In this document: piece by piece, positions 1-64,000 of the stretch
How the letters are laid out: each line of letters starts with the position of its first letter
Position numbering within the stretch: position 1 is the first letter of the stretch
Assembly (NCBI GenBank): GCA_021805985.1
Contig: JAJZDN010000013.1
Span: 1-64,000 of the forward strand
From: Planctomycetota bacterium
GTDB taxonomy: Bacteria; Planctomycetota; Phycisphaerae; WQYP01
DNA: 64,000 nucleotides
Direction of reading: 5' to 3'
Translations under genes and position numbers: made by a program
Notes under the pieces: model-generated
What the model was told of the DNA's origin: nothing
Databases searched by the model: none
The model's input: only the letters and a program-made list of their open reading frames with translations

Positions 1-27
1 TGGACTACGGCTTTTGAATATCAATAA
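1..27 (+). CDS. Possible C-terminal tail of an upstream gene
   Basis: Reading from the first base gives eight codons (WTTAFEYQ) and then TAA. A rho-independent terminator follows about 45 bases later on the same strand, so a plus-strand gene probably ends here. The fragment is too short to identify. A minus-strand reading frame across 5-274 exists but has no recognisable domain and runs through the terminator, so I do not call it. Confidence 0.3.
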   Translation, partial: WTTAFEYQ

Positions 28-72
28 TCCAAACCTGTCCACGACCATTGAACAATAGCGGCACCAGTAATA

Positions 73-107
73 GGGCCGCCAAGGCGCGGGCTTTGGCGGT
101 CCTTTTT
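73..107 (+). terminator. Rho-independent terminator
   Basis: A 10-bp stem (arms 73-82 and 93-102, one G-U pair) with a 10-base loop is followed by five T. There is no T-run on the other strand, so it ends a plus-strand transcript that enters from outside the window. Confidence 0.75.
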
Positions 108-279
108 CGCTCCAGCGAGATAAGCCGCATGGCAGCTCTGGGCGGGTGCCGGAGGAAATTAAACTGCTGCTTTTTCGTTCCACAATCCGGTCGGAACAGG
201 ATATTATGAATCTTGTTACCGCAGAAGAAACAAGCCCGTTTCACGCGTTGGATGATGCCGATATGTCGGCTCATACCCG

Positions 280-3200
280 ATGAAAAAATCGCATAAGGTT
301 AAAAGGATGCCAATGGCCAAAATTGCTACGACACGGCGCAAATCATCAATGTCCAATGAGCCTTTGTGGTTTAGCATTCATCCTCATATTATTGCGTTTT
401 CCGCCCGTCGCAAGCAGTGCATGGACCGATGCATGATCATGGTCGCCAATTGGCTGGGCGGCTTGCTGGTGCTGACTTTCCTGACACTTTGGCCCTCTGC
501 AATATCGCCTGTATGTGCAGCAGCCCGGAACGAAGCGGCGTTACCGTCGCATCACCACCATGGTGCCAGTCGCGATCACGTCGGCATTTATCAGTCTCGT
601 GCACCCGGATGGCCAAAAAGTATCGCTTCCGCTCTGGCCTCGCGCCTGCAGGCCGCCGGCATGACGCCCGTCGTCTTATCCAGCCGCCAGTTGACCCATC
701 CCGCCATGCTCAACGCGCGCCATTTGTCTGTGCTTATTCTGGTGAATCCCGCGATGATACCGGCAGGTGCAGTCGCTCCCATCCAGAGTTACATCCGATC
801 CTCCGGATTTCTCGTATCGCTTGGTGCCCCAGCATTTACCAATATGGAATTCCGTTTAGGTTCACGTTGGGACACAGAGTCACAGGCGCTGCGGCGCATA
901 AAAAAGATCATACACAATCACCCGATGGCTTGGCCACGCCACGCCCGGACCTGGAAGCAAGCAACCTCTAGTCCCACGACACCATCCAAGGTGGACATAC
1001 TCAAAACCCCATCGCGACTTCCGCCCAGTGTAATGTATGGCTATAAATTTCGTTTCCATCTCAATGGCTGGTGTAACTTCCGAAGCCCACCCATCACGGT
1101 GCCCGCACAAAATCACTATACCGTGTTCTGGGCTAAGGGCGGCCCGCATGCCCGTCAACTGGACATTGAATGCGATGAGCATGACGGGTCCCGGTGGATT
1201 GCCGTGGTGGCTCTGCGATCCTATTGGACGCGGTATGTCCTGCCGGAGACTGCTTTTCGTGCGTGGCCAAATCCTCCGGTGGCCGGCCGGTTCTTCCCCG
1301 GTGACCATTTACACCTGCCGCATGCCACGACGATCTCCTTCGGCTTGGCCAACGGGTTTACCATGGAAAAAAATGGTCGGTCATATACCATTGATGTCGC
1401 GGGCGTTGGTACCGCCAGGCTCCCCGCGAAAGATTCTCAATCCTTCGCAATGGCCCTTGCCTCAAAGTTTCATAGTGCGCCGCCGATGATCCACATGATC
1501 TCGCCGGCCTATAAATTATTTCCCGTAACCGATATGCACACCTTGGTAGTTGATCCGCGGCAGGCGATTGCTCCGCGAACCGCGCTTCCAACGCCCAGTT
1601 CAACGATGGGATTGTACCCTCGCGCCCAAGCCACGGGATTAGATCAACACCTGGCTATGCGTTATGTCCCGTTATTGAATTGCCTGGGGGACAAAGGCCG
1701 CTTTGTTGCTATCGCGGCAGCGCTGGAACTTCCTTCCACCGCCGCTCGCACCGGCCAAGGCAGCACGTTAAGCATCCCCATTACCGACGGCGCATTTTTT
1801 GCTTCCCCAGCCGTGCAAGATTGGCTGACTGCGGTGATCAAGCGTGTACAACAGGGACTATATCTCGCGGAAGGCGGCGCCGAACGTTACGCCACCTTTG
1901 GCAATACCCCGCTGCAATTTGGCGCAGTGGTTAATAACAAAGGCCCTTTGCCCCAAGCCGTTCGCGTGGTCAGTACCTTCACCACCGCCCACGGGAAGAT
2001 CGCCTATCAGCACACGTTTACGGGAATTATTCGCCCCAACTCCGCACAAAAATTTGCCTCGAGTTGGACACCGCCCATACCAGCGCACTGGCAGCGCGTA
2101 TACCAAGTAACCACAGTTCTGGAAAAGCAGAAAGCTGGAACCGAAAATGTCGTAGATCATTTGGTTGGTTCCCTGCGGGTGTTGTCGCTTCACGGCCAGC
2201 GCCATTTCGTAACAGCCCGCAACGGCCTGTTGTATTTGCATGGCAAGCCTTGGTATGTGGATGGAGTAAATTTCTGGCCTGAATCATCCATGGCACAGGA
2301 GAACGGGTCACTATATCAGCATTGGTCCAGCCGCCAATCCTATGATCCGCAAACCGTTGAGCGTAATCTGCGCGATGTAAAAGCCATCGGCTTTAATACG
2401 ATTTCCATTCCCTTTGATCGCGGTGATGACCCTTGGAATGTGTTGGATGTGCTGGCCCGCGCCCGGGCGTTGGGCCTGCATGTGAACTTATCGATCACGG
2501 GCGTTGATGGTTTAGGTGGCGAAGACGGGGGGCCGGGTAAATTTAATTTTAAGGCCGTGCAAAATCTAATATCAGAACTGCATTTGACTTCCAACGCCAC
2601 ACTTTTTGCTTACGATATTGCCTGGGAGCCTTTCTGGGGCCGTTATAACGCCCGGCGGCGTCTGGACCCACAATGGCGAATGTGGATTATCCACCATTAT
2701 GGTTCGGTAAAACACGCGCAGGAAGTTTGGCATTTTCCCGTACCGCGCCGACGCGGACACGTTACTAATCCGCGTGAGGCCCAGATCATGGCCGGCCGCC
2801 ACAGCAAAGCCGCGGCCATGGTGCTGGCCTACCATCGCTTTCTAAGCGCACTACTTGCCCGAACTTATGGCCACGCGATCCGGTTGATTCACAAGACGGA
2901 TCCCCATCACATCGTGAGTTTTCGCATGAGTATGGCCGGCTATCCCAAGGAACCACCGGATGTTTACTATGCTTTTACCGCCCTGAGTCGCTTGGTTGAT
3001 ATGTTTGAGCCGGAAGCTTATGGCCATCTCATGAGCCAGTCGCCACGAAGGGTTCGTCGCGCTGCGTTCACGATTCAATATGCTCGTGCCGTCAATGCGA
3101 CGTTACCGGTTATTTATGCGGAATATGGTAACTCGCAGTGGAATAATGCCCAAGATTCAGAAAGTTCCACCGCCGCCAAACGCACCGCAAAGATTTACGC

Positions 3201-3549
3201 CGGATTCTATCGCACCATACTTGCAGCGGGAGGCAACGGCGCAATTTGCTGGTGGTTCCCTGGCGGCTACCGCTGTGGTGAACGATCTGATTATGGCATC
3301 ATCAACCCTGATCGATCGTGGCGACCGGTCACGTATGTCATCCACCATTTTGCCGCACGGATGGAACGCTCTCGCCCGCTGCCGGTGCCGCGTGTGTGGA
3401 TTCGCATTCAACTCGGTGGCGGCCAATCTGAAAGCAGTATTTACCAAAGTGTCAAGAAAAAATTCTGGGCGGCCTACCAGGCCGGTACTCTGCCCGGATT
3501 AAGGGTAACGTGGACCCACGGCGTCGCGCCAACAGCCCATGCGCGTTAG
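280..3549 (+). CDS. Secreted GH5-like TIM-barrel glycoside hydrolase, large multidomain
   Basis: Large exported protein. A hydrophobic signal segment (LLVLTFLTLW, ending near VCAA) follows a long basic stretch. The start is therefore uncertain: ATG 313 has AAAAGG 6 bases upstream, while ATG 421 gives a normal-length signal peptide. The N-terminal third resembles a ThuA/GATase-like Rossmann domain (HVGIYQSRAPGW). The middle is beta-rich. The C-terminal ~400 residues form a clan-A (GH5/GH2-type) barrel: GKPWYVDGVNFWPE opens it, WEPFWG carries the probable acid/base Glu (codon 2626), and VIYAEYGNS carries the probable nucleophile Glu (codon 3121). The substrate cannot be read from the sequence. 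The neighbours are a beta-helix protein and a beta-mannosidase, so a hemicellulose or pectin-type glycan is likely. Family assignment is by motif only. Confidence 0.75.
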   Translation: MKKSHKVKRMPMAKIATTRRKSSMSNEPLWFSIHPHIIAFSARRKQCMDRCMIMVANWLGGLLVLTFLTLWPSAISPVCAAARNEAALPSHHHHGASRDHVGIYQSRAPGWPKSIASALASRLQAAGMTPVVLSSRQLTHPAMLNARHLSVLILVNPAMIPAGAVAPIQSYIRSSGFLVSLGAPAFTNMEFRLGSRWDTESQALRRIKKIIHNHPMAWPRHARTWKQATSSPTTPSKVDILKTPSRLPPSVMYGYKFRFHLNGWCNFRSPPITVPAQNHYTVFWAKGGPHARQLDIECDEHDGSRWIAVVALRSYWTRYVLPETAFRAWPNPPVAGRFFPGDHLHLPHATTISFGLANGFTMEKNGRSYTIDVAGVGTARLPAKDSQSFAMALASKFHSAPPMIHMISPAYKLFPVTDMHTLVVDPRQAIAPRTALPTPSSTMGLYPRAQATGLDQHLAMRYVPLLNCLGDKGRFVAIAAALELPSTAARTGQGSTLSIPITDGAFFASPAVQDWLTAVIKRVQQGLYLAEGGAERYATFGNTPLQFGAVVNNKGPLPQAVRVVSTFTTAHGKIAYQHTFTGIIRPNSAQKFASSWTPPIPAHWQRVYQVTTVLEKQKAGTENVVDHLVGSLRVLSLHGQRHFVTARNGLLYLHGKPWYVDGVNFWPESSMAQENGSLYQHWSSRQSYDPQTVERNLRDVKAIGFNTISIPFDRGDDPWNVLDVLARARALGLHVNLSITGVDGLGGEDGGPGKFNFKAVQNLISELHLTSNATLFAYDIAWEPFWGRYNARRRLDPQWRMWIIHHYGSVKHAQEVWHFPVPRRRGHVTNPREAQIMAGRHSKAAAMVLAYHRFLSALLARTYGHAIRLIHKTDPHHIVSFRMSMAGYPKEPPDVYYAFTALSRLVDMFEPEAYGHLMSQSPRRVRRAAFTIQYARAVNATLPVIYAEYGNSQWNNAQDSESSTAAKRTAKIYAGFYRTILAAGGNGAICWWFPGGYRCGERSDYGIINPDRSWRPVTYVIHHFAARMERSRPLPVPRVWIRIQLGGGQSESSIYQSVKKKFWAAYQAGTLPGLRVTWTHGVAPTAHAR

Positions 3550-3590
3550 TGGCCAGGTATGACGTTCTCCTTTCTTTTGCAGGATCGCTG

Positions 3591-5504
3591 ATGAATAACA
3601 GGAGTTTTAAATTGGTTAAATCTTGGTTCAAATTTTTACTGTTCTACGGAAGTATCTTCGTTGGTGCTGCTACCGTATCGGCCGCCAGCGCCTCTGCGCA
3701 AGCGGGATTACTCGGGCCGGCCAACCCCGCCGCACTTATGCCGGCCATTATGCATGCCTACCATTCCGGCCGTGGGCAAATTGTCATTCCGCCTGGGATA
3801 TACAAACTTCCGGAACCGCGCGGCGGATTTTATCTGGCTTTTGACCACCTTAAAAACTTCCGTATCATCGGAAAAGCGGTAACATTATTGCGTGCCGATC
3901 CCACTAAAGGCGGAATTAACTTTACGGATTGCCGCCATGTGACACTCGAAGGCATCACCCTGCGATGCGATCCAATTCCGTACACGCAGGGACGAATCCT
4001 CAAAGTAAATCGCCAGCAACATTATGTCGATGTCCGCATCAATGCAGGTTACCGCGCGGATTTGACCAATACCTCCCAGTTCAGCAGCGAACCGCCCAGT
4101 TGTACCATTTTCAATCCGCAAACATTCCGCATCATGTCAGGCACCCAAGATATCAACTCCAGCAAGGTAACAAAAATCGGACCGCGAGAGTTTCGTATCT
4201 ACGCCCATAAAACCCGGCCGTTTCTTGGCTCGGCGCGGGCGGGTGAATTACTGGCGTTTCGCAGTTACATTCGCGAGGACATCGCCCTGGATGGCTGCAG
4301 CGATATGTGTATCCGACACGTAACCATCATGGCCGGAACAGGTTTCTGCTACCATGAAATGGGTGGCGCGGGCAACAACCGCTATATAGATGACTCGATT
4401 GTGTTTCCTCCCAAGCCCCACGGCGCGACTATTCCTCCGCTTAAGGCTTCCAATGCCGACGGCCTGCATAGTTCCATGGCCCGCCGCGGCCCCACTATCA
4501 TCGGGTGTCATTTTGAAGGCACCGGCGACGACGGCATCGCCATTCACGGAACATACAGCATGTTGCAGCACGCCAATGGACGCCATTGGATCGTGCTGCT
4601 GCCGTGGCATTTAAAAAGTTACATTCAGCCCGGCGATCTCCTGAAACTATATAACCCGCATGACGGATTTCTTGGGCAGGGCCGCGCGGTGGCCGTCACG
4701 CTGTTGCCGGATTATCATCCAAAGCGCATCCCGGCTGTCAATATGGGCTTTGATGGTAAGCCACCGCAGTATTGTTATGCTGTCACATTAAATCACCCTG
4801 TTGCGGGCGCGCGGTATGCCGATCGCATCAGTGATACCAACGCCAACGGTTCCGGGTTCATTGTGCGTAACTGTGTCATTCGGAACAACCGTGCGCGGGG
4901 AATGATCATCAAAGGTGACAACGGCGTCATTGAAAATAACATGATAAGTGGCTGCTCGGTTGGCGGAATCGAAGTGGCTCCTGAATTCTGGTGGAATGAA
5001 GCCGGCAGCAGTTGCCACTTGCTTATTGAGGGTAATACCATTAAGCATGTAGGGTACGCCACGCTGAACTTGCCGTATTGTTTTCAAGCCGGTGCCATCA
5101 GCGTCGCTGCCAACACCACTGGGCCCGCGGCGGCCCTGGACCATTCAGGAATTGCCATAGTGGACAACCGATTTGTTGATGAAAACGGAATTAATCTTCT
5201 CCTGGCGGATGCGCAAGATGTATTGGTTTCCGGCAACCGATTCATCAATCCGATGCGCAACGCAATTAATCGCGGAGCCGCTTTTCACTTTGACGCGTCC
5301 AGCCTGGTATGGTTGCAACAGTGTAAAAATATTCTTCTGGCGGACAACCAAGTCGTTAAGCCGGGCGCTGCCATGAAAAAGATCGTCGGCGTGGGGACTC
5401 AGGTAAGCTTGATAAAAGGAGTCGATTCCGGCTTTAAAGTGCGTGCAGTTCCCGCCGGTACGCTGCCAGCCGTGCGGGCAGGCACGGACAGCGCCGGCAG
5501 GTAG
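3591..5504 (+). CDS. Secreted right-handed parallel beta-helix protein (pectate-lyase-like fold)
   Basis: The ATG at 3591 is chosen over the upstream in-frame start at 3510. It follows an AGGA motif, begins just after the preceding gene ends, and starts a clean signal peptide (MNNRSFKLVKSWFKFLLFYG, cleavage after SAQA). The mature protein has an N-terminal pectate-lyase-3-like entry region (GRGQIVIPPGIYKLPEP) and then many short beta-helix coils rich in Asn-x-Ile/Val turns (NCVIRNNRARG, GVIENNMISGC, LLIEGNTIKHVG). This fold covers polysaccharide lyases, GH28 and GH110-type galactosidases. No catalytic residues can be assigned, so lyase versus hydrolase stays open. It sits 41 bases after the GH5-like gene and 128 bases before the GH2 gene, probably in one transcription unit. 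Confidence 0.75.
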   Translation: MNNRSFKLVKSWFKFLLFYGSIFVGAATVSAASASAQAGLLGPANPAALMPAIMHAYHSGRGQIVIPPGIYKLPEPRGGFYLAFDHLKNFRIIGKAVTLLRADPTKGGINFTDCRHVTLEGITLRCDPIPYTQGRILKVNRQQHYVDVRINAGYRADLTNTSQFSSEPPSCTIFNPQTFRIMSGTQDINSSKVTKIGPREFRIYAHKTRPFLGSARAGELLAFRSYIREDIALDGCSDMCIRHVTIMAGTGFCYHEMGGAGNNRYIDDSIVFPPKPHGATIPPLKASNADGLHSSMARRGPTIIGCHFEGTGDDGIAIHGTYSMLQHANGRHWIVLLPWHLKSYIQPGDLLKLYNPHDGFLGQGRAVAVTLLPDYHPKRIPAVNMGFDGKPPQYCYAVTLNHPVAGARYADRISDTNANGSGFIVRNCVIRNNRARGMIIKGDNGVIENNMISGCSVGGIEVAPEFWWNEAGSSCHLLIEGNTIKHVGYATLNLPYCFQAGAISVAANTTGPAAALDHSGIAIVDNRFVDENGINLLLADAQDVLVSGNRFINPMRNAINRGAAFHFDASSLVWLQQCKNILLADNQVVKPGAAMKKIVGVGTQVSLIKGVDSGFKVRAVPAGTLPAVRAGTDSAGR

Positions 5505-5632
5505 GAGTGTCGAAATATCAAAAGTTCGCCCCGTACTCAACTGTGAGTGCTGCCCAGGAGGTTCGCACGTCCGGTGCACCGGACGCCCACAGGTGATACG
5601 ATGACAAGTGTGATGAATTGAAAGGTAATATT

Positions 5633-8281
5633 ATGCAATCCCAAAACATGACGCGGCGCCAACTTTTACAGACCGCAGCCAGTGCTGGCGTGATCGCAGC
5701 CCTTGCAGGCTGTAGCGCTGATCCGCAGCCGCGCAACGCCATGGCATCAGCCACCACAACCTCGGCGCTCTCGCTGGATCTCACCGGTGATACCTGGACC
5801 ATGCACGAAGAGGGTACGACCGAAACGGTCCCCGCCATTGTGCCGGGTGCCACGTACACCGACCTGATGCGCGCGAAGAAAATTCCCGATCCCTATTACC
5901 GGGAAAACAACGGACGAGGGGCCAGGGGCGGCTCAAATGTGTGGACATTTGAATGGGACAAATATATTAGTGAAGTCGATCCTCGGCCAATTCAGTGGGT
6001 GGCTGAAAAAAACTGGATTTACCAGCGCACTTTTCAGGTTTCAGACCAAATGCTCGCAAAGCCGCACGTTGTGCTTAGATGCCATGGCCTGGATACTTTG
6101 GCAAGCATCTGGATAAACGGCGCGTGGATAGGCGATGCGGATAACATGTTCCGAGATTGGGAATTCGACGCCAAGCCGCATTTAAAGGCTGGGTCAAATG
6201 ACATTCGCATCCGCTTTGGTGCCCTGACGCACTCGCCCTATGTGGAAAAAAACCGCACCGCTTATAAAAATGCGCATGGCATTGATTTGAGCAATCCGCG
6301 ATCATGGATTCGCAAAGGACCCTATATGTGGGGTTGGGATTGGTGCCGCCCTTTGCTCACGCAGGGAATATGGAAGCCTATTGAAATTGTCGCTTACGAT
6401 GCGAAGATTACTGATCTGGGCATTATCCAGCATCATCTGGATTCCGGCGCGGTCCGGCTGGATATTCAAACTACGGTGGACGGTACTGACGATGGTGCCT
6501 ACATCACCTCTCGTGTGCTATTTGATAATAAGGTCGTCGCAACCGCCTCTGCACCGGTGGTGCACGGGGCCGCCCGATGTAATGCTCAAATTAATCATCC
6601 GCAACTTTGGTGGCCCAATGGCATGGGCGATCATCCGCTATACACCGTAGAATCCCACCTTCACCAGCCCACCGGCGGAGTTGTGGAGATACTCGCTTCC
6701 ACCACCAGAGCTATAGATTCCGCCAGCCGCCGTATTGGGCTGCGAAAAGTGGATGTGTTGCCGCCGAAAGATGGCGTCGCCATGCACGTTCAAATCAACG
6801 GCGTACCTGTATTTGTCAAAGGAGCCGACTGGATTCCTGCTGACAACATCCCCACACGCGTAACACCCGACATGATTCGCTGGTTCATGCACAAAGCGGT
6901 GGAGTGTAATTTTAATTTTATCCGTCTCTGGGGCGGCGGATATTATGAGCAGGATGAACTCTTTGATCTCTGTGATGAACTGGGCCTCATGCTGCAGTTT
7001 GAGTTCAAGTTTGCCAACACTGTCTATCCGGTTCAGGATCAAAAGTGGATGGATAACCTGCAAATTGAAATTGACCAGCAGGTCCGCCGCTGCCGCAATC
7101 ATCCCGCGATTGTGATCTGGAGCGGCAATAACGAGATTAAGGATTTCAAAGGATATTACCATTTATTCGGGGATGTCATCGGTGGCGCGGTCCGCCGGCT
7201 TGTACCTGGCGCTTTCTATGAGGTCGGCAGCGGTGCCGCCGGAAGTGGGGACATCCACACTTGGACGGTCTGGCATAACATGGCCCCGTTTTCCCAATAT
7301 CGCACCGTTGAAGGTTTTGTAACCGAGTTCGGCCTGCAATCGTTCCCTGTTCCTATGACCGTAGATTCTTATACCGACGCCTCAGACCGTACAAATCTCC
7401 ATTCACGTGTTATGCGATTCCACTCCTGTGATGGAAGCGAACATGGCATTGGGGATATCATCCGGTACAACACCATGTATTTTGGACGGACGCCCGATAA
7501 TTTCGATGATACACTCTGGCTTTCCCAGATCATGCAGGCTTATGGAATTCGCTATGGGGTGGAGCATTGGCGGCGCGATATGCCGCGCTCGATGGCTTCC
7601 ACAATTTGGCAGTTCAATGATTCCTGGCCTGGCCCTACATGGTCCATGACAGATTACTATCGTCGTTGTAAAGCCCTCCAGTACCAGTCAAAGCATTTCT
7701 TTGCCCCGATTCTGGTTAGTGGCATACCGGATCCGAAAACCGGGATAGCGGAAATATACATTACCAGTGATCGACAGAAAGATGTCGCCGGAGATCTGCG
7801 ATGGTGTGTCACTGATTTAGCCGGAAAAATCCTCAAGCAAGGCAGTATTTCTGTGGCCATCGCCGCCCGTACCAGCCGCCTCGCGCACTCTCTGGACCTT
7901 TCTGATCTGATTCACGCTCACGGAGCCGCCAATATGCTGATTTGGCCCGAAGTCCGTATCGGCAGTGCAGTTGTAGCGGACAATGTTTTATTTTTCGGTC
8001 GCCCTGTCGATTTGAAGCTCCATGAGCCTCAATTTGCAATCCAAATCAGCGGGGCTGGAAAACATTATCACCTTCGGCTCGATGCCAATGCTCCGGCGCT
8101 GTGGGTGTGGGCCAATATAAAACATAGGTCCGCCGCCTATTCCGACAATTTTGTTGCCCTGCGCCCCGGCCGTACCGCAATGCTTGAAATTACCTTGGAT
8201 GCCCCCATGGCCTATGGAGAATTTCATCGCAACCTTGAGGTGCGGAGCATTCATGATCTAGCCCCTGATATGCGGGCGTAA
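5633..8281 (+). CDS. GH2 beta-mannosidase, predicted Tat-exported lipoprotein
   Basis: Exo-acting beta-mannosidase of family GH2. The start is ATG 5633, preceded by GAAAGG; an in-frame TTG lies at 5618. The N-terminus carries a twin-arginine motif (MTRRQLLQTAAS) followed by a lipobox (ALAGC), so the enzyme is probably folded before export and lipid-anchored. GH2 domain order is visible: a sugar-binding jelly roll (RTFQVSD, GLDTLASIWING), an Ig-like domain, and the TIM barrel. The acid/base is Glu501 in WSGNNEIKD and the nucleophile is Glu565 in GFVTEFGLQSFP. RLWGGGYYE and WQFNDSWPG are classic beta-mannosidase signatures. At 882 residues it is normal length. It would release mannose from the non-reducing ends of manno-oligosaccharides, consistent with the two hydrolase-like genes before it. 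Confidence 0.9.
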   Translation: MQSQNMTRRQLLQTAASAGVIAALAGCSADPQPRNAMASATTTSALSLDLTGDTWTMHEEGTTETVPAIVPGATYTDLMRAKKIPDPYYRENNGRGARGGSNVWTFEWDKYISEVDPRPIQWVAEKNWIYQRTFQVSDQMLAKPHVVLRCHGLDTLASIWINGAWIGDADNMFRDWEFDAKPHLKAGSNDIRIRFGALTHSPYVEKNRTAYKNAHGIDLSNPRSWIRKGPYMWGWDWCRPLLTQGIWKPIEIVAYDAKITDLGIIQHHLDSGAVRLDIQTTVDGTDDGAYITSRVLFDNKVVATASAPVVHGAARCNAQINHPQLWWPNGMGDHPLYTVESHLHQPTGGVVEILASTTRAIDSASRRIGLRKVDVLPPKDGVAMHVQINGVPVFVKGADWIPADNIPTRVTPDMIRWFMHKAVECNFNFIRLWGGGYYEQDELFDLCDELGLMLQFEFKFANTVYPVQDQKWMDNLQIEIDQQVRRCRNHPAIVIWSGNNEIKDFKGYYHLFGDVIGGAVRRLVPGAFYEVGSGAAGSGDIHTWTVWHNMAPFSQYRTVEGFVTEFGLQSFPVPMTVDSYTDASDRTNLHSRVMRFHSCDGSEHGIGDIIRYNTMYFGRTPDNFDDTLWLSQIMQAYGIRYGVEHWRRDMPRSMASTIWQFNDSWPGPTWSMTDYYRRCKALQYQSKHFFAPILVSGIPDPKTGIAEIYITSDRQKDVAGDLRWCVTDLAGKILKQGSISVAIAARTSRLAHSLDLSDLIHAHGAANMLIWPEVRIGSAVVADNVLFFGRPVDLKLHEPQFAIQISGAGKHYHLRLDANAPALWVWANIKHRSAAYSDNFVALRPGRTAMLEITLDAPMAYGEFHRNLEVRSIHDLAPDMRA

Positions 8282-8597
8282 TTGGTGTGCGGCCAGTTGC
8301 CATGAGCGTGGTAGTTTTTCCGGGTAACCCGGCCGTGCAGGAAAACTTCACAAAGCCGCCGGCTCTGCCGGCGGTGGAACACTCTATAAAAACCTTCCGA
8401 CGCTCCGCGATCAAACCTTACGATGTTCGAGAATTGCGCGTTATTTCGGCCCCGTCCGCAAAACTCGCCACACACGCGGTGCCAAAAACGAATACCTCCA
8501 TTGTAACATCGCCCATTGGCCCGCTATTATGGAGAGTATTACCGGGCGAGAGCGAACTGATGCGACGGATTGATGAATAGCGCATGGAGGCCTTGCG
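8282..8597. other. Intergenic region with GC-rich hairpin
   Basis: No convincing gene. A perfect 8-bp GC hairpin with a 3-base loop (arms 8356-8363 and 8367-8374) lies 75 bases after the beta-mannosidase stop. It has no T-run, so it may stabilise the mRNA 3' end or act as a weak terminator. A plus-strand frame (8287-8580, 97 codons) is open but matches no family I recognise. Confidence 0.45.
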
Positions 8598-9230
8598 ATG
8601 GAATTTACCGCCATTGATTTTGAAACCGCCAATCAATCGCGGCACAGCGCCTGCGCTGTCGCGTTGGTGCGCGTGAAGAATGGTCAGGTAGTTGACCGAT
8701 TCAGCACACTCATTAAACCGCCGCCCGGAGAGTTCATATTCACCTATATTCATGGCATCTCCCATCACACCGTGCGGGAGGCCAAAACATTTCAGCAGTT
8801 GTGGCCGCAGATCCAGAAATTCTGCGACGAAACTCCATTCCTAGCCGCGCACAATGCAAGTTTTGACCGCGGCGTTCTGATGTCCTGCTGCGGCTATTAT
8901 GGCATTGAGCCGGCCCCCTATACGTTTGCCTGCACGGTAAAACTCTCGCGAAGCGTCTGGCCGCACCTGCCGCGACACACTCTGGATACCGTATGCCGGT
9001 ATCTGAAAATCCCACTGAATCACCATCAAGCCGAATCGGACGCCGAGGCCTGTGCAAAAATTTTATTACACGCCATTAAATCCGGATTGCCCGTCGACAA
9101 GTTGGGCATCGCAGCACCCAGGGGCAGCCCGGCCGCCTCGAGTAAATTACGCGCTTCATCAAGAAATTCCAAGGCACTAGCCAACACCGAGATGCCAACT
9201 CGCAGGCGGCCCGCAGCGAAAACAACGTAA
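8598..9230 (+). CDS. DnaQ-like 3'-5' exonuclease (DEDDh family)
   Basis: Standalone DEDDh exonuclease related to the epsilon subunit of DNA polymerase III. All catalytic positions are present: Asp7 and Glu9 in motif I (AIDFETA), Asp90 in motif II (AHNASFD), and His143 and Asp148 in motif III (HHQAESDAEACA). The conserved KPP and HGIS/HTV region that follows motif I is also present. The exonuclease core ends near residue 162 and is followed by a ~48-residue basic Ser/Arg/Ala-rich tail with no recognised domain. The protein lacks a polymerase-binding region I can name, so a role in DNA repair or oligonucleotide/RNA trimming is as likely as replication proofreading. It appears monocistronic. Confidence 0.88.
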   Translation: MEFTAIDFETANQSRHSACAVALVRVKNGQVVDRFSTLIKPPPGEFIFTYIHGISHHTVREAKTFQQLWPQIQKFCDETPFLAAHNASFDRGVLMSCCGYYGIEPAPYTFACTVKLSRSVWPHLPRHTLDTVCRYLKIPLNHHQAESDAEACAKILLHAIKSGLPVDKLGIAAPRGSPAASSKLRASSRNSKALANTEMPTRRRPAAKTT

Positions 9231-9407
9231 TGAATTCCCGCGCAGATCGGTGCACTACCAGCTACCGTTAGGTTGCGCGTTCCCCCTTTGGGCCGCTTGC
9301 TGCCAGTTTTGCAATACTTTCATGTCCGACGCATAATATGGTTGAATCGATCCGGTTGCAGAATCGCAACGGCGTTTGCCAAACCTTTAACCGTGGGGGC
9401 TACTGCC

Positions 9408-10868
9408 ATGCCAAGAAGCGTAAATCGCCTGCGGCCCACTTGGTGGAAGTATTGCGTCATTATTGTGCCGACGCTTGTAATTGTAGGGTTGGCGGGGCTT
9501 TATTACTGCCATGGCAAACAGCCCCGGGGCAAGCTGAACCTTATTATGCCCGCAGCGCCCAGTACTGCCGCACCCGAACCAGCGCAGTTATCTGCATGGA
9601 TACACAGTTTGATCAGCCCCGATGCATCCGCACGGGAAAATGGCATTAAGCAACTGATTGCCGCCGGTGACGTCGCTCTGCCGGCATTGGAAAAAAGCTT
9701 CAAGGGACGCACGACACCGCCGCTCCGCCGGAGGTTGCGTTCAATCCGTGCGGCCATCGCTCGAGTGGACCTGTTGCGAGGGCCATTGGTTACCTTGAAG
9801 TTACACCATGCAACCTTGCGGCAGGTAATTGACCGCCTTTGCATTCCCATGGGCATCCACCCGGAGTTCTATCCGCTTTTTGCCTCCGGAGCGCCAATCC
9901 CTCCGATGTTTGATCATCTATTCCTTTCCGTTGATGTTCAACGCCAACCATTTTGGGCAGTTGTCCGTCGGCTGGCCCAGGTGACCGGCGTAAGCCCCGG
10001 ACCGGGCTTGTATAACCAGGGGCTAAATTTTTGTAGCGGCATAGTCAGCGACGCGTTGGAAACTAATCCGGTAGATGTATCGGGGCCGTTGATGTTCGTG
10101 CTGCAGTACCCAGATGAACGGTGGGGCGGAGGTAAGCCAATGGGCATGGCGGGACCGGCTATTCAGCCCAACCCCGGGCAGATCCAACTAATCCTCGATA
10201 TGCTCTGGTGCCCGGCGGGCAACCGCTTAAGCCGTCTGGGACTTCTGCGGCATCTGAAGGCTGTGGACAGCGCCGGAAATTCCATTCTTCTTTTTAAGAA
10301 AGCTTTTCAGCAGCAGTTCAGGCAATGGAATCAAAACAGACAAGTAGAATTCAATGGCTCTCTTGTATTGAGGCAGCCGAAGGCGGGAATGAAGACCATT
10401 GCAATGATTCGTGGAAGTGTGCCCATCGTCATGTCTTTCGATCCAGTGACGCGACAGATTAACAATTTGGCGTCGGGTAAAGCTTCTCTGGACATCAACG
10501 GGTTGCATTTCGAATTTGGTAAACCCAAGCCGGCACAGGCGGCCGGGACAATTTCTTCCGTCCGGGCGTGGACCGTGCCGGTGACAGTCCGCACGAATAT
10601 GCTTGATCAGCGAAGTTCGGTGTTGCTCGCCGGGTTCCTGCATAGCCTGCACAATAACAACGAACAAGTGCTGATGTTTAAAAGTGCAACCGGGCAATAC
10701 CACGGATTCCCACCGAATCCCCAGGCCAGTGATACTGGGCCTCCTTACCACTACAGCTTTGAAATCGACGGGCCGGCCCCTATTTCAGCACGGTTGAGAC
10801 TATACCGTCAAAGATCAGTAAAACTGAATGTTCCCTTTGAGTTTAGAAATGTACCGGTACCGCAGTAA
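9408..10868 (+). CDS. Exported HEAT/STN-like repeat-unit protein, single unit
   Basis: Function unknown. Start ATG 9408 is preceded by a G-rich Shine-Dalgarno (GTGGGGG); an in-frame upstream start at 9273 is less likely. One N-terminal membrane segment (CVIIVPTLVIVGLAGLYY) suggests an anchored or exported protein. The rest is one copy of a unit also found three times in the next gene. It begins at Trp64 (AWIHSL) with a ~50-residue helical HEAT-like stretch (IKQLIAAGDVALPALEKSF). Then comes GPLVTLKLHHATLRQVIDRL...VDVQRQPFWAVVRRLA, resembling the beta-alpha-beta STN (secretin/TonB short N-terminal) fold. A long beta-rich part ends in the tag NVPFEFRNVPVPQ. Family resemblance to STN is by pattern only. 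The gene lies 28 bases upstream of its three-unit paralogue, probably co-transcribed. Confidence 0.7.
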   Translation: MPRSVNRLRPTWWKYCVIIVPTLVIVGLAGLYYCHGKQPRGKLNLIMPAAPSTAAPEPAQLSAWIHSLISPDASARENGIKQLIAAGDVALPALEKSFKGRTTPPLRRRLRSIRAAIARVDLLRGPLVTLKLHHATLRQVIDRLCIPMGIHPEFYPLFASGAPIPPMFDHLFLSVDVQRQPFWAVVRRLAQVTGVSPGPGLYNQGLNFCSGIVSDALETNPVDVSGPLMFVLQYPDERWGGGKPMGMAGPAIQPNPGQIQLILDMLWCPAGNRLSRLGLLRHLKAVDSAGNSILLFKKAFQQQFRQWNQNRQVEFNGSLVLRQPKAGMKTIAMIRGSVPIVMSFDPVTRQINNLASGKASLDINGLHFEFGKPKPAQAAGTISSVRAWTVPVTVRTNMLDQRSSVLLAGFLHSLHNNNEQVLMFKSATGQYHGFPPNPQASDTGPPYHYSFEIDGPAPISARLRLYRQRSVKLNVPFEFRNVPVPQ

Positions 10869-10896
10869 TAAAGGTATGCGTGTAAGGAGAATCTAA

Positions 10897-13800
10897 ATGC
10901 CGATAGCAGGAATCCGCGTCCGTAGAACTGTCATCGCAGCAACCGTATTGGCTGCAGTGTTTACTGCTGGCTCGTGGGGCCACGCAGCCAGCCTAATTGT
11001 TAAGCAGGTTTCTGCGCCACTTTCCAAGCTCCAATCCATTAACATGCTGCCCGCCTCGCCCCAGCCTACGCCCACAGGAGTGCAAATTTCTACGTGGATT
11101 CACGAACTGAAAGGCGGAACGGCCCTTGCGCAAAAGTACGCCAATCAACATCTGGTCGCGGCCGGTGATGCTGCCACGCGCATGCTCGCGGCGGCTCAAA
11201 GCAAGGCAGCGTCCACGCCAGCCGCCAAGCGACTCTGGCACGTGCTTCATGCCATTGCCCTGGCCGATGCGTTGCACGGCCCGCTGATCACCCTGCGCAG
11301 TAAAAGTTGTACGCTGCGCAGCTTGCTGAAGTCTATCTGTTCAAGTGCCGGAATGCGGTGCCAATTGCCCAGAAATTGCAAACGTCTTTCAGAACGTTTT
11401 GCGGTCAATATCCAGCGGCAGTTATTCTGGAACGTATTATTGCGTTTAGCAAACGCGACTGGTATAAGCCCGTCGCAGGGAGACGTGCACAGCCTGTTCT
11501 TCAGCAGGCACGGCGTATTTAGCAATGGAGCCCGGGTTGCGGTAAATGGCGCATTTGCGGAGGTTATTGAATCCGCGTCGCTAAAATCGGCGAAAAACCG
11601 CACCAAATCGGGCCAAAAGGGTTACGATTGCCAACTCAACTGCAATACACTCTGGGTCCCCACGAAAAAGGCCTTTGTTCAGGTCGGATCGCCGAAAAAC
11701 GTGTCGGCATTAAGCCGCCGAGGACACAGGCTCCCCGCATTCGGCGTCGTGCCAACTCCGGGTTACTACGGCACACCCACCAGGCAGATCATATCCGGTT
11801 ATCCGGGGCCGTTTAACATCGGACCGATTGCTCGCACATCGCATGAAATTGTCAGCCTGGCCATGAATGCACCAGTAGCGGTATCCATGAATCCGGAAAT
11901 TCAGAGCGCCAGTAATCTTAACTCCGGTCGGGCGGAAATTGATGCCGCTGGCATGCGGTTCCTTTTCGGGCGCCCCAGGCCGGCCAAGGGGAAGTGGGGC
12001 GTTACAGTGACTATGATCACCCCACCCTGGTTGGCAAAATCCCTGCCGGTGCGCGCGTTTCTGTCGCGGATGAATTTCTTTTCCCCTAAGCCGTTTGTCT
12101 TTACGACGGCAAACGGCAATCCGATCGCAAATCTAAGCGGACTCAATTGGTATGTTAAGCCGGACCACTATGTATACTTTTTTCCGCTGGCCTCCAAACC
12201 ACATGGAGTCTTCGTCAAAACGTATGGCCACATGGCTGCCGTCAACGTCCCATTTTTATTTAAACATATCTCAATTCCACTGGCTATAAAGTCTTCGTCG
12301 CTGCGTCAGGCCACCCAGCCGCCTATGACTATCCTGCAAGATATAAAGGTGCGGTCTCAGCCACCGGCACCCCTGGTTATCCAGCAGGTGCTAATGCTGG
12401 CGCAACCACATTCGGCGGCAGCCTCCCCGACGCGTGTAGCGAACTGGATTCATGATCTGGGAAGCCAGAATCACTCTGTGCGCGCCGCCGCCATGAAGCA
12501 GCTAAGCCAGGCGGGTGATGCAGCAAAGCCGGCCATTGAAGCAGCCTTGAACGGCTGGACCACGCCCCAAACGCGTCGGGAGATGCAAAAAGTGCTGGGA
12601 GAGATTGCCCAAAGCGATGCGGTACGCGGGCCGCTGGTGACGCTGAAACTCACCGATGCGCCTTTGGCCACCATTCTAAAACAGCTTTGTGCGCAAGCTG
12701 GTTTCTCTGCCGAGTTTGTTGACATCCACCTTCCGATTGACGCACGCCGGCTTACCATAAACGTTCAGCGTCAGCCTTTCTGGAAGGTAATTCACCGCGT
12801 TGCCATGCTCACCGGCGTAAGCCCTGATGGAAATGACTATTTGGGAACGGGATTATTTACCTTTTACCGGCCCGGTGCCTTTGTCCCAGGCACGCCGGTG
12901 TTTGCGCACGGAGCGCTCTTGCTGGCTGCTCAGAGTTCAGCCATCTCACAGACCTTGAATTTCGATGCGGCACCCGGCGACCGCGCGGTGGGCGGATTCA
13001 GCTTGAACATCCAAGGTTTTTGGGCACTGGGTAACACCCAGATCGTCAAGCTTGGGCCGGTCACATTTAGCCGCGCCGTTGACAATCAAGGCAGGTCCCT
13101 CTTGACCTCCCCAACGGCACCGGCGGAGGCGGCCTTCCCTGCGGCAAAATATGAATTTTCCTTCGGCCCCGCTTTGGATTGGCCTTTTCCCGATAGTAGT
13201 ATGATTCGTGATCTGCAAGGTGAACTGCCCATCACTTTGGCCGTCGCACCACGCCTTCGGCAAGTCGGCTCTTTGAACCGTGGAAAAGCGTTCATACAGG
13301 ACGGCGGCTTGCGTATCCGTATCGGCAAGCCAAACGGAGTCGTCAAAAATGTGTCAGACCCGCGGCACGATATCTGCACCATTACCATAAGCGTCAAGCC
13401 CGGCAGCAACGGGACCGACCCGCCAATATCGAACTTTTTTATGCAATCATTGCCGCAGGGCACATCGTTTGGCTACACCCCCAGCATCGGTGGTGTGTTG
13501 GGCTTTAAAAGTAAAACGGGGCGACAACTATCATGCCGTGTCTGGAAGCAGGGAGATGGTCCGGGTTGGAACTACAAAGTGTATGTTCGTGGCGGACTGC
13601 CGGTGACGGCATGGGCGAAGTTCTACTCCCATTTTGTTCGCGTGCGTATACCGTTTAATTTTCACAACTTGCCGATTCCCGCCAGTTCCGGCACGGTGAT
13701 AAAACGTATGGCCGCGCCAAGCCCCAAAAACTCCCACCTTTTGCATCCCGCGGCGCTTACGATGCTGGCTGTGCCCGGCCCTGTGGTCTCAAAGTCGCAG

Positions 13801-15045
13801 ATCTCCCGGTGGATACACCAGGTAGTCGACAGTGCGCCGGGCCGCCAGACCGCGGCAATGCGGCATTTAATTTCCGCCGGTAATTCCGCCGTTCCGCTAC
13901 TCCAAAGCGAGCTACGGCACGCCGCTGATCCATCGGAGCGCCATCAAGTTTTAGTCCTTCTCGATGCCATCGCCGCCAACCACGACCTGCGTGGCCCGCT
14001 GGTTTCTCTGAATTTGAAACACGCATCCGTCCGCACGGCCCTTACCCGACTTTGTTCGCAAGTCGGCATCCTACCCTATTACAATCAATCATTGTTGTCG
14101 CCCAGCATGACGTTCAACATCCGCCGTCAACCTTTTTGGAAGGTGGTTCAGCGCATCGCCGACATCACGAATATTGGCCCAACCGGCTATCTATACAATA
14201 ATAATCGCCTGCAATTTGGCCACCAAAACCTTTTTTCCCGCGACGTTCCCATCGTAGTTCATGGGGCGTGCGTGCTGGCCATACAGTCTCTTGCGCGCTA
14301 TCAGAATAAGTGGCTAACCAAGGTGGATCCGGGGAATAAAAAACGAAACTTTACAGCAAGCTGCTTCGTGTTATGGACCTCGACGCGAAAACAAATCCTT
14401 GAACAGGTCGGGGGTTGGCATGCGAAAGAGGTGGTCACCGATTCTCATGGAAAAGTATTAATGAATGCTGCCCTGAAGCCCCCGCAAAATACCTCGCCGC
14501 GTAAGCGCAGTGAGGTCCTGTTTCCGTTTCAACTTCCTTTGCACTGGCCGCCACCTGGTTCCGCGGCCTTGGCTTTGCGAGGCAATTTACGCGTGTATCT
14601 GTCCAGTGATATACAAACCATGCATCTTAGAAGCTTGAAGCTTGGTGGCACCGCCTTGACCGATGATGGCATGACGCTGAAATTTAATAAGTTGCAGCCG
14701 ATTCCCGGCGGCTGGAAAATTCGCCTGGACATCGGTATGACCCAGAACTTCTCCTACCACGGAAAAACCAGTCACTGGCTGGCCTTCGCGCAGATTCCAA
14801 TTGAACATTGCTTTACAAAAAATCTTTTTGGAGGCAAAGAATTCACTTTGTATAACGCCGCGGGTCAGCCCCTGCGCATTACCAGCCATATCGGCGGATC
14901 ACGGACGAGCCGCGGGTGGGGATTCTACCGTTACACTCTGAATATCGCCGGCTCCAAGCCCCAAAGCGCCACCATAAAATTCTTCACCCGCACAATCTTT
15001 ACCAAAGTCCCCTTTGACTTCAAAAATTTGCCGGTCCCGCGATAA
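10897..15045 (+). CDS. Exported HEAT/STN-like repeat-unit protein, three tandem units
   Basis: Function unknown, 1382 residues. Strong ribosome site (AAGGAG, 9 bases before ATG) and a signal peptide (VIAATVLAAVFTAGSWGHAA). The mature protein is three tandem copies of the unit in the preceding gene, opening at Trp67 (TWIHEL), Trp517 (NWIHDL) and Trp972 (RWIHQV), so the period is about 450 residues. Each copy has: a WIH start; a HEAT-like pair of helices with AGDAA/AGNSA; a GPLxxLxxK strand; an STN-like fold with the hallmark NIQRQLFW / NVQRQPFW / NIRRQPFW; a variable beta-rich section; and a closing PFLFKHISIP / PFNFHNLPIP / PFDFKNLPVP. Unit 1 has diverged most (loss of Val/Pro around the hallmark). 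No catalytic motif is visible, so a structural or binding role at the envelope is the simplest guess. Confidence 0.72.
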   Translation: MPIAGIRVRRTVIAATVLAAVFTAGSWGHAASLIVKQVSAPLSKLQSINMLPASPQPTPTGVQISTWIHELKGGTALAQKYANQHLVAAGDAATRMLAAAQSKAASTPAAKRLWHVLHAIALADALHGPLITLRSKSCTLRSLLKSICSSAGMRCQLPRNCKRLSERFAVNIQRQLFWNVLLRLANATGISPSQGDVHSLFFSRHGVFSNGARVAVNGAFAEVIESASLKSAKNRTKSGQKGYDCQLNCNTLWVPTKKAFVQVGSPKNVSALSRRGHRLPAFGVVPTPGYYGTPTRQIISGYPGPFNIGPIARTSHEIVSLAMNAPVAVSMNPEIQSASNLNSGRAEIDAAGMRFLFGRPRPAKGKWGVTVTMITPPWLAKSLPVRAFLSRMNFFSPKPFVFTTANGNPIANLSGLNWYVKPDHYVYFFPLASKPHGVFVKTYGHMAAVNVPFLFKHISIPLAIKSSSLRQATQPPMTILQDIKVRSQPPAPLVIQQVLMLAQPHSAAASPTRVANWIHDLGSQNHSVRAAAMKQLSQAGDAAKPAIEAALNGWTTPQTRREMQKVLGEIAQSDAVRGPLVTLKLTDAPLATILKQLCAQAGFSAEFVDIHLPIDARRLTINVQRQPFWKVIHRVAMLTGVSPDGNDYLGTGLFTFYRPGAFVPGTPVFAHGALLLAAQSSAISQTLNFDAAPGDRAVGGFSLNIQGFWALGNTQIVKLGPVTFSRAVDNQGRSLLTSPTAPAEAAFPAAKYEFSFGPALDWPFPDSSMIRDLQGELPITLAVAPRLRQVGSLNRGKAFIQDGGLRIRIGKPNGVVKNVSDPRHDICTITISVKPGSNGTDPPISNFFMQSLPQGTSFGYTPSIGGVLGFKSKTGRQLSCRVWKQGDGPGWNYKVYVRGGLPVTAWAKFYSHFVRVRIPFNFHNLPIPASSGTVIKRMAAPSPKNSHLLHPAALTMLAVPGPVVSKSQISRWIHQVVDSAPGRQTAAMRHLISAGNSAVPLLQSELRHAADPSERHQVLVLLDAIAANHDLRGPLVSLNLKHASVRTALTRLCSQVGILPYYNQSLLSPSMTFNIRRQPFWKVVQRIADITNIGPTGYLYNNNRLQFGHQNLFSRDVPIVVHGACVLAIQSLARYQNKWLTKVDPGNKKRNFTASCFVLWTSTRKQILEQVGGWHAKEVVTDSHGKVLMNAALKPPQNTSPRKRSEVLFPFQLPLHWPPPGSAALALRGNLRVYLSSDIQTMHLRSLKLGGTALTDDGMTLKFNKLQPIPGGWKIRLDIGMTQNFSYHGKTSHWLAFAQIPIEHCFTKNLFGGKEFTLYNAAGQPLRITSHIGGSRTSRGWGFYRYTLNIAGSKPQSATIKFFTRTIFTKVPFDFKNLPVPR

Positions 15046-15146
15046 ATCTAAAAAAGTGCTTGCGCGGAATTTTGGAAAAACCGGCGTAATGTTGTGCCTC
15101 TGCGGGTGCACGCGACGCGGGGTCTACAATTTCGGGCGAATCGGGG

Positions 15147-15152
15147 TATAAT
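15147..15152 (+). promoter_or_regulatory. Perfect -10 box upstream of the GT2-lpxA run
   Basis: TATAAT lies 115 bases before the GT2 start. No good -35 is seen at 16-18 bases spacing. It is the only clear promoter element before the GT2-lpxA-thi-murJ run. Confidence 0.4.
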
Positions 15153-15240
15153 TTTTGGGGCTTGGTTTGCTGCAAGCTCCCGCGGTACGGTCGCGGTGGT
15201 ATTAGGCGGCGTCGGATGGTGAGTGGGCGAATTTGGAGTG

Positions 15241-15256
15241 CCCGGAGATTTCCGGG
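15241..15256 (+). promoter_or_regulatory. Hairpin overlapping the GT2 ribosome-binding site
   Basis: A perfect 6-bp stem (15241-15246 with 15251-15256, loop GATT) occupies the first Gs of the Shine-Dalgarno run before ATG 15267. It could limit translation initiation. This is inference from pairing only. Confidence 0.3.
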
Positions 15257-15266
15257 GGAATGGGTT

Positions 15267-16073
15267 ATGGAAAACCTGCAATTATCAGTTATCGCACCGG
15301 CGTATAATGAGGTGGACAATGTCCAGCCTTTGGTGGAGCGTATTGGCCAAGTGTTTGGGCCGCTGAATATGCGGTTTGAAGCCATCATCGTCGATGACGC
15401 CAGTACCGATGGTACGCGGGAAAAACTGCTGGAGTTGGCCGGTCAATATCCTTGGCTGCGCGTGGTGACGCTGGCGAAAAACAGTGGTCAGACCGCGGCG
15501 ATGGATGCGGGATTTCGCGCAGCGCGCGGCGAGGTGTGGGGCACCGTAGATGCCGATATGCAAAATGACCCCGGAGAAATTCCCCGCCTGATGGCGATGC
15601 TGGATGACAATGTAGACATGGTGAACGGCTGGCGTAAAAAACGCAGCGACAATGCACTGCGGCTCATACAAACCAAAATCGCTAACGGTATCCGCAACTG
15701 GATCAGCGAGGAAAACATTCAGGACTCGGCCTGTTCGTTAAAAGTATACAAACGGCACTGTCTGGAAGGGTTGACGCTTTATAAAGGTATGCATCGCTTC
15801 TTTCCCACGCTGGTAAAAATGCGGGGATACCACGTAATTGAAGTGCCGGTGAGCCATAATCCGCGGCTGCATGGCGTGACCAAATATAAATTCGGCAGCC
15901 GGGTCATCCGGGCCTTTATTGATCTGCTGGCAGTACGCTGGATGAAAAAGCGGCAACTGCAATATAGCGCTTCGGAAATTACCCCGGCAGAATTATCTGT
16001 GCCGCCCCGGCAAGCCCCTGCACAACCACGCGTGCCATTGAGCGTAAAAAGTCCCAGCAGCACAGGTGCATAA
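15267..16073 (+). CDS. Family 2 glycosyltransferase (DPM/GtrB-like, no C-terminal membrane segments)
   Basis: Inverting GT-A glycosyltransferase, probably moving a sugar onto a polyprenyl phosphate or other lipid carrier at the cytoplasmic membrane. Start ATG 15267 is preceded by a run of G; the in-frame start at 15162 gives an Arg-rich extension that looks untranslated. The opening LSVIAPAYNEVDNVQPLVE and VDDASTDGT are the nucleotide-sugar site; Asp95 and Asp97 in VDADMQND are the metal-binding DxD. DSACSLKVYKR and RLHGVTKYKFG are typical of the DPM1/GtrB/ArnC-like subgroup. GtrB proteins usually continue into two membrane helices; this one stops after a basic/proline-rich tail, so it may be soluble or peripheral. 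Only 4 bases separate it from lpxA, so an envelope glycolipid role is likely. Confidence 0.85.
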   Translation: MENLQLSVIAPAYNEVDNVQPLVERIGQVFGPLNMRFEAIIVDDASTDGTREKLLELAGQYPWLRVVTLAKNSGQTAAMDAGFRAARGEVWGTVDADMQNDPGEIPRLMAMLDDNVDMVNGWRKKRSDNALRLIQTKIANGIRNWISEENIQDSACSLKVYKRHCLEGLTLYKGMHRFFPTLVKMRGYHVIEVPVSHNPRLHGVTKYKFGSRVIRAFIDLLAVRWMKKRQLQYSASEITPAELSVPPRQAPAQPRVPLSVKSPSSTGA

Positions 16074-16077
16074 ACTG

Positions 16078-16908
16078 ATGAACTCATTGATTGACCCCAC
16101 AGCCATTATTGACCCGCATGCCCGTCTTGATCCCACCGTCCGCATCGGAGCGTACAGTGTTATTGAAGGCCCGGTGACCCTCGGCCCCAACTGCGTGATT
16201 GCTTCGCAGGTTAAACTCATCGGGCCGCTGGAGATGGGGTCGGGCAACAAGGTTCACAGTTTTTCGGTATTGGGTGATGCGCCGCAGGATCTGAAATACC
16301 GTGACCAGCCCAGCCGGGTGATCATCGGAGAAAATAATATTTTTCGGGAGCATGTCACAGTCCATCGCGGCACCGGCGGTGATACGGTCATTGGTTCCAA
16401 CTGCTTTTTCATGGTGGGTTCTCATGTGGGGCATAATTGCCGCGTGGGCAATGGCGTTACCCTGGTTAACAGTGCTGTTCTGGGCGGCCACGTGCAGGTA
16501 TTTGACCGGGCGATTATCGGTGGACTTTGTGCGATGCATCAATTTTGCCGCGTGGGTCGGCTGGCCATGATCAGCAATAACTCCGCGCACAATGTCGATA
16601 TTCCCCCGTTCTGCATCGTCATGAAAATTAACACCATTGCCCAGTTGAATCTTGTAGGGTTGCGCCGTTCGGGTATGACCAGAGAACACATCAACGGCGT
16701 GCGGGAGATGTTTCGGATCTTATTTCGAGAGCGTCGCGAATCGCAGTTGAAAACCAATATCCGCTTGTTGTCGCCGCAGTTGTTGGCGATCCCGGAAGTG
16801 CGTGAATTTACGGAGTTCGTGGCCAGTTCCAAGCGGGGCGTGGCCCGGTTTCAGCCCTGGTCAGAACAGCAGTCGCGACAGGCCGGTGCCGCTGACACCG
16901 ATGAGTAA
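16078..16908 (+). CDS. lpxA: UDP-N-acetylglucosamine O-acyltransferase LpxA
   Basis: First enzyme of lipid A synthesis: transfers a 3-hydroxyacyl chain from acyl carrier protein to UDP-GlcNAc in the cytoplasm. The protein is a left-handed beta-helix of hexapeptide repeats (IDPHARLDPTVRIGAYSVIE...) followed by a helical C-terminal domain (LVGLRRSGMTREHINGVREM). His119 in SHVGHNC matches the catalytic His125 of E. coli LpxA, and FDRAIIGGLCAMHQFCRVG matches the FAIIGG...HQFC block. ATG 16078 has AGGTG 9 bases upstream and gives 276 residues, close to the family's ~262. A GTG at 16066 is the alternative. It is preceded by a GT2 gene and followed by thi and murJ genes; in many other Gram-negatives lpxA neighbours lpxD/fabZ, which are not seen here. 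Confidence 0.95.
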   Translation: MNSLIDPTAIIDPHARLDPTVRIGAYSVIEGPVTLGPNCVIASQVKLIGPLEMGSGNKVHSFSVLGDAPQDLKYRDQPSRVIIGENNIFREHVTVHRGTGGDTVIGSNCFFMVGSHVGHNCRVGNGVTLVNSAVLGGHVQVFDRAIIGGLCAMHQFCRVGRLAMISNNSAHNVDIPPFCIVMKINTIAQLNLVGLRRSGMTREHINGVREMFRILFRERRESQLKTNIRLLSPQLLAIPEVREFTEFVASSKRGVARFQPWSEQQSRQAGAADTDE

Positions 16909-16964
16909 AGGCCGGTTAATAATTTCCGGGCGGGGGGGATAACACTTTGGCAGGTGCAGCCGTG

Positions 16965-18062
16965 ATGGATAGAACCGCAATGCGAATGCTGGATGCCAAC
17001 TTCAACCGCGCCCGTGAGGCGCTGCGGACGATGGAAGACTACTGCCGCTTTGTACTTAATGACGGCGACCTTTCCGCCACCTGTAAAACTCTTCGCCATG
17101 AACTTTGTGTTCAAATGGCCATTCTGGGGGCTTCTGATGCCATGCTGGTTCGTGATACGCCGGGCGATGTGGGTGTCACCATTAAAGCCAGTGATGAATT
17201 GCGCCGGGACACCCTGGAAAATATTGTCATGGCGGGTTCCAAACGCCTGACAGAGGCGTTGCGTGTATTAGAAGAACTGGCAAAATTGAAATCGGCCACG
17301 GTGGCCGCACACCTTGAATCGCTGCGGTACCAATCCTATACTCTTGAGCAGGCCATTTGCCGACAAGCAGCCCAACGAAACAGAATTCCCCACGCGGGGC
17401 TGCATGTGCTCCTGACCGAATCATTATGTCGCCGTTCGTGGCGTGAGACGCTGACGGCAATTCTGGCCGGCGGGGTGGACGCGGTGCAATTGCGCGAGAA
17501 GACTTTAAGCGATGGGGAATTGTTACAGCGGGCTCGCATTGTGGCGGAAGAGTGTCGCGACTGTGGCCGCGTGTCGATTATCAATGATCGCATGGATATT
17601 GCTCTGGCGGCGGACGCTTCGGGGGTGCATCTGGGGCAAGGCGATATGCCATGCGAGCAGGCCCGCAGAATTGCCGGCTCGGAATTTATTATCGGAGTAT
17701 CAACAGAGAATCTTGAGCAAGCCCACGCCGCTGCTCAAGCCGGTGCAAGTTATATTGGTGCCGGTCCAATGTTTCTCACGAGCACCAAAAATAAGCCGCG
17801 GCTTGCGGGGCCTGAATATCTAAGGCAGCTACGGCGGGCCGAATTTGGTCTGCCGACAGTCGCCATCGGCGGCATCTCTGCTGAGAATCTTCCAGATCTA
17901 ATGACCGCCGGAGCACAAGCTATTGCGGTAAGCTCGGCGGTTATTTCCAGTGATGACCCAGCGGGAGTGTGTAAAAGCCTGCGCGAACTACTTGCGGCAG
18001 CGACAGCCACTGCGAAAGTATATGCCGATACGCCGCCCAAGCATGGTGCATCCCATGACTGA
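16965..18062 (+). CDS. thiE: Bifunctional ThiD2-ThiE thiamine phosphate synthase
   Basis: Thiamine biosynthesis. The N-terminal ~130 residues (LDANFNRAREALRTMEDYCR, LVRDTPGDVGV, RLTEALRVLEEL) match the ThiD2 domain, a monofunctional hydroxymethylpyrimidine phosphate kinase known as a fusion partner of ThiE in several phyla, including planctomycetes. The C-terminal ~210 residues are the ThiE barrel joining HMP-PP and thiazole phosphate. Its motifs are VQLREK, INDRMDIAL, GVHLGQGD, GAGPMFLTSTK and VAIGGIS. ATG 16965 has AGGTG upstream; a TTG at 16947 after a G-run is possible. Its end overlaps the start of murJ by 8 bases, indicating translational coupling. No TPP riboswitch is visible in the 56 bases before it. 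Confidence 0.92.
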   Translation: MDRTAMRMLDANFNRAREALRTMEDYCRFVLNDGDLSATCKTLRHELCVQMAILGASDAMLVRDTPGDVGVTIKASDELRRDTLENIVMAGSKRLTEALRVLEELAKLKSATVAAHLESLRYQSYTLEQAICRQAAQRNRIPHAGLHVLLTESLCRRSWRETLTAILAGGVDAVQLREKTLSDGELLQRARIVAEECRDCGRVSIINDRMDIALAADASGVHLGQGDMPCEQARRIAGSEFIIGVSTENLEQAHAAAQAGASYIGAGPMFLTSTKNKPRLAGPEYLRQLRRAEFGLPTVAIGGISAENLPDLMTAGAQAIAVSSAVISSDDPAGVCKSLRELLAAATATAKVYADTPPKHGASHD

Positions 18063-19764
18063 AAGCGAGCCTGATTCTATTGCTGACATGCAGCCACAGT
18101 CCGGAGCCAGCGCGCCGGCAGCAATGCACAAAGCTGCACTGACTCGCCATGCGAATTTATTTTCCGGTCTTACCCTCGTATCACGTATCTTCGGTCTGCT
18201 GCGGGATAAAGCTTGCAGCTATTTTCTGGGCGTCGGCACTACCTGGTCCGCCTTTTGGATGGGATTCCAATTTCCTAATCTCTTCAGAAGAATTTTTGGC
18301 GAAGGCGCTCTAACCGCGGTATTTCTCCCGGTATACACACGGACCCGGAAAGAAAAGGGACAGGCAGCGGCAGATCAACTGGCGCGTTCGGTCATCGGTC
18401 TGCTGATTGCCACACTGACCACCATCACCATCATCGGCGAAGCGATTGTTATTCCTATCGCCTTGTCGCATAGCGTTTTACCGGCCAATCGCCTCGCGGC
18501 TGGAATGATCGCGGTCATGCTGCCCTTTTCCATTGCGGTATGTCTGGTGGCACTGTTGGCGGCGGTGACTACCGCATTTGATCGCTTCGCAGCGCAAGCC
18601 GCAGCACCGATTATTACCAATGTCGCGATGACGTTAGGTGCGGCGATACCCGTCTTTATTTGGACGCGGCATCTGTCCTTAACGTCGCGGATTTACTGGG
18701 TTGCTGGAGCCGTGGTGATTTCCGGACTGTTGCAGGTCCTGCTCATGGTCACGGCGGTAAGGCGAACGGGCTTTCGCTTTCGCGGGGCGTTGGTGCCTCA
18801 CGGAGAGGGCGTACGGGAAATTATTGCCAAAATGGCCCCAATGGTTCTGGGGCTTTCCGCCGTGCAACTGAACACGTTTCTGGATTCCCAGATTGCCTGG
18901 TGGTTTTCACCTGATGGCCATGGCGGCCGAAGCACCTTTACCATCGCGGGTCTGTTGGTGCACGTTCCAATGCTGGCCGGGGCGTTAGGAAAGTTGTCGG
19001 TAGCCCAGAGAATTTATTTGCTGCCGGTGGGTGTATTTGGTGTCGCAACAGCCACGGTCATTTTTCCGCGCCTCTCAGAAGCCGGAGCCGCCCAAGACGC
19101 TTCCCGCACGGGAGAATTACTGCGGCTTGGGTTACGGCGCAGCTTGTTTATCAGCCTGCCGACAACATTGGGCATGATCCTGATTTCCCAGCCGCTGATT
19201 TCTGCCATTTACCTTGGTGGAAAAGTCAGTGTGGCCGATGTGGCACAGGCTGTATGGACCGCCCGGTGGTTCTGCATAGGGATCTGGGCGTTTGAAATGC
19301 AAATGATTCTGGTGCGGGTATTTTACGCCTGGCGGGACGCCATGACACCCATGAAGGTTGCTGTGGGCATGGTAGGCCTTAATATCACACTGAATTTGTC
19401 GCTGATCTGGTTTATGCAGGAAGGCGGAATTGCCGCCAGCACCAGCATCTCCGCGATGGTGCAATGCGGAATTCTCCTGTTTATTCTGCGGCGGCGCATG
19501 AAACTTGAAAAGCTGGGCCAGGTGGCGCGCATGGCCGGAAAGTCATTATTGGGTGCGGGTATCATGGTGGCTTTCGGGGCAGCCTTGCTGTTGTTTATGC
19601 AGCGCAGCAGCTTACTAATTCCCCTGCCGCGCTGGCTGGCCGCCCTGATTGAACTATTAATTCTTGTGCCAACCTCCGCCTTGATTTACGGCCTGCTGAT
19701 GCGCTGGCTGCAAGTGCCGGAACTCGCCGATGTACCGATACTGCGGCGCTTGGCGAAGCGATAA
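18055..19764 (+). CDS. murJ: Lipid II flippase MurJ (MviN family)
   Basis: Polytopic inner-membrane protein that flips the peptidoglycan precursor lipid II. The family hallmark near the N-terminus is present (LTLVSRIFGLLRDKACSYFL, then FPNLFRRIFGEGALTAVFLPVY), followed by about 14 hydrophobic segments to the C-terminus (569 residues; usual length 510-550). ATG 18055 overlaps the thi stop by 8 bases; the longer in-frame start at 17950 lies inside the thi gene and is unlikely. The first ~40 residues are hydrophilic and poorly conserved. Its presence with lpxA supports a conventional peptidoglycan and outer membrane. The 3' end overlaps a minus-strand reading frame that probably is a gene remnant. 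Confidence 0.94.
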   Translation: MTESEPDSIADMQPQSGASAPAAMHKAALTRHANLFSGLTLVSRIFGLLRDKACSYFLGVGTTWSAFWMGFQFPNLFRRIFGEGALTAVFLPVYTRTRKEKGQAAADQLARSVIGLLIATLTTITIIGEAIVIPIALSHSVLPANRLAAGMIAVMLPFSIAVCLVALLAAVTTAFDRFAAQAAAPIITNVAMTLGAAIPVFIWTRHLSLTSRIYWVAGAVVISGLLQVLLMVTAVRRTGFRFRGALVPHGEGVREIIAKMAPMVLGLSAVQLNTFLDSQIAWWFSPDGHGGRSTFTIAGLLVHVPMLAGALGKLSVAQRIYLLPVGVFGVATATVIFPRLSEAGAAQDASRTGELLRLGLRRSLFISLPTTLGMILISQPLISAIYLGGKVSVADVAQAVWTARWFCIGIWAFEMQMILVRVFYAWRDAMTPMKVAVGMVGLNITLNLSLIWFMQEGGIAASTSISAMVQCGILLFILRRRMKLEKLGQVARMAGKSLLGAGIMVAFGAALLLFMQRSSLLIPLPRWLAALIELLILVPTSALIYGLLMRWLQVPELADVPILRRLAKR

Positions 19765-20226
19765 CGCCGGAAAAACATTACCCAACTTTAGGCTCACCCA
19801 GCGATAGTAGCTGCGGAATCCGGATTGGGTCACAGACATTTTGATGCGTAATCGGGAAAACAGGTTTTTCCGACCCGCCTCAAACAGTATGGCGTTATCC
19901 GTCGCAAGCACGCCTGCCGCCTGCATCAACAAAGGCACGGCATAGTTTTCCTCCGTAACGCCTCTGCCGTATTTCGCATCCAATGCCGCAGCATAGTTGA
20001 CCAGCCTGTCTGGTCGCAGGGGCCCAGCGAGGCGAGTTGCGGTATATCCAATCGAGATCCGCTGCCAGACCCGCACCCACATCATGTCGGTTGCCAGCAT
20101 AATCAGAAGAAGCACTACAAAACTTACCCCGATCTGCAACCATTTTGTGCGGGGCGCCGGTTTCGAGGTGACGCCAGCCATATTCATAATTCTGCTTCTT
20201 AACGATATATCCCCGCTGAAAGGCAT
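19657..20226 (-). pseudogene. Probable truncated membrane-anchored planctomycete protein
   Basis: The frame reads 189 codons and has one clear membrane segment (IGVSFVVLLLIMLATDMMWV). It is followed by LVNYAAALDAKYGRGVTEENYAVPLL, which resembles a pattern (LDxxxxxGVTxENNA) I associate with longer uncharacterised planctomycete proteins. The similarity seems to stop about 70 residues after this, and the last ~35 codons run antisense through the 3' end of murJ. That overlap and the abrupt loss of pattern suggest a 5' fragment of a once longer gene rather than an intact one. ATG at 20187 or 20181 is an equally good start. Confidence 0.4.
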
Positions 20227-20289
20227 TTCTGTTTAATTGCCGGGAAATGTTATACCATTTTTAGAAGCTATTGCGATGAGATTGGCCGA

Positions 20290-20718
20290 TTATAGCACCG
20301 TCCAATCCTTGCTATTAATGAAGGCTTCCGGCGTCATTACGGAAACGCTACAGCCTTGAAAATGGCGTAAATCGCGGGTGACAATCGCTGTGGCACCAGC
20401 CTGCAAAGCGCACTGGTATTGCACGGCATCCTCAAAATCTCGCAATGGCTCTGCTAGCGCTTCGCCGATGACCAAGCGATCCACGGGAAGCACTGTGAAG
20501 ATATCACACACTAAGCGGATTCCCCGCAGAGCTGTAGTGTGGTTCGCGGCGCGGCGCAAGAGATAGTAAAGCGTGGTGATGCTGGTGGCCGAAACCAGCC
20601 CGTCAACCGATCCCGTCTCACCGAGCGCCCATAGCGCAGCGGACGCCGCATAATGGGGCTCACGCCGGGCCAGCACGTCGAGAAGCACATTTATATCTAT
20701 CAGGACTTTCCGATTCAC
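20290..20718 (-). CDS. PIN-domain ribonuclease toxin (VapC-like)
   Basis: Predicted Mg-dependent RNase toxin. The PIN-domain acidic residues are in place: Asp8 in VLIDINVLLD, Asp94/Glu96/Asp97 in RDFEDAVQYQCA, and Asp116 in IVTRDLRHF. LVSATSITTLYYLL supplies the usual second-helix region. Length 142 is typical. The start codon overlaps the stop of the upstream antitoxin gene by 4 bases (ATGA), the usual coupling in type II toxin-antitoxin pairs. The substrate (tRNA, rRNA or mRNA) cannot be told from sequence. Confidence 0.9.
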   Translation of the reverse strand: MNRKVLIDINVLLDVLARREPHYAASAALWALGETGSVDGLVSATSITTLYYLLRRAANHTTALRGIRLVCDIFTVLPVDRLVIGEALAEPLRDFEDAVQYQCALQAGATAIVTRDLRHFQGCSVSVMTPEAFINSKDWTVL

Positions 20719-20957
20719 CGGCCATATCTCTCCGCCAACGCCTGTTCAATGAGCTTGCGATCTGATTTTCCGCGGGGCAGACGGACGATTCCGGAGGCCC
20801 GCCTCGTCAGGGGTGCCAGTTTGGACGGCTTGCCGCTTGCATCTAAGCTGCGAATGAGTTGACTGAACAAATCCGATACGCTGGTGCCGTTGAGCGCGGC
20901 AATCTTTTTCGCAAGATCAATTACTTCCGGGGCAGCATTAAGTGTGAGCTTCGACAT
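20715..20957 (-). CDS. DUF6364-type antitoxin
   Basis: Cognate antitoxin of the PIN toxin. ATG 20957 is chosen over upstream in-frame ATGs because GGAG lies 9 bases before it, giving an 80-residue protein. The N-terminal MSKLTLNAAPEVIDLAKKIA followed by LNGTSVSDLFSQLI looks like the ribbon-helix-helix DNA-binding domain of DUF6364 proteins. The C-terminal part (GIVRLPRGKSDRKLIEQAL) is the usual toxin-binding tail. It presumably represses its own promoter at the tandem repeats just upstream. Confidence 0.85.
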   Translation of the reverse strand: MSKLTLNAAPEVIDLAKKIAALNGTSVSDLFSQLIRSLDASGKPSKLAPLTRRASGIVRLPRGKSDRKLIEQALAERYGR

Positions 20958-20991
20958 TAACCGTACTCCGGACACGCATTCCAATAGTACG

Positions 20992-21020
20992 ACTATACTC
21001 ATCAAATATTTATCAGGCAA
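20992..21020 (-). promoter_or_regulatory. Promoter of the PIN toxin-antitoxin operon
   Basis: On the minus strand: -35 TTGCCT (21015-21020), 17-base spacer, -10 TATAGT (20992-20997). It lies 35 bases upstream of the antitoxin start. Confidence 0.65.
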
Positions 21021-21056
21021 GTCATCAGTTGCCGTTATGTCATCAGTTGCCGTTAC
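21021..21056. repeat. 18-bp tandem repeat, candidate operator of the TA operon
   Basis: Two copies of an 18-base unit (GTCATCAGTTGCCGTTA plus one base, 17 of 18 identical), at 21021-21038 and 21039-21056. They directly abut the -35 box of the toxin-antitoxin promoter. This suits binding by a ribbon-helix-helix antitoxin, though that is inferred from position. Confidence 0.6.
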
Positions 21057-21203
21057 GCCGTAAATGACAACTGCGTGGCGCTGATGCGGACGGGCATTTT
21101 AAGGAAGTTTTGTCCCATAACTTCAGAATGCCGCAGAGCGATGCGGATTTCATTTTTCGGGCGCCTTGGTTAGTCGTTCGTGCTGGTGCCGTAATTCGAT
21201 AAT

Positions 21204-22139
21204 TTATTCCGCCGCTGCGGAAGCGACGGGTGCGAGATTGGCGGGTTGTGCCGAGAGTAAATCCGGGCTGTAGTGACACACGGTGACTTTCCCGGAATCT
21301 ACCGCCAGCCAGGTTGCGGGTAATTCCGTCCAGCAGCCGCTGTTGAAGTAATCAATGCCCCCCTCACTGGCGGCCGCGCAGTGGTGTGTGTGGCCGCATA
21401 TGACCGCATCGCATCCCAGGCGGCGTGCGTAGGCGATGGATTTCCGTTGTACCTTTTCCAGGCAATGCAGAAAAATTTTGGACCGTGCCTTGGCCAATCG
21501 CGCGATGTAATGGCGGCGATCAACCTGCTGCAGCGTGTTGTATATCAGGTCGCCAATCCACGTAAGTACGGGGTGATCGTCAATAAAATCATCAAAAATA
21601 TGCCCGTGCAGTACCAGTATGCGTCGCTGGCCGGAAGTGAAGATAAATTCATTCAGTACCTGCACGCCCAGCAGATGTGAAACAATTTCCGCCGGCCCAT
21701 CATGGTTGCCGCAGGTCCAGATGACTTCCATTTTATCCGACAAATGGCGGATCATGGAGAGCACTTTCCAGTGCGTCTTTTTTAACCGCCGAAAGTCGAT
21801 GGAATCAAACACGTCACCGTTGATAATCAGCCGCCGCGTGCTGATGCGCCCTGCCAGAATATCCTCCAGAAAACGGATCACCAGCTTGGCCTGACAATTA
21901 TCGCATCCCAGATGAATATCCGAAATAATCACCGCGTCTAACGGGGGTTGCGGACTGTTATTTCGCGGCGGCAGGGAGGACGGCCCACATCCAGAAGCAA
22001 TTGTTGCGATATTCCATTTCTGTTCAGGAAGCAGGCTATTACGGCCGGAGATGGTGATGTCAGTCTTCGCACCCACAACCGCACCAGGATTGGCCGAAAG
22101 TGATGAAAAAGCGATTTGTCTGCACATGTCCATAGCCAA
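21204..22139 (-). CDS. LpxH-like metallophosphoesterase (UDP-2,3-diacylglucosamine hydrolase-like)
   Basis: Calcineurin-like phosphoesterase with all metal motifs in order: SDIHLG, NGDVFDSID, CGNHD, LHGHIFDD and GHTHHC. The arrangement, with a helical insertion (VDRRHYIARLAKARSKIF) between the fourth and fifth motifs, is that of the LpxH group, which cleaves UDP-diacylglucosamine to lipid X in lipid A synthesis. Since lpxA is in the same window, that role is plausible, but related COG2908 proteins act on other substrates. The catalytic domain begins near residue 65; the preceding stretch is poorly ordered and Ser/Pro/Asn-rich, so the real start may lie downstream of 22139. The C-terminal tail after the last motif is short and Ala-rich. 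Confidence 0.75.
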   Translation of the reverse strand: MAMDMCRQIAFSSLSANPGAVVGAKTDITISGRNSLLPEQKWNIATIASGCGPSSLPPRNNSPQPPLDAVIISDIHLGCDNCQAKLVIRFLEDILAGRISTRRLIINGDVFDSIDFRRLKKTHWKVLSMIRHLSDKMEVIWTCGNHDGPAEIVSHLLGVQVLNEFIFTSGQRRILVLHGHIFDDFIDDHPVLTWIGDLIYNTLQQVDRRHYIARLAKARSKIFLHCLEKVQRKSIAYARRLGCDAVICGHTHHCAAASEGGIDYFNSGCWTELPATWLAVDSGKVTVCHYSPDLLSAQPANLAPVASAAAE

Positions 22140-22376
22140 ATGTTATGCGATGAATATTTGGACATTCAAAACTCTGCGCTAAGGAAGTGATAGCCCGCCA
22201 CGGCCCATAACTAAAAGCCAACAGCGCGCTCCGACGCCCCAGAATCCGTCTGGCATCGAATCGTCAATGAGGCCCGAAACGAAACATTGCCCCCGTCTTG
22301 CGGTCCCCGTCTTGCGGAATGACAGCCTGTGCGGGAATAGTTAAAATATTACGGTGTTTGTAGCGGAATTAAGGAT

Positions 22377-22619
22377 TTGAAAAAGCAAATTTTAATTATT
22401 GCAGGGCCAAATGGTGCGGGCAAGACGACGTTTGCCCGGGAGTTCCTTCCTAACGAGGCTAAATGCAGCCTTTTCATTAACGCGGATTTGATCGCGGCGG
22501 GGCTGTCGCCTTTCGCGCCTGAACTGAAGGCTTTGCAGGCTGGCCGGATAATGCTGGACCAAATAATAGCGAACGTTCATGCCGGAAAAAGCTTTGGGTC
22601 GGATCTATGCTTGCTGTAG
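22377..22619 (+). pseudogene. Truncated zeta-toxin-like P-loop ATPase
   Basis: Opens with a well-formed Walker A (IIAGPNGAGKTTFAREFL) followed by FINADLIAAGLSPF, the pattern of small zeta-toxin/UDP-sugar kinase-like P-loop proteins. The frame stops after 80 codons at AGKSFGSDLCLL, exactly where intact members continue GKSFxFETT into the substrate-binding half (usual length about 190-200). The rest is absent; the next gene begins 52 bases later. TTG 22377 would be the start, with AAGGA only 2 bases away. A decayed remnant, perhaps cut off when the GH3 cluster was placed next to it. Confidence 0.7.
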
Positions 22620-22670
22620 TGAGCTATGTATTGAACTTCGGCAAAAAATTGTGCAACCCTTGGAGGCATC

Positions 22671-25600
22671 GTGTCGATCAGCAGATGTATTATCCTAATT
22701 TCGATTCCGCAGTTGATGGCGCTATTTTGCCTGAATCTGTTCGTCCCTACCTTGGCTGCTTCAGTGCCGCCGTCCAAGCTGACGGCGTTTAATGCTGCCG
22801 CAGCCAATCTGATTGCCAATGGAGATTTTTCAGCCAATGCCCAGGGGTATACGCATTCCCCGGGTTATTCGGGGCACGGTAACCCAACCGGTCCAGCATT
22901 CTGGAATAATGGCAACGCTGTTAATGCTGGCATCAACGGTGGCGATACCACGACGGGGGGTCCTTTTTCCCCGGTAAGCAGCACCGCAGTGCGCGATTTT
23001 GCATTTCTGCAAGGTGCGGGAACAACCTTATCGCAAACCGTGGTCACTGCGCCGGGCAAGGCCTACGTCCTTTCCTATGCGGCGGCGGCGCGTGGCAGCG
23101 ATGTGCCAGCCAATCACGATGCCCTGCGTGTCATCATTGCTAATGCTGTCGATGGCCGGACCATCACTTCAGCGGTCCCATCAACCACGCCTTCAGCATT
23201 CACAATGTTCGCTTTAACATTCACCGCTGCATCAAGCTCCACGCGTATTGAATTTATCAATGCAAGTCCGGCCGGCGCATTAGCGGGTGGTACCGTGGAT
23301 GTTTCAAATGTGACGTTGGTAACACCATCGCTGGAAAAAAATACTGCACCAGCGCCAAGCGCCATTGAATATTCCCCAATCGGTTTGACCGCAGAACAGA
23401 TCAACAGCCGAGCGAATATGTTGTTGCGGCGTATGACGCTGGCGGAAAAAGTGAGACTGCTTTCCGGCAACAGCGGCGGATCGATGCACTCAGTTAAAGC
23501 GGTTGGTATTCCATCTATAAAAGTCAGCGACGCCACGGTGGGTGTTGTGGACTGCGGGCCTTCCACCGCTTATCCGGCTGCGCCATGCTTAACGGCATCC
23601 TGGGATCGCAAGTTGGGCCGCCTGGAAGGGGGGCACATTGGTATGGATGCACGTGCCAAGCATGTGGGCATTTTGCTGGGGCCGGGGTTAAATGTTCTCC
23701 GGCAACCGCAGAACGGGCGCAGCATGGAATACATTGGAGGCGAAGATCCATTTCTCGCTGCGCAAATGGTGGTGCCTTATATTCAGGCCCTGCAATCAGA
23801 GGATGTGGCGGCGTGCTGCAAGCACTTCGTGGGCAACGAAATTGAAACCATGCGGCCCTGGATTAACTGCGTCATTGGCCGCCGGGCGCTGGAGGAGATT
23901 TATCTACCCCCGTTCCGGGCAGCCGTACGTCAGGGGCACGCGTGGGCCTTGATGGCAGCGTGCAATCGCATCAACGGCCACTATGGTTCGGAGAATCATT
24001 TCCTACTGACCGATATCCTGCGTAAAACCTGGGGGTTCAAAGGGTTGACCATGTCCGATTGGGGATGTGTGTATGACACGCTGGGCAACCTCACCGCCGG
24101 GCTTAATGTGGAAATGCCCGCCACCAATAAATATTCCCTTAGCTCTATCAGCAGCCTTCTCAAAGCACATAAAATTCCCATGGCACTGGTGAATCAGCGC
24201 GTACGCCAGATTCTTCGCCTGATTGTGGCGATGGGTTTTAATGATCCCAACAATCCCTTCCTTCATCGGGCCGCCAATACCTCCGGCGATGGCGCGGTGG
24301 TTGATCAAGTCGCTGCGGAGGGAACGGTATTGCTGAAAAATCAGAACCACATTCTGCCGTTAAATTCGTCGCGCACTATGAATGTCGTGTTCATCGGTCC
24401 CTGGGCCACGCGGGTAGTTACCGGCGGTGGCGGAAGCTCCCATGTAACACCGAATGTAACGCCGCTGCCGCTGTTTGACGCGCTTAAGCAGGTGGCCGGC
24501 CCACATGTGCATCTCGCCACCATACCGTGGAATGATACCTATAAACAATTTTGGGGCACGGGTGTGTTAACTACTCCCAGCGGCAAGCCGGGCGTGGTTG
24601 CTGCGTATTATTCCAATGGCAGCTTTGGTGGAAATCCAAGGCGGATTATCCAACGGAATATTTCTCTGGACGCAACGCTCTCCTTTAATGCCAAGTCGTC
24701 CGGCACTAAGGCGAACGACCGCGCCGCCAATTTAATGGCGGCGGTGACCGCGGCTACCCACAAGGCCCGTCTGGGAAAAGCTCCCATAAGCGTGGTATGG
24801 AAGGCCGCAATTCATCCCACGGTCACCGGCGAATACAGTTTTATCTGTGCGGTAAACGGATCAGGGGAAGTTTACCTTGATGGCCGAAGGATCATTGATT
24901 TGTGGCTGCCGTTCTGGCAAAACCCCGCGCATCCGCTCAAAGGGGCGTTAACGACCGTGCTTCTACACGGAGGAGAAACATATCAAGTGCGGGTGGTGTA
25001 TCGCAGCTTGGCCAATAAACCCGCAGTGATCGGCTTTGGCTGGGTGCCGCGGAAAAGCGTGCACCTGTTCACCGCATCCCAGCGCCGCACAATACGTCGT
25101 GCCAATGCGATAATCGCCTGCATGGGATTCAACCAGACCATTCAGCGTGAGCAGGCGGACCGCCCCTACAACCTTACCGGCCCGCAAAATGAATATCTGC
25201 GGGATGCCGCGATGCTCAACCCGCGCACTATCGCCGTGGTTTATGCCGGTGCCGGCGTGGGCATGGAAAAATGGGTTCATCATGTAGCGGCTCTGCTATG
25301 GGGATGGTATCCGGGCCAAACCGGCAATATTTCGATCGCCAAAATAATTGTCGGACAAATTGATCCCAGCGGTCATTTGCCCGATACCTTCAGCAGGTAT
25401 TGGCGCAACGAAGCGGCTTATCACCATTTTCCGGGCTATCCGGGCGTGTTTAATCACCGCTGGCAGGCGGAGCCGGCGTATGCGGGTTTCCCCAGCGGTG
25501 TCGGTGCGACCTGTAAATTTGTGGAAGGCATGGACATTGGATACCGCTGGTATGACTGCAAACATATCCGTCCGCTGTTTCCCTTTGGCTTCGGGCTTTC

Positions 25601-25964
25601 TTATACCACGTTTGCGCTTAGTCATTTGCAAGTGACCTCCACGGGTGCTGGCCCACAGCGACGTGTTGTAGCGCATGTAACAGTGACCAACACCGGCCAT
25701 CGCGCCGGGGCGGAGATGGTGCAGTTATATGTGCATCCGCCGTTGGGCGACTCGCCGCGCCGCGTTGTACAAAAATTGGAGGGCTTTAAGCGCGTAACCT
25801 TGAATCCGGGTCAAAGTAAAACGGTAACCATGCGTTTGAACTGGAAGGCTTTTGCCACGTTTGACACCCGTGAAAATTCCTGGATTGTTCCTCCGGGAGC
25901 CTATGGCGTGGCTGTGGGAACGTCTAGCCAGAATGAGCCATTATATAAGGCGGTGGTGTGGTGA
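22671..25964 (+). CDS. GH3 beta-glucosidase with N-terminal carbohydrate-binding-like and PA14 domains
   Basis: Exported GH3 exo-hydrolase, 1097 residues. GTG 22671 has an excellent GGAGG 4 bases upstream and starts a signal peptide (IILISIPQLMALFCLNLFVP). Residues ~45-205 form a beta-sandwich (NLIANGDFSANAQGY ... NVTLV) like DUF642/CBM-type domains. Then comes the GH3 N-domain (RMTLAEKVRLLSG, CCKHFVGNEIE) with nucleophile Asp463 in LTMSDWG. The C-domain is interrupted by a PA14 insertion (about residues 640-810, VAAYYSNGSFGG ... YLDGRRIIDLW), as in GH3 enzymes with restricted substrate choice. FPFGFGLSYTTF and a C-terminal fibronectin-III-like domain (VTNTGHRAGAEMVQLYV) complete it. It heads the second glycosidase cluster. 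Confidence 0.93.
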   Translation: MSISRCIILISIPQLMALFCLNLFVPTLAASVPPSKLTAFNAAAANLIANGDFSANAQGYTHSPGYSGHGNPTGPAFWNNGNAVNAGINGGDTTTGGPFSPVSSTAVRDFAFLQGAGTTLSQTVVTAPGKAYVLSYAAAARGSDVPANHDALRVIIANAVDGRTITSAVPSTTPSAFTMFALTFTAASSSTRIEFINASPAGALAGGTVDVSNVTLVTPSLEKNTAPAPSAIEYSPIGLTAEQINSRANMLLRRMTLAEKVRLLSGNSGGSMHSVKAVGIPSIKVSDATVGVVDCGPSTAYPAAPCLTASWDRKLGRLEGGHIGMDARAKHVGILLGPGLNVLRQPQNGRSMEYIGGEDPFLAAQMVVPYIQALQSEDVAACCKHFVGNEIETMRPWINCVIGRRALEEIYLPPFRAAVRQGHAWALMAACNRINGHYGSENHFLLTDILRKTWGFKGLTMSDWGCVYDTLGNLTAGLNVEMPATNKYSLSSISSLLKAHKIPMALVNQRVRQILRLIVAMGFNDPNNPFLHRAANTSGDGAVVDQVAAEGTVLLKNQNHILPLNSSRTMNVVFIGPWATRVVTGGGGSSHVTPNVTPLPLFDALKQVAGPHVHLATIPWNDTYKQFWGTGVLTTPSGKPGVVAAYYSNGSFGGNPRRIIQRNISLDATLSFNAKSSGTKANDRAANLMAAVTAATHKARLGKAPISVVWKAAIHPTVTGEYSFICAVNGSGEVYLDGRRIIDLWLPFWQNPAHPLKGALTTVLLHGGETYQVRVVYRSLANKPAVIGFGWVPRKSVHLFTASQRRTIRRANAIIACMGFNQTIQREQADRPYNLTGPQNEYLRDAAMLNPRTIAVVYAGAGVGMEKWVHHVAALLWGWYPGQTGNISIAKIIVGQIDPSGHLPDTFSRYWRNEAAYHHFPGYPGVFNHRWQAEPAYAGFPSGVGATCKFVEGMDIGYRWYDCKHIRPLFPFGFGLSYTTFALSHLQVTSTGAGPQRRVVAHVTVTNTGHRAGAEMVQLYVHPPLGDSPRRVVQKLEGFKRVTLNPGQSKTVTMRLNWKAFATFDTRENSWIVPPGAYGVAVGTSSQNEPLYKAVVW

Positions 25965-26110
25965 TTGGGTAATTGCAGATGCTGACGATAATGGTGCGGC
26001 GGACCATCTAAGCTTCGTGTTAATGGCCCTCGGCGGTTGACGCCAGTGCGTGGAAACCGGAGATGCGCGTTGGGCCATGCTGGGGCGGAATAAAAATTCT
26101 CGCAGTGATT

Positions 26111-26142
26111 GGTAGATTCCCTAACAGGTAGATTCCCTAACA
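26111..26142. repeat. 16-bp perfect tandem duplication
   Basis: Two identical copies of GGTAGATTCCCTAACA, at 26111-26126 and 26127-26142, in the 257-base gap between the GH3 and GH78 genes, about 80 bases before the GH78 start. Could be a binding site or a simple slippage duplication. Confidence 0.7.
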
Positions 26143-26221
26143 GCTTGTATCTTACCAGCTGTTGGTTTAACGTAACGCGTGCATCACGTGCTTCAGGCAG
26201 TTTGTCTTTTGGAGAAAAAAA

Positions 26222-29095
26222 GTGAATAGATTTTCCACTCTTCGTTTCTTGAATACCAGTTCCGTGGCTTGCCAACGTGTGGCATTGGGCGCAGCATCAC
26301 TGATGGCGTTGGCGATTGGGGGATGTGCGATGCATGGCAGCCCTGCGGCGAAATTGGACGCCACGGCGGCACCAACGCATCTGCAGACGCAGCTACGGCA
26401 AAATCCATTGGCCATTAATTCCCTTCATCCCCGCTTGGGTTGGGTGTTGCCATGGAACGGCCGCGGAGAGTTCCAAAGCGCTTACGAAGTTCTCGTGGCG
26501 TCATCGCCGCAGCTTCTGGAGCAGAACCGGGGCAATATCTGGAATTCCGGCAAGGTAATGTCAGGGCAATCCATCAACATTCGTTATGGCGGTGCGGCGT
26601 TGAAATCTCGTGAACGCTGCTTCTGGAAGGTGCGGGTTTGGAATCAGGCCGGAGAGGCCAGCCATTGGAGCCAAACCGCTCACTGGCAGGAAGGATTACT
26701 GGCAGCCAGTCAATGGCATGGTGCACAGTGGATCGGCTGGAAGCCGGCTCCTAAAATGGGGATTAACCATCCCATACCGGCGATTTATCTGCGGGATCAA
26801 TTCAACGTGTCCAAGCCGGTGAAACGTGCCGTAGCTTATTTCAGTGGTTTGGGTTTGGGACGCATGTATATTAATGGGAAACGCACCAGTGATACGCAAC
26901 TTTCACCCGCTTTGAGCTGGTATCCGAAGCGCTGTTATTACGTCGCCCGCAATGTCACGAAACTGCTGCGACAGGGAAGCAATGCCTTGGGTGTCATTCT
27001 AGGAAATGGCCGGATGTATGGTATGGGCGGCGTCGCCCCGTACACAATCCACATTTCCCCCCGCATGAAACTCATGCTGCATATCACGTATCAAGATGGC
27101 ACTACAGCTATTATTACCAGCAACAAGCACTGGGAAATGACTGATAGCGGGCCGATTCGCATGAACAATGAATACAATGGCGAAACGTATAAGGTTGCCA
27201 TGCGTATGCCGGGCTGGAATCAGGTTGGCTTTGCGGGCAAAGGCTGGAAAAATGCCCGTGTGCTGCGCTCGCCCGGCGGCAGGCTGGTGGCGGAATTTCA
27301 ACAGCCGATCCGTGTTACCCAGATACTTCATCCCGTTAAAGTATCTGAAATTGCACCCGGCAAGTGGATGTTTGATATGGCGCAAAACATGGTGGGCTGG
27401 TGCCAAATTCATATCCCCAACGGTCCAGCCGGAGCGAAAGTGATGTTGCGGCACGGAGAAAGCCTCGTGCGTAATGGCCAGCAAACCGTGGATTTAAATA
27501 CCGCCGGAAAAGGTCGAATTCATCTTTACGTGGCTAACTTGCGAAGCGCCAAGCAGACCGATACGGTCATTCTGAATGGTAAAGGCTCAATCACCTGGCA
27601 TCCCATATTTACGTATCACGGATTTCGCTTTGTAGAGCTTACCGGCTATCCCGGCACTCCGACGTTGGCCACGCTGGAAGGGCAGGAAGTCCATGACGCA
27701 TTACCGGTCATTGGGGGATTTGCTTGTTCAGATAAATTGGTTAATCAAATTGTTCACAATGCTCGTTGGGGCATCCAAAACAACTATCGCTCCATTCCCA
27801 CCGACTGCCCGCAACGGGATGAACGCCAGGGCTGGATGGGCGATCGCGGCATGGAATCACGCAGCGAATCATTTCTATTTAATACCGAACGATTCCATGA
27901 CAAATGGTTGTGGGATATGCAGGATGCGCAACACTCCAGCGGAGATGTCTCCGATGTAAATCCGCCATACTGGTCCGTCTATACCAAAGATGTCACGTGG
28001 CCCAGTACATTTATTTACCTGCCCGGCACCTTATATTTGCAATATGGACAGATTTCTCCCATTCGCGATCACTATGCCGCGATGAGCAAGTGGATCAATT
28101 ATCAGTTGGCCAAGGTACACGGCGGAATCAGTAACCAAGATACCTATGGCGACTGGTGCTCTCCGCCACGCTCGGCCCACAATATTCACTCCAGAGACCC
28201 TAACCGTGCCACTCCCGGGGCGCTGCTGGCTACAGCAACGCTGTACAAAGACCTGCAACTTATGGCCATGTATGCCAAAGTGCTGCATAAACCCGCGGGG
28301 CAAAGGCATTGGCTGGCCGAAGCGCATAAGCTTTATGTGGGCTTTAATAAGCATTTATGGAATGCCAAGGGCGGCTACTATGGCAATGGGTCGGATACCG
28401 CCTGCGTGTTGCCGCTGGCTGCGGGAATTGTGCCGCAAAGCCGCCGCGCGCGTGTGATGAAGCGTCTGCTGTGGCGCATGCACGCACGACAGGATGATCA
28501 CGTGGGTGTCGGCGTTATCGGCATGCAATGGATATTTAACGTCATGGCCCGCAACGGTCAGGCCAATCTGGCCTGGAAAATGCTTAATCAGACCACGTAT
28601 CCCGGCTGGGGATACATGGTTAAACATGGTGCCACAACCATTTGGGAACTCTGGAATGGCAACACCGCCAATCCCGCCATGAATTCCCAAGATCATGTCA
28701 TGTTCATCGGAGACATGCTCACCTGGCTGTTTCAATATGTCGGCGGTATTCAAAGCGACACCGGCGGCCCCGGCTTTGAGCACATTATGATGAAACCGCA
28801 CTTTTTGAAGGGCTTAACTTATGTAAATACCTGGCACCGCTCCCCTTATGGAAAAATTATCAGCAACTGGAAAATTGCGCCAAATGGTACATTCCGCTGG
28901 CACGTGCAGGTACCGGCCAATAGCTTCGCGACCGTGGAAATTCCTACAGCCGCGGCCACCGCTGTTATGCTTAATGGCCACAAGATCAGCAATAAGCCTT
29001 GGATTAAATTCGTGGCGTATGTCAATGGCCGAGCCATTTATATGCTGGAATCAGGGATCTATCAGTTCCGATCCCGGTTGGCGAATAAGCCATAG
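26222..29095 (+). CDS. GH78 alpha-L-rhamnosidase, predicted lipoprotein
   Basis: Releases terminal alpha-L-rhamnose from pectin (RG-I), plant glycosides or bacterial polysaccharides. GTG 26222 is preceded by GGAG 9 bases upstream. The N-terminus has a basic start, a hydrophobic core and a lipobox (LAIGGC), so an anchored outer-surface or periplasmic enzyme is likely. Domain order follows GH78: Ig-like N-domain (LGWVLPWNGRGEFQSAYEV), rhamnosidase N and CBM67-like jelly rolls (AYFSGLGLGRMYINGKR), (alpha/alpha)6 barrel and C-terminal beta domain. The catalytic acid is probably Glu534 in CPQRDERQGWMGD and the base Glu809 in TTIWELWNG. At 957 residues it is normal length. It is 4 bases from the next gene, so the two are surely co-transcribed. 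Confidence 0.94.
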   Translation: MNRFSTLRFLNTSSVACQRVALGAASLMALAIGGCAMHGSPAAKLDATAAPTHLQTQLRQNPLAINSLHPRLGWVLPWNGRGEFQSAYEVLVASSPQLLEQNRGNIWNSGKVMSGQSINIRYGGAALKSRERCFWKVRVWNQAGEASHWSQTAHWQEGLLAASQWHGAQWIGWKPAPKMGINHPIPAIYLRDQFNVSKPVKRAVAYFSGLGLGRMYINGKRTSDTQLSPALSWYPKRCYYVARNVTKLLRQGSNALGVILGNGRMYGMGGVAPYTIHISPRMKLMLHITYQDGTTAIITSNKHWEMTDSGPIRMNNEYNGETYKVAMRMPGWNQVGFAGKGWKNARVLRSPGGRLVAEFQQPIRVTQILHPVKVSEIAPGKWMFDMAQNMVGWCQIHIPNGPAGAKVMLRHGESLVRNGQQTVDLNTAGKGRIHLYVANLRSAKQTDTVILNGKGSITWHPIFTYHGFRFVELTGYPGTPTLATLEGQEVHDALPVIGGFACSDKLVNQIVHNARWGIQNNYRSIPTDCPQRDERQGWMGDRGMESRSESFLFNTERFHDKWLWDMQDAQHSSGDVSDVNPPYWSVYTKDVTWPSTFIYLPGTLYLQYGQISPIRDHYAAMSKWINYQLAKVHGGISNQDTYGDWCSPPRSAHNIHSRDPNRATPGALLATATLYKDLQLMAMYAKVLHKPAGQRHWLAEAHKLYVGFNKHLWNAKGGYYGNGSDTACVLPLAAGIVPQSRRARVMKRLLWRMHARQDDHVGVGVIGMQWIFNVMARNGQANLAWKMLNQTTYPGWGYMVKHGATTIWELWNGNTANPAMNSQDHVMFIGDMLTWLFQYVGGIQSDTGGPGFEHIMMKPHFLKGLTYVNTWHRSPYGKIISNWKIAPNGTFRWHVQVPANSFATVEIPTAAATAVMLNGHKISNKPWIKFVAYVNGRAIYMLESGIYQFRSRLANKP

Positions 29096-29113
29096 CAGTT
29101 GGAGTATGGGATA

Positions 29114-30976
29114 ATGGTTTATGATGCTTCCCCGTGGCGTAAGCTGGAAATAGTTTTTGTTGGGGTGGTCGTACTCGGTGCGAGCTTTTTGCCGGGCGTG
29201 GCGCGTTCGGCTGGCGCACAATCGGGACCGGCCGGGCAGAATATAATGCCGATTGCCGGGCCGGATACCTGGGGTGCCATTGACGCTTTAGGCCGCGTGC
29301 TGCCACACTACCGCACGGTTGGGCCACCGCGTAAAAATAAGTCCGTCGGTATTTTCTACTTTACGGCATATAATCATCCCGCATCGCGCATCGTCAATGG
29401 AAAAAAAGAATATTACCTGTATGACAACAATAAGATTATCGCTCGGCGGCATTATCGCCCCGACTGGTATCTCATCGGGCCGGTGGGAACAGTCCATTGG
29501 TGGGGTGAACCGCTGGCGGGCTATTACCGCAGCAGTGATCCGTGGGTTATTCGACAGAATGCGGAAATGTTGGCCGACGCTGGCGTCAATACACTGATTT
29601 TCGATAACACCAATGGCCCCACGTACCCCAACACGCAGCAAACTATCTTCAAAAACTTGGAGCGCCTGCGAAAATTGGGTGATGCGACGCCGGATTTCGC
29701 CTGCTTCACCGGTCATGGTGCCTGGAATACCGATTATCAGAACATTTACAAAAAAGGATTATATAAGAACCTCTGGTTTCAATGGGGTGGTAAGCCACTG
29801 TTGCTTTATACAGCCAAGGGCCGCCAGATTCCGGCCAAACTGCGAAAGTTTTTTACGATGCGGTATTGCTGGGCCTGGACGGCAGGCAAGAATCGATGGG
29901 GATGGGATAATGTAAGTTCCCGAAGACAACTGCAACGGCAATACGCTTGGCATCTTAGTCCTCAAGTGCCGGAGGAAATGCCGGTGGCCGTCGGTGGATG
30001 GGCAGCCACCGCCAATATCGGTCGGAGTTTTCATGACGGCATAGAGCCGCCGCGAGCTTTGCAGAACCCAGCCGTGGGATTGTGCTTTGCTCAACAGTGG
30101 CAACATGCACTGAAAGTGGATCCGGCCTTTGTGTTCATCACCGGCTGGAATGAATGGACCGCCGGTTGTTTCCCCAGCGGGGGTGCCGGGCCGGGTTCCT
30201 GGCCCACGATGATAGGGCACCCGATTAAACCCGGAGCGCCGATTTACGTTGATGAGTTTGACTCGGAGTATTCGCGGGATGCCCAGCCTATGAAAGGTGG
30301 CTTCGAGGATGACTATTACTATCAGATGGTTTTGAATATTCGACGCTACAAAGGCGTTCACCCTTTGCCGCCAATCAGCAGAACGACAATTTCCATGCAT
30401 AAATCATGGCACCAATGGGCTTCTGTGGCACCGCTGTTTGTCAATAATATCGGCCTGGCTGTGCATCGGGATTATCAGGTCTGGGGGAACGGACCAACCT
30501 TGCCCGTGGATAAAAATAATACGGGCCGCAATGATCTCGTGGCCGCTAAAGTTTGCTATGATGCCAAAAACATTTATTTTTGGGTGCAGGCTCGCAAACC
30601 CATTACAAGTTGGAAAGCCCCCAACTGGATGCTGCTGTTTATCAACAGCACGGGGAACCCCCATAAGGGTTGGCTGGGTTATACTTACGTCATTGATCGC
30701 AAGGTGCTCAATGACCACACCACCACCCTGCAGGAAAATATTGGCAGCCGATACCAATGGAAGACCGTAGGCCAGGTGCAATACCGTGTGCACGGTGATC
30801 AGATGGAAGTAGTTGTACCGCGGAAACTACTTGATCTGGCGGGAAAGTTGCCGCCGGATATTCATTTCAAGTGGGCGGACAACATCCAGCAGACCGGCAA
30901 GTGGAGCGATTTTTACCTCAACGGCGATTGTGCTCCGCCCTTCCGTTACTATTACCGGGCAAAATTCCGGCAGTAA
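29114..30976 (+). CDS. Secreted GH99/WbsX-like protein with CBM9-like C-terminal domain
   Basis: Start ATG 29114, with GGAG 9 bases upstream and a signal peptide (IVFVGVVVLGASFLPG); a TTG at 29099 is less likely. The main part is a TIM-barrel-like domain: YFTAYNHP at the first strand, WVIRQNAEMLADAGVNTLIF, and VFITGWNEWTAG near the end. The last motif matches the GWNEW signature of GH99/WbsX and GH71-like proteins. The C-terminal ~150 residues (VAAKVCYDAKNIYFWVQA ... HFKWADNIQQ) resemble the family 9 carbohydrate-binding module. The substrate is unknown; related barrels cut alpha-mannan or alpha-glucan. Position right after the rhamnosidase suggests a role on the same glycan. Confidence 0.65.
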   Translation: MVYDASPWRKLEIVFVGVVVLGASFLPGVARSAGAQSGPAGQNIMPIAGPDTWGAIDALGRVLPHYRTVGPPRKNKSVGIFYFTAYNHPASRIVNGKKEYYLYDNNKIIARRHYRPDWYLIGPVGTVHWWGEPLAGYYRSSDPWVIRQNAEMLADAGVNTLIFDNTNGPTYPNTQQTIFKNLERLRKLGDATPDFACFTGHGAWNTDYQNIYKKGLYKNLWFQWGGKPLLLYTAKGRQIPAKLRKFFTMRYCWAWTAGKNRWGWDNVSSRRQLQRQYAWHLSPQVPEEMPVAVGGWAATANIGRSFHDGIEPPRALQNPAVGLCFAQQWQHALKVDPAFVFITGWNEWTAGCFPSGGAGPGSWPTMIGHPIKPGAPIYVDEFDSEYSRDAQPMKGGFEDDYYYQMVLNIRRYKGVHPLPPISRTTISMHKSWHQWASVAPLFVNNIGLAVHRDYQVWGNGPTLPVDKNNTGRNDLVAAKVCYDAKNIYFWVQARKPITSWKAPNWMLLFINSTGNPHKGWLGYTYVIDRKVLNDHTTTLQENIGSRYQWKTVGQVQYRVHGDQMEVVVPRKLLDLAGKLPPDIHFKWADNIQQTGKWSDFYLNGDCAPPFRYYYRAKFRQ

Positions 30977-31113
30977 GCTCGTTTCCCTGATACTTTCCTT
31001 AAAAGCGCTCCGTGGGGACAGCCTTCTCGCAGATAGAGACTCACTCTTGGTGAGGAAGCGCCTGGTTGCATCCCGATGACGAGCAGTAGCTCGGTCGCGA
31101 AAGTTTTCCCGGT

Positions 31114-33291
31114 ATGGTTTCCCCGGTATGGATGAAATTTCGAGCTATTGGGGTTAGATTGTGTGTCATGGCCGCAGATTTACAACCGTCAATCAATCCA
31201 CCGGAAAAAAATGATCCGGAAGCCGGATCGCAGAATGCGACTTTTCTCTTTCATGGCGGGCAGGGCGGGGCGTGGAGGACATTTGTCGCGCGTGTGATTT
31301 ATCCGGCATTGGGAATGTTTGTTTTATGTCTGGTGGTTTACTATCCATTACATGCCGCCGGGTTTATCTGGGATGATGGTTACTGGATTTTGAGTAATCC
31401 CACCATGCATCATTGGCGGGATATACCGGTGATCTGGTTTAATCCGATGGCCTTCATGCAATATTACCCGTTATCGGTAACGGCCTATTTTCTGCAATAT
31501 CAACTGTGGGGCGCTAATCCTCTGGGATATCACGTCGTGAGCGTGATCCTCCAGGTCATTTGCGCGCTGTTTTTATGGCGAATTCTGCTGCAACTGCGTC
31601 TGCGCGCGGCGTGGCTGGCGGCGGCGATTTTTGCGATCAATCCGTTGGTTGTTGAATCTGTCGCGTGGGTGGTGGAGCAGAAAAACCTTATTTCCGGAAT
31701 ATGCGTGCTGGCAACTGTGTGGGCTTGGATACGCTTTGCCTCACTGGATAGACCGGATGATGTAGTAGAATATGCCGAACCGGTGTATCACTGGAAATTT
31801 TACGCTCTGGCAGCAGTATTTTATTTTCTGGCGGTCTGTGCAAAAACGTTTGTCTGCGCGTTGCCGGCGGCGATCCTGGTGCTGACATGGTGGAAGCTCG
31901 GTCGCGTCACGCGAAAGCATCTTTTGGCCAGCGTGCCATTCTTTATCATTACCGCCGGTGCGGGGTGGATGGCGGCTTGGCGGGAGCGGTACGGGGCCGG
32001 GGCGCACGGCAAGGCTTATCATTTTTCGGTATTCCAACATCTGGTCATTGCGGGCAAAGATATCTGGTTTTATGCCGGAAAACTGTTCTGGCCCCACCCA
32101 ATCTTGATGGTCTATCCGCGCTGGCATGTGCATGGTTTTACCACATTGGATATTTTATACCCCATCGCTGCGGCCCTGGTCGCAGTGGTCTGTTTTGCTG
32201 CACAAAAGCGCTGTGAGCGCGGATTGTTCGCAGCGATTGCCATTTATGGCATTATGATTTCGCCGTCTCTGGGATTTGTTACTTTTGCCGGCATGACCAT
32301 CACGTTTGTGGCTGATCATTATTTTTATCTGGGTTGTATAAGCTTAATTGTGCTGGTGACACAGGTGGGGGCGATCACTTTAGAACGTCTGCAGTCGGTT
32401 GGGAAAGCAATTGAGCCGGGCATCACACAGCCGCCGGCATCGCGGGCCGCAGTCGCCGGTTATAAAAACACATTGGCCGTGGGAGTCGCCTCGGTCGTGT
32501 TGCTGGCGCTGGGTGCGGTGAGTTATTCCCAATGTCTATTTTATATCCCACCCATTGAAATATGGGTGCATGAACTGAAATATGACAAACAATGCTTTAA
32601 AGCGCATGAAACGTTGGCCATGCATGACAAAGCCCACGGGCACTTCAACCAGGAAGTTGCCAACTGTCGCGCCGCCCTGAAGTTGACCAAGGGCAAAGAT
32701 CCATTAGCGAATTATTTAATGGGGTCGTTCTATCTGGAGAAACGGCACGACATTAAGTCGGCCATGTCCTATCTGCGGGCGTCACTTAAAGTGGATTCTT
32801 ATCAGGCCAAAGCAATTGTCAAATTAGCTTATTGCTATGAGCAGCAGGGAAACTGGGCCATGGCAGTCACTGATCTGCAGCGAGGGATAAATTTGATGCC
32901 CAGGTCCAGCAGGCTGTATCTGGCGTACGGCGTGGCGCAAAGCCATTTGGGCAATAACGCCCTTGCCAACAAGGCATATCGTGACGCCATTACCTGCAAT
33001 CCGCACAATGCCGACGCGCGCTATAATTTGGCGGTGCTGTTAGATAAGTCGGGACATTGGCGTCAGGCCATCGCGCTCTATCGGCAGGCGTTGGAGCTTA
33101 ATCCACAACTGGCACCGGCGCATTATTTTTATGGGCTGGATTTATTAAACCATGGCCACCCGAATCAGGCTGCCAAGCAGTTTCGCACGGTTATTGCGTT
33201 AAGCCCGAATCATAAATCGGCGTATAAATTTTTAGCACAGGCGTTGAAGGCCGCGGGCCATCCGCAGCGTCGTGAGGGTGGGGGGCGCTGA
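31114..33291 (+). CDS. Polytopic membrane protein with C-terminal TPR domain
   Basis: Begins with about 9-11 membrane segments that resemble the PMT/TMTC-type glycosyltransferase superfamily. Evidence is FIWDDGYWILSNP with its paired acidic residues in the first outer loop, YYPLSVTAYFLQYQLWG, and NPLVVESVAWVVEQKNLIS. The last ~230 residues hold at least five tetratricopeptide repeats (PLANYLMGSFYLEKRHDIKS, ADARYNLAVLLDKSGHWRQA, APAHYFYGLDLLNHGHPNQA). Such proteins are common in planctomycetes and are loosely annotated as O-GlcNAc-transferase-like, but no OGT domain is present; this looks like a TMTC-type mannosyltransferase relative or a scaffold. The start is unsure: ATG 31114, 31132 and 31168 all lack a good ribosome site. 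It does not appear to be in an operon. Confidence 0.75.
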   Translation: MVSPVWMKFRAIGVRLCVMAADLQPSINPPEKNDPEAGSQNATFLFHGGQGGAWRTFVARVIYPALGMFVLCLVVYYPLHAAGFIWDDGYWILSNPTMHHWRDIPVIWFNPMAFMQYYPLSVTAYFLQYQLWGANPLGYHVVSVILQVICALFLWRILLQLRLRAAWLAAAIFAINPLVVESVAWVVEQKNLISGICVLATVWAWIRFASLDRPDDVVEYAEPVYHWKFYALAAVFYFLAVCAKTFVCALPAAILVLTWWKLGRVTRKHLLASVPFFIITAGAGWMAAWRERYGAGAHGKAYHFSVFQHLVIAGKDIWFYAGKLFWPHPILMVYPRWHVHGFTTLDILYPIAAALVAVVCFAAQKRCERGLFAAIAIYGIMISPSLGFVTFAGMTITFVADHYFYLGCISLIVLVTQVGAITLERLQSVGKAIEPGITQPPASRAAVAGYKNTLAVGVASVVLLALGAVSYSQCLFYIPPIEIWVHELKYDKQCFKAHETLAMHDKAHGHFNQEVANCRAALKLTKGKDPLANYLMGSFYLEKRHDIKSAMSYLRASLKVDSYQAKAIVKLAYCYEQQGNWAMAVTDLQRGINLMPRSSRLYLAYGVAQSHLGNNALANKAYRDAITCNPHNADARYNLAVLLDKSGHWRQAIALYRQALELNPQLAPAHYFYGLDLLNHGHPNQAAKQFRTVIALSPNHKSAYKFLAQALKAAGHPQRREGGGR

Positions 33292-33444
33292 AATGGCACG
33301 GTATGGGGAAAGCCCGGCCACCTCATATCTGGATTGCTTAGACCGGCTTCCAATGTGCGTTATTGGATTTTCTAAATTCCTAAAAGCCGCATAGAATGGC
33401 TTGCAGGATTACGCTTTTATCGGCGAAAGGAACGTTACAGCTCT

Positions 33445-35070
33445 ATGCCCACTCGCTTATACAACACGTTGCATCATCGGTTTGAAGATTTTATCCCGTT
33501 GCATCCAGGCCCCGACTCGGCAGATCCCATTTCCGGCAGTCAGATCGGCATTTATAGTTGCGGCCCCACGGTGTACGACTATGCGCATATCGGCAATTTT
33601 CGAGCCTTTTTATTTTCCGATGTGCTGCGGCGCTATCTTGAATTGCGCGGCGCACGGGTAATCCACGTAATGAATATGACTGATGTCGGTCACATGACCG
33701 ACGATCAACTCGCCGACGGTGCGGGCCGTGATAAGCTGGAAGTCGCAGTAGAGAAAATGAAGGAGAATAAAAAAGCGGGTAAAGCCTTGATTGAAAACCC
33801 CAATGATCCATTTGCCGTGGCAGATTATTTCGCGGGCGCTTTTCTGCACGACGCCCGCCTTCTGGGATTGGGCGTAGTGGCAGATTATGACGCGGCCACA
33901 ACTCAAGAATCAAAAGAGAAAATTATTCCGCGGCCCACGCGGCATATTCCAGAATTTATTGCCATGATCCAATTGTTAATCAACCGGGGACACGCCTATG
34001 TCGGTGCCGACGGCGTAGTTTATTATGATATTCACAGCTTCCCGGCATACGGTGAACTTTCCGGTAATTCTCTGGAACAGTTGTCACACGGAGCCGGTGG
34101 CAGAACCAATGAGCAGGCAGCCAAGAAGCACCCCGCAGATTTTTTCCTTTGGAAGCCCGATACGCATCACATCATGCGGTGGCCTAGCCCCTGGGGTGAC
34201 GGGTATCCTGGCTGGCATATTGAGTGCAGCGTGATGTCTATGCGTGCGCTGGGGCCGTCGTTTGATCTTCACACCGGCGGAGAAGACAACATTCATCCGC
34301 ACCATGAATGCGAAATTGCACAATCGGAAGGGGCTACCGGCAAGCCATTTGTAAAATACTGGATGCATACACGTCATTTAATGGTGAATGGCGAAAAAAT
34401 GTCCAAGTCCAAGGGAAATTTCTTTACCATTCGTGATCTCATGGCCAAGGGCTTCGACCCCGTGGTGATCCGGTGGGGGCTTATCAGCACACGCTACAGA
34501 GAGCCATTAAATTTTACGATTCAAAGTCTTTATGAGGCCGCAGCGGCAATTACAACTCTGCGGGACTTTGCGGAAAAATTGACGGCTGCAGTAGCCGCAG
34601 TGGATGAAGCCGCCGGCGACGGAGATTTTTCCGCGCCAGGTGCCCCCGCCGATGCGGCGCATGATCCGGCCTTGGAACCAGCGGATCGGCAAATGCTGGC
34701 GGAATTCAATTCCGCGATGGACGATGATCTGAACGTTTCGGGCGCGTTGGCTGCCTTGTTCACGTGGACCAATGGTTTACATAAACAAAAAAAAATCGCC
34801 TACCCGCAGGCTCGATCAGCATTGCAGAGTCTAAAAAAGGTGGATCATGTGCTGGGGGTTATTTTTGCCAAGTTGCAGGACTTGTCCCAGGACACGAAAC
34901 AGCAAGTTGAACAACTCATGCAGAAACGCGTCGAGGCTCGGCAGCAAAAAGATTTCAGCGCCGCCGATCTGCTGAGGAAACAACTCGTGGCCCTGGGCGT
35001 AGAAGTTAAAGATACGCCCACGGCCTCAACATGGCGGCCACGCCTCGCCCCGGAAAAGCTTGCTCAATGA
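33445..35070 (+). CDS. cysS: Cysteinyl-tRNA synthetase
   Basis: Class I aminoacyl-tRNA synthetase that charges tRNA-Cys. Cys39 (YSCGPTVYDYAHIGN) begins the zinc site and the HIGH-type motif AHIGN; GEDNIHPHHECE gives the other zinc ligands; the KMSKS loop is residues 318-322 (KMSKSKGNFFTIRD). A helical C-terminal domain ends in VKDTPTASTWRP, the usual CysRS finish. Length 541 exceeds the 460 typical of E. coli, mostly from an insertion rich in Lys/Glu after MTDVGHMTDDQ (residues ~94-125) and an Ala-rich segment in the anticodon-stem domain. The gene appears monocistronic and is followed by a strong terminator. Confidence 0.97.
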   Translation: MPTRLYNTLHHRFEDFIPLHPGPDSADPISGSQIGIYSCGPTVYDYAHIGNFRAFLFSDVLRRYLELRGARVIHVMNMTDVGHMTDDQLADGAGRDKLEVAVEKMKENKKAGKALIENPNDPFAVADYFAGAFLHDARLLGLGVVADYDAATTQESKEKIIPRPTRHIPEFIAMIQLLINRGHAYVGADGVVYYDIHSFPAYGELSGNSLEQLSHGAGGRTNEQAAKKHPADFFLWKPDTHHIMRWPSPWGDGYPGWHIECSVMSMRALGPSFDLHTGGEDNIHPHHECEIAQSEGATGKPFVKYWMHTRHLMVNGEKMSKSKGNFFTIRDLMAKGFDPVVIRWGLISTRYREPLNFTIQSLYEAAAAITTLRDFAEKLTAAVAAVDEAAGDGDFSAPGAPADAAHDPALEPADRQMLAEFNSAMDDDLNVSGALAALFTWTNGLHKQKKIAYPQARSALQSLKKVDHVLGVIFAKLQDLSQDTKQQVEQLMQKRVEARQQKDFSAADLLRKQLVALGVEVKDTPTASTWRPRLAPEKLAQ

Positions 35071-35200
35071 GTTTCTGAAAGTGTTAACTCCCTGAAGAAC
35101 ATCCATAAAGTTCGTGATGGGCATCACGCAGGAGGTCCCAACCAGTTATCTGGAAATCTCCTGGAGTCTATTTATCTAAAGTTATACCCCGGACGAAAAA

Positions 35201-35230
35201 AAGACCGCCCATTTATTGGGCGGTCTTTTT
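35201..35230. terminator. Bidirectional rho-independent terminator
   Basis: A perfect 10-bp stem (35201-35210 with 35218-35227), 7-base loop, T-run on the plus strand and A-run on its other side. It sits between the convergent cysS and PEP-CTERM genes and should stop both. Confidence 0.92.
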
Positions 35231-35262
35231 AATTTTAGTAACTTCGATTCGGTCAGGGTGAT

Positions 35263-36078
35263 TTAAGCCTTATTGCCGCGGCGGCGAGCGCCGACAAGCA
35301 GGGCTAATCCACCAAGCGCAAAAAGAGCCAAGGTAGCCGGTTCCGGCGTAGGAACACTGCTTGTGCCTAGGACGAGCTGCGCCCCGTCGAGGTACGCCAT
35401 GGAATTGGCAGTCGTCCCGATGAACACGCCTTGAATAGCCGCCTGACCCGTGTTACCAATTTCTCCAGTGTTACCCGAGAACACAACGTAATTGTCTCCC
35501 GAGATGAACGAACTGTCATCGCTCGGCGACGCGTTCGTTGCTGTTAAGGATGTGGTACCGATCTGAAATGTGGTAGAGGCATTGTTGCCAGCGCTGCCGT
35601 TAATACTGTAGAGGTAAAGCATATAGGGCGTATTGGCCGGCAGGTTTAAAAATCCAAATTCACCTGCAGTCGATGAGGGATTTCCAGCCGTCGCCCAATC
35701 GTTCAGCAGCGCTCCAACATTGGAGGATGCGGTCTGCGTGCCGCTGCCCGATCCGTTGAGGTTCCCCAGAGTCATGGCAATCGAATGACCGTTGGCTGTG
35801 ACGGTGCCTGACGGGCTACCTTGAGAATTCTGGATTCCGACGGCCGTTATTGCCCCCGTGCTTTTGCTAAGGTCCACCGGATTCCAATAGGTGCCGGAAT
35901 CTGCGGTGTAAGCGCCAATACCATCATAAGTGGTGGTGCCGACGGCATTGGAGATCGAACTGCTCGTGCCGTTAAGATCAAAATTAAATACGTCAATCGT
36001 CTGCGCCTGCACAGATGATCCAACCCCATTGGCTGCAACGATAACTGCTGCGATTCCGAACAGTGCTGACTTTCTCAT
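35263..36078 (-). CDS. PEP-CTERM sorting-domain secreted protein 1
   Basis: Secreted protein of unknown function. ATG 36078 is preceded by GGAG with 6-base spacing. Signal peptide MRKSALFGIAAVIVAANG, cleavage after VQAQ. The mature region (about 215 residues) is Ser/Thr/Asn/Gly-rich and beta-strand-prone, like other surface-exposed planctomycete PEP-CTERM proteins. The C-terminus has the full sorting signal: VPTPEPATLALFALGGLALL followed by GARRRG, that is, PEP motif, hydrophobic helix and basic tail. Proteins with this tail are processed by exosortase (EpsH/XrtA type), which is not encoded here. A paralogue-like second gene lies upstream with the same tail. Confidence 0.92.
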   Translation of the reverse strand: MRKSALFGIAAVIVAANGVGSSVQAQTIDVFNFDLNGTSSSISNAVGTTTYDGIGAYTADSGTYWNPVDLSKSTGAITAVGIQNSQGSPSGTVTANGHSIAMTLGNLNGSGSGTQTASSNVGALLNDWATAGNPSSTAGEFGFLNLPANTPYMLYLYSINGSAGNNASTTFQIGTTSLTATNASPSDDSSFISGDNYVVFSGNTGEIGNTGQAAIQGVFIGTTANSMAYLDGAQLVLGTSSVPTPEPATLALFALGGLALLVGARRRGNKA

Positions 36079-36272
36079 AGCCATCTCCAAAATAAAAGGA
36101 TTGAGATAATAACTTCAGATCATTGGCCGCTCATCGAACTACAATGGGCTAAATACCTATGATCACATTTTTGCTTCTACATGCGACAGATTGAAATCAT
36201 CTACATCGCTGCCTTGGCAGAAAAGTGCCGAAAACAATAATTTTCGTTCAAGTCTCTCTAAGGCCTACATAG

Positions 36273-36301
36273 AATATACTCCCGTAAGGGGAACAAGTCA
36301 A
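36273..36301 (-). promoter_or_regulatory. Promoter of PEP-CTERM gene 1
   Basis: Minus strand: -35 TTGACT (36296-36301), 17-base spacer, -10 TATATT (36273-36278). Expected start near 36266, leaving a leader of about 190 bases before ATG 36078. Confidence 0.75.
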
Positions 36302-36407
36302 GAAATAATTGACAAAATATTAAAGTTCTTCTGAAAGTAGTATCACCACTTTTAAACATATAAAATTCGTCTTTAAGACGAATTGCTTTGTGGGCAGTGC
36401 GCAGAAA

Positions 36408-36439
36408 AAAGGCCGCAATGAATAAACCATGCGGCCTTT
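36408..36439 (-). terminator. Rho-independent terminator of PEP-CTERM gene 2
   Basis: 10-bp stem (36408-36417 with 36430-36439), 12-base loop; on the minus strand the stem is followed by a run of at least six T. It lies 30 bases after the stop of the second PEP-CTERM gene, so the two genes are separate transcripts. Confidence 0.85.
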
Positions 36440-36468
36440 ATAATTAGTCTCTGGTTAAAATTATTATA

Positions 36469-37191
36469 TTAAGAACGTGCTTTGCTGCGTCGTCCAACCG
36501 CCAGCAACGCTAAGCCGCCCACTGCAAACAACCCTAAGGTTGCCGGTTCGGGGGTGGTAACCGCCGTCGCGTTCAAGTTTGTGGTCAACAGGCCGCCGGT
36601 TAGCGAAGAAGTGGGGTCAAGTGTAAGAGCCAATGAATTGGTAACAGTTAAGGTAGAGCTGGATCCCGTCAAATTCATGCCGCGGGAATTAAATGGAACA
36701 GAAGATGAGGGAGTCATCGGATTATTAGCGAAGTTCATGGGAAGGCTGCCGGAGTCGTCTGATCCAAGCAATGCCGAACTGGAGGAATAGACCGAACCAT
36801 TCAAGTCCGCAGTTTGCAAATAAGTCGCATTTGTTGCCGTTACACCGCCGGAGGACTGCATCGATAACATACCGGTACCAGATATTCCGCTGTCGGAAAC
36901 CGCAAAGGTAATGGTATTGTTACCGCTATTGGTAGTAGTAACGGAGGTCAGGTTGGTGGTTATTTGCGTCGATCCAATTTGCTCTAAAATGCCGCCCCAG
37001 GAAAAGCCACCGAAAGTTCCGGGCAAAGCAGCGTACGCGCCGGCACCAAGGAATGCCGATACGTTTGTGAATGTCTCAGTGGTTGATCCGCTGGGCGTGG
37101 TTACCTTCAATGTAGGGGTAGCAAAGGCACCAGCGACCCCAATTGTCGTTAATCCCATTGCGGCAATTCCGAAAAGTGTTGCGGTCTTCAT
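36469..37191 (-). CDS. PEP-CTERM sorting-domain secreted protein 2
   Basis: Secreted, unknown function. ATG 37191 is chosen because it has GGGAGA upstream and opens a signal peptide (MKTATLFGIAAMGLTTIGVA, ending AFA-TP). An in-frame extension to 37293 reads through the leader and is unlikely. The mature protein is Thr/Ser/Asn-rich with repeated VTTTNSGNNTI-like stretches. The C-terminal tag is PEPATLGLFAVGGLALL then VGRRSKARS, nearly identical in the hydrophobic part to that of gene 1, while the mature regions differ. Gene 1 is 390 bases downstream in the same orientation, with its own promoter. Confidence 0.92.
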   Translation of the reverse strand: MKTATLFGIAAMGLTTIGVAGAFATPTLKVTTPSGSTTETFTNVSAFLGAGAYAALPGTFGGFSWGGILEQIGSTQITTNLTSVTTTNSGNNTITFAVSDSGISGTGMLSMQSSGGVTATNATYLQTADLNGSVYSSSSALLGSDDSGSLPMNFANNPMTPSSSVPFNSRGMNLTGSSSTLTVTNSLALTLDPTSSLTGGLLTTNLNATAVTTPEPATLGLFAVGGLALLAVGRRSKARS

Positions 37192-37403
37192 TGGAAGGTC
37201 TCCCATAAAAAATAATGACAATCCCAGATCAAAAGCGGTTTGTTGACAACAACAATCTGTACGCTTCCGCCTGCGATAAAAGAACATCCACAAACTAAAG
37301 CAAAAAATTCAATCTTTGCCTTATTTGCAACTTTGTTACTATTTCGAAGGCCCTACAGTTCTTTGCTGTCAAACCCTCACCTTCAGACCGACTCCATTAA
37401 TTC

Positions 37404-37432
37404 AGTATACCCTAATCAACTCTCCTTGTCAA
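37404..37432 (-). promoter_or_regulatory. Promoter of PEP-CTERM gene 2
   Basis: Minus strand: -35 TTGACA (37427-37432, consensus), 17-base spacer, -10 TATACT (37404-37409). Expected start near 37397, giving a leader of about 205 bases before ATG 37191. Confidence 0.85.
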
Positions 37433-37550
37433 ATAAAAAAGTGCAAATTTTCAATGATTTTTTTCGGGCCTGCGAAAAGGCTGTTTTTGGATGTATTTGT
37501 GAGCGTCACTGAGCCTGCATCCGCCAATTTTTCCCAAGCCTGATCTTAAA

Positions 37551-37580
37551 TTGGACTGTCTTTTGCCAAACCGCTACACT
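37551..37580 (+). promoter_or_regulatory. Promoter of ribH-nusB
   Basis: Plus strand: -35 TTGGAC (37551-37556), 18-base spacer, -10 TACACT (37575-37580), then a GGTGGAG ribosome site before ATG 37610. No FMN riboswitch fits in the short leader. Confidence 0.6.
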
Positions 37581-37609
37581 ACCAGACTTGTTTTGGTGGA
37601 GTTGTTTTT

Positions 37610-38095
37610 ATGATTTCCGAAGTGCATGGTCAATTGTCTGTTCAACCGCAGCAGCATTATGCCATTATCACCGCTGAATTTAACGGCTTAATCACCGCGC
37701 GGCTCACGGATGGAGCGGTTGAAGCACTTTTGCGCCATGGTGCAACCGAAAAACAGATTACAAAAATCTCTGTTCCGGGAAGTTTTGAAATCCCAACCGT
37801 CGCCACCCGTTTGGCCAAAAGCGGCAAATTTACCGCCATTATTTGCCTGGGCTGCATCATCCGCGGCCAGACCGCTCATTTTGACCACGTTGCGCAACAG
37901 GCCGCCCGCGGTATTGCGGAAATTGGCCCCGCCACCGGAATACCTACCATTTTTGGCATTATCACCGCCGATACTGTCGAACAAGCCATGGATCGCGCTG
38001 GATTAAAAATGGGCAACACCGGCTGGAACGCCGCATGCGCTGCTATGGAAATGGCCGATGTGTTGCGACAGTTGCCCCCCGCGAAGAACGTATAG
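37610..38095 (+). CDS. ribH: 6,7-dimethyl-8-ribityllumazine synthase
   Basis: Penultimate step of riboflavin synthesis: condenses 5-amino-6-ribitylaminouracil with dihydroxybutanone phosphate. Family motifs are present: AIITAEFN (substrate loop), VPGSFEIPTVATRL, CLGCIIRGQTAHFDHV with catalytic His90, and IFGIITADTVEQAMDRAG. Length 161 is standard for the icosahedral or pentameric enzyme. nusB follows after 11 bases; ribH-nusB is one of the most conserved bacterial gene pairs. Confidence 0.97.
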   Translation: MISEVHGQLSVQPQQHYAIITAEFNGLITARLTDGAVEALLRHGATEKQITKISVPGSFEIPTVATRLAKSGKFTAIICLGCIIRGQTAHFDHVAQQAARGIAEIGPATGIPTIFGIITADTVEQAMDRAGLKMGNTGWNAACAAMEMADVLRQLPPAKNV

Positions 38096-38106
38096 CAGGA
38101 AATATT

Positions 38107-38547
38107 GTGAATACAACCAATCAAAAACGATCTACATCTCGCCGCATTGCCCTTCAGGCAATTTATCAGGCGGAGGTGCAAGGCGATGCTTTTATCGCGC
38201 AGACGCTGCCGACATTTATCAATCAGGCTACCGATGACAATGACGTGCGCCAAATTGCCACACGCATGGCGTGCGGAGCCTGGGACTATCGCAACGACGC
38301 GGATCAATGGGCGTCGCGGTTAATTCCTCGCTGGACCATTACCCGTCTGGCGGCGGTGGATCGCAATATTTTGCGACTGGCTTTGTGGGAACTCACGCAC
38401 GAGTCCGAAACGCCTGGCAAGGTGGTAGTGGATGAGGCTATCAACATGGCTAAAGAATATTCCACGGAAGACAGTTCCAGTTTTATTAATGGCGTATTGG
38501 ATGCCGCCATGAAGCAGCATAATCTACTGACGGATTCGGCGGGATAA
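38107..38547 (+). CDS. nusB: Transcription antitermination factor NusB
   Basis: All-helical RNA-binding protein that binds boxA with S10 in rRNA antitermination. GTG 38107 is preceded by AGGA and gives 147 residues; the longer in-frame start at 38035 lies inside ribH. Diagnostic parts are RRIALQAIYQAEV at the N-terminus, and RLAAVDRNILRLALWEL then VVDEAINMAKEYSTEDSSSFINGVLD at the C-terminus. Confidence 0.96.
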   Translation: MNTTNQKRSTSRRIALQAIYQAEVQGDAFIAQTLPTFINQATDDNDVRQIATRMACGAWDYRNDADQWASRLIPRWTITRLAAVDRNILRLALWELTHESETPGKVVVDEAINMAKEYSTEDSSSFINGVLDAAMKQHNLLTDSAG

Positions 38548-38691
38548 TTGAGCATTTATTCCAAGGTCGCTCCAAGATAGAGCACGGGCCTATGCACGCC
38601 AACGCATCCTGAAAATGCCATGCCCCGCGCCGCGGAATGTTACGCTGAAAGCACCGAGCGAAGATCATATTTTTCGGAGGAATTTCAAGCT

Positions 38692-40494
38692 GTGAAATCA
38701 CCAGAAGATCGCGGGTCTACCACGGAAGGCGTCGGGGTTTCGCCATCACTTGGCCCGGTCATGGAATATGAACAAATGACCGCCCACGCCACGCTGTTCG
38801 GGCGTGAGGTTTGGCGGCTGGCGGGGCTGGCAATTCTGATTGGCGCGGTGGGTGCCATGGCCGCCATCGCGTTATTGCGTTTAATCGGCCTGTTGACCAA
38901 TCTCTTCTTTTACGGTCGATTCTCATTTTCGTTTGCCGACCCGACATCCGCTCACCTCGGAGTTTGGATTATCGCAGTACCGATCGCCGGTGCCGTTGTG
39001 GTGGGGTTTATGGCGCGTTTCGGTCACGCCGGTATCCGCGGCCATGGCATTCCCGAAGCCATGGAAACCATTCTGACCAATCAAAGCCGCATTCCCAAGC
39101 GTATCACATTGCTCAAACCTCTTTCTGCCGCCATCAGCATCGGCACCGGCGGCCCGTTCGGTGCGGAGGGACCCATTATCGCAACCGGCGGGGCGTTTGG
39201 ATCTCTGGTGGGGCAAATTCTGCATACCACGGCTGATGAACGCAAGATTCTGCTTTCTGCCGGTGCGGCTGCAGGCATGGCCGCCACGTTCGGTTCGCCC
39301 GTATCGGCGGTACTGTTGGCGGTGGAATTGCTGTTATTTGAATTTCGCGCCCGATCTCTGGTCCCTGTGGCTTTAGCCAGTGCCACTGCCGCGGGCTTGC
39401 GGATCATATTCATGGGCGACAAACCGATTTTTTACATGCCCAATGTAGGTCCGGCGGAACACTGGTCGCTGGTGATTTATGCCATCATTGGTTTATTTGC
39501 CGGCGTGGCCGCGGCCGGCGTCACGCGACTGTTGTATCTGGTGGAAGATGGCTTTGAAAAATACAGCCATGTGCATTGGATGTGGTGGCCCGCGATGGGT
39601 GCCGTCGTCGTGGGCGTTTGCGGGTACTTTGACAATCACACCATGGGGGTTGGATATGACAATATCTCGCACCTGCTGACCGGAGGCATGGCCCTCAAAG
39701 CGATTTTAATGCTGTTAATTCTGAAATGGATTTCATGGACCGTGGCGCTGGGCAGCGGCACATCGGGTGGCACCCTGGCACCCTTGTTCACGCTGGGAAG
39801 TGCTCTGGGGCTGCTGTTGGGCATGGCGGCAGAGCATCTATTTCCTGGTGCGGGCGTGGATGTCCGCGTGGCCGCATTAGTGGGTATGGCCGCATTGTTC
39901 ACCGGAGCGTCCAGGGCTTTGCTTACCTCTATCGTTTTTGCTTTTGAAACCACCATGCAGCCGCACGGATTACTTCCGTTACTGGCCGGTTGCACCACCG
40001 CCTTTCTGGTTTCCTGCCTGCTGATGCGCGATACCATTATGACCGAAAAAATTGCCCGCCGGGGCATCCGTGTGCAGACAGAATACTCCACAGATTTTCT
40101 GGACCGTCTTTTTGTACGCGATGCTTATACCCGGCAGGCTGTATGCCTGGATGCCTCAAAAACTGTCGCCGAAACGCGGGAGATTATCTATGCGAAATGG
40201 TCCGTATTGCAGCACCACGAATTTCCCATTATCGACGATGATAAAAAACTCATCGGTGTGCTGTCTTATCGTGAAATTCTCGACACGCGCGTGAATCCGG
40301 CTAGTAGGGTGCGGGATTTAATCAAACGCCAAGCCGTGATCATTGAGCCGGACAGCCCGTTGCGGCTGGCGGATAATCTCATGTCGCGCTATAAAATAGG
40401 CCACCTGATTGTTACCGAACCCGAGAATCCGAACCACGTAATCGGGGTGATCACAAGAACCGATCTACTGTCAGCCCACCGACGGTTAAGCTGA
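38692..40494 (+). CDS. CLC-family chloride channel/antiporter with C-terminal CBS pair
   Basis: Polytopic CLC protein. The selectivity segments are present in order: GHGIPEAM (usual GSGIP), GTGGPFGAEGPIIATGG with the gating Glu in GAEGP, and GTSGGTLAPLFTLGSALG (GxFxP region, altered to GTLAP). The gating Glu fits either a channel or an H+/Cl- antiporter. The C-terminal ~130 residues are two CBS domains (VAETREIIYAKWSVLQHHEF, HVIGVITRTDLLSAH), which usually bind adenine nucleotides and set activity. GTG 38692 has GGAGG 11 bases upstream; the ATG at 38620 is a longer alternative and ATG 38761 a shorter one. No operon partner is evident. Confidence 0.9.
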   Translation: MKSPEDRGSTTEGVGVSPSLGPVMEYEQMTAHATLFGREVWRLAGLAILIGAVGAMAAIALLRLIGLLTNLFFYGRFSFSFADPTSAHLGVWIIAVPIAGAVVVGFMARFGHAGIRGHGIPEAMETILTNQSRIPKRITLLKPLSAAISIGTGGPFGAEGPIIATGGAFGSLVGQILHTTADERKILLSAGAAAGMAATFGSPVSAVLLAVELLLFEFRARSLVPVALASATAAGLRIIFMGDKPIFYMPNVGPAEHWSLVIYAIIGLFAGVAAAGVTRLLYLVEDGFEKYSHVHWMWWPAMGAVVVGVCGYFDNHTMGVGYDNISHLLTGGMALKAILMLLILKWISWTVALGSGTSGGTLAPLFTLGSALGLLLGMAAEHLFPGAGVDVRVAALVGMAALFTGASRALLTSIVFAFETTMQPHGLLPLLAGCTTAFLVSCLLMRDTIMTEKIARRGIRVQTEYSTDFLDRLFVRDAYTRQAVCLDASKTVAETREIIYAKWSVLQHHEFPIIDDDKKLIGVLSYREILDTRVNPASRVRDLIKRQAVIIEPDSPLRLADNLMSRYKIGHLIVTEPENPNHVIGVITRTDLLSAHRRLS

Positions 40495-40736
40495 TAGATC
40501 TGGGACCATCAACCGTTTTCATATGAAAAGGCTCAATAACTGCACGTACTTTTCCGGAGGAATATATCGGATAGATATCGCGGGTAGATTTGTCAAAATT
40601 TAATTTTGCCCGCATCATCTATGCCTGCGGCGCGTTGGGCTAAGTAGGTCGTGGCCTTGCGTCGGCGGGCGGTAGAGTCCACAATCATGATTGTTAATGT
40701 GCAGCGCAGGGCTTTCCCTGCAAGCGCGGAGAGGTA

Positions 40737-42698
40737 ATGTCGCAAAACGCAGCTCAAAGTATCTCGGCGGATACACCGCTGTTGCAGGATTTTCCACCCC
40801 TGCTGCGCAACCGTAATTTTTTTCTGTTAATGAGTGGCTACGTGGTTTCCGTTATTGGGGACCGGGTACATTTTCTCGTGATGCTGGAACTGCTTTGCTA
40901 CGTGGTACTTAAACGCCACGTGGAATCTGCCCAGCATGCGGCGCAGCTTAACTTAGCCATGTTTTTGCCATTTTTACTTCTGGCTCCCCTGGGGGGAGTT
41001 ATTTCCGATCGCCTGCCGCGCCGATGGGTCATGATTTCCTGCGATCTGGTGCGTAGTGTCATTGTCATTATCGCCCGAACCGTCCTGCTGGTGGCGGCCT
41101 ACCATAGCTCGCTTTCCACCCCGACGCTTCTGATCATGCTGTTTGGATCAGAGATTATTCTCTCCTGCTTTGGCGAAATGTTTTCGCCGGCCCGCGCCGC
41201 CATTGTGCCCAATCTGGTGCATCCAAAAGAGTTGTTGCAGGCCAATTCTTTTCTTTCGGTTGCCGGGACTATTTCCACGCTTTTGGGATTCATCCTCGGC
41301 GGATTATTACTGAAATTCGGTTTGGAAACGGCCATGTACGTGGACGCTGGCACGTATTGCCTGTCGGCTTTTGCAGTATTTTCCATGCGTATGCGCCCGG
41401 GTATGGATCGGCCTGAACCGGTGCGTGGGGGCAAACACAACAGTCTCCTGAAGGAATTGAAAACCGCTCTGGGCTATCTCAAGGCCCACAAACATCCGCT
41501 TCAGGCTATTTTGCTGGAGTTGGCATTCTTCACCGCCAGCGCTGTAATACTCAACTGTATGCCCGCCATTGTTACGGCGCGCTTCGGCCTTTCCAATAGT
41601 GATTTCGCCTATTTTCTGGGCGTTGCCGGTATCGGCATGATTGTCGGTGCGGCCTTGGTCAGCAGAGCACGCAATGGAATTCCTAAAGAAATTGGAATCG
41701 GCTGGTCTGCCGTTGCGATCGGCGTTGGACTTCTGATGGCGGCCTGGGCTGCCCATTGGGAAACGTTTCTGGTCTGGCTGACTGTCGCAGCGATGTTCGG
41801 GGCCATCATGTTCATCACGGTGGATACCCTGCTGCAGCGTGTGGTGCCGGATTACATCCGCGGACGAGTCATGGGAGCGCGCGATCTGATCACAACTTTT
41901 GGATTGCTCGTGCCTACCGTGCCCATTGCGTTCTGGAAAAATGTGGATTCTTATATCATGAATATCATCGTGGGCACGGGCGTGGTAATCGCCATAATGG
42001 GTGTTGGGCTGCTGATCATTTATTACCGCCGGCAGCCACTTCCTGTCGGCTCGGCAATCGCGCGGCGACTGGCTGCGGTTTACATGGAATTGTTTCATCG
42101 CTGGCGGCGCGGCAATGCGTGCCGCATCCCGGTAACCGGACCGGCCATCGTTGCGGCGAATCATAACAGTACATTGGATCCGGTGGCCGTGGGGATAGGA
42201 AGTCGGCGGCGTCTGGTACGGTTCCTCATTGCACGGGAAACTTACGATTTGCCGATATTGAAAAGCTTTTTTTCCGCCCTGGGCTTCATCCCCGTTGATC
42301 TGTCCGAACGGGAAAGTAGAGGCATTGACGCGGCAATGCAGCAATTAAAACAAGGGCATGTGGTTGGAATATTCCCTGAAGGAACTATTGGCGACGGCAA
42401 CAGCTTGCGTAGCGGGCACAATGGGGTGGCGATACTGGCATTGAGCACCGGTGCTCCCGTCATCCCGGTTTATATTACCGGTACACGGCCGCATGAGAGT
42501 GGTAAAAAAGATTGGTTGCGTCCGGCGAAAGTGCGGGTGTTTTATGGCGCTCCACTTACGTTTAACGGTTTGGCCGAGCCACGTAAAAATCCCGCTTTGC
42601 TGGCCGAGGTTACAGGACAAATTATGGAGGCGATTGCCAGGCTGAAAGATCGGGCGGATGCTGCACTGGCGCAATCGGTGATTAAAGGCGAGCGGTAA
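40737..42698 (+). CDS. MFS transporter fused to PlsC-type acyltransferase
   Basis: Two-domain fusion. Residues ~20-430 are a 12-helix MFS permease of the LplT/MFS_3 type (GDRVHFLVMLELL, GGVISDRLPRRWVMISCDL, DTLLQRVVPDYIRGRVMGAR). Residues ~450-640 are a 1-acyl-glycerol-3-phosphate acyltransferase domain with the HX4D motif at His476-Asp481 (AANHNSTLDPVAVG) and FPEGTIGDGN. In other bacteria LplT flips lysophospholipids inward for re-acylation by Aas; this fusion likely joins import and re-acylation, but without the acyl-ACP synthetase domain of Aas. ATG 40737 has GGAGAGG upstream. Probable role: phospholipid recycling at the inner membrane. Confidence 0.88.
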   Translation: MSQNAAQSISADTPLLQDFPPLLRNRNFFLLMSGYVVSVIGDRVHFLVMLELLCYVVLKRHVESAQHAAQLNLAMFLPFLLLAPLGGVISDRLPRRWVMISCDLVRSVIVIIARTVLLVAAYHSSLSTPTLLIMLFGSEIILSCFGEMFSPARAAIVPNLVHPKELLQANSFLSVAGTISTLLGFILGGLLLKFGLETAMYVDAGTYCLSAFAVFSMRMRPGMDRPEPVRGGKHNSLLKELKTALGYLKAHKHPLQAILLELAFFTASAVILNCMPAIVTARFGLSNSDFAYFLGVAGIGMIVGAALVSRARNGIPKEIGIGWSAVAIGVGLLMAAWAAHWETFLVWLTVAAMFGAIMFITVDTLLQRVVPDYIRGRVMGARDLITTFGLLVPTVPIAFWKNVDSYIMNIIVGTGVVIAIMGVGLLIIYYRRQPLPVGSAIARRLAAVYMELFHRWRRGNACRIPVTGPAIVAANHNSTLDPVAVGIGSRRRLVRFLIARETYDLPILKSFFSALGFIPVDLSERESRGIDAAMQQLKQGHVVGIFPEGTIGDGNSLRSGHNGVAILALSTGAPVIPVYITGTRPHESGKKDWLRPAKVRVFYGAPLTFNGLAEPRKNPALLAEVTGQIMEAIARLKDRADAALAQSVIKGER

Positions 42699-42819
42699 TA
42701 GCTCCTATTGCGGGCAACTGCGGCAACGTTCAAAAACCTAAAGAATTCCGCAGCCATTGAGTTTCATTAACTGCCGCAGGCGTATATGATTCGCCCGGTT
42801 TGGTCCGAGGCGTTTTGGT

Positions 42820-43608
42820 ATGAGCAAAGCAAGAAAGGAACCGCAGTGGTTGCGATTCGGCTCCGGTGAAGGATATTTCGACCGCAGCCATCGGCCTCTG
42901 CAGTGCCTGATTTTCATTGCTCCGCTGCTGATTATTTATCAGATCGGGTCGGTGCTGCACCCCTGGAGTCCGGTGCACAGCCAATCTCACAATATCATCG
43001 CCTTTGAACTGATGCTGAATTTCTTCTCGCTGTTTGGAGCTGTGGGAAGTTATTTGCCCCCCCTGGCCGTGGCGGCGATTCTGCTGGGCTGGCATGTCGC
43101 CCGTAAGGACCCCTTAAAATTTGAGCCGGGGCTTTATGTGGCCATGGGGGCGGAGAGCTTTCTCTGGGCGGTAGCACTTGTGATTTTATTTGTAGCCGTA
43201 GCGCACGGTGTCGCCATGCAGGCGCTTACGCATCCCGTGGAACACGCCATGACCAGACTCTCCTGGCAATCTCAGGTGGTGTTATCCATTGGCGCGGGGA
43301 TCTATGAAGAACTGCTGTTTCGCCTGGTTTTAATCACGGTGTTAAATATAATTCTCGTGGACTTGTTCGGGCTTTCGGTAGCAAAAGCCATTCCGGTGAT
43401 TATTATTGCATCCGCAGTTTTATTTTCACTCTATCATTTTCTGGGCAATGAGCAGCCGACATGGGGTGCCTTTGTCATCCGAACCATCGCCGGCATCTAT
43501 TTTGCCGGGATATTTATTTTTCGCGGCTTCGGCATTGATGTCGCCACCCACGCCGGCTACGATTTAATGGTGGTAGGCCTTGATATTATGTCGCATCATC
43601 ATGGATGA
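42820..43608 (+). CDS. CPBP-family intramembrane metalloprotease (CAAX-like)
   Basis: Membrane protease of the CPBP/Abi family with about 7 hydrophobic segments. Motif 1 is Glu163-Glu164...Arg168 (YEELLFRLVLI), and motif 2 includes His206 (SLYHFLG). The third motif may be His in DVATHAGYDLMV near the C-terminus. Length 262 is typical. Members process prenylated proteins or bacteriocin-type peptides or serve as scaffolds; no substrate is visible nearby. It starts 121 bases after the acyltransferase fusion and could share its transcript. Confidence 0.85.
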   Translation: MSKARKEPQWLRFGSGEGYFDRSHRPLQCLIFIAPLLIIYQIGSVLHPWSPVHSQSHNIIAFELMLNFFSLFGAVGSYLPPLAVAAILLGWHVARKDPLKFEPGLYVAMGAESFLWAVALVILFVAVAHGVAMQALTHPVEHAMTRLSWQSQVVLSIGAGIYEELLFRLVLITVLNIILVDLFGLSVAKAIPVIIIASAVLFSLYHFLGNEQPTWGAFVIRTIAGIYFAGIFIFRGFGIDVATHAGYDLMVVGLDIMSHHHG

Positions 43609-43797
43609 CCTTTTGCGGGGTCAAAGAATCGGCGGGGCGACTGAAAGACTGGTCATGTACCATACCAATCGCGACGGGCCGGGCGGGTCGTGTCACCGAG
43701 CCGCATTTCACGGTCAACTCAACGCTGCCGCATTGAGCTAATAGACACGCCGCGATCCCACGCCCCAATGCTCGCACGGAAGACAACCGTTAGCCCG

Positions 43798-43928
43798 ACG
43801 CGGAAGCGTCGTGGTCCGATGCGGAACGCGGCCCCGGGAACAATCCGCACTCCAGTGGGGCAAACGCAATTTCAGGCCGATCTGTCGGCCACCCTCACGC
43901 GGAAGCGGCGTGGTTTGATGCGGAACGC
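43798..43928. repeat. Two 32-bp dispersed direct repeats in a gene-free gap
   Basis: The 348-base gap between the CPBP gene and the convergent VWA gene has no convincing gene. It contains two near-identical 32-base copies (43798-43829 and 43897-43928, 29 of 32 identical) sharing ACGCGGAAGCG and GATGCGGAACGC. The copies are 99 bases apart, so translated on the plus strand they read TRKRRGPMRNA and TRKRRGLMRNA in the same frame. Such GC-rich units look like extragenic repeats rather than coding sequence. Confidence 0.6.
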
Positions 43929-43956
43929 TATATCGGAAAATATCCCCAGTTGCGAT

Positions 43957-46446
43957 TCAGAAATCGATTTCGCTCTGCCGGGCGGCAAAAAATATGGCTG
44001 TCAAGGCGGACAGCAAGGCTAGTATCCACAGCACCACCGAAAAGTGAAACCTTTGAGTGCTCTGCATGGGATGCCAAAGCACGGAGGATGGAGCGTCGGC
44101 GTGGATTTCCGTTGCCGCAGGCCATGGACATTGCACAATTTGTCCGGTTGCTGGGAAGAATTCATTCGGCAGCTTCGGCGCACGGATGTGGCCGATGACC
44201 GTTTTGCGATGGTCTGTCGCGTGCGCCGCCAACTGCCAGACGGTGGCGGAAAAGGCGGGAATACTTCGTGGCAATTTTGCACCATACTGGCCAGGCGCAA
44301 TTTGAGCCAGCGGAATCGTCAAGAGCTTCGCGTGCTGCCGTATTGCCGTGACATTTAAGTGGAGCTGATTTAGAAATTGTCCATGCCTAACCGCTTGCAC
44401 CGCTACAAACCAGCGACCATTTTCGCGATGGGCGGCGATATGAAACACCGGGTTGCCCAGCGTAGCTTTGACCTTGTTAAGCAGGGAGGTGTAGAGAATA
44501 CTTGCGGGGGTGGAGTTGTCGGAAAAGGAAATTGCCCCAACTTCGCCTAAACCGCGCCGCCAAAGTGCCGCCAACGGATATTGCCCGCCGTGCGCCAAAA
44601 GCGTGGCGCGCCGCTTGAGGTATACGCGGTCCCACAAATTGGTTCGGCCGTGAAGGCCAAACAGACGCGACTTCCACACGATCGTCGCGGTGTTGGGGCT
44701 TCCCTGAATTCTCCGTTGGATCACAGAACGCAAAACGTCGCCCCATTGGCTGACACGCTGCATAGGAAATCGCGCAGCCCCGGTCGCAGCAATAAGGTCT
44801 TTAGTCGCGCCGCTGCTTTGGCCCGGAGCGGCTACAGCGAATTCAACGGCCTCGCGTTGCAACAGTCGCTTCCATGCTGGCACGTTTAAGTGCGGGATTC
44901 GGCCGTCCGTAACGACAATCAGAAGTGCCTTTTTTGTCAGCAATCTTCGTAACATCGGCAATGCCGAATTCGGGCGCGTCGGGCCATTGGGAATAATTTG
45001 TGCCAGCAGCTTCGGCAGCGCCGGGCGCACGGCTTGTACGTCGCCCTTGATCAGCTCTCGAGTCTGGCCCGAGAATAATAAGATCGTGATGTGATCCTTG
45101 GGTCTAAGTAACTGCGCCGCGTAGCAAACCGCATGCGCCGCTAACGCGAATCGCGTTAACCCGGAAGCTGTGGCATTCCCCAGCGACCCGCTTACGTCCA
45201 GCAAAAATATGATATGCAGTGGTTGCGGGTGCGGAGGCGTGCAGGATAACGGCGATAGCGTCTCAAGAGGTGAAGGCGTGTTACCAACTCTCAATGGCAA
45301 GCCGTAGCCACCTGGGCCAAAAGCACGGCGCGTACCGGCGATCAACAGGCCGCCGCCGATATTTGCAACGTAGGCGGATAAGCGTTTTTGTGCCCGGGGC
45401 GATAGATCGTTAATTGGGACATTGTCCAATACCACCGACTGAAAATGCTCAAGCAATCGCAGAGAACTGGGAAATTGTCCCGGCGGTAACGTCTGCGAAA
45501 TCCAACCCGGAATCAAATTTGTTTTGGGTGATGGCTTTGGAGTAAGAATCAGTACGCGCGGCAGGCCCAGAATGGGAACAGGAATTTCAGCACTGTTATC
45601 GCCGGGCCAAAAATCATGATTTAATATTTTAACGGTGATGGTCCTATGCGTGTGAATTGTAACGTGATCCAGCGGCGGGAGCAGCACCCTTTTTTCTCGC
45701 GAATCGCGGAATCGCACCGGCAACCGCACTAGCACCTGCAAACCACACATTTCCTCCAGGCTGACTGAAGCGGGGCCTGTGGATCGAAGCGTTACTTGTA
45801 ATTGCGGCGGGGGGGATAGATGGTTGGGATGGACTTGGTTCACAGCACGCCCAGCGCCCAATACCCATTGTAAACCGGTAATAGCGACATCGACCGCTTT
45901 AGGTGGAATCACCGTAACGGCCATAGGTGCCCGCAGCACAGCGCCTGGCATTGATAACTGCCAATGTATTAGACCAGTGGTAAAAATCCAAACGGGGGTT
46001 GATCCGGAAAATTTTAGCAGACGTCGGGTGGAGGCTCGCCGGCGTGATGGGGCATTCAACGCCAGTGGCTGAAGGGGCAGATTCCCCGGCATCACCCGTG
46101 ATTCCAACACATGCGGACGCGATGCAAATCTTACCAGCGTGATATGGACCCCACGCGGTAAATGTGCTGTGAGGAATCCGCGCAGCCAATGCGCGTCACG
46201 CCAGGGAGCCGTAACGGCCGCCGGCGAATCATCCAGAGCCACGATGATGCGCCGCGCCCGCGTGGCAAAATGTATAGCAGGTCCAGCGGCCGCCAGAATC
46301 GCTAATATCGCGGCAAGCAGAGGTAGCACGATGGTATAGAGTTTCCAGACTGTTGTGCGCGATCCAGTAAGGAAAAACAGCGCAAGCCCAAAAGGCACGA
46401 CGATAAAGATCCCCAGAAGCATGTACGGATATTGCAATTCCAGCAT
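43957..46446 (-). CDS. Large VWA-domain membrane protein (BatA/glutamine-amidotransferase-like family)
   Basis: 829 residues. Two membrane segments at the N-terminus (MLLGIFIVVPFGLALFFL, LYTIVLPLLAAILAILAAA) and one at the C-terminal end (FSVVLWILALLSALTAIFFA). A Rossmann-like region (VLILTPKPSP ... LLEHFQSVVLDNVP ... AYVANIGGGLLIAGTRRAFG) resembles the class-I glutamine-amidotransferase-like domain of such proteins. It is followed by a von Willebrand A domain with an intact MIDAS Asp417-x-Ser419-x-Ser421 (FLLDVSGSLG) and later VVTDGRIP. The rest is beta-rich. This layout is common in planctomycetes and is often found next to MoxR/BatA genes; those are absent here. It is the last gene on the minus strand before the convergent CPBP gene. 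Confidence 0.82.
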   Translation of the reverse strand: MLELQYPYMLLGIFIVVPFGLALFFLTGSRTTVWKLYTIVLPLLAAILAILAAAGPAIHFATRARRIIVALDDSPAAVTAPWRDAHWLRGFLTAHLPRGVHITLVRFASRPHVLESRVMPGNLPLQPLALNAPSRRRASTRRLLKFSGSTPVWIFTTGLIHWQLSMPGAVLRAPMAVTVIPPKAVDVAITGLQWVLGAGRAVNQVHPNHLSPPPQLQVTLRSTGPASVSLEEMCGLQVLVRLPVRFRDSREKRVLLPPLDHVTIHTHRTITVKILNHDFWPGDNSAEIPVPILGLPRVLILTPKPSPKTNLIPGWISQTLPPGQFPSSLRLLEHFQSVVLDNVPINDLSPRAQKRLSAYVANIGGGLLIAGTRRAFGPGGYGLPLRVGNTPSPLETLSPLSCTPPHPQPLHIIFLLDVSGSLGNATASGLTRFALAAHAVCYAAQLLRPKDHITILLFSGQTRELIKGDVQAVRPALPKLLAQIIPNGPTRPNSALPMLRRLLTKKALLIVVTDGRIPHLNVPAWKRLLQREAVEFAVAAPGQSSGATKDLIAATGAARFPMQRVSQWGDVLRSVIQRRIQGSPNTATIVWKSRLFGLHGRTNLWDRVYLKRRATLLAHGGQYPLAALWRRGLGEVGAISFSDNSTPASILYTSLLNKVKATLGNPVFHIAAHRENGRWFVAVQAVRHGQFLNQLHLNVTAIRQHAKLLTIPLAQIAPGQYGAKLPRSIPAFSATVWQLAAHATDHRKTVIGHIRAPKLPNEFFPATGQIVQCPWPAATEIHADAPSSVLWHPMQSTQRFHFSVVLWILALLSALTAIFFAARQSEIDF

Positions 46447-46513
46447 GCCTACATCTTACCATCATCGCCAGCACCGCACAGGCGGCGGTAATTTTGCAGC
46501 TTGAATGTCGCCG

Positions 46514-46744
46514 CTACCGCACCGTCCAGGGAACCCCGGCTTGCGCAGTGTTGTTAATCCTCAACACCAAGATCATGGCTGGCTTGGAATCAGATGCGTT
46601 GAGAAGCTGCCGGAGCTTTTGAAGCACGTTTGCTGAAAAATTAGTGGGAAAGAGCGATGAGTGGGGGCCAGTATGCGGTTCAAGGTGTAAGACGACATGG
46701 GGCCTCTGTGTCGATGTAACCCTCCGATTGTTGCAGATCCTCAT
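46514..46744 (-). CDS. Uncertain small ORF overlapping the end of the ATPase gene
   Basis: A minus-strand frame (ATG 46744) overlaps the last 65 bases of the ATPase gene and continues to 46514. Its downstream part (SLFPTNFSANVLQKLRQLLN ... PAMILVLRIN) has amphipathic, protein-like composition, but the first part is antisense-like. An ATG at about 46695 in another frame would give the normal short overlap expected of a next gene, then stops after 42 codons. A frameshifted small partner gene is one explanation; chance is another. I recognise no domain. Confidence 0.2.
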   Translation of the reverse strand: MRICNNRRVTSTQRPHVVLHLEPHTGPHSSLFPTNFSANVLQKLRQLLNASDSKPAMILVLRINNTAQAGVPWTVR

Positions 46745-47750
46745 CAAGGGCAGCGACACTGCCGATGTCATCCATGCTTTTTCCTTCAACGACTTCTACC
46801 GCCCCCTTGGAACCGAAGTGCAATCCGAAGCAGCGACTATCAAGCGATTCGAACTCCCGCATTTTTAGAATGTGCAACTCTCTCATAAGAAATAGGCTGT
46901 GCGTGGCGATGAATATCTGGATGCCTCCGGCCGCCAATTGCAAAATTGTGCGCGCAACAGTCTTAATAATTTTAGGATTTAAGTTGGACTCGGGTTCGTC
47001 CCAAAACAAGCAGCCTTTATCCAACAATGATCCTGTTGCGATCAATCGCGCAAGCATTGCAAGTTTGCGGAGGCCCTCTGCCACGAGGTGCATTTCCATC
47101 CGACCCGATTCCTGATTAAGATAAAAGCGCCCGGCCTCGTCGAGTTCCACCGTTCCGCCCATGGCCGCTTCGAGGGGGGCGAGTAACTCCTTTATTTGAG
47201 CGGCGCGCGGCCCTCTGGCCAGCGGAGATTGGAGCATAATACATGTATCGCGCCATGTTTCCTCAAAGGAGAGGTGCGTAGTTTCGTAAAGCGACACAAA
47301 GCCCGGCGCGATTGTCAAAAGCTCCCGCGTGGGGAGAAAAACCGGCACCTTCTCTTGGGGCCGGGAGGGAAAGCACTCCAGGGTCACTTCCGTTTTGGCC
47401 AAAGTAGAGAACTTAAACTTCAGCACTTGATCTGGTGCGCCAAGTGCGCAGGTAACCGAACATTTGTTGCGTCCACGGTGTCGCCTCACCAGCCGGCCCA
47501 AGCCGTCAGGGCGCAACACAGCCAGTAGTTTATTTGCAATATCACGCTCAAGGCCAGGCGTTCCCGCCGGCGCGGTACCGTCGCGGCGGTATTGTTGAGA
47601 AGCCACCACAGCCAGAGCCGAATACGCGGCCTTCAGAAGGTGGGATTTTCCTGATCCATTTTCGCCAATGATAACATTCAGATTCTTGCCGAAATTCATC
47701 TTGGCACTGGGAAAGACGGTGAAATTCGCGAGTTGTAAGGACTTCAGCAT
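46680..47750 (-). CDS. SMC/RecF-like AAA ATPase (AAA_21 type)
   Basis: ABC-like ATPase of the RecF/OLD/AAA_21 group, 356 residues. LKSLQLANFTVFPSAKMNFG is the typical N-terminus, Walker A is IGENGSGKS (Lys35), the signature region lies near LVAEGLRKLAMLARLI, Walker B is GCLFWDEPESNLNP, and the switch is FIATHSLFLMREL. The C-terminal end (VEVVEGKSMDDIGSVAAL) is that of compact members without a nuclease domain. Related proteins act in DNA repair or, with a nuclease or effector partner, in phage defence. No partner gene is clear here. No Shine-Dalgarno precedes ATG 47750; the promoter 8 bases away predicts a nearly leaderless mRNA. Confidence 0.85.
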   Translation of the reverse strand: MLKSLQLANFTVFPSAKMNFGKNLNVIIGENGSGKSHLLKAAYSALAVVASQQYRRDGTAPAGTPGLERDIANKLLAVLRPDGLGRLVRRHRGRNKCSVTCALGAPDQVLKFKFSTLAKTEVTLECFPSRPQEKVPVFLPTRELLTIAPGFVSLYETTHLSFEETWRDTCIMLQSPLARGPRAAQIKELLAPLEAAMGGTVELDEAGRFYLNQESGRMEMHLVAEGLRKLAMLARLIATGSLLDKGCLFWDEPESNLNPKIIKTVARTILQLAAGGIQIFIATHSLFLMRELHILKMREFESLDSRCFGLHFGSKGAVEVVEGKSMDDIGSVAALDEDLQQSEGYIDTEAPCRLTP

Positions 47751-47758
47751 GGATGTTA

Positions 47759-47788
47759 AGTCTAATCTTCGGGTGGGCGAACTGTCAA
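47759..47788 (-). promoter_or_regulatory. Promoter of the ATPase gene, nearly leaderless
   Basis: Minus strand: -35 TTGACA (47783-47788, consensus), 18-base spacer, -10 TAGACT (47759-47764). Expected start is near 47752, only 2 bases before ATG 47750. Confidence 0.55.
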
Positions 47789-47789
47789 C

Positions 47790-47822
47790 GTAGATCGACA
47801 GTAGATTGACAGTAGATCGACG
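47790..47822. repeat. Three 11-bp tandem repeats abutting the ATPase -35 box
   Basis: Units GTAGATCGACA, GTAGATTGACA and GTAGATCGACG at 47790-47800, 47801-47811 and 47812-47822. The array ends one base from the -35 hexamer of the ATPase promoter. An 11-bp period puts the sites on one face of the helix. Confidence 0.7.
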
Positions 47823-47904
47823 GCTTCCCCTCTGGGTTTTCGTGACTAACGCCGATGCCTAGCCGGAAAAAACGCTCGGCATGTCACGCATTACCCGCGG
47901 GGCG

Positions 47905-49428
47905 TCAAGCCATATCAGCGTGCAACGCATCTGCGGCGATCCAGCCGGACATCAGGGCCATGGGCATGCCAGGGCCGGGATGGGCTGAGCCGCCGGCGAA
48001 ATATAAACCTTGCACATCGCGGCTTCGATTAGCTGGTTTAAAGGCCCCAGTGAATCGGCCATGACTGGCTAATCCGTAAATAGCACCATTCCACACATGG
48101 TAGCGATCCCGGATGTCTTCCGGGGTTAGTGCCCGCTGGCAAACAATTCGAGATTCCAGATCCTTTAATCCTGCGGTGCGGGCGAGCTTGTCAAAAATAA
48201 CGCGGCGATATTCCGGAAGAATCTTTTTCCAATCCTGCCCCGGACGCAGGTAGGGCGTATGAACCAGAATATATAAAGCCTCGCCGCCGGCGATAGCTAC
48301 TGACGCATCGCTACCGGCCGGAGCGCAAAGGTAACAGGTGGGATCGGCCGCGGGAATGCCACGTTGATAAATCTCTTGAAATTCCTGCTCCGGATCGCGT
48401 GAAAAGACGAAATCATGATGGGCCAAATGTTCGTAGCGTTTATTTAAGCCCAAATACAGTACCACGCCGGAGCAGGCCGGCTCATAACTGCGGCGGCCTT
48501 GGAATTTCCGGGCTGGCGCTTCAGGCAGCAGTTCTTTATGCGTCAACACCACATCCGAATTACTGATAACCCCGGATACGGGAAATTCCCTGCCATTGGC
48601 GGTTACCACAGAAACCACTTTTTTCCCATCCGTGGTAACTCGTGCCACCGGGCAGTCAGTATGAATATCGACACCCAGTTTGTGAATTAGCTTCTCCAGC
48701 GCTTCCGGCACCGCGCGTGTGCCGCCGCGTGGGTACCAGATTCCTTCACTGATTTGCATATCCGCAATGCCCATGAGTACCGCCGGTGAAAGCGCCGGCG
48801 CTGAGCCTACATATTGCGTGAAGTGATCCACCATCTGGGCGATGCGTGGCTCATGAATAATGGATCGAACCGTTGCATGAAGCGTGCGGCCAAGTTTCAT
48901 ATTCATCAAATCTTGCAGGACGGAAATCTGCAGGCTCCCCTTGAAATCAAAGGTATCACGGATGGAACCGATGGATTTCCAGAAAAAATATTTATCCGAC
49001 GCATTGCGCATCAGTTTCGATTGCCGCAACATTTCAGCATATTGTTGATCCACCGCTTTTCCCGGGGCAAAAGCTGCGAGATTGGCGGCCATACGTTGTG
49101 GATGATCCACGAGGTCCAGAACGCCCCCGTCATCAAAAAAGCAGCGCCACTGCGGATCCAGTCGCACCAGGTCCAACGCATCTTCAAGTTTTATACCGGC
49201 TTCGGAAAATATGCGTCGGAGAACAAAAGGCATCAGCAGGATTGTCGGCCCCATATCGAAACGGAATCCAGCGTCGGTATGCACTGCCGCTTTACCGCCC
49301 AACCATGGATTTGTTTCAAAGAGCATGACGCGGTGCCCGCGGCCCGCCAGCGTACAAGCCGCCGCCAAACCGCCTAATCCGCCGCCAATAATTCCAATGG
49401 GATGCTTGGTTGTATCCGCCATCAACAT
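47905..49428 (-). CDS. CrtI/CrtN/CrtP-family carotenoid desaturase or oxygenase 2
   Basis: FAD-dependent carotenoid oxidoreductase, 507 residues (ATG 49422 equally possible). The dinucleotide-binding motif is GIIGGGLGGLAAACTLA, followed by NPWLGGKAAVHTDAGFRFDMG. The family's C-terminal FAD signature is YFAGGSAHPGPGMPMALMSG. It is 30-35% by eye similar in layout to the gene at 51040, and the pair brackets an aldehyde dehydrogenase. This is the crtN-crtP-aldH set known from C30 (diaponeurosporene/staphyloxanthin-like) pathways. Which copy is the desaturase (CrtN) and which the terminal oxidase (CrtP) cannot be settled from sequence alone. Separated from the upstream ALDH gene by 72 bases. Confidence 0.82.
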   Translation of the reverse strand: MLMADTTKHPIGIIGGGLGGLAAACTLAGRGHRVMLFETNPWLGGKAAVHTDAGFRFDMGPTILLMPFVLRRIFSEAGIKLEDALDLVRLDPQWRCFFDDGGVLDLVDHPQRMAANLAAFAPGKAVDQQYAEMLRQSKLMRNASDKYFFWKSIGSIRDTFDFKGSLQISVLQDLMNMKLGRTLHATVRSIIHEPRIAQMVDHFTQYVGSAPALSPAVLMGIADMQISEGIWYPRGGTRAVPEALEKLIHKLGVDIHTDCPVARVTTDGKKVVSVVTANGREFPVSGVISNSDVVLTHKELLPEAPARKFQGRRSYEPACSGVVLYLGLNKRYEHLAHHDFVFSRDPEQEFQEIYQRGIPAADPTCYLCAPAGSDASVAIAGGEALYILVHTPYLRPGQDWKKILPEYRRVIFDKLARTAGLKDLESRIVCQRALTPEDIRDRYHVWNGAIYGLASHGRFTGAFKPANRSRDVQGLYFAGGSAHPGPGMPMALMSGWIAADALHADMA

Positions 49429-49500
49429 GGTATGTCTACGAGCCTCAATAAACGAACATTCGTGGTAACAGAATCAGCTTTCCCGCTATTTCGACAGGCA

Positions 49501-51024
49501 TTAAAGCGAGTCATGGTTTTTTTCTCGTGATTTAATTGCACCCTCATCTTTTTCTTTCGGAGGTCCGGCAAACCCCATGAATATGCGCAGCAGGGCCGCT
49601 AAAGCGCGCAGTCGAACCGCCGCATCCGCGCCATGCAGCAGGCGTAATACCAGCAGCAATATTTGCTGATCATGCGGCTCTGGCTTGCGCAAATGCGGAA
49701 GTGTGCGGCCCGTGCGTTCCACGACCACATTGGGCCAGGTCATAGCCAATAATCCCTCGGCACCGCGCGTGGTACCGTAGCCGCTTTCGCCCCGCGCGGT
49801 AAAGGGAACCTCCGGATGAGCCGTGGGCGCAATAAGATCATTGATGACGATACATCCCGCGTCAATCCGGCGGGTCAGATTGCGTGCCGGCACAGAATCT
49901 CCAAAAATCGAAGCGCTAAGGCGTAACGAGCAAGCGTTATAAGCATTGATCGCTTCCAGCGTATCGGCGACTACCTGCACGCACAGCACCGGTGCCATCA
50001 TATCCGCAGACATGATGGGCATGTCCGACGTGGTATGCATAAGAATCAGCGGCCCCATCGGTTTGTCGCCGACTATTTTTCCCACCACGAGGCGTGCACC
50101 GCCCGTCAACGCATCGCGCACCATCGGCAGGACTTTTTGCGTTGCCGCTTCGCTTAGCGGAGCCACTTTATAATCGGCAAATCGACTCAAAAGCAGGTGC
50201 TCAAATTTCTCCAGCATGGACCGTACAATAATAACCCGGCGGGGAGCAATGCATGTGGCGCTGCCATTAAATTCCATACCGAATTGCAGCAATGCAACCG
50301 CTCGATACAAATCCGCGCCGGACAATATAAACACCGCGTCTGATCCCGAAAGTTCCATAATGGCCGGATGCGGCGGCTTTTTGGCCATGGAATTCACGAT
50401 CGCGCGTCCCGCAGGTGCCGAGCCGGTCAGAATAATCTGATCAACTCCCAGTTTAATGGCCTCATGTACCACGTCAGGGTCTTCCCCCAGCAGATGAATC
50501 AACGTTGGATCAATCCCGCTGGTCCGTAACAGGCTAACCAGCGCCACGGCCGCGCTGGTACCCTGAGTCCCGGGTTTTAACAGTACGGCGTTGCCTGCCA
50601 CCAGAGCCTGAAGAACCTGCACACCAGGAAGAAATAACGGGTAGTTAGATGGACCGACAATCAGCACCAGGCCATGCGGACGATGATCCACCGTAATGCG
50701 AATACCGGAAAGCCAGGGTGACCGGACGCGTGGGCGCAAAAGTGGTTCTGCGCGACGCAACAAAAATCGCGCCGCGTTGGCCAGGGGAATAACCTCCCCA
50801 GCCAAGCTCTGCACCTCCGTGCGATCCGGCAAATGAGATAACGCTTGGGTAAAACGGGACGGGGAAGCGGCGAGGCTATTGCGAAATTTAGCGACGGCAT
50901 AAAGGCGATGCTCAATGCTTTGCCGGCTCCACTGAATCTGTGAAGCGCGTGCCTGGGCCACACTAAGTTCCAGTGGTTGCGTTGCGTTCCGGCGAGCGGA
51001 AAAGGGTTGTTCAACGGGTTCCAT
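49501..51024 (-). CDS. Aldehyde dehydrogenase of the carotenoid cluster (AldH-like)
   Basis: NAD(P)-dependent aldehyde dehydrogenase, 507 residues. Rossmann region VLIVGPSNYPLFLPGVQVL, general base Glu224 in MELSGSDA, catalytic Cys258 in NGSATCIAPRR. The substrate loop PTAHPEVPFTARGESGYG is of the class seen in 4,4'-diapolycopenal/diaponeurosporenal dehydrogenases, which turn terminal carotenoid aldehydes to carboxylates. A ~50-residue Lys/Glu/Asp-rich C-terminal tail is extra. The gene is 15 bases after the upstream CrtI-family gene, so co-transcribed. Function is inferred mainly from the neighbours; a general fatty aldehyde role is possible. Confidence 0.8.
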   Translation of the reverse strand: MEPVEQPFSARRNATQPLELSVAQARASQIQWSRQSIEHRLYAVAKFRNSLAASPSRFTQALSHLPDRTEVQSLAGEVIPLANAARFLLRRAEPLLRPRVRSPWLSGIRITVDHRPHGLVLIVGPSNYPLFLPGVQVLQALVAGNAVLLKPGTQGTSAAVALVSLLRTSGIDPTLIHLLGEDPDVVHEAIKLGVDQIILTGSAPAGRAIVNSMAKKPPHPAIMELSGSDAVFILSGADLYRAVALLQFGMEFNGSATCIAPRRVIIVRSMLEKFEHLLLSRFADYKVAPLSEAATQKVLPMVRDALTGGARLVVGKIVGDKPMGPLILMHTTSDMPIMSADMMAPVLCVQVVADTLEAINAYNACSLRLSASIFGDSVPARNLTRRIDAGCIVINDLIAPTAHPEVPFTARGESGYGTTRGAEGLLAMTWPNVVVERTGRTLPHLRKPEPHDQQILLLVLRLLHGADAAVRLRALAALLRIFMGFAGPPKEKDEGAIKSREKNHDSL

Positions 51025-51039
51025 AAATCACCAATGCCC

Positions 51040-52626
51040 TCACACCGCTGCCGATTCAGCATCCTGCAGCGCGCTTTTTGCTTCCCTTATTCTACACTCT
51101 TTCATCGTCATTGCCGCAGCGAGTTGGTCCCATTGTGATTTTAAGCCCAAATCTTCCAGCAGCAATCGCGAACTAATTCGTGCCGATTCATATATTACCG
51201 GCAGGCCGCTTCCGGGGTGCGTGCCGCCGCCAACCAGATAAATTCCGCCGGTTTCTTCAAAGCGGTTATGCGGGCGAAAATGCAGCATCTGCCGGAAATC
51301 GTGCGCCAGATTAAATGTCGCTCCGCGGTATATGGCCATACGATTCTGCCAGTCTTCCGGGGTGACCACGCGTTCAAACCGAATACGGGACTCAATATCT
51401 TTTAGTCCAAAACGTTCTAATTGTCGCAACATCCGCAGTCGGAAGGGACCCTTGGCGGATTTCCAGTCAATATGACTATGTTGATGCGACACCGGTGCCA
51501 ATACATACAAGGTGCTGCAACCCGCCGGTGCCAAAGCTGGATCAGTAACGCACGCGTTCTGAATATAAAAAGACGGATCTTCCGACAGCCGATGATCTCT
51601 TTCAATATCCAGAAGATTCTTTCGGTAATTCTCAGCAAGATAAATATTATGATGTAGTAAATTAGGGTAATGCCCCTCGATGCCCAGATACATCATGAAG
51701 GTCGAACAGGAATAGCGGGCTTTTTCAATACGTTTATTGGTCCAGCGGCGGCGCAGGCCGTCCGGTATAAGCCGGGGAATGCTGGCGGCAAAATCCGCAT
51801 TGATAACTACCGCATCGGCGGGATAGGTGGCTTGATTGGTGCGGACGGCCTGGACCGCAGTTCCGCTGAATATCAGCTCTTCCACTGGTTCGCTAAGATG
51901 TATGCGGACGCCTGCGGATTGTAAAAGTTCAGCCATGCGTTCGCTCACCCGTGCACACCCGCCTAACGGATGGAATACACCGTGCTCGTATTCAAGAAAC
52001 GACAATATGGAAAATAGCCCCGGACAGCGAAAAGGCGACATACCCAGGTATTTGGCCTGAAAACTGAAGGCCAGGCGAATCCGCGGATCGGCAAAATAAC
52101 GTTGCAACTCGCGATCCAGCGAATTCCATGGACGCAGCATAGGCAGTAACTTCATCATGCGGGCCGTGGCCACATCCCGCCATCCGGAAAACGCAGATTG
52201 TAAACAGGGGGCAAATGCCTCAAGTTTATTGCGATTGTCACTTAGAAAGCGAGGCAGATTTTCTGCGTCTTTGGGGGCTAATTTAGCCATGGCCGCCTGC
52301 ATCTTGACAACATCGCCCGTGGCGACAATTTCCCCATGTCCGGCGAAAGTCAGACGATATTGCGGGTCCAGTCGCCGCATGGCGACTTCACGAAATAAAT
52401 CATAGCCCGCGGCGGCAAAAATATCCTTGAGGATTTCCGGGTACAGAAAAAAGGTCGGTCCGACATCAAAACGGAATCCATCACTTTCAATAGCGCTGGT
52501 CCGGCCGCCGACACGGTCCTGCCGTTCGAGTATCGTTACATCCACGCCTGCTTTGGCCAACAGCATGGCCGAGGACAGCCCGCCTGGTCCAGCGCCAATA
52601 ATGACCACACGCTTTTGTTTGCTCAT
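51040..52626 (-). CDS. CrtI/CrtN-family phytoene (diapophytoene) desaturase 1
   Basis: First gene of the carotenoid cluster. ATG 52626 (MSKQKRVVIIGAGPGGLSSA) has GGAGG about 12 bases upstream; the in-frame start at 52671 adds an unconserved extension. FAD motif Gly11-x-Gly13-x-x-Gly16; ERQDRVGGRTSAIESDGFRFD follows. The C-terminal FAD signature is GIYLVGGGTHPGSGLPVIYES. At 528 residues it is typical for CrtI/CrtN. It likely introduces double bases into phytoene or diapophytoene. Squalene/diapophytoene synthase genes (hpnCDE or crtM) and the later glycosyl- and acyltransferases are not in the window, so the chain length (C30 versus C40) is inferred from gene grouping. Confidence 0.85.
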   Translation of the reverse strand: MSKQKRVVIIGAGPGGLSSAMLLAKAGVDVTILERQDRVGGRTSAIESDGFRFDVGPTFFLYPEILKDIFAAAGYDLFREVAMRRLDPQYRLTFAGHGEIVATGDVVKMQAAMAKLAPKDAENLPRFLSDNRNKLEAFAPCLQSAFSGWRDVATARMMKLLPMLRPWNSLDRELQRYFADPRIRLAFSFQAKYLGMSPFRCPGLFSILSFLEYEHGVFHPLGGCARVSERMAELLQSAGVRIHLSEPVEELIFSGTAVQAVRTNQATYPADAVVINADFAASIPRLIPDGLRRRWTNKRIEKARYSCSTFMMYLGIEGHYPNLLHHNIYLAENYRKNLLDIERDHRLSEDPSFYIQNACVTDPALAPAGCSTLYVLAPVSHQHSHIDWKSAKGPFRLRMLRQLERFGLKDIESRIRFERVVTPEDWQNRMAIYRGATFNLAHDFRQMLHFRPHNRFEETGGIYLVGGGTHPGSGLPVIYESARISSRLLLEDLGLKSQWDQLAAAMTMKECRIREAKSALQDAESAAV

Positions 52627-53072
52627 AGAGCGACCAAGCCTCCACGAAGTCCCAGTATCGTAGGCAAGCAATTTCCGGGCGGCTACCAGCCCCCGATGCC
52701 ACTGCCCAGCAATCCTTTACGCAAAAAATAACCCATAAGATGAAAGTGGGCCAGCATGCCACATTATTTCTAACAATCTTGGCTCTGGATAAACGTCTCT
52801 TGGCGTCTTAGATGGTAGGGGGGTAGCGGGCGTGGACGTGGTGCAGTCCAATTAATAGGATTTTCCGCCGTCGGCACGGATAATCTGGGCAGGGATAACA
52901 TTTAAATGATGGGTATATGAACGCGCTGAAACTGAATAATTGCTTCGTCGCCAGCCGGACGACCAAAAAATGTGGAGGTCCATAACACATGGACCTCCAC
53001 ATCGGAACGGGGGATGGGAATAGTGCGCAGCAACTGCTGGATCTAAGGCCGACACTTCATCGGCGGCCCCAA
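52627..53072. other. Gap with terminator of the DUF892 gene
   Basis: 446 bases without a convincing gene. The only clear structure is the perfect 14-bp inverted repeat described separately. The promoter of the carotenoid cluster presumably lies in 52627-52900 but I see no strong match. Confidence 0.4.
52970..53002 (-). terminator. Rho-independent terminator of the DUF892 gene
   Basis: Perfect 14-bp stem (52970-52983 with 52989-53002), 5-base loop, followed on the minus strand by seven T (complement of the A-run before 52970). It is 70 bases after the DUF892 stop. Confidence 0.88.
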
Positions 53073-53591
53073 TTACCCATTAACAAGCTGATTTTGCTCC
53101 TCGCATGCCTGCTCATTGACCGCCGAACGCGCCAACAGGGTGAGTTTCTTGTCAGCATCGCTTTCTTCTTTTAAAGTCAGCTGAAGCTTAGCTGCCATCG
53201 ACTTGTCATTAAGCTGCAATGCGAAGGCCCGTACCGTGCCGTACGCGGCCATTTCGTAATGCTCCACCCTTTGGGCCGCAGCAATGAGTCCGGCGTCGCG
53301 CACTGGCAGGCTATAACCTTCCTTGGCGACCTCATCACCTTCTGAAATCAGGCCCTTCATGGCGGCGCAGGTTTTGCCCGTGGGTTTCTCGTCCAGGGTT
53401 TCAAACAATTCTTCCAAGCGAACCTGATGGCCCTTGGTTTCTTTCAAATGGCCCAAAAAAGCAGCTTTAAGCGCTGGTAACGTCGCCGCCTCAGCCATTT
53501 TCGGCAAGGCCTTAATCAGTTGTGTTTCGGCACTGTATAGATCTCGCAACTGATCAACCAATAGGTTCCGAAAATCTTTGGTTTCACTCAT
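53073..53591 (-). CDS. DUF892 / YciE-like ferritin-fold stress protein
   Basis: Four-helix ferritin-like protein of the YciE/YciF family (DUF892), 172 residues. LLVDQLRDLYSAETQLIKALPKMAE, LKAAFLGHLKETKGHQVRLEEL, VEHYEMAAYGTVRAFAL and LKEESDADKKLTLLA carry the Glu/His residues expected to bind two metals. Family members are induced by osmotic or oxidative stress, and their biochemical role is unsettled. TAAGGAG precedes the ATG by 8 bases. A perfect terminator follows. Next gene on this strand upstream encodes a disordered acidic protein, suggesting a small stress locus. Confidence 0.92.
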   Translation of the reverse strand: MSETKDFRNLLVDQLRDLYSAETQLIKALPKMAEAATLPALKAAFLGHLKETKGHQVRLEELFETLDEKPTGKTCAAMKGLISEGDEVAKEGYSLPVRDAGLIAAAQRVEHYEMAAYGTVRAFALQLNDKSMAAKLQLTLKEESDADKKLTLLARSAVNEQACEEQNQLVNG

Positions 53592-54083
53592 AATAATACT
53601 CCTTAAAAATGGGACTTAAGAAAATATCCGGAATTTCGGCGGATCCGCCCGCCACCGGTATAAATTTAACAAGCCGTAACGACAACACATCGTCAAGCTT
53701 GAACGCAACACGCGGCTGCTTTGCAACCCGCAACGAAAACGTCTTCGAAGCCCGTTGCGTATACGAGAGGATTAATATGCAAACGCGGTGCCAACGAGCA
53801 ATAACAAATAATCGAGCAGCACAAATAAAGACAACAAACTCAATACCGCGTAACCGGGGGTGGCAAATCCGTTCGATAAAACAAAAATAGGGACGGTTGT
53901 CCCGGCGAGTCCTGGCCGGGGTATTTTGTGAACTGCGCTTTATTACACTGGCCAATACGGCATCATCAGGCAAATTGACCCGGCCAGTGTTTCCGCCGTG
54001 AAGTGAAACTGTGAGCTTCTGCTTAGCACCCGCGACGGATTACAGCTTTCCGGATCCCGACTTCTCTCCGTGCGCCCGGAATC
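53592..54083. other. Gene-free gap
   Basis: 492 bases. Frames on both strands are open for 90-130 codons but have no domain, and the two overlap antisense. A 9-bp inverted repeat (53945-53953 with 53982-53990) has a 28-base loop and no T-run. I see nothing else. Confidence 0.35.
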
Positions 54084-54452
54084 CTACACACCGTGGCCCG
54101 ATCCGGGATGGGAAGATTGACCGTCCCTGAACGGTTCCTTTTCCTGGGCATCCTCATCCTCATCCGCATCCTCAACATCCATGCCAGCACCGCTTTCCTG
54201 ACTCTGATTCATCATCGGAGATTCAATGCCCCGGCCTAAGGACTCTATGCCGATGTCATCTAACTCCCCATCCGGGAATCCAGCTTGCTGCGATTGTTCA
54301 CGGTCACTATCCCGTTGCCCCAGTGCGCCGGGTTGTCCTGCATGGGCTTCATGCTCGGGCCGCATGTCGTTGGCGCTGGCCTTCACGTGTTCGCCTTGGG
54401 TTTGTGGTCTGCTCGACTGCCCCTCGTTGCCCGGTTTGGATTTGGCATCCAT
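54084..54452 (-). CDS. Hydrophilic, disordered acidic protein
   Basis: 122 residues, no hydrophobic core, dominated by Gly, Gln, Ser, Glu, Asp and His. An acidic block (VEDADEDEDAQEKE) near the C-terminus and a Gln/Ser-rich middle indicate an unfolded protein. AGGGG precedes the ATG by about 8 bases. Composition resembles small desiccation or general-stress hydrophilins, and the DUF892 neighbour fits that, but I recognise no family. Confidence 0.5.
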   Translation of the reverse strand: MDAKSKPGNEGQSSRPQTQGEHVKASANDMRPEHEAHAGQPGALGQRDSDREQSQQAGFPDGELDDIGIESLGRGIESPMMNQSQESGAGMDVEDADEDEDAQEKEPFRDGQSSHPGSGHGV

Positions 54453-54823
54453 AAGACTACCCCTAAAAAAAGCCCGCTCTCACCGCCGAAGAGAACACCC
54501 CGGGGCAGAGTGCCTGCGGCTTCGGGTGTCAAAGCTGCATATGCTCGCCCTTTTTTCGTCGGTCAAAGCGCGTAGGGAAATACGCAAATTCTGTGCCAGC
54601 ACGCAATTGCGATATTCTGGTAGATGACCCTGCTTTGAAAGTCCGACGTCGGGTTAGCCACCCAGTTTGCCCGGCCACCCTTTCCGGGTGACGACATAGT
54701 GTCCCGCAACAGCTCCTGGCAAAAATGGTTGTTTGCACGTTACGCCTGAATGGCTGATGAATACCCACGCCATGAAATGTCTGTGGCATAGTTGAAGCCA
54801 AGAAGTACTAAGCCCGCACCGAA
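54453..54823. other. Gene-free gap
   Basis: About 370 bases before the kamA-like promoter. Short open frames only, none with a ribosome site plus recognisable protein. Confidence 0.35.
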
Positions 54824-54852
54824 TTGGAGATTTATCCGCATGGCGTTAAGAT
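54824..54852 (+). promoter_or_regulatory. Promoter of the aminomutase-like gene
   Basis: -35 TTGGAG (54824-54829), 17-base spacer, -10 TAAGAT (54847-54852), about 27 bases before ATG 54879; AGGA at 54867-54870 is the ribosome site. Confidence 0.5.
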
Positions 54853-54878
54853 TCTCTTAGTAGTATAGGAATTCGATA

Positions 54879-56072
54879 ATGCCGGAATTGGAAACGCTTG
54901 TGAACACTGGGTCCGCGGATTTAATAACATCAGTAGATCAATTGCGCGCTGTGCTGCCCGCCATTACCAATGCTATGGCTGCGACCATGGAAAGAATTGC
55001 CCAGCGGTACACTTTCCGACTGCCGCGGTTTTATGCGGAAAAGATTCTATTGAATGATTTGACCGATCCGCTTTGGGATCTGGCATTACCTAATGAGGGC
55101 GAGCTAAGCGATACCGGTGAAGAACGCTGGGATGCCTTTCAACTTGCCGATCGGGCTGTGAACCATCCGCGGTGGATTCAGAAATACCGTTACGAAGCGC
55201 TGCTGCGGGTAACAGATTTTTGCAGTGGCCTGTGCCGATACTGTTATTTGAAGAATAGAGATGTCACGCCGGGGCGAATTTCGCATCAGGAAATTGACGC
55301 CATGTTTGATCAGGCCGAACACTCTTCGGGGCGAAGGGAGTTGCGTGAAATTATTTTAAGCGGTGGTGATCCATTGGCCGTTCCGCCGGCCATGCTGGAG
55401 CACGTGGCCCAGCGGATGCAGAGGCTCAATAAAACCGTGGCGCGACGGATTACCGTTACCATTCACACCCGTGAGCCGGTTTGGTATCCGCAGCGGATAA
55501 TCGGTAACGCCGCTTTGCATCAGGCGCTGAAAAAATTGTCGCCGTCGTCGTATATTCTGCATGTGGTCCATCCGCGCGAGGTCACAACGGAATTGCATCA
55601 GGCAATGCTGGCCCTGACGGAATTAGCGGATTCGCGTCGGCCGCTCATGATGGCCCAGCACCCCTTGTTTCGGGGGATTAACAGTGATGCTTCAATAATT
55701 ACAGATATGTATGATCGTATGGATTCCGGTCCGGTTGTATTCAAGCCCTATTATCTAATACATCCATTTCCGGATGGTACCTTGCCCCAGCATCGCTTGA
55801 CGTTGCTGCAAAGTCAGAAAATTCTGCGGGATCTGGCTTCCGCCCCCGGTACACGGGTTCCTTTGCTGACCATTCCGACACCCATGGGAAAATGCGTCAT
55901 TGGCCCGTATGAGCAATTGGTTGATCGCGGCGGTTATTATCTTCTGCATACCAAGGACGGCGTGCCGGTGCAGTACGCCATTTCCCCGCATTATGATCCG
56001 GCTGAATCCCGAGTGCATATTCCGATTATGCCGGAAGTTCATCCCGGCGCGGTTTCGTTGAAGGCCAGTTAA
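54879..56072 (+). CDS. KamA-family radical SAM aminomutase-like protein
   Basis: Radical SAM, PLP-dependent family of lysine 2,3-aminomutase. The [4Fe-4S] cysteines are Cys115, Cys119 and Cys122 (FCSGLCRYCYLKNRD). LSGGDPLAVP is the SAM-binding GGE-type motif. HPLFRGINSD and FKPYYLIHPFPDGT correspond to substrate/PLP region blocks; the PLP lysine is probably in IPTPMGKCVIGP. Length 397 lies between EpmB (~340, beta-lysylation of EF-P) and catabolic KamA (~420), and neither efp/epmA nor lysine-fermentation genes are nearby. The family call is firm; the substrate is open. It converges on cinA with 7 bases between stops. Confidence 0.88.
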   Translation: MPELETLVNTGSADLITSVDQLRAVLPAITNAMAATMERIAQRYTFRLPRFYAEKILLNDLTDPLWDLALPNEGELSDTGEERWDAFQLADRAVNHPRWIQKYRYEALLRVTDFCSGLCRYCYLKNRDVTPGRISHQEIDAMFDQAEHSSGRRELREIILSGGDPLAVPPAMLEHVAQRMQRLNKTVARRITVTIHTREPVWYPQRIIGNAALHQALKKLSPSSYILHVVHPREVTTELHQAMLALTELADSRRPLMMAQHPLFRGINSDASIITDMYDRMDSGPVVFKPYYLIHPFPDGTLPQHRLTLLQSQKILRDLASAPGTRVPLLTIPTPMGKCVIGPYEQLVDRGGYYLLHTKDGVPVQYAISPHYDPAESRVHIPIMPEVHPGAVSLKAS

Positions 56073-56079
56073 GAGGTTT

Positions 56080-57348
56080 TCACACCGGGAGAATCGCGTC
56101 TGGATCAAGACCCAGGAGCCGCAACCTAAGCAGTGTCAAGGCCATTTGACTGCTGCGCAGGCGAATGCTTTGTCGGTCGCCGGGGAATTGGCAACTCCGC
56201 ACATATATATCATCACCACCGTTCGGGCCGGCAATGGCAATAAAAATCAGCCCCACGGGATTTTTCGGGTCATCGCTGGCCGGGCCAGCATTGCCCGTAA
56301 CCGCAATGGCCCAATGCGCTTCCGCCCGGCTCCGGGCCTGTTGTGCCATGGCACCGGCCACTTCCCGGCTGACGGCTCCGTACTTTTTAATGAGCTCGGG
56401 ATCCACACCGAGATCTATTGCTTTGCTTTCATCGCTATAGGTAATCCAGCCGCGTTTAAAACATCCGGAACTTCCAGGAACATGGGTCAGCATCATCGCG
56501 ACCATTCCGCCGGTGCAGCTTTCTGCGGTGGTGACTGTTCTATCTTGGTGCATTAATGCCTGCACAACAACTGTTTCCAGGGCGATCTGATCCGCTGAAA
56601 AAATCAGTTCACCCAGCCGGTGACGCACCGTGTTGGCCATTTCTTCGATCATCGCGCTGGCTTCCGCCGGCTTTCCCGTGGCGTAAATGCGAACGGACAC
56701 AATGCCGTCATGAACCGTTGTGCCCACGGCCGGGTTTGCACCGCGCTTCATCAGATCGCCAATGCGGGCACCAATCCATGACTCGCCGGCTCCGCAGCTA
56801 TTTAGTGCCATGGTCCGCCGCACCACGCCGCCCGCGGCCGCTTGCAGCAACGGCTTGTAGGACAGTTCAAACATCGCCTTCATTTCCTTGGGCACGCCGG
56901 GCATCACAAAGATTTGCGTTTTACCCAGGCGGGCCATAATTCCCGGCGCAGTGCCACAGGAATTCTTGACACAGGAGGCGCTAATTGGTCGCATCGCCTG
57001 CAGGCGATTGTTCTCCGTCATGGTCCGATTGATCCGCCGAAAAAAGGCCTCCAGTTCACCCATGGCGACCTGATCTGTTACCAGCGGCTCACCTATCGCC
57101 TCCGCCACGCTGCCACGTGTGAGATCATCTTCGGTGGGACCTAATCCGCCGGAAATAAGCAGGATGTCGCATTGCGTGACGCTCTGACTGATGGCCGCAA
57201 CAATCGCCGATTGATTATCGCCAATAGTCAGTTGCAACGGACAACTGATTCCCAACTCAGCAAGTTGCCTCCCCAGCCACGCAGCATTGCTGTCAATGGT
57301 AAGCCCGGAGGTAAGTTCATCGCCAATCGAAATGATAATCGCATTCAT
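56080..57348 (-). CDS. cinA: CinA / nicotinamide-nucleotide amidase
   Basis: Two-domain CinA, 422 residues. The N-terminal COG1058 domain resembles MoCF/MogA folds (IISIGDELTSGLTIDSNAAW, ISGGLGPTEDDLTRGSVAEA, VMPGVPKEMKAMF). The C-terminal PncC domain (TAESCTGGMVAMMLTHVPGS, YSDESKAIDLGV, GAVSREVAGAMAQQAR, AVTGNAGP) deamidates NMN in pyridine nucleotide salvage. ATG 57348 is used since the family always begins at this point; the in-frame extension to 57483 is rejected. The gene diverges from the acyl-ACP desaturase with a 235-base shared upstream region. Confidence 0.94.
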   Translation of the reverse strand: MNAIIISIGDELTSGLTIDSNAAWLGRQLAELGISCPLQLTIGDNQSAIVAAISQSVTQCDILLISGGLGPTEDDLTRGSVAEAIGEPLVTDQVAMGELEAFFRRINRTMTENNRLQAMRPISASCVKNSCGTAPGIMARLGKTQIFVMPGVPKEMKAMFELSYKPLLQAAAGGVVRRTMALNSCGAGESWIGARIGDLMKRGANPAVGTTVHDGIVSVRIYATGKPAEASAMIEEMANTVRHRLGELIFSADQIALETVVVQALMHQDRTVTTAESCTGGMVAMMLTHVPGSSGCFKRGWITYSDESKAIDLGVDPELIKKYGAVSREVAGAMAQQARSRAEAHWAIAVTGNAGPASDDPKNPVGLIFIAIAGPNGGDDIYVRSCQFPGDRQSIRLRSSQMALTLLRLRLLGLDPDAILPV

Positions 57349-57583
57349 GGTTTTCTTGCCTTTACTATCCGTGGACAAATTGTCGCCAATTATAAGTACT
57401 TGGCAAATCGAATTAAATTTGCACCGGGGAGCCTGTCCGACTGGCAGGGCGCACCGGCTGCAATGCGGCAGCCGAACGGCCAAATTGGTTTGTGAACAAA
57501 CGGTTTTTATTTCCCATTATGGCAGGGTTAGTGATATTCTAAATGCCGTTGTGGTGCTGCCATTCTTAATTGAGGAGTTTCCC

Positions 57584-58582
57584 TTGCCGACTGAATCCAA
57601 TCCGTATGAGCATCATTTTGACATTCTCCACAACATGCAAGATATTGTTCAGGAGAATCTCGTTTACCTCTCACCAGTGGATAAAGCGTGGCAACCCACG
57701 GATTATTTACCGGATTTAACGGCCGAAAACTGGCACCAGCAGGTGCAGGATTTTCGCGTTCCTGCGCAAAGCCTATCTGATGAAACCCTGGTCGTACTGG
57801 TCGGAGACATGGTCACCGAAGAGGCGCTGCCAAGTTATTCTGTTTCCCTGAATCTTATCGCACGTGATTATGAGGGAACCACACAAAAGCCCTGGGCAAA
57901 ATGGATGCGCGCCTGGAGTGCGGAGGAAAACCGCCACGGAGATTTGCTTAATGCGTATCTTCGGCTTACGGGGCGGGTGGATATGCGCAGTATCGAAGTG
58001 ACCATTCATCATCTGATCGCCAATGGTTTTAATCCCAGAGCCTATCCAGATCCTTATAACGGGTTGGTTTATACGTCATTTCAGGAACGGGCTACCCGAA
58101 TTTCTCATAACAACGTGGCCAAAGTTGCCGCAGCACAAGGGGATCCGAACCTCGGCAAAATCTGCATGCGTATTTCCGGTGATGAGGCCCGTCATGAGGC
58201 GTTTTATACTCTCATGACCGGAAAAGTAATGGACGCTGATCCAGAAGGTGGAATTTTGGCGTTTCGGGAAATGATGCGCGGACTTATCGCTATGCCCGGC
58301 CGACTGATGTATGACGGTAAAGATGCGGATCTGTTTGATCATTTTGCGGTGGTTGCCCAACGCATGGGGGTTTATACCGTCCATGATTATGCCGCCATTA
58401 TCCAGCATCTGGTCAAAACCTGGGACATCGCTTCGCGCTCAGTATCCGGTGCCGCCGCCAAAGCGCAGGAGTATCTCTGTAAGCAGGCGGAGCGGTATCT
58501 TAGTCACGCTGATCGCATTGCTGATTACCAGCGCGGCCTGCCGCCGGTAAATTTCAGTTGGATTCAAGGGCGCTCCGTATAG
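57584..58582 (+). CDS. Acyl-ACP desaturase (soluble diiron, FA_desaturase_2)
   Basis: Ferritin-like diiron enzyme that puts a cis double bond into acyl-ACP, producing unsaturated fatty acids aerobically. TTG 57584 is chosen: GAGGAG lies 6 bases upstream and the 332-residue product matches the family. The long in-frame extension back to 57287 runs antisense through the cinA start and is implausible. Both iron motifs are intact: Glu114-Glu115-x-x-His118 (SAEENRHGD) and Asp200-Glu201-x-x-His204 (SGDEARHEA). Needs ferredoxin and O2. Family is best known from plants and mycobacteria, with scattered bacterial copies. Confidence 0.92.
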   Translation: MPTESNPYEHHFDILHNMQDIVQENLVYLSPVDKAWQPTDYLPDLTAENWHQQVQDFRVPAQSLSDETLVVLVGDMVTEEALPSYSVSLNLIARDYEGTTQKPWAKWMRAWSAEENRHGDLLNAYLRLTGRVDMRSIEVTIHHLIANGFNPRAYPDPYNGLVYTSFQERATRISHNNVAKVAAAQGDPNLGKICMRISGDEARHEAFYTLMTGKVMDADPEGGILAFREMMRGLIAMPGRLMYDGKDADLFDHFAVVAQRMGVYTVHDYAAIIQHLVKTWDIASRSVSGAAAKAQEYLCKQAERYLSHADRIADYQRGLPPVNFSWIQGRSV

Positions 58583-58600
58583 GGTGTAATAAAAGGTTCA

Positions 58601-58629
58601 GCGCATTCGAGCGTTGGCTCGGCGCTTTT
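58601..58629 (+). terminator. Probable terminator of the desaturase gene
   Basis: Inner stem CGAGC/GCTCG with loop GTTG and outer stem GCGC/GCGC separated by a 3-base bulge, followed by four T. It is 19 bases after the stop. Confidence 0.5.
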
Positions 58630-58660
58630 GTATTTGCCCGCCGCATGTTAAAAATGCGAT

Positions 58661-59566
58661 ATGGATGTAAGTCAGAAATCTGTTTCATGGACCATCGGCG
58701 AACTGCTGCAGTGGACAACCGCGTTTTTTAATCGAAGCGGCATTGATGAAGCGCGTCTTTCTGCGGAGTTGCTGCTGGCGCATGCCCTTAACTGCTCGCG
58801 CATGACTCTTTACACGCGCTTTGAGCAAACCCCGCCACCCGAACAGGTTGCGGCATTCCGGGAGATGGTAAAAAAACGGAAAGATCACACTCCGGTGGCC
58901 TACCTGATTGGAAAGGCTTGGTTCTACTCGCTGGAGTTTACTGTTACCCCGGATGTGCTGATTCCCCGTCCCGATACAGAAACCATCGTGGAGGAGGTTA
59001 TTCGGCTGGCACGGATGACACCTGCATGGGAATCACCAGAAATATTGGATTTGTGCACTGGTAGCGGCTGCATCGCCATCGCGCTGGCTAAAAATCTTCC
59101 TGCGGCCCGGCTTACCGCATCGGATATCAGCCCGGCGGCCCTGCAGATTGCGGAAAAAAATGCCGCCGCGCACGACCTTGCCGCCCGAATTCGCTTTCTT
59201 TCAGGGGATTTATTTGAACCCGTTGCCGCGATGTCTCCCCCGGTCAAATTTCACGCCATTGTTTGCAATCCTCCGTATATCATCGCAAATAAAATTGCCG
59301 AGCTTATGCCGGAGGTTTCTCGGCATGAACCAAAAGTGGCATTAAATGGCGGGGCAGATGGATTAGCGTTTTATCGTCGCCTGGCAACGCACGCACCGGA
59401 ATATTTGCTTCCCCATGGTGCTCTCATTGTCGAAACGGCCTTTGACCAGACGGCCGCGGTTCAGGATATTTTCCTCGCACAGGGGGAGTTTCATGATAGC
59501 CGAATCATCCGGGATATGGCGGCCCACCCCCGATGTGTACTGGTGAGAAAGGCAGCAGCCGGGTAA
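58661..59566 (+). CDS. prmC: Release factor glutamine methyltransferase PrmC
   Basis: SAM-dependent enzyme that methylates the GGQ glutamine of peptide-chain release factors. The substrate-binding helical N-domain (ARLSAELLLAHALNCSRMTLY, HTPVAYLIGKAWFYSLEFTV) is followed by the methyltransferase fold with VLIPRPDTE, LDLCTGSGCIAIALA and the catalytic NPPY (VCNPPYI). 301 residues is slightly long (277-290 usual). A prfA partner is not next to it, unlike in many genomes. GH1 follows after 51 bases. Confidence 0.95.
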   Translation: MDVSQKSVSWTIGELLQWTTAFFNRSGIDEARLSAELLLAHALNCSRMTLYTRFEQTPPPEQVAAFREMVKKRKDHTPVAYLIGKAWFYSLEFTVTPDVLIPRPDTETIVEEVIRLARMTPAWESPEILDLCTGSGCIAIALAKNLPAARLTASDISPAALQIAEKNAAAHDLAARIRFLSGDLFEPVAAMSPPVKFHAIVCNPPYIIANKIAELMPEVSRHEPKVALNGGADGLAFYRRLATHAPEYLLPHGALIVETAFDQTAAVQDIFLAQGEFHDSRIIRDMAAHPRCVLVRKAAAG

Positions 59567-59617
59567 TATCGCCGCATATCAGTTGAGCGTGTAGCTCGTC
59601 TATCTTGGGTGTTATAT

Positions 59618-60976
59618 ATGGCTGTTGATTATTGTCGTTTTCCCGCGGATTTCGCCTGGGGTGTCGCAACCGCAGCCTATCAGATCGAAGGTGCTGTAGC
59701 AGAGGATGGCCGAGGCCCCTCAGTATGGGATACTTTTTGCCTTCGTCCGGGTGCAGTTTTCTCCGGGCAATCTGGTGCAACAGCCTGCGATCATTATCAC
59801 CTCTATCGACAGGATGTTGCCTTGATGAAGGCGATGGGCGTCAAAGCCTATCGTTTTTCCGCCTCATGGCCCAGAATATTTCCCGCAGGAACCGGCGCGG
59901 TCAATGAAAAGGGTCTGGATTTTTATAAGCGGCTGGTGGATGAACTGAGATCGGCAGGAATTCAGCCATGGATGACCCTGATGCATTGGGATTTGCCGCA
60001 GGTACTGGAAGATCGATACGGCGGTTGGGAGTCCCGGCAATGCGCGGTGGATTTTGCCTCCTACGCCGGATTTATGGCCCGAAATCTCGGCGACCGCGTG
60101 GAGGGGATATTTACCATCAATGAATTTGTCTGTTTTCTCGACAAAGGTTTTGGCTTTTCCGACGAACCGTTTGCCCCGGGCAAGCAAACATCGGTCAAAG
60201 TATTGAATCAGGGCCGCCACCATGCGGTGCTCGGTCACGGAATGGCCGTTCAAGCCATCAACGCGGCGAGCAAATGTCGGGTGGGCCTGGCGGAAAATAT
60301 TCCAAACTGCGCACCGGTTCTTGAAACTCCCGAGCACATCAACGCGACGCGCAAGGCTCTGCGTGAACGCACCGGAATGTTTCTTACGCCAATTTTAGAA
60401 GGTGCCTACCATCCGGCATATCTGGAATCGCAGGGAGCCGACGCTCCGGTATTCACAGATGAAGATATGAAAATAATATCATCACCGTTGGATTTTGTCG
60501 GGCTGAATCTCTACGCCCCAACGTATATCCGCCATGATGCGTCCCAAGCCTGCGGATACAGTGAAGTTGAATGCGGCCCGCATTATCCCCGCATGCACAT
60601 GCCCTGGCTGACCATCGGGCCGTCAATTACCTATTGGGGGCCGCGACTGGTTGCCGAGCTATGGAACGTCAAGGCAATTTTTATTACAGAAAACGGCTGC
60701 GCCTATCCTGATGCACCCGACGCAGACAATAAAATATGGGATACCGCCCGGGTAATGTATCTGCAGCAGCATCTTATCAGTGCGCACCGCGCGGTCAGCG
60801 AAGGGTATCCGCTGAAGGGTTACTTTCACTGGAGCCTGCTGGATAATTTTGAATGGGCCTGTGGCTATAGCAAACGCTTCGGCCTGCATTACGTTAATTA
60901 CCAGACCATGGAACGCATCCCAAAATTAAGCGCCGAATTTTATTCGCACGTGATCCGCCGAAGCGCTCTGGGATAA
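59618..60976 (+). CDS. GH1 beta-glucosidase
   Basis: Retaining GH1 beta-glucosidase/galactosidase, 452 residues, no signal peptide, so cytoplasmic. DFAWGVATAAYQIEGA opens the barrel; YRFSASWPRIFP, MHWDLPQVLEDRYGGW and WSLLDNFEWACGYSKRFGL are standard GH1 blocks. The acid/base is Glu169, but its motif reads TINEF instead of TxNEP. The nucleophile is Glu358 in IFITENGCAYPD. The Pro-to-Phe change next to the acid/base is unusual and may affect the +1 subsite. ATG 59618 preferred over the GTG at 59609. It would finish hydrolysis of short oligosaccharides imported from the secreted GH clusters. Confidence 0.93.
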   Translation: MAVDYCRFPADFAWGVATAAYQIEGAVAEDGRGPSVWDTFCLRPGAVFSGQSGATACDHYHLYRQDVALMKAMGVKAYRFSASWPRIFPAGTGAVNEKGLDFYKRLVDELRSAGIQPWMTLMHWDLPQVLEDRYGGWESRQCAVDFASYAGFMARNLGDRVEGIFTINEFVCFLDKGFGFSDEPFAPGKQTSVKVLNQGRHHAVLGHGMAVQAINAASKCRVGLAENIPNCAPVLETPEHINATRKALRERTGMFLTPILEGAYHPAYLESQGADAPVFTDEDMKIISSPLDFVGLNLYAPTYIRHDASQACGYSEVECGPHYPRMHMPWLTIGPSITYWGPRLVAELWNVKAIFITENGCAYPDAPDADNKIWDTARVMYLQQHLISAHRAVSEGYPLKGYFHWSLLDNFEWACGYSKRFGLHYVNYQTMERIPKLSAEFYSHVIRRSALG

Positions 60977-61121
60977 CGCGTGAGAGGTTACAGGGGACAG
61001 GTTACGGGTTACAGAGCAAAAAAGTAGCGACAGCGCTTCCAAAGCCTTCTAACTCCTAACTCCTAAATTCTAATTTCCTCGCCCCTCGATGAGTTTATCT
61101 TCGTGCGGTAAGATTCAGCCC

Positions 61122-63662
61122 ATGGATGTATTACCAATAGACGCATTTCTGCCGCAAATTATCGCGCTGTTGCCGCGGCAGGGCGCGCTGGTGCTTACGG
61201 CTGAGCCGGGAGCGGGCAAAACCACGCGCGTTCCTCCGGCCCTCTTGGAGGCCGGAATTCTCTCAGCGAGCGCTCCACGTATTGTCGTGCTCCAGCCACG
61301 GCGCATTGCGGCCAAAGCCGTCGCTGCGCGTATTGCCGATGAACGCGGTTGGATGCTCGGCGATCAGGTCGGCTACCAAGTGCGGATGGAGAAACTAGTC
61401 CGTGCGAATACCGCTTTGCGGATCATGACCGAGGGAATTCTGGCTCGGCAGTTGCTAGATGACCCATCCTTGGAACATGTTGGTGCCGTCATATTAGATG
61501 AGTTTCATGAACGCAGTATTCACAGCGACCTGACCCTGGCCATGCTACGGCAGGTGCAACGGACCATTCGTCCGGACCTGTTGATTCTGGTCATGTCCGC
61601 CACGCTCGATGCGCAGAAAGTCGCTGATTATCTGGACAACGCACCGGTGCTAAGCGTGCCGGGGCGATTGTACCCGGTGCGCACAATCTACCAGACCGGA
61701 AGCGAGGGGCGGTTGGAAGATCGGGTTATGTCGGCCCTGCGCGCGGCGCTGGAACTGGAAAATACCGGACATATTCTTGTATTTCTGCCGGGTGCAATGG
61801 AGATCAACCGCTGTGCTGCCGTCGCCAGGAACTTGCCGCTTGCGGTGCACTGCGCTATCCGCACGCTTTATGGTTCCATGCCACTGGAGGCTCAAGTCAA
61901 TGTGCTCAAAGCGTGCCCGCAACGTAAAATTATATTTTCCACGAATATCGCCGAAACCTCCTTAACCATTGATGGCGTGATGGTTGTCATTGATTCCGGG
62001 CTGGTGCGGCAGGCCAGTCTTGACGCGCAGCGCGGCGTTGATCGACTTGATTTAATCCAAATCAGCAAAGCGTCTGCTGATCAACGCATGGGCCGCGCCG
62101 GCCGCACTGCCCCCGGGCTATGCATCAGACTATGGCCGGAATTGCAAACCAAACACCTCAAAGATTTTGAGATTCCTGAAATAAAGCGGGTTGATCTGGC
62201 AGAAAGTATTTTAACGCTCTATGCTTGGGATCGGCATGGTCCCCAAGGCTTTGAATTCTTTGAGTCCCCGCCGGTGCAACGCGCCGAATCTGCGGTGGAA
62301 TTGTTGCGGGAGTTAGGTGCCTTAGAGCCGATATCCGATGGCTTACGCCTCACTGCACTTGGGAGAAAATTACTGGAATTGCCCTTGCATCCCCGCCTGG
62401 GCCGGCTGATGCTCGCGGCAGTGCAGAGCGGAAAAGCGGCCCTGGGTTGTGTGCTGGCGGCATTAATTTCTGAACGGGATATTGTATCGTCACGAAGGGA
62501 TCAACGCGCACCGGGGGCCGGCGATTCGGATGTTTTAATCCGGGTCATGGCCTTGGCGGAAAAAGGTGCTCATGGTGCCTCAGTGACAATCGACGCAATG
62601 GGAGCCTCTCGGGTTCGTGCCGTGGCCAATGAGCTGGGGCGACTGATTGGCTCTAAGATTGATTTATCGCAGGTTTCCAGCAGCACGGATTCTTCGGAAA
62701 TTGGCGATTTGCTACTGCGGGCGTACCCGGAACGCATTTGCCGCCGAAGGGAAACCGACCCTGCGCGGGCAGTCATGGTAGGTGGGGGCGGAGTACGTAT
62801 GGGACCGGGGTCGGTGGTACTTGGCGCGCCTTTATTTGTGGCGGTGGATATCTCTGCGTCGAACAGCCCCAGCGAGGCGATGGTGCATATTGCATCGGCA
62901 ATAACCCGTCAACAACTGGCAAACATGTATCCGGAATCCATCCGGGAGGAAAAAAGCATAGAGATTGCCGAGGGTCGGATATTGGCTCATCGCAGGGTGT
63001 TGTACCGTGATCTGGTGCTTGAGGAATTTGCGGATTCCCAGCCTGATCCGGCAGAATTCCAGAAAGTCGCAATCGCATATATCGTGCAGCGAATGCCGGA
63101 ATTTCTGCAACGTGATGTGGCCCTGCGGCGTTTAGCTGCACGCCTGGTCATGTTGCGAAACGCTATGCCGGAAAAGCAGGTCCCCGTGATAAACCCTGCA
63201 GACCTCACGACGTTATTAGCCTCTCAGGCGATGGACGCCGGGGCGCTGCGGAAAATCATTGCCGGTGATGGTCTGGCGGCGGCTATTGAATCAACCCTGG
63301 ATCATGCCATCACACGACTTCTCGCCGCCGCAGCCCCGGCCCATCTTACGATGCCCAATGGTCGCACCGCAGAGCTTGACTATCGCGATGATGGCACGCC
63401 AGTGCTATCTGTGCGATTGCAGGATTTGTTTGGCTTTCAAGATACGCCTCGCATCGCCGGCGGCCGGGTGCCCGTGCTACTGGAAATTCTGGGGCCTAAC
63501 CATCGGCCCGTGCAGATTACCAATGATTTAGCCGGATTCTGGTCCGGTAGTTACGCCCTGGTACGAAAAGATTTGCGTGCGCGCTATCCAAAACACGCAT
63601 GGCCGGAAAATCCGGCGCAGGCGCAACCCGTGGTGCGGCGCGACCGTAGAGATAGAAAATAA
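61122..63662 (+). CDS. hrpB: ATP-dependent RNA helicase HrpB
   Basis: DEAH/RHA-type helicase, 846 residues (start 61089 also in frame). Walker A is AEPGAGKTTRVP (Lys33), motif II DEFHER (Asp126), motif III MSATLDAQK, motif V IIFSTNIAETSLTIDGV, motif VI QRMGRAGRTAPG. The C-terminal half holds the helicase-associated domain and the HrpB-specific region (VLLEILGPNHRPVQ, DLAGFWSGSYALVRKDLRARYPKH). Bacterial HrpB proteins act on RNA, with an unsettled role. The 5' flank (60977-61088) is a low-complexity stretch of GGTTACAG/CTAACTCC repeats rather than a gene. Confidence 0.95.
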   Translation: MDVLPIDAFLPQIIALLPRQGALVLTAEPGAGKTTRVPPALLEAGILSASAPRIVVLQPRRIAAKAVAARIADERGWMLGDQVGYQVRMEKLVRANTALRIMTEGILARQLLDDPSLEHVGAVILDEFHERSIHSDLTLAMLRQVQRTIRPDLLILVMSATLDAQKVADYLDNAPVLSVPGRLYPVRTIYQTGSEGRLEDRVMSALRAALELENTGHILVFLPGAMEINRCAAVARNLPLAVHCAIRTLYGSMPLEAQVNVLKACPQRKIIFSTNIAETSLTIDGVMVVIDSGLVRQASLDAQRGVDRLDLIQISKASADQRMGRAGRTAPGLCIRLWPELQTKHLKDFEIPEIKRVDLAESILTLYAWDRHGPQGFEFFESPPVQRAESAVELLRELGALEPISDGLRLTALGRKLLELPLHPRLGRLMLAAVQSGKAALGCVLAALISERDIVSSRRDQRAPGAGDSDVLIRVMALAEKGAHGASVTIDAMGASRVRAVANELGRLIGSKIDLSQVSSSTDSSEIGDLLLRAYPERICRRRETDPARAVMVGGGGVRMGPGSVVLGAPLFVAVDISASNSPSEAMVHIASAITRQQLANMYPESIREEKSIEIAEGRILAHRRVLYRDLVLEEFADSQPDPAEFQKVAIAYIVQRMPEFLQRDVALRRLAARLVMLRNAMPEKQVPVINPADLTTLLASQAMDAGALRKIIAGDGLAAAIESTLDHAITRLLAAAAPAHLTMPNGRTAELDYRDDGTPVLSVRLQDLFGFQDTPRIAGGRVPVLLEILGPNHRPVQITNDLAGFWSGSYALVRKDLRARYPKHAWPENPAQAQPVVRRDRRDRK

Positions 63663-63663
63663 A

Positions 63664-63693
63664 GGTGTTGCAGCCTCGCTGGGCCGCAACACC
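63664..63693 (+). terminator. Probable terminator after hrpB
   Basis: Perfect 8-bp stem (63664-63671 with 63686-63693), 14-base loop, followed by AGTATTTT. It starts one base after the hrpB stop. Confidence 0.55.
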
Positions 63694-63751
63694 AGTATTT
63701 TACGAACCTCGGACGCCTAGAATAAGCTGGTCTCTTTTTGGAGCAATGTTT

Positions 63752-64000
63752 ATGAAGGCATGGTTATTGGAAAAACTCGGCGGGCTAGAAAATCTGCATC
63801 TGGGGAACTCTGCAGAGCCGGAATGCTCAATAAATGATGTGGTGCTGGAAGTGCAATACGCGGCATTAAATCCCGCGGATCGATATTTGGCCCAGGGCCA
63901 ATACCCGGCGCGGCCCGCGCTTCCGCACATCCTGGGCCGCGACGCGATGGGCCGCATCACGCAAACTGGTTCGGGCGTCACACACTGGAAGCCCGGAGAC
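63752..64000 (+). CDS. Quinone oxidoreductase/alcohol dehydrogenase-like protein (partial)
   Basis: First 83 residues of a medium-chain dehydrogenase/reductase cut by the window edge. MKAWLLEKLGGLENLHL, EVQYAALNPADRYLAQGQYP and LPHILGRDAMGRITQTGSGV are the GroES-like N-terminal pattern of the NADPH:quinone reductase branch. The NPADR context lacks the catalytic-zinc Cys of classical alcohol dehydrogenases. GGAG lies 8 bases before ATG 63752. Confidence 0.85.
   Translation, partial: MKAWLLEKLGGLENLHLGNSAEPECSINDVVLEVQYAALNPADRYLAQGQYPARPALPHILGRDAMGRITQTGSGVTHWKPGD

Follow-up and report, generated by a model that had tools for sequence, protein, structure and literature searches.

An exported module of predicted HEAT-like, N0 and Ig-like parts in adjacent one-unit and three-unit genes of a planctomycete

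Planctomycete cell envelopes are unusual, and their component parts are poorly understood. The window, i.e., the whole stretch of 64,000 nucleotides of Planctomycetota DNA that was analysed, contains two neighbouring genes on the + strand; 28 nt separate the gene 1 stop from the gene 2 start. The first encodes one copy, and the second three copies, of a unit of about 420 residues. This arrangement raises the question of what the unit is, how three copies came to lie in one chain, and whether the unit is linked to secretins or TonB receptors or serves the envelope in another way. The features of the locus are collected in Table 1.

Table 1. Features of the one-unit and three-unit genes, in window coordinates
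Feature	Positions	Strand	Basis
Gene 1, one-unit, 486 aa, N-terminal hydrophobic segment (signal or signal-anchor)	9408..10868	+	ORF, translation
Gene 1 pre-unit hydrophobic motif LNLIMPAAP	9534..9560	+	motif pattern count, sequence read directly
Unit A, WIH opening to PFEFRNVPVP tag	9597..10865	+	profile match E 1e-168 (profile includes unit A)
Gene 2, three-unit, 1382 aa, N-terminal signal peptide	10897..15045	+	ORF, translation
Gene 2 probable signal peptide, end GHA|AS	10897..10989	+	sequence read directly
Pre-unit motif SINMLPAS, ahead of unit B1	11035..11058	+	motif pattern count
Unit B1, orthologous to a stand-alone one-unit gene of sister genus g2	11095..12279	+	BLAST, tree
Pre-unit motif VLMLAQP, ahead of unit B2	12388..12408	+	motif pattern count
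Unit B2, modelled unit	12445..13680	+	BLAST, AlphaFold model
Unit B2 HEAT-like helices, four, model residues 13-79	12427..12627	+	AlphaFold model, alphaRep matches
Unit B2 N0/STN-fold domain, model residues 78-161	12622..12873	+	fold matches, own-genome secretin N0 profile match
Unit B2 Ig-like beta domain with inserted strands, model residues 165-432	12883..13686	+	model, fold match 3fbq
Pre-unit motif LTMLAVP, ahead of unit B3	13756..13776	+	sequence read directly; outside stricter pattern
Unit B3	13810..15042	+	BLAST, tree

The four units open with WIH at residue 64 of the gene 1 product and at residues 67, 517 and 972 of the gene 2 product, as an earlier note on this DNA had reported. All unit pairs align over nearly their full length with 26-30% identity (BLAST, E 1e-29 to 1e-50), and the motifs GPL[VI][TS]L and RQ[PL]FW are present in all four. 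The closing tag named in the same note is exact in three units (PFEFRNVPVP, PFNFHNLPIP and PFDFKNLPVP), but reads PFLFKHISIP in unit B1. A function of the tag as a C-terminal sorting signal was considered and rejected, as the internal units end in it too; it is thus a structural last strand. An additional feature, absent from the earlier note, is a hydrophobic motif of the [ILV]xM[LP]xxP type located 10-25 residues ahead of each WIH in all four units. The strict pattern precedes 32 of 60 clade units, and 0.17% of windows drawn at random from unit bodies contain it, a post hoc statistic, as the motif was first noticed and then counted. It may be a strand that is exchanged, or what is left of the N termini of precursors. 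The motif is also seen in sister genera.

Both genes encode N-terminal signal sequences (read directly from the translations), in agreement with the earlier description of the module as exported, and no lipobox was seen by eye in either product. Purifying selection acts on gene 1 (dN/dS 0.33 versus the congener copy L057) and on gene 2 (dN/dS 0.29 versus the equally long ortholog in L056, 1382 aa). A fifth unit is located on another contig of the same genome as a single-unit copy (C94:65495-66712). The two genes are flanked by an exonuclease gene upstream and by a glycosyltransferase gene and an LpxA-like gene downstream; Rfam gave no match in the window. Also upstream, at 3510-8281, a beta-helix/GLAA-B-type protein and a Tat-signal GH2 mannosidase-like protein are encoded, suggesting glycan degradation. 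No link between these genes and the units was noticed.

The fold of the unit was assessed with an AlphaFold model of unit B2, built from 39 aligned units (pLDDT 83.6, pTM 0.79). The model consists of HEAT-like helices (residues 13-79), an N0/STN domain (82-159) and a long beta region (165-432). The HEAT-like start proposed in the earlier note is supported by four helices with alphaRep matches, with the Pfam HEAT models scoring below their cut-offs. For the middle part, the note had made its reading depend on the presence of an STN fold, and the model contains one: the domain shows the beta-alpha-beta-beta-alpha(-beta) arrangement of N0 (E82-91, H92-102, E106-109, E120-129, H130-141, E155-159). 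It resembles the N0 domains of PilQ (Z 8.8, 2.0 Å, 76 residues) and MxiD (Z 8.6), and InvG is also matched; as Z-scores of 7-8 are near the background of the structure-comparison tool, the N0 assignment rests on sequence profile evidence as well. In hhalign, the middle segment matches the N0 domain of the genome's own secretin (L113) and its orthologs with a probability of 90 and a score of 33.2, compared with a maximum of 14.9 among 30 column shuffles, while the HEAT and beta segments gave no match to secretin N0. The Pfam STN model PF07660 remains below its gathering cut-off (18.5 vs 28.4 bits, E 0.0018).

The beta domain at the unit end, likewise named in the earlier note, is Ig-like in the model and comprises 268 residues. 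Its best fold match, 3fbq (Z 11.0, 3.2 Å), aligns to just 113 of 269 residues, which indicates large insertions. Foldseek searches with the whole unit and the beta domain returned no match that was both significant and structurally credible, the top rows having TM-scores of 0.1-0.2. In Pfam, neither protein matched the secretin channel domain PF00263 or a TonB-receptor barrel domain. As modelled, the sequence of HEAT-like block, N0/STN domain and Ig-like domain is a new order of known folds.

The units belong to a real, conserved protein family that is found across Planctomycetota and has no named or described counterpart. No family in Pfam or NCBIfam covers the whole unit, so that the module is rightly called undescribed, and the same holds for ten distant relatives. 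The titles and abstracts of literature on HEAT/STN proteins in planctomycetes and on DUF1570 contained nothing on the unit family. A HEAT-containing profile mostly caught generic HEAT proteins, and a HEAT-free profile was therefore adopted. At E<=0.001 it finds matches in 143 of 392 Planctomycetota genomes. For the full architecture this count is an upper estimate, since many of the weaker matches are short and STN-only. Dozens of matches are full length, mostly single-unit proteins of about 430-530 aa, and many of these relatives end in the strand F-x-[DN]-[ILV]-P-[LM]-P. When relatives of the families f43, f84 and f114 are compared with the window units by hhalign, 389 columns align with a probability of 99.7 and a score of 207 (shuffled maximum 17.5); the beta part alone reaches a probability of 96.8. 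Among 61 genomes, comprising the window's own and relatives, the unit was detected in 26. The related MAGs may derive from acid mines. A contig search with a narrower unit alignment gave nine loci. The module is thus not limited to the window locus, as single-unit versions are spread throughout the phylum. The 839-aa protein L044 (G006:C316) contains two unit-like stretches that are more diverged; in both, the match begins only in the middle of the profile.

The history of the three-unit gene differs from the one first assumed. The earlier note regarded the expansion as recent, but the units are 26-30% identical and their positional clades predate the split of two genera. In the tree, units cluster by position and not by species, with B1, B2 and B3 each forming a well-supported clade, and these clades are common to several species and the sister genus. 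As both genera share them, the expansion is older than their split. The pair of a one-unit and a three-unit gene recurs in the window's genus (G002, G004 and G007); in G007 the third unit is cut by the contig end, and in G003 the contig includes no more of the upstream gene than its end. The sister genus g2 has a two-unit gene, one half of which groups with B2 and the other with B3. Located 2-31 nt upstream of it is a separate gene with one unit, which groups with B1 (support 99/99); the tree program flags this join as a meeting of two long branches. The three-unit gene is therefore old and probably arose by fusion of a one-unit gene to a two-unit gene, the simplest account given that the counterpart of B1 is a separate gene directly upstream in g2. 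A resemblance to the N-terminal regions of separate precursors persists in the linkers within gene 2. Fission in g2 is a possible alternative to fusion. Fusion, as the probable route, would make the tandem version a documented case of a multi-unit envelope protein arising from adjacent genes for exported proteins. In some relatives (L036, L058 and L060), further one-unit genes are present in the same array, giving up to four adjacent family genes.

The middle domain had led the earlier note to suggest envelope docking or secretion through secretins or TonB receptors. The gene context, examined by a neighbourhood survey and own-genome searches, gives no support to the secretin/TonB link, while the units may have a broader docking function in the envelope. 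In a specific form of the first suggestion, the N0/STN domain would dock the protein to a secretin or a related secretion or pilus complex, as an accessory or adaptor. The N0 fold and its profile relation to the N0 of the genome's own secretin agree with this, and every checked relative except one incomplete genome encodes at least one secretin. However, none of the 48 inspected neighbourhoods (40 of relatives, seven clade loci and the window) contains a secretin. The single secretin of the window's genome lies on contig C50, away from the units, and in this genome and nine relatives the secretin contigs are never unit contigs. Moreover, across the genomes G000-G018, the genera rich in units (g1-g4 and g6) keep one secretin, of a TPR-containing type, compared with 2-6 in copy-poor relatives, canonical ones included, although this contrast may reflect shared ancestry only. 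Docking to a secretin is therefore considered unlikely.

A different direction is indicated by the neighbourhoods of the relatives. A DUF1570 gene (PF07607, E 1e-30) adjoins the family gene divergently in 20 of the 40 relative loci. These loci belong to the families f43, f84 and f114, and include 17 of 19 loci in the first batch of f43 and f84. All 20 DUF1570 neighbours contain HExxH, and the DUF1570 protein is exported. In f84, f110 and f114, 10 loci have a gene for a SurA-like PPIC rotamase downstream of the family gene and in the same orientation. At L173, the family gene had been missed by the gene finder and was located by the HEAT-free profile search. The divergent pair of family gene and exported HExxH DUF1570 gene, often followed by the SurA-like rotamase, is conserved at L163-L180, L183, L187, L197 and L198. 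As a side reading, this set in the relatives can be regarded as an uncharacterised periplasmic gene set. In two families and at single loci outside them, the association links the unit family genetically with a folding catalyst and a protease-like protein, and it gives a gene set that is concrete and can be tested in culturable planctomycetes.

The fold, the family and the history of the units were computed, and from here on we infer function and location. N0/STN folds are known from unrelated settings, so that no function follows from the fold by itself. The tentative reading favoured here, a good possibility that stays short of probable, is an exported envelope scaffold that docks partners via its N0 and Ig surfaces, with periplasmic protein handling as the likeliest process in view of the DUF1570 and SurA-like neighbours of single-unit relatives. 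These neighbours occur only with distant relatives (12-20% identity). The window contains neither of them, and DUF1570 is without a match in the window's genome, so that the functional hint may not carry over. The window's own neighbours, the exonuclease, glycosyltransferase and LpxA-like genes, suggest no role in protein handling.

A surface or extracellular protein, structural or adhesive, with tandem Ig-like and HEAT rods outside the cell, would also fit the signal sequences, the tandem repeats and the Ig-like sandwiches. In Foldseek, the beta domain also has weak matches to SdrD-type adhesin domains, which point the same way but have TM-scores near 0.1 and give no evidence of homology. Two observations argue against this location and make it improbable: N0 domains are typical of the periplasmic side of envelope machines, and the relatives have a prolyl isomerase and a DUF1570 protein as conserved neighbours. 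Cell-surface signalling, in which the STN domain would pass a signal on to an anti-sigma factor in the manner of TonB-dependent transducers, has the STN fold in its favour and is very hard to sustain, since no TonB-dependent receptor barrel was found in the genome and no barrel domain in the two proteins; in the window, a sigma/anti-sigma pair was not noticed next to the genes.

In the favoured scaffold reading, each unit would form a rod of three parts, namely a short HEAT-like block, the N0/STN domain and a composite Ig-like domain, most likely located in the periplasm. N0 could serve as a docking or oligomerising surface for a putative partner or for another copy of the protein, as in other envelope machines, and the Ig-like domain might provide a second binding surface. 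Chained units would then offer several docking sites on one chain. The units may help exported proteins to fold or mature, or take part in their quality control. The pre-unit hydrophobic segment may act as an exchanged beta strand, a guess by analogy with DotD and X. citri VirB7. A wider proposal, which we regard as rather doubtful, places the HEAT-N0-Ig family phylum-wide in a periplasmic protein-handling machinery together with the DUF1570 protease-like protein and the SurA-like isomerase; here N0 would have come away from secretins and taken on a new use as a surface for assembly, and multi-unit scaffolds would have arisen by gene fusion in one clade.

Each part of the unit can be compared with known systems. 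The first 70 residues match HEAT/PBS-lyase repeats and alphaRep designs (PF03130, PF13646) in profile and fold; the difference is that the unit has just about two repeats, which score below the Pfam cut-offs and are joined to an N0 and an Ig-like domain. For the Ig-like domain, the closest fold is that of 3fbq, a conserved domain protein of Bacillus anthracis, with 8% identity and the remainder consisting of inserted strands. A weak lead is DUF5643 (PF18705), with a single sub-threshold match in the relative L108 (16.7 of 34 bits, E 0.0074). With the N0/STN domain of secretins (PF07660; GspD, PilQ, InvG/MxiD), the middle domain shares the fold (Z 8.8 to PilQ N0) and the profile relation to the own secretin. 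Unlike in secretins, N0 lies between a HEAT-like block and an Ig-like domain, and no channel domain follows, so that a widespread family carries an interaction domain of secretion channels without the channel. N0 domains outside secretins are known from DotD of the Legionella T4BSS, which binds a partner or oligomerises (PMC2951367), and from X. citri VirB7, which oligomerises via its N0 domain and a flexible N-terminal region (PMC3093366); in both, N-terminal segments contribute to assembly (PMC2951367, PMC3093366). DotD and VirB7 are small type IV secretion lipoproteins, whereas the units described here have HEAT-like and Ig-like domains and occur in tandem, and no type IV secretion context was noticed. 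Like DotD and VirB7, the unit combines export and a channel-less N0 domain with a preceding flexible stretch that contains a short segment, functional in these two proteins (PMC2951367, PMC3093366).
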